DNA of 8,245 nucleotides from a bacterium (GTDB lineage: Bacteria; AUK180), in NCBI GenBank assembly GCA_030622125.1, contig JAUXGM010000095.1, positions 1-8,245 on the forward strand. The letters run 5' to 3'. Each line of letters opens with the position of its first letter. The stretch's first letter is position 1. The position numbers and the translations under genes were made by a program. Shown here piece after piece: positions 1 through 8,245 of the stretch. Below the pieces are notes generated by a model, which had not been told where the DNA came from, did not search any database, and saw only the letters and a program-made list of their open reading frames with translations.

Positions 1-1306
<1,306 letters not shown>

Positions 1307-1350
1307 ATCCGAAGGGCTTACGGAATTTAATATTGTTTTTCCTTATTTTC

Positions 1351-2226
1351 TCATTCTTTTTCTTCGGGATTTTCAGAAGGTGGTTCTGCCTCAGGGTTTA
1401 TTTCTTCCTCTTTCTCTGTGTCCTCTGTGGTTATTTCTTCTGGTTTCTCTTCTATTTTCTCTTCTTCTGTTTTTCCTTCTTCACTAACCTCTAATTCACC
1501 CCGCACCAAATTGGTGCTGGGCATGCCTCCAACCTCTTCTTTTTCTGTTGTCTCTGTGGTTATGGATTCTTCCCGTTTTAAATCGGGATTCGAATAATCG
1601 GCAAGGTCCTCAGAATGACTGGAGGGAGTGTCCTCTGTGGTTATTTCTTCTGGTTTCTCTTCATTGTCAATTGTCAATTGTCCATTGTCAATTGTTTTCT
1701 CTTCCTCTGTTTTTCCTTCTTCACTAACCTCTAATTCACCCCGCACCAAATTGGTGCTGGGCATGCCTCCAACCTCTTCTTTCTCTGTTGTCTCTTCCGT
1801 TCCTTCTTCACTAACCTCTAACCTCGAACCTCTATCCTCTGTTTCTGGTTTCTTTGTTTCCGGTTCATATTTTCCGGTAAGCTCAATAATTGCAAGCTGT
1901 GCGGTATCACCTGGACGAATGCCGCTTCTTACGACCCTAACATATCCACCGTTTCTTGAATTCAAAAAATCTATGAAGTCCTCTTCAAATAATTTTTTAA
2001 ATGATTCTCTTGTTTTTAGGTATCTACCCGCCCTTTTTTTAGCATTAAGATCATTTTTTCTGACCTTTGAGAAAAAATTATCTGCAAATCTTTTTAATTC
2101 CTTTGCCTTTGCTATTGTTGTTTCAATTCTTCCTTGTGATATCAAGGAATCCAACAGATTCCGCATCAATGCTTTTCTGTGTGCAGAAGTTCTATTTAAT
2201 TTACTAATTTTTTTTCGATGCCTCAT
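1351..2226 (-). CDS. rplQ: 50S ribosomal protein bL17 with a long repetitive acidic C-terminal extension
   Basis: Residues 1-118 are a normal bL17, starting MRHRKKISKLNRTSAHRKAL and ending in AQLAIIELTG, a basic large-subunit protein located near the peptide exit tunnel (family knowledge). The usual length is about 115-140 residues; this frame runs to 291. Residues 119-291 are low complexity, about 31% Glu, with a net charge near -40, no predicted fold and no membrane segment. They contain a 28-30-residue block twice, 80 residues apart (KEEVGGMPSTNLVRGELEV and following residues, from 149 and 229), two EEKPEEITTEDT segments, TIDNGQLTIDN and SHSEDLADYSNPDLKREE. The DNA beneath is a mosaic of repeats listed separately. 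The start overlaps the rpoA stop by one base (TAATG), with GAGGTG upstream. It is the last gene of the alpha operon, as is usual. The core identity is certain; whether the tail is kept on the mature protein is unknown. Confidence 0.95.
   Translation of the reverse strand: MRHRKKISKLNRTSAHRKALMRNLLDSLISQGRIETTIAKAKELKRFADNFFSKVRKNDLNAKKRAGRYLKTRESFKKLFEEDFIDFLNSRNGGYVRVVRSGIRPGDTAQLAIIELTGKYEPETKKPETEDRGSRLEVSEEGTEETTEKEEVGGMPSTNLVRGELEVSEEGKTEEEKTIDNGQLTIDNEEKPEEITTEDTPSSHSEDLADYSNPDLKREESITTETTEKEEVGGMPSTNLVRGELEVSEEGKTEEEKIEEKPEEITTEDTEKEEEINPEAEPPSENPEEKE
1418..1452. repeat. 35-bp direct repeat in the bL17 tail, copy 1 (copy 2 at 1628-1662)
   Basis: The two copies are identical over 35 bp and lie 210 bp (70 codons) apart, so the frame is kept. 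On the coding strand the block encodes EEKPEEITTED. It carries ACCACAGAGGACAC, which resembles repeats I associate with intergenic DNA in many environmental genomes (from memory, not searched). A related unit, ACCACAGAGAACAC, occurs in the tail upstream of secY. Confidence 0.85.
1455..1555. repeat. 101-bp direct repeat in the bL17 tail, copy 1 (copy 2 at 1695-1795)
   Basis: This copy matches 1695-1795 at 99 of 101 positions, at an offset of 240 bp (80 codons). The two differences (1465/1705 and 1543/1783) are T/C transitions at third codon positions, and both leave Glu unchanged. Each copy contains an imperfect palindrome and the GGCATGCC self-complementary octamer. It encodes the EVGGMPSTNLVRGELEVSEE part of the tail. 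Confidence 0.93.
1499..1521. repeat. Imperfect palindrome inside the coding tail (second copy 1739-1761)
   Basis: GCACCAA and TTGGTGC flank a single central base. The arms extend past one C/T mismatch by three more C-G pairs (CCC/GGG). In RNA this would be a short GC-rich hairpin inside the rplQ message. It is duplicated with the 101-bp block. Confidence 0.75.
1564..1620. repeat. Palindromic TCATTCTGAG...GAAGAATCC element captured in the rplQ tail
   Basis: On the coding strand the element begins AGTCATTCTGAGGAC and ends GAAGAATCC. It holds a 5-bp stem (TCCCG 1571-1575 with CGGGA 1584-1588) and the octamer ATTCGAAT. The ends resemble a dispersed intergenic repeat of the TCATTCTGAGC...GAAGAATCT type that I recall from several bacterial groups. 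Here it is translated as SHSEDLADYSNPDLKREESI. It is a single copy in this window, so its repeat status is inferred from that resemblance. Confidence 0.5.
1628..1662. repeat. 35-bp direct repeat in the bL17 tail, copy 2
   Basis: Identical to 1418-1452. The copies diverge immediately beyond it: here the ATTGACA heptamer array follows, whereas copy 1 abuts the 101-bp block. Confidence 0.85.
1661..1698. repeat. ATTGACA heptamer array in the rplQ tail
   Basis: The minus strand reads ATTGACA, ATGGACA, ATTGACA, ATTGACA (1692-1665). A 38-bp segment differs by one base from 8121-8158 in the tail upstream of secY. Because 7 is 1 mod 3, the array translates with a 7-residue period (TIDNGQL, TIDN). The variant base at 1683 gives GGA where the perfect unit would give TGA. 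Confidence 0.85.
1695..1795. repeat. 101-bp direct repeat in the bL17 tail, copy 2
   Basis: Partner of 1455-1555, with 2 mismatches, both synonymous. It is bounded by the ATTGACA array on one side and by a different Glu/Thr-coding sequence on the other. Confidence 0.93.
1806..1847. repeat. AGAGGTT heptamer array in the rplQ tail
   Basis: The minus strand reads AGAGGAT, AGAGGTT, CGAGGTT, AGAGGTT, then AGTGAAG. The 44 bp at 1804-1847 match 7856-7899 in the tail upstream of secY with one mismatch (1835/7887). It is translated with a 7-residue period as EDRGSRLEVSEE. The variant C (plus-strand G at 1826) gives TCG where the perfect unit would give TAG. Confidence 0.85.
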
Positions 2227-3206
2227 TATTCACCTCTTTTTTTAATATTCATCCCTAAATAGAGATCTTTTAATTTTAATTTTTCTTCTATTTCCTGTAA
2301 GGATTTTGAACCAAGATTTTTCATCTTTATAAGCTCATCACGGCTCATTGTAACAAGTTGTTTTATTTTTTTAATATTCTGTTCCCTAAAACAATTGGTC
2401 GGCCTTTTAGAAAGATTCAGTTCATCAATACTCATATCCAATAATTTTTCCGATGCCTTACGATTCAGATCAGTTCCTCTTGAATCTATTATACCCACTT
2501 CTTCATCAAAATTTACCAATGCACCGAAGACATCTTTGGCAATCTTGCTTGCAAAGGGAATAAAATTTTCTCCATCAATAGAGGTATCATGCCATATCTC
2601 CATAACTGCTCTTTCATAGTCCCTCTTTGTCTCGTATCTGATATCTTCATCAATTTGATACTTTACTTTGGTAATTGGAGAATAGAGTGCATCAACCGGA
2701 ATAAAATTTATCGGTTTTCCCTCTGTTTCTATATTATCTGAAAGTTCATAACCTACACCTCTTTTAATATAAAGTGTAAGATCCACATCAACATTACCGG
2801 TTACTTCCAATATCAATTGGTCTTTATTTATTACCTTTACAGCGGAATTTTCTTTTTCAATATCTTTTGCAAAGATTTTAACCGGACCCTTTCTTTTTAT
2901 GTCCACTTCAACTTCTCTTTCCAAAATTGAAAGTCTAATTGCTTTAAGATTCAATGTTATTTGAGTAGCATCCTGATAGATACCATCTCTTGTTGCCAAA
3001 GAATGCTCAAATTCATTTATGGAAAAACCATAAATTGCAGATCCTTCAATTGAAGATAAAAGTATCCTTCGCAATGTATTTGCAACGGTATTTCCATACC
3101 CTCTCATAAGAGGTTCAATTGAAACCTTAATATACCCTGTTTCTTGTTCATTTTGTTCTATCTTAAAACCATCCGGTTTTTGTATTAAATTCCAATCCAT
3201 TACCAT
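2226..3206 (-). CDS. rpoA: DNA-directed RNA polymerase subunit alpha
   Basis: Alpha forms the dimer on which beta and beta' assemble and contacts promoter DNA and activators through its C-terminal domain. The 326 residues show both halves. The N-terminal domain (about 1-235) contains GNTVANTLRRILLSS at 38-52, the dimer and assembly helix. The C-terminal domain (about 257-318) contains KRPTNCF, where Arg268, Asn271 and Cys272 match E. coli R265, N268 and C269, and KNLGSKSLQEIE, where G299, K301 and S302 match G296, K298 and S299. The DNA-binding surface is therefore intact. AAGGAG (3213-3218) is six bases before the first ATG, favouring it over Met3. That site overlaps the rpsD stop codon, and rpsD ends 10 nt upstream. 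The stop shares one base with the rplQ start. Confidence 0.98.
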   Translation of the reverse strand: MVMDWNLIQKPDGFKIEQNEQETGYIKVSIEPLMRGYGNTVANTLRRILLSSIEGSAIYGFSINEFEHSLATRDGIYQDATQITLNLKAIRLSILEREVEVDIKRKGPVKIFAKDIEKENSAVKVINKDQLILEVTGNVDVDLTLYIKRGVGYELSDNIETEGKPINFIPVDALYSPITKVKYQIDEDIRYETKRDYERAVMEIWHDTSIDGENFIPFASKIAKDVFGALVNFDEEVGIIDSRGTDLNRKASEKLLDMSIDELNLSKRPTNCFREQNIKKIKQLVTMSRDELIKMKNLGSKSLQEIEEKLKLKDLYLGMNIKKRGE

Positions 3207-3216
3207 ATATAACTCC

Positions 3217-3873
3217 TTATCTTGAATAGTATTCTATTATTAAATTTTCCTTGAGATCAACAAAATAGTTTTCCTTGACCTTACTGCCCATAATATCCTC
3301 AACAACCTCAGCAACACAGAGATCTTTATTTAATTTTAACCACTCGGGAATTTTGGTATCATCAATATCTTTTACTATGTCTTTCAGATTTGAATGCCTT
3401 TCTAAAATTGATTTATTGAATTCAATAATATCACCTTGTTTTACCAAATATGACGGTATATTTACTTTTCTGCTGTTTACAGAAAAAAATCCATGTGTAA
3501 CTAACTGCCTTGCATGCTTCTTGGAGCTACCTATACCTAAACGGTATATAATAATATCCAATCTGCTTTCCAAAAGTTTAAAAAGGTTTTCTGATTTGGT
3601 ACCACGTATTTTACCTGACTTTTTAACATAATTGGAAAATTGCTTTTCAGTAATAAGATAGTACCTTCTTAATTTTTGTTTTTCACGCAATTGAACTCCG
3701 TAATCGGTTAATCTTCTTCTAAATCTGCCTTTTGCACCCGGAACTCCTCTTGACTTTTTGCTCTTAGAAAATTCAAGCGGACATTTATCCGTATAGCATT
3801 TTTCACCCTTTAAATAGAGTTTTACGCGCTCTCTTCTGCATAATCTGCAAAATGGTCCTGTATAGTTTGACAT
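3217..3873 (-). CDS. rpsD: 30S ribosomal protein uS4, zinc-binding form
   Basis: uS4 is a primary 16S rRNA binder that nucleates 30S body assembly. The 218 residues are slightly longer than the usual 200-209. The N-terminal zinc knuckle has Cys9, Cys12, Cys26 and Cys31, the spacing known from Thermus S4, so this is the cysteine-containing paralogue type. The RNA-binding S4 domain spans roughly 102-165 (LESRLDIIIYRLG, then KKHARQLVTHGFFSVN). AAGGAG lies 8 bases before the ATG and 12 nt separate it from the rpsK stop. In E. coli S4 represses the alpha operon through a leader pseudoknot. No equivalent can be recognised here, since only 16 nt precede rpsM. Confidence 0.98.
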   Translation of the reverse strand: MSNYTGPFCRLCRRERVKLYLKGEKCYTDKCPLEFSKSKKSRGVPGAKGRFRRRLTDYGVQLREKQKLRRYYLITEKQFSNYVKKSGKIRGTKSENLFKLLESRLDIIIYRLGIGSSKKHARQLVTHGFFSVNSRKVNIPSYLVKQGDIIEFNKSILERHSNLKDIVKDIDDTKIPEWLKLNKDLCVAEVVEDIMGSKVKENYFVDLKENLIIEYYSR

Positions 3874-3885
3874 ATCTAATTCTCC

Positions 3886-4290
3886 TTATACTCTTCTTCT
3901 TTTTCTTGGTTTACAACCATTATGAGGAACAGGTGTAATATCTTCAATGTAGCCGATCCTAATACCGGCGGTAGCAATTGATCTAACAGCTGTATCTCGT
4001 CCGGAGCCCGGACCCTTTACCAGGATATTAGCTTTTACCATGCCAAGTACATCAACCGCAAATTTAGCAACTTTCTCTGCTGCTTTACCGGCGGCATACG
4101 GAGTACTCTTTTTTGAACCCTTGAAACCAATTCCACCTGCACTTGCCCAGTTTAAGGTATTTCCATCATTATCGGCAAGGGTTACAATAGTATTATTGAA
4201 TGTTGCCTGGATATGGAATATTCCTTCACTCAAATGTTTATATTTCTTTCCCTTTGGTTTTTTTTCAGTTTTTCCTTTTGGTTTTACCAT
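3886..4290 (-). CDS. rpsK: 30S ribosomal protein uS11
   Basis: uS11 lies on the 30S platform next to the mRNA exit site and the anticodon end of the E-site tRNA. The 134 residues carry family signatures: a basic N-terminus ([14 protein letters not shown]), [46 protein letters not shown], and the C-terminal [13 protein letters not shown]. Asn124-Gly125 in that last segment corresponds to the site known to form isoaspartate in E. coli S11. AGGAG (4296-4300) lies five bases before the ATG and overlaps the TAG stop of rpsM. The gap between the genes is 8 nt. Confidence 0.98.
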
Positions 4291-4298
4291 ACCTACTC

Positions 4299-4670
4299 CT
4301 ATTTTTTCTTTCTACCGCCGATCGCAGGTCTTGGACCTTTATGGCTTCGTGCATTTGATTGAGTATTCTGACCACGGACCGGAAGTTTTCGTCTATGTCG
4401 AATACCTCGATAACAACCAATATCTTTTAGACGTCTTATATCCATTTGAACCGCAGTTCTGAGGTCACCTTCAACTTTATAATCATTTTCTATGATACCT
4501 CTGATTGACTGCAATTCCGCATCGGTCAGATCCTTAATCTTTTTTTCCGGATCAATATTTGCTTTTGCAATAATTTTTTTTGAACTTGTTAATCCCAATC
4601 CGAAAATATAGGTTAATCCAATGGTTACCTTTTTATTTTTTTGAATTTCTACGCCAGCAATTCTTGCCAC
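4299..4670 (-). CDS. rpsM: 30S ribosomal protein uS13 (GTG start)
   Basis: uS13 is in the 30S head, forms intersubunit bridges and contacts the P-site tRNA with its basic tail. The 123 residues begin [10 protein letters not shown], contain the [13 protein letters not shown] helix-hairpin-helix segment, and end in [20 protein letters not shown] and a Lys/Arg-rich tail. It is the only gene here with a GTG start, supported by a strong GAGGAGG seven bases upstream and by alignment of the MARIAGV start with the family. rpmJ ends 16 nt upstream. The TAG stop lies within the rpsK ribosome binding site. Confidence 0.98.
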
Positions 4671-4686
4671 TTTTTTCCTCCTCTAT

Positions 4687-4803
4687 TTAACCTTGTCTTT
4701 GCTTATGTCTGGGATTTCGTGAACAAATGACCATTACTTTCCCATGCCTTTTTATTATTTTACAATATGCACACATTTTTTTAACAGAAGATCTTACTTT
4801 CAT
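4687..4803 (-). CDS. rpmJ: 50S ribosomal protein bL36, zinc-binding form
   Basis: This 38-codon gene starts [19 protein letters not shown] and ends NPRHKQRQG. It is the smallest large-subunit protein and binds 23S rRNA. The zinc ligands are Cys11, Cys14, Cys27 and His33, so it is the zinc-containing form, of the same 38-residue length as E. coli L36. The ATG lies one base after the infA TAA (TAAAATG). AAGGAG sits 8 bases before the ATG, inside the last codons of infA, so translation is probably coupled. The infA-rpmJ-rpsM order is the common bacterial arrangement. Confidence 0.97.
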
Positions 4804-4804
4804 T

Positions 4805-5026
4805 TTATGCTCTCCTTATTATTCTACCTTTTGTTACATCGTATTTGCTTATTTCGACAATAACCTTATCCCCGGGATTCAGCTTAATGTAATAGAGCCG
4901 CATCTTTCCGGAAATAGTACATTCAACAATAGCATTATTTTCTAATTTCACTTTGAAAACAGTATTTGGAAGTTGTTTCAAAACCTCGCCGTCCATAGTG
5001 AATTTATCATCCTTTTTATCGTTCAT
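4805..5026 (-). CDS. infA: Translation initiation factor IF-1
   Basis: IF-1 is an S1-like OB-fold protein that occupies the ribosomal A site during initiation. The 73 residues match the family length (about 72): [20 protein letters not shown], then [26 protein letters not shown] and [11 protein letters not shown]. Starting at Met11 would delete the first beta-strand, so the upstream ATG is preferred. It overlaps the map stop as ATGA (4 nt). Only a weak GAGAG lies upstream, so translation probably depends on ribosomes finishing map. The C-terminus is RRA rather than the more usual Arg/Phe/Lys ending, a minor difference. Confidence 0.97.
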
Positions 5027-5769
5027 ATAGTTAATCTCTCACCCTTAGTAGCTCCAACAAGATACATATTTTCCCAATGGGCGGAAAGTTTTTTATCATT
5101 AGTAACAACCGTCCATTGATTTTTAAGAGTATGCACTTTAAAGGTACCCTGATTAACCATCGGTTCAATACATATAACCATATTCTTTTTTAGGGTAAAT
5201 CCCGTATCGGGATATCCATAATTGGGAACTTGCGGATCTTCATGTAGATTATGACCAATTCCATGCCCCACATAATCCCTTACAATACCATAGCCCTTTT
5301 CTTCCGCATACTGCTGGATCTCAAATCCAAGTGTTCCAAGCCGCATGCCATCTCGTGCCAGTGAACCACCAAGTTCACATGATTCCTTTGTTGTTTGGAT
5401 CAGAGCCTGCTTTTTTTCATTTTTATCACGAACAAGATATGTTCTTGCCATATCCGTGTAAACACCTTTATATATTAACCCAAGATCCAATTTTAAAACA
5501 TCACTATTTTTTATAACCCTATGTTTATTGGGAATTCCGTGAACTACTTCTTCATTTATAGAAATACAAGCACTATTCGGAAAGCCGCTATAACCTTTAA
5601 AAGCAGGCTTACAATTCAGCTTTAATATATTATCTTCAATAATCTTATCCAGAGCTAATGTTGTCATTCCCGGTTTTATTTTATTTTCGGCATTTTGCAG
5701 AACCGTAAAAAGAAGGTGGGCTCCTTTTCGCATTTTATTAAGGTCATCTTTTGTTTTAATTAACGACAT
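5023..5769 (-). CDS. map: Methionine aminopeptidase, type I
   Basis: MetAP removes the initiator Met from nascent proteins whose second residue is small. The 248 residues have the pita-bread fold length of bacterial type I enzymes, without an N-terminal extension. All five metal ligands are present: Asp95, Asp106, His169, Glu202 and Glu233 (E. coli D97, D108, H171, E204, E235). The substrate-site histidines His78 and His176 are also present. The start lies inside adk, a 10-nt overlap, with only a weak AGAGAT ahead, so coupling to adk is likely. The stop overlaps infA by 4 nt. Placement after secY and adk is typical of many bacteria. Confidence 0.97.
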   Translation of the reverse strand: MSLIKTKDDLNKMRKGAHLLFTVLQNAENKIKPGMTTLALDKIIEDNILKLNCKPAFKGYSGFPNSACISINEEVVHGIPNKHRVIKNSDVLKLDLGLIYKGVYTDMARTYLVRDKNEKKQALIQTTKESCELGGSLARDGMRLGTLGFEIQQYAEEKGYGIVRDYVGHGIGHNLHEDPQVPNYGYPDTGFTLKKNMVICIEPMVNQGTFKVHTLKNQWTVVTNDKKLSAHWENMYLVGATKGERLTI

Positions 5770-6431
5770 AATATCTCTTTTTCTATTAAAAAATTAAAAA
5801 TAGTTTTTATTTTATCATTTCCATCAACTTCTGTCAATAAATTTCTTTTTTTATAATAAGAAATTAGCGGTTCCGTAGACTCTCTATAAACCTCTAATCT
5901 GTGTATTATTGCCTCTTTTCTATCATCTTTCCTTTGAATAAGAGCAGTTCCGCATTTATTGCACAAACCTTCTTTCTCCGGTTTTAATGTTAATGTATTG
6001 TAAACCGTACCGCATTTAGGACATATTCGGCGGGAGGAAATACGGTAAATAATCACATCATCCGCAACATTAATATAGATTACACGATCTATCTTTATTG
6101 ATGTTTCATTTGAAATAGCATCAAGATCTTTTCCTTGTCTTAATGTTCTTGGATACCCATCCAATACGAATTTCTCATTTTTATCTATTTCTTTAAATTT
6201 TTCACGGATGATCTCTTTCATAATGCTATCTGAAACAAGATCTCCGCATTCTAAAATATCCTTTATTTTTTTTCCGAGAACATTATTTTTTCGGATACTC
6301 TCCCTGAGTATATCGCCTGTTGAAAAATGCTTAAAATTCGCATCTTTTTCAAATAATTCTGCTTGTGTACCTTTTCCACTGCCGGGAGGACCAAGGAAAA
6401 TAAGGTGTTTTTTACAGATATTATCGTTCAT
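5760..6431 (-). CDS. adk: Adenylate kinase, zinc LID form
   Basis: Adk interconverts ATP plus AMP with two ADP in the cytoplasm. The 223 residues are of the long-LID type. The P-loop GPPGSGKGT is at 14-22, the AMP-site Arg43 is in GDILR, DGYPRT is at 91-96, and RKDDRKEAIIHRLEVY follows the LID. The LID has four zinc-type cysteines, Cys137, Cys140, Cys157 and Cys160 (CPKCG and CNKCG), as in many Gram-positive and thermophile enzymes. Twelve or so residues precede the first strand, longer than usual, but there is no other Met. The ATG follows the secY TAA by one base and no Shine-Dalgarno sequence is visible, so it seems to be translated by ribosomes terminating on secY. Confidence 0.97.
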   Translation of the reverse strand: MNDNICKKHLIFLGPPGSGKGTQAELFEKDANFKHFSTGDILRESIRKNNVLGKKIKDILECGDLVSDSIMKEIIREKFKEIDKNEKFVLDGYPRTLRQGKDLDAISNETSIKIDRVIYINVADDVIIYRISSRRICPKCGTVYNTLTLKPEKEGLCNKCGTALIQRKDDRKEAIIHRLEVYRESTEPLISYYKKRNLLTEVDGNDKIKTIFNFLIEKEILCR

Positions 6432-6432
6432 T

Positions 6433-7749
6433 TTACATATGTCTTGATTTTATTCTTCGTTTGGAAAATCCTTCATAATGTCTCATTACAAGCTGCCCTT
6501 CTACCTGTTGGACGGTATCAAGAACAACACCGACAATAATTAAAAGTGATGTTCCGCCAAAAAGCATTGCAAGTACCGGCGGTATCTTAAAGACTGAGAT
6601 CACTATCGAAGGAAATATTGCTATTAAGGCGAGCATGAAAGCACCTATAAATGTAATCCTATTTAAAATCGTATGCAGGAAATCCGCTGTTTTCTTTCCG
6701 GGTCTTTTGTTCTGAACCACGGCACCGTATTTTTTAAGATTATCTGCTACCTCATCTGGGTTAAAGGTTATCGCTGTATAGAAAAATGTAAAGAGTATCA
6801 CAAGAACGAAATAAATTATAACATAGAGAGGTGAACTATATCCTAACCATTTATTTATAGCCTCTCTAAATGCAGTATTTTTTACTACCATACTGATAGA
6901 AGTCGGGAGCATCAGAACAGCCTGGGCAAAGATTATCGGGATAACGCCCGCTGCATTAACTCTCATTGGAAGGTAGTTTCTTGAACCCTGCACAACTTTT
7001 CTGCCCTGTACCCGTTTCGGATACATAATCGGTACTCTCCTGGCACCAAGAGTAAGCAATACGGAAGCGATTGTAACAAGAAATACGATCACGATCAAAA
7101 GTCCAATCTTGAAAAATCCCATTCCACCTCTTGCAGCGGTTGAAATAACAGCTGGAAATAATCTTGCAACGATACCGATCAAGATGATAAGCGAAATTCC
7201 ATTTCCTATACCAACCTCAGTAATCGTTTCACCAAGCCACATCAGAAATATTGTACCTGTTGTAAATGTTAATATTCCGATAAACATAAATAGGGTTGGG
7301 TTTACTGTTATAACAGAACCCTGATTACCGAGATTCATGCTTTTAATCCATACAACATAACCGATTGACTGTAAGATGCAGATCAAAACCGTTCCATATC
7401 TTGTATACTGAGTTAGTATCTTATTCCCATGACTGCCTTCGTCATGCAGTTTCTTAAATTCGGGAACAACATATACAAGCATCTGAATAATAATTGAAGC
7501 AGTAATGTACGGCATAATACCAAGTGCAAATATTGTTACCCTTGAAAATGCACCACCTGTGAACATATCATACAATGCTAAAAGGGTACCTTCTCCCTGT
7601 GTAGCCATATAGTCAATTATGATCTTTGAATTAACCCCTGGTACCGGTATATGTTTACCTAATCTATATACCAACAAAAGTAGGAATGTAATCCACAATT
7701 TCTTAGAAAGATCCTTTACTTTAAAGATATTTTGAAATCCTTTTAACAT
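6433..7749 (-). CDS. secY: Protein translocase channel subunit SecY
   Basis: SecY is the pore of the SecYEG translocon in the inner membrane. The 438 residues match the family and show the pattern of ten membrane spans. Signatures include YRLGKHIPVPGV at 28-39, the plug region after TM1 (about 60-75), GIMPYITASIIIQML at 77-91, GIGNGISLIIL at 180-190, the cytosolic loop RRVPIMYPKR at 237-246, LPMRVNAAGVIPIIFA at 260-275, the fifth cytosolic loop with Arg349 in NKRPGKKTADF (E. coli R357, needed for SecA-driven export), and the C-terminal MRHYEGFSKRR. GAGGAG lies 7 bases before the ATG and doubles as the last two Glu codons of the upstream frame. It is followed by adk after one base. Confidence 0.98.
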   Translation of the reverse strand: MLKGFQNIFKVKDLSKKLWITFLLLLVYRLGKHIPVPGVNSKIIIDYMATQGEGTLLALYDMFTGGAFSRVTIFALGIMPYITASIIIQMLVYVVPEFKKLHDEGSHGNKILTQYTRYGTVLICILQSIGYVVWIKSMNLGNQGSVITVNPTLFMFIGILTFTTGTIFLMWLGETITEVGIGNGISLIILIGIVARLFPAVISTAARGGMGFFKIGLLIVIVFLVTIASVLLTLGARRVPIMYPKRVQGRKVVQGSRNYLPMRVNAAGVIPIIFAQAVLMLPTSISMVVKNTAFREAINKWLGYSSPLYVIIYFVLVILFTFFYTAITFNPDEVADNLKKYGAVVQNKRPGKKTADFLHTILNRITFIGAFMLALIAIFPSIVISVFKIPPVLAMLFGGTSLLIIVGVVLDTVQQVEGQLVMRHYEGFSKRRIKSRHM

Positions 7750-7753
7750 TTAA

Positions 7754-8245
7754 TCACTCCTCTTGTCCTTTCTCTTCACTTTCTTTCGTTTTCTCTGGTT
7801 TTTCTTCCGTGGTTTTCTCTTCCGGTTTTTCTTCCGTGGTTTTCTCTTCCGGTTTTTCTTCACTAACCTCTAACCTCGAACCTCTAACCTCTGTTTCTGT
7901 TTTCTCTTCACTTGGTACCGGTTTTACTTCTTCTTTCTCTGTGTTCTCTGTGGTTACTTCTTCTGTTTTCTCTTCACTTTTCACTACCTGTCCAGCACTT
8001 TGGAAAGGTGCTGTGATTAACTCTTCACTATTCACTGTCTTTTTACTGCCTCTATCCTCTGTCTTTTCTTCACTTTTTTCCTTTTCACCAACCTTTTTTT
8101 TCCTCTTTATTTCTTGCTTTTCATTGTCAATTGTCAATTGTCCATTGTCCATTGTTTTATTGCCTCTAACCTCTGTTTCTGTTTTCTCTTCACTTGGTAC
8201 CGGTTTTACTTCTTCTTTCTCTGTGTTCTCTGTGGTTACTTCTTC
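7754..8245 (-). CDS. Repetitive Glu/Lys/Thr-rich C-terminal tail, probably of ribosomal protein uL15 (rplO); 5' end outside the window
   Basis: The frame is open for 163 codons from the window edge to the TGA at 7754-7756, so the 5' part is missing. The ATG at 8150-8152 is not a credible start: it lies inside a heptamer array, has no ribosome binding site, and replaces an Ile codon of the same repeat in rplQ. The protein is highly charged and low complexity, built of a 28-residue block present twice (EEVTTENTEKEEVKPVPSEE and following residues), EEKPEEKTT repeats, a basic patch (KRKKKVGEKEK) and TMDNGQLTIDN. No domain is visible. In the conserved operon order rplO precedes secY, and bL17 downstream carries a tail of the same kind, so a uL15 extension is the best guess. 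A separate accessory gene is possible. The last codons form the secY ribosome binding site. Confidence 0.5.
   Translation of the reverse strand, partial: EEVTTENTEKEEVKPVPSEEKTETEVRGNKTMDNGQLTIDNEKQEIKRKKKVGEKEKSEEKTEDRGSKKTVNSEELITAPFQSAGQVVKSEEKTEEVTTENTEKEEVKPVPSEEKTETEVRGSRLEVSEEKPEEKTTEEKPEEKTTEEKPEKTKESEEKGQEE
7757..7762 (-). promoter_or_regulatory. secY ribosome binding site inside the upstream tail
   Basis: GAGGAG encodes the final Glu-Glu of the upstream frame, directly before its TGA, and lies 7 bases from the secY ATG. Loading of secY is therefore tied to termination of the repetitive tail. Confidence 0.75.
7797..7861. repeat. 27-bp tandem repeat (about 2.4 copies) in the tail upstream of secY
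   Basis: Two identical 27-bp units (7797-7823 and 7824-7850) and 11 bases of a third encode the nonapeptide repeat EEKPEEKTT. The unit is a multiple of three, so expansion would not shift the frame. Confidence 0.9.
7856..7899. repeat. AGAGGTT heptamer array, second location
   Basis: Forty-four bases match 1804-1847 in rplQ with one mismatch. The coding strand reads AGAGGTT, AGAGGTT, CGAGGTT, AGAGGTT, AGTGAAG, translated EVRGSRLEVSEE. The CGAGGTT unit again sits in the phase where AGAGGTT would read TAG. Confidence 0.85.
7881..7963. repeat. 83-bp perfect direct repeat, copy 1 (copy 2 at 8163-8245)
   Basis: Identical over all 83 bases to the right edge of the window, at an offset of 282 bp (94 codons), so the frame is kept. 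Copy 2 may continue beyond the window. Confidence 0.93.
7993..8013. repeat. Palindrome inside the tail upstream of secY
   Basis: CAGCACTTT and AAGGTGCTG pair over nine positions (one G-T in RNA) around the three-base loop GGA. It is flanked by AGTGAAA/AGTGAAG and AGTGAAT/AGTGAAG heptamer pairs (7972-7985 and 8023-8036). The sequence is translated within ITAPFQSAGQVV, a non-charged break in the tail. Confidence 0.7.
8121..8158. repeat. ATTGACA heptamer array, second location
   Basis: Differs from 1661-1698 by a single base (8150). The coding strand reads ATGGACA, ATGGACA, ATTGACA, ATTGACA, translated TMDNGQLTIDN. The array occurs in two separate genes in the same reading phase. Confidence 0.85.
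8163..8245. repeat. 83-bp perfect direct repeat, copy 2, running off the window
   Basis: Identical to 7881-7963. The left boundary is the point where copy 1 continues into the full AGAGGTT array while this copy passes into the ATTGACA array. Confidence 0.93.

Follow-up and report, generated by a model that had tools for sequence, protein, structure and literature searches.

Among bacterial proteins, ribosomal proteins commonly count as some of the least tolerant. It is of interest to ask how the gene for one of them, bL17, comes to carry a long tail composed of repeats of the kind that normally lies between genes, and whether the repeats have made this tail or have only filled it. The window, i.e. 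the whole stretch of DNA that was analysed, is one whole contig of 8,245 bp (C110), taken from a metagenome-type assembly of 2.08 Mb with 192 contigs and a completeness of 96%.

The bL17 gene and its tail

In the rplQ product of 291 aa, the Pfam domain Ribosomal_L17 spans residues 20-116 (E 2.5e-24) and leaves about 173 residues as a tail, while the core shares 62-77% identity with bL17 of four members of the same family. This agrees with the initial annotation, which described a frame staying open for 173 codons after a complete bL17 core. The repeat units that it named as the material of the tail, namely the 101-bp and 35-bp copies, the ATTGACA and AGAGGTT heptamer arrays (below, arrays A and B), the TCATTCTGAG...GAAGAATCC element and the palindromes, are all located in the sequence (Table 1). 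In array B of bL17, TCG is present at the spot where TAG would be an in-frame stop. The TCATTCTGAG...GAAGAATCC element also has non-coding copies in the genome (matches to query 254-310). No matches are obtained by an Rfam scan of the window or by a plasmid search with the bL17 tail.

Table 1. Positions of the bL17 gene, the units of its tail and a second repeat-built tail in the window
Feature	Position	Strand	Description
rplQ (bL17)	1351..2226	minus	291 aa; conserved core, residues 1 to ~118, followed by the repeat-built acidic tail
bL17 tail coding region	1351..1872	minus	analysed for composition and genome-repeat coverage, and with AlphaFold2
Heptamer array B (AGAGGTT)	1811..1840	minus	read as EDRGSRLEV
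101-bp copy, first in gene order	1695..1795	minus	holds the palindrome composite read as EEVGGMPSTNLVRGELEVSEEGKTEEE
Palindrome element GGCATGCCCAGCACCAATTTGGTGCGGGG, copy 1	1741..1767	minus	
Heptamer array A (ATTGACA/ATGGACA)	1663..1695	minus	read as TIDNGQLTIDN
35-bp copy (family D1)	~1628..1662	minus	EEKPEEITTED; common to other gene tails
TCATTCTGAG...GAAGAATCC element	1564..1618	minus	near-palindrome CCCGATTTAAAACGGG internal; read as HSEDLADYSNPDLKREES
101-bp copy, second	1455..1555	minus	98% identical to the first, 240 bp away
Palindrome element, copy 2	1501..1527	minus	
35-bp copy (family D1), second	~1418..1452	minus	EEKPEEITTED
Gene upstream of secY, C-terminal 163 residues	7754..8245	minus	second repeat-built tail; core beyond the contig

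The frame in use has no internal stop and a net charge of -42 over 169 residues. The two remaining sense frames contain 10 and 15 stops with net charges of +42 and +52, and hydrophobic residues would make up 36-65% of the antisense readings. The tail is predicted to be disordered. It lies beyond a complete conserved core, is of low complexity, and is given by AlphaFold2 as all coil with pLDDT mostly 34-45 (5 sequences; mean pLDDT 45.8, low overall confidence), a prediction in line with disorder and no proof of it.

Copies of the elements between genes and in other proteins

Overall, BLASTN of the bL17 tail against its own genome finds 73 places besides the tail itself, of which 37 are non-coding, 35 lie in low-complexity segments of other genes and one is unclassified, the status of each being assigned by hand from mechanically called ORFs. 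Over the whole genome, the non-coding matches cover 342 of the 522 nt of the tail (66%) and the matches in other genes 411 nt, and together they account for 461 nt (88%). For about 119 of the 522 nt, all matches lie in the tails of other proteins and none in identified non-coding DNA, pointing to exchange between genes besides capture. When only sampled non-coding DNA of this genome is searched (about 37 kb), matches cover 82% of the tail, and the same test gives zero coverage for 20 dinucleotide shuffles, for the core of bL17, for rpoA and for the tails of bL17 in two relatives. With at most one mismatch, GAGGTTAGAGGTTAG occurs 150 times in the genome versus none for its reversed-pattern control. 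The repeat content of the bL17 tail is therefore far beyond chance. As to sampling, the first two batches of stretches were picked for repeat matches and are biased toward repeats, and the third batch (179 kb, taken by contig number regardless of tail matches) holds four non-coding and no genic copies.

The types of repeats in the genome are arrays of the 7-bp units ATTGACA (A), AGAGGTT (B) and AGTGAAN (C), often joined to short palindromes of about 15-20 nt. The initial annotation took the units for dispersed repeats that are normally intergenic, a view that would have failed if they occurred nowhere else in the genome; they do occur elsewhere, and the families are mostly non-coding. It also held that the tail comes from several unrelated repeat families. 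Several families are indeed present, but the AGAGGTT array is joined with the palindrome into a single composite element, seen in this form both between genes and in genes, and to that extent the families are not unrelated. The non-coding copies of array A (L095, L096, L058, L213 and others) stand in a fixed context of about 100 bp, AAAGAGGGACATTACCGAA...GACAAATACAAACTC...AAGCGGGAC, which suggests a longer dispersed element. The AAAGAGGGACATTACCGAA...GACAAATACAAACTC context of these copies is absent from genes, and genic copies of array A form a subtype with ATTGACA as the third unit, where most non-coding copies have ATGGACA.

Actually, bL17 is one of about a dozen affected proteins. The same elements are found in frame in bS1 (C50), bS16 (C49), uL30 (C147) and the gene directly upstream of secY. 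Further carriers are a TPR protein (C31), a SPOR-domain protein (C44), a roadblock-domain protein (C47), a SpoVG-domain lipoprotein (C170), three proteins without a Pfam domain (C58, C130 and C36), and a radical-SAM protein (C76) with the elements as an internal insert. Among them, at least four ribosomal proteins (bL17, bS1, bS16 and uL30) have long tails with much dispersed repeat DNA in one frame, and the uL30 tail is covered by non-coding DNA to a fraction of 0.80 with the self-match excluded. BLAST matches from tail to tail are all sense-sense, most tails have parts that match other tails only (up to 50% of some tails), and the tails share linkers that are absent between genes. In addition, the SPOR-domain and roadblock-domain proteins (L092:3-1121 and L091:8595-9908) have 184 nt in common at 92% identity within their low-complexity segments, reflecting either a recent exchange or a misassembly, the former gene sitting at a contig start.

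Within the core of the radical-SAM protein (L199:5906-7015) lie about 50 additional residues, among them TIDNEQWTMDN. The orthologs in G001-G005, from four members of the family and one of the class, are without these residues and align on both flanks, and 85% of the inserted segment is matched by non-coding DNA, 43% by non-coding DNA exclusively. This insert is the best evidence for a direct capture from intergenic DNA.

The tail at 7754-8245 is probably that of uL15, since uL15 lies directly upstream of secY in the family relatives. The contig end falls inside an 83-bp repeat (8163-8245) of this tail, and the uL30 contig (C147; L201 8430-8726) likewise ends within a repeat tail. A protein and Pfam search of the assembly does not find the uL15 core, which is present in all four family relatives; because the contigs with uL30 and secY both end in repeat tails, uL15 most likely lies in an unassembled gap flanked by repeats. 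This case is a warning that repeat tails break short-read assemblies. Many contigs end inside these repeats, so that the units of some tails may be arranged incorrectly.

Reading of the elements and comparison with relatives

In confidently identified genes, each repeat family is present in one orientation, one codon phase and one reading, with seven copies of array A, seven of array B, seven of the palindrome, two of palindrome-2 and two of CATTCTGAG, and array C is likewise uniform. The readings are T(I/M)DNGQLT(I/M)DN for A, (E/D)RGSRLEV for B, V(N/K)SE(Q/E)LIVNSEE for C and GMPSTNLVRGE for the palindrome, and antisense genic copies are confined to weak ORFs. The uniform reading may result from selection on the protein reading or from descent from few founders by tail-to-tail copying, and the two are entangled. 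As several of the genic copies share genic-only contexts and the array A subtype, the uniform phase may reflect descent and not selection; the copies are not independent of each other, which bears on the weight that the uniform phase can be given.

Pure stop avoidance is rejected as the cause of the frame of array A. In its non-coding copies, each of the three antisense frames is open in 16 of 16 copies, the used sense frame in 15 of 16, and the other sense frames in 7 and 4; antisense being more open than the used frame, the choice must have more behind it than openness. Some elements are no less open in the opposite orientation than in the used one.

The four genomes of the same family have bL17 tails of 57-147 aa, rich in E, K, P, A and V and without the repeats, and with the present genome included the tails range from 57 to 169 residues and from +9 to -42 in net charge. 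The tails of bS16, bS1 and uL30 are also extended in relatives, and uL15 is without a long tail there. When rplQ is compared across relatives, as the initial annotation proposed, tails are present with nothing alignable beyond composition, and the tail is repeat-built in this genome alone. The idea that the repeats made the tail is thus not supported by the four relatives: as they carry repeat-free bL17 tails, the repeats appear as a later fill of an existing disordered tail, and the tails already present in the family may have been where repetitive DNA could land.

All four family relatives have arrays B and C, and two class outgroups have neither. A tail-peptide search of long ORFs in two of the relatives (G001 and G004) finds no in-frame copies despite many B repeats, so that repeats together with a tail are not enough for capture. 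In a second genus of the same family (G002), the uL30 tail (L217) contains EIRGSRLEAS of array B and the bS1 tail (L268) contains VKSEELKVKSE and similar peptides of array C; for both arrays, sense and reading match those seen in this genome.

The gene order in the window is bL17-tgt-yajC, with the start of a YajC-like protein (1-156, minus strand, read by eye) directly after tgt and cut by the contig end. In the stretches of relatives examined, tgt was not found near bL17, so the 3' flank of bL17 is not confirmed by synteny.

Proposed origin and known repeat systems

With repeats both in genes and between genes, a uniform reading, tails pre-existing in relatives and one clean insert, we consider it probable that dispersed heptamer and palindrome elements were captured into permissive acidic tails, followed by in-frame recombination from tail to tail, with selection against stops and hydrophobic readings. 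The starting state would be a family with disordered, charged C-terminal tails on bL17, bS16, bS1 and uL30 and with dispersed short repeats. In this species, repeats would have become in-frame parts of such tails, as well as of at least one internal loop, and modules would then have passed from one tail to another through recombination or gene conversion with orientation and phase kept, recombination between similar purine-rich tails multiplying them in frame. Copies would be retained since nearly any soluble sequence is tolerated in the tails, and copies bringing stops or hydrophobic peptides (such as CQLSIVN, from array A read in reverse) would be purged or never captured. We infer that the direction was mostly from intergenic DNA to gene, with tail-to-tail transfer as the probable main multiplier of modules. 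The repeat tails are presumably translated, and copies in them may be nearly neutral.

It is possible, though we hold it only tentatively, that the acidic disordered tail is itself functional and that the repeats are convenient material chosen for charge or solubility. The long E/K-rich tails kept by relatives on bL17, bS16, bS1 and uL30 argue for this, as do the charges of the frames, the used one being strongly acidic and the other two sense frames basic, and the high hydrophobic share of the antisense frames. However, the wide variation of bL17 tails in length and charge argues against it, and the composition could be kept merely for harm avoidance. We know of no function for such ribosomal-protein tails. 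Similarly doubtful is a reading in which the heptamer elements are a shared, phase-locked parts kit for the disordered tails of ribosomal and other proteins, repeatedly captured and recombined in one reading since protein-level selection would keep the reading that is charged and free of stops; the in-frame copies in G002 would then be convergent.

An origin in coding DNA, where modules would have arisen in acidic tails and leaked out to give the non-coding copies, is improbable. The genic-only subtype of array A and the genic-only linkers would fit it, but relatives with no copies of arrays B and C in their bL17, bS16 and uL15 have these arrays in abundance, and the long fixed context of non-coding array A is missing from genes. 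There is also little likelihood that the elements serve as DNA or RNA sites (for recombination, mRNA structure or regulator binding) with an incidental protein reading. The 101-bp unit does fold better than shuffles as RNA (z -2.7, computed on the copy at 1455..1555, a short hairpin only), and heptamer arrays upstream of genes in Beggiatoaceae have been proposed as regulator sites (PMC4679880), yet a function of this kind predicts no fixed codon phase and the reading is uniform in every family. It is likewise improbable that a short-read assembly has joined repeat-bearing intergenic pieces to ribosomal genes: many of the 192 contigs, that of the window included, end in these repeats, but about a dozen genes keep an open frame and a uniform reading through them where a random join would usually meet stops, the radical-SAM insert is flanked by real protein on both sides within one contig, and in-frame copies are present in a second genus too.

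Under capture followed by recombination, the genome would offer a natural experiment on how non-coding repeats turn into protein, on whether disordered tails are neutral pads or are selected for charge, and on exchange between tails. In-frame insertion of repeats is already known, from RPE and from the heptamers of Beggiatoaceae, and what seems new here is a multi-family, phase-locked capture in ribosomal proteins. To the knowledge of the initial annotation, no such core ribosomal protein had been described; a search of the open literature for in-frame repeats in ribosomal proteins gave no precedent, while the ribosomal genes of Rickettsia may still hold one.

Rickettsia palindromic elements (RPE; Ogata et al. 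2000, 2002, covered by the reviews PMC2229807 and PMC3767692) lie between genes and in frame in unrelated conserved genes, where they are tolerated; the copies here are also both intergenic and in frame in unrelated protein genes. RPE is a single palindromic element of 105-146 bp, whereas here 7-bp arrays and palindromes of about 15-20 nt from several families are combined, mostly in disordered ribosomal-protein tails, in one reading and with linkers shared between tails. In addition, the hosts of RPE are Rickettsiales, and this genome is outside that group, in an uncultured lineage of a phylum with 7 genomes in the searched set.

The nearest known relative in kind is the TAACTGA heptamer repeat of Beggiatoaceae and Cyanobacteria (MacGregor 2015, PMC4679880), which is mostly intergenic, with some copies in ORFs near protein ends. 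The repeats here are likewise tandem 7-bp units, dispersed and mostly intergenic, but the units differ, being ATTGACA, AGAGGTT and AGTGAAN. The stop-free TAACTGA copies in ORFs use the reverse, always-open orientation (LSVISYQ), mostly in hypothetical proteins (PMC4679880), whereas array A is used here in the stop-prone orientation, with TGA avoided through ATGGACA units. The RU elements or MITEs of enterobacteria are also dispersed, with ORFs fused in frame to host genes (Delihas 2007, PMC2759123, PMC2229807), and resemble the present elements in being small and dispersed and in being read in fusion with host genes. MITEs are marked by terminal inverted repeats and target-site duplications, neither of which was noticed here, and one empty site is seen at the protein level, in the comparison of the radical-SAM insert with its orthologs. 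Finally, the low-complexity extensions of ribosomal proteins in the relatives, with long E/K/P/A-rich tails on bL17, bS16, bS1 and uL30, contain no or few dispersed repeats, whereas repeats make up most of the bL17 tail in this genome.
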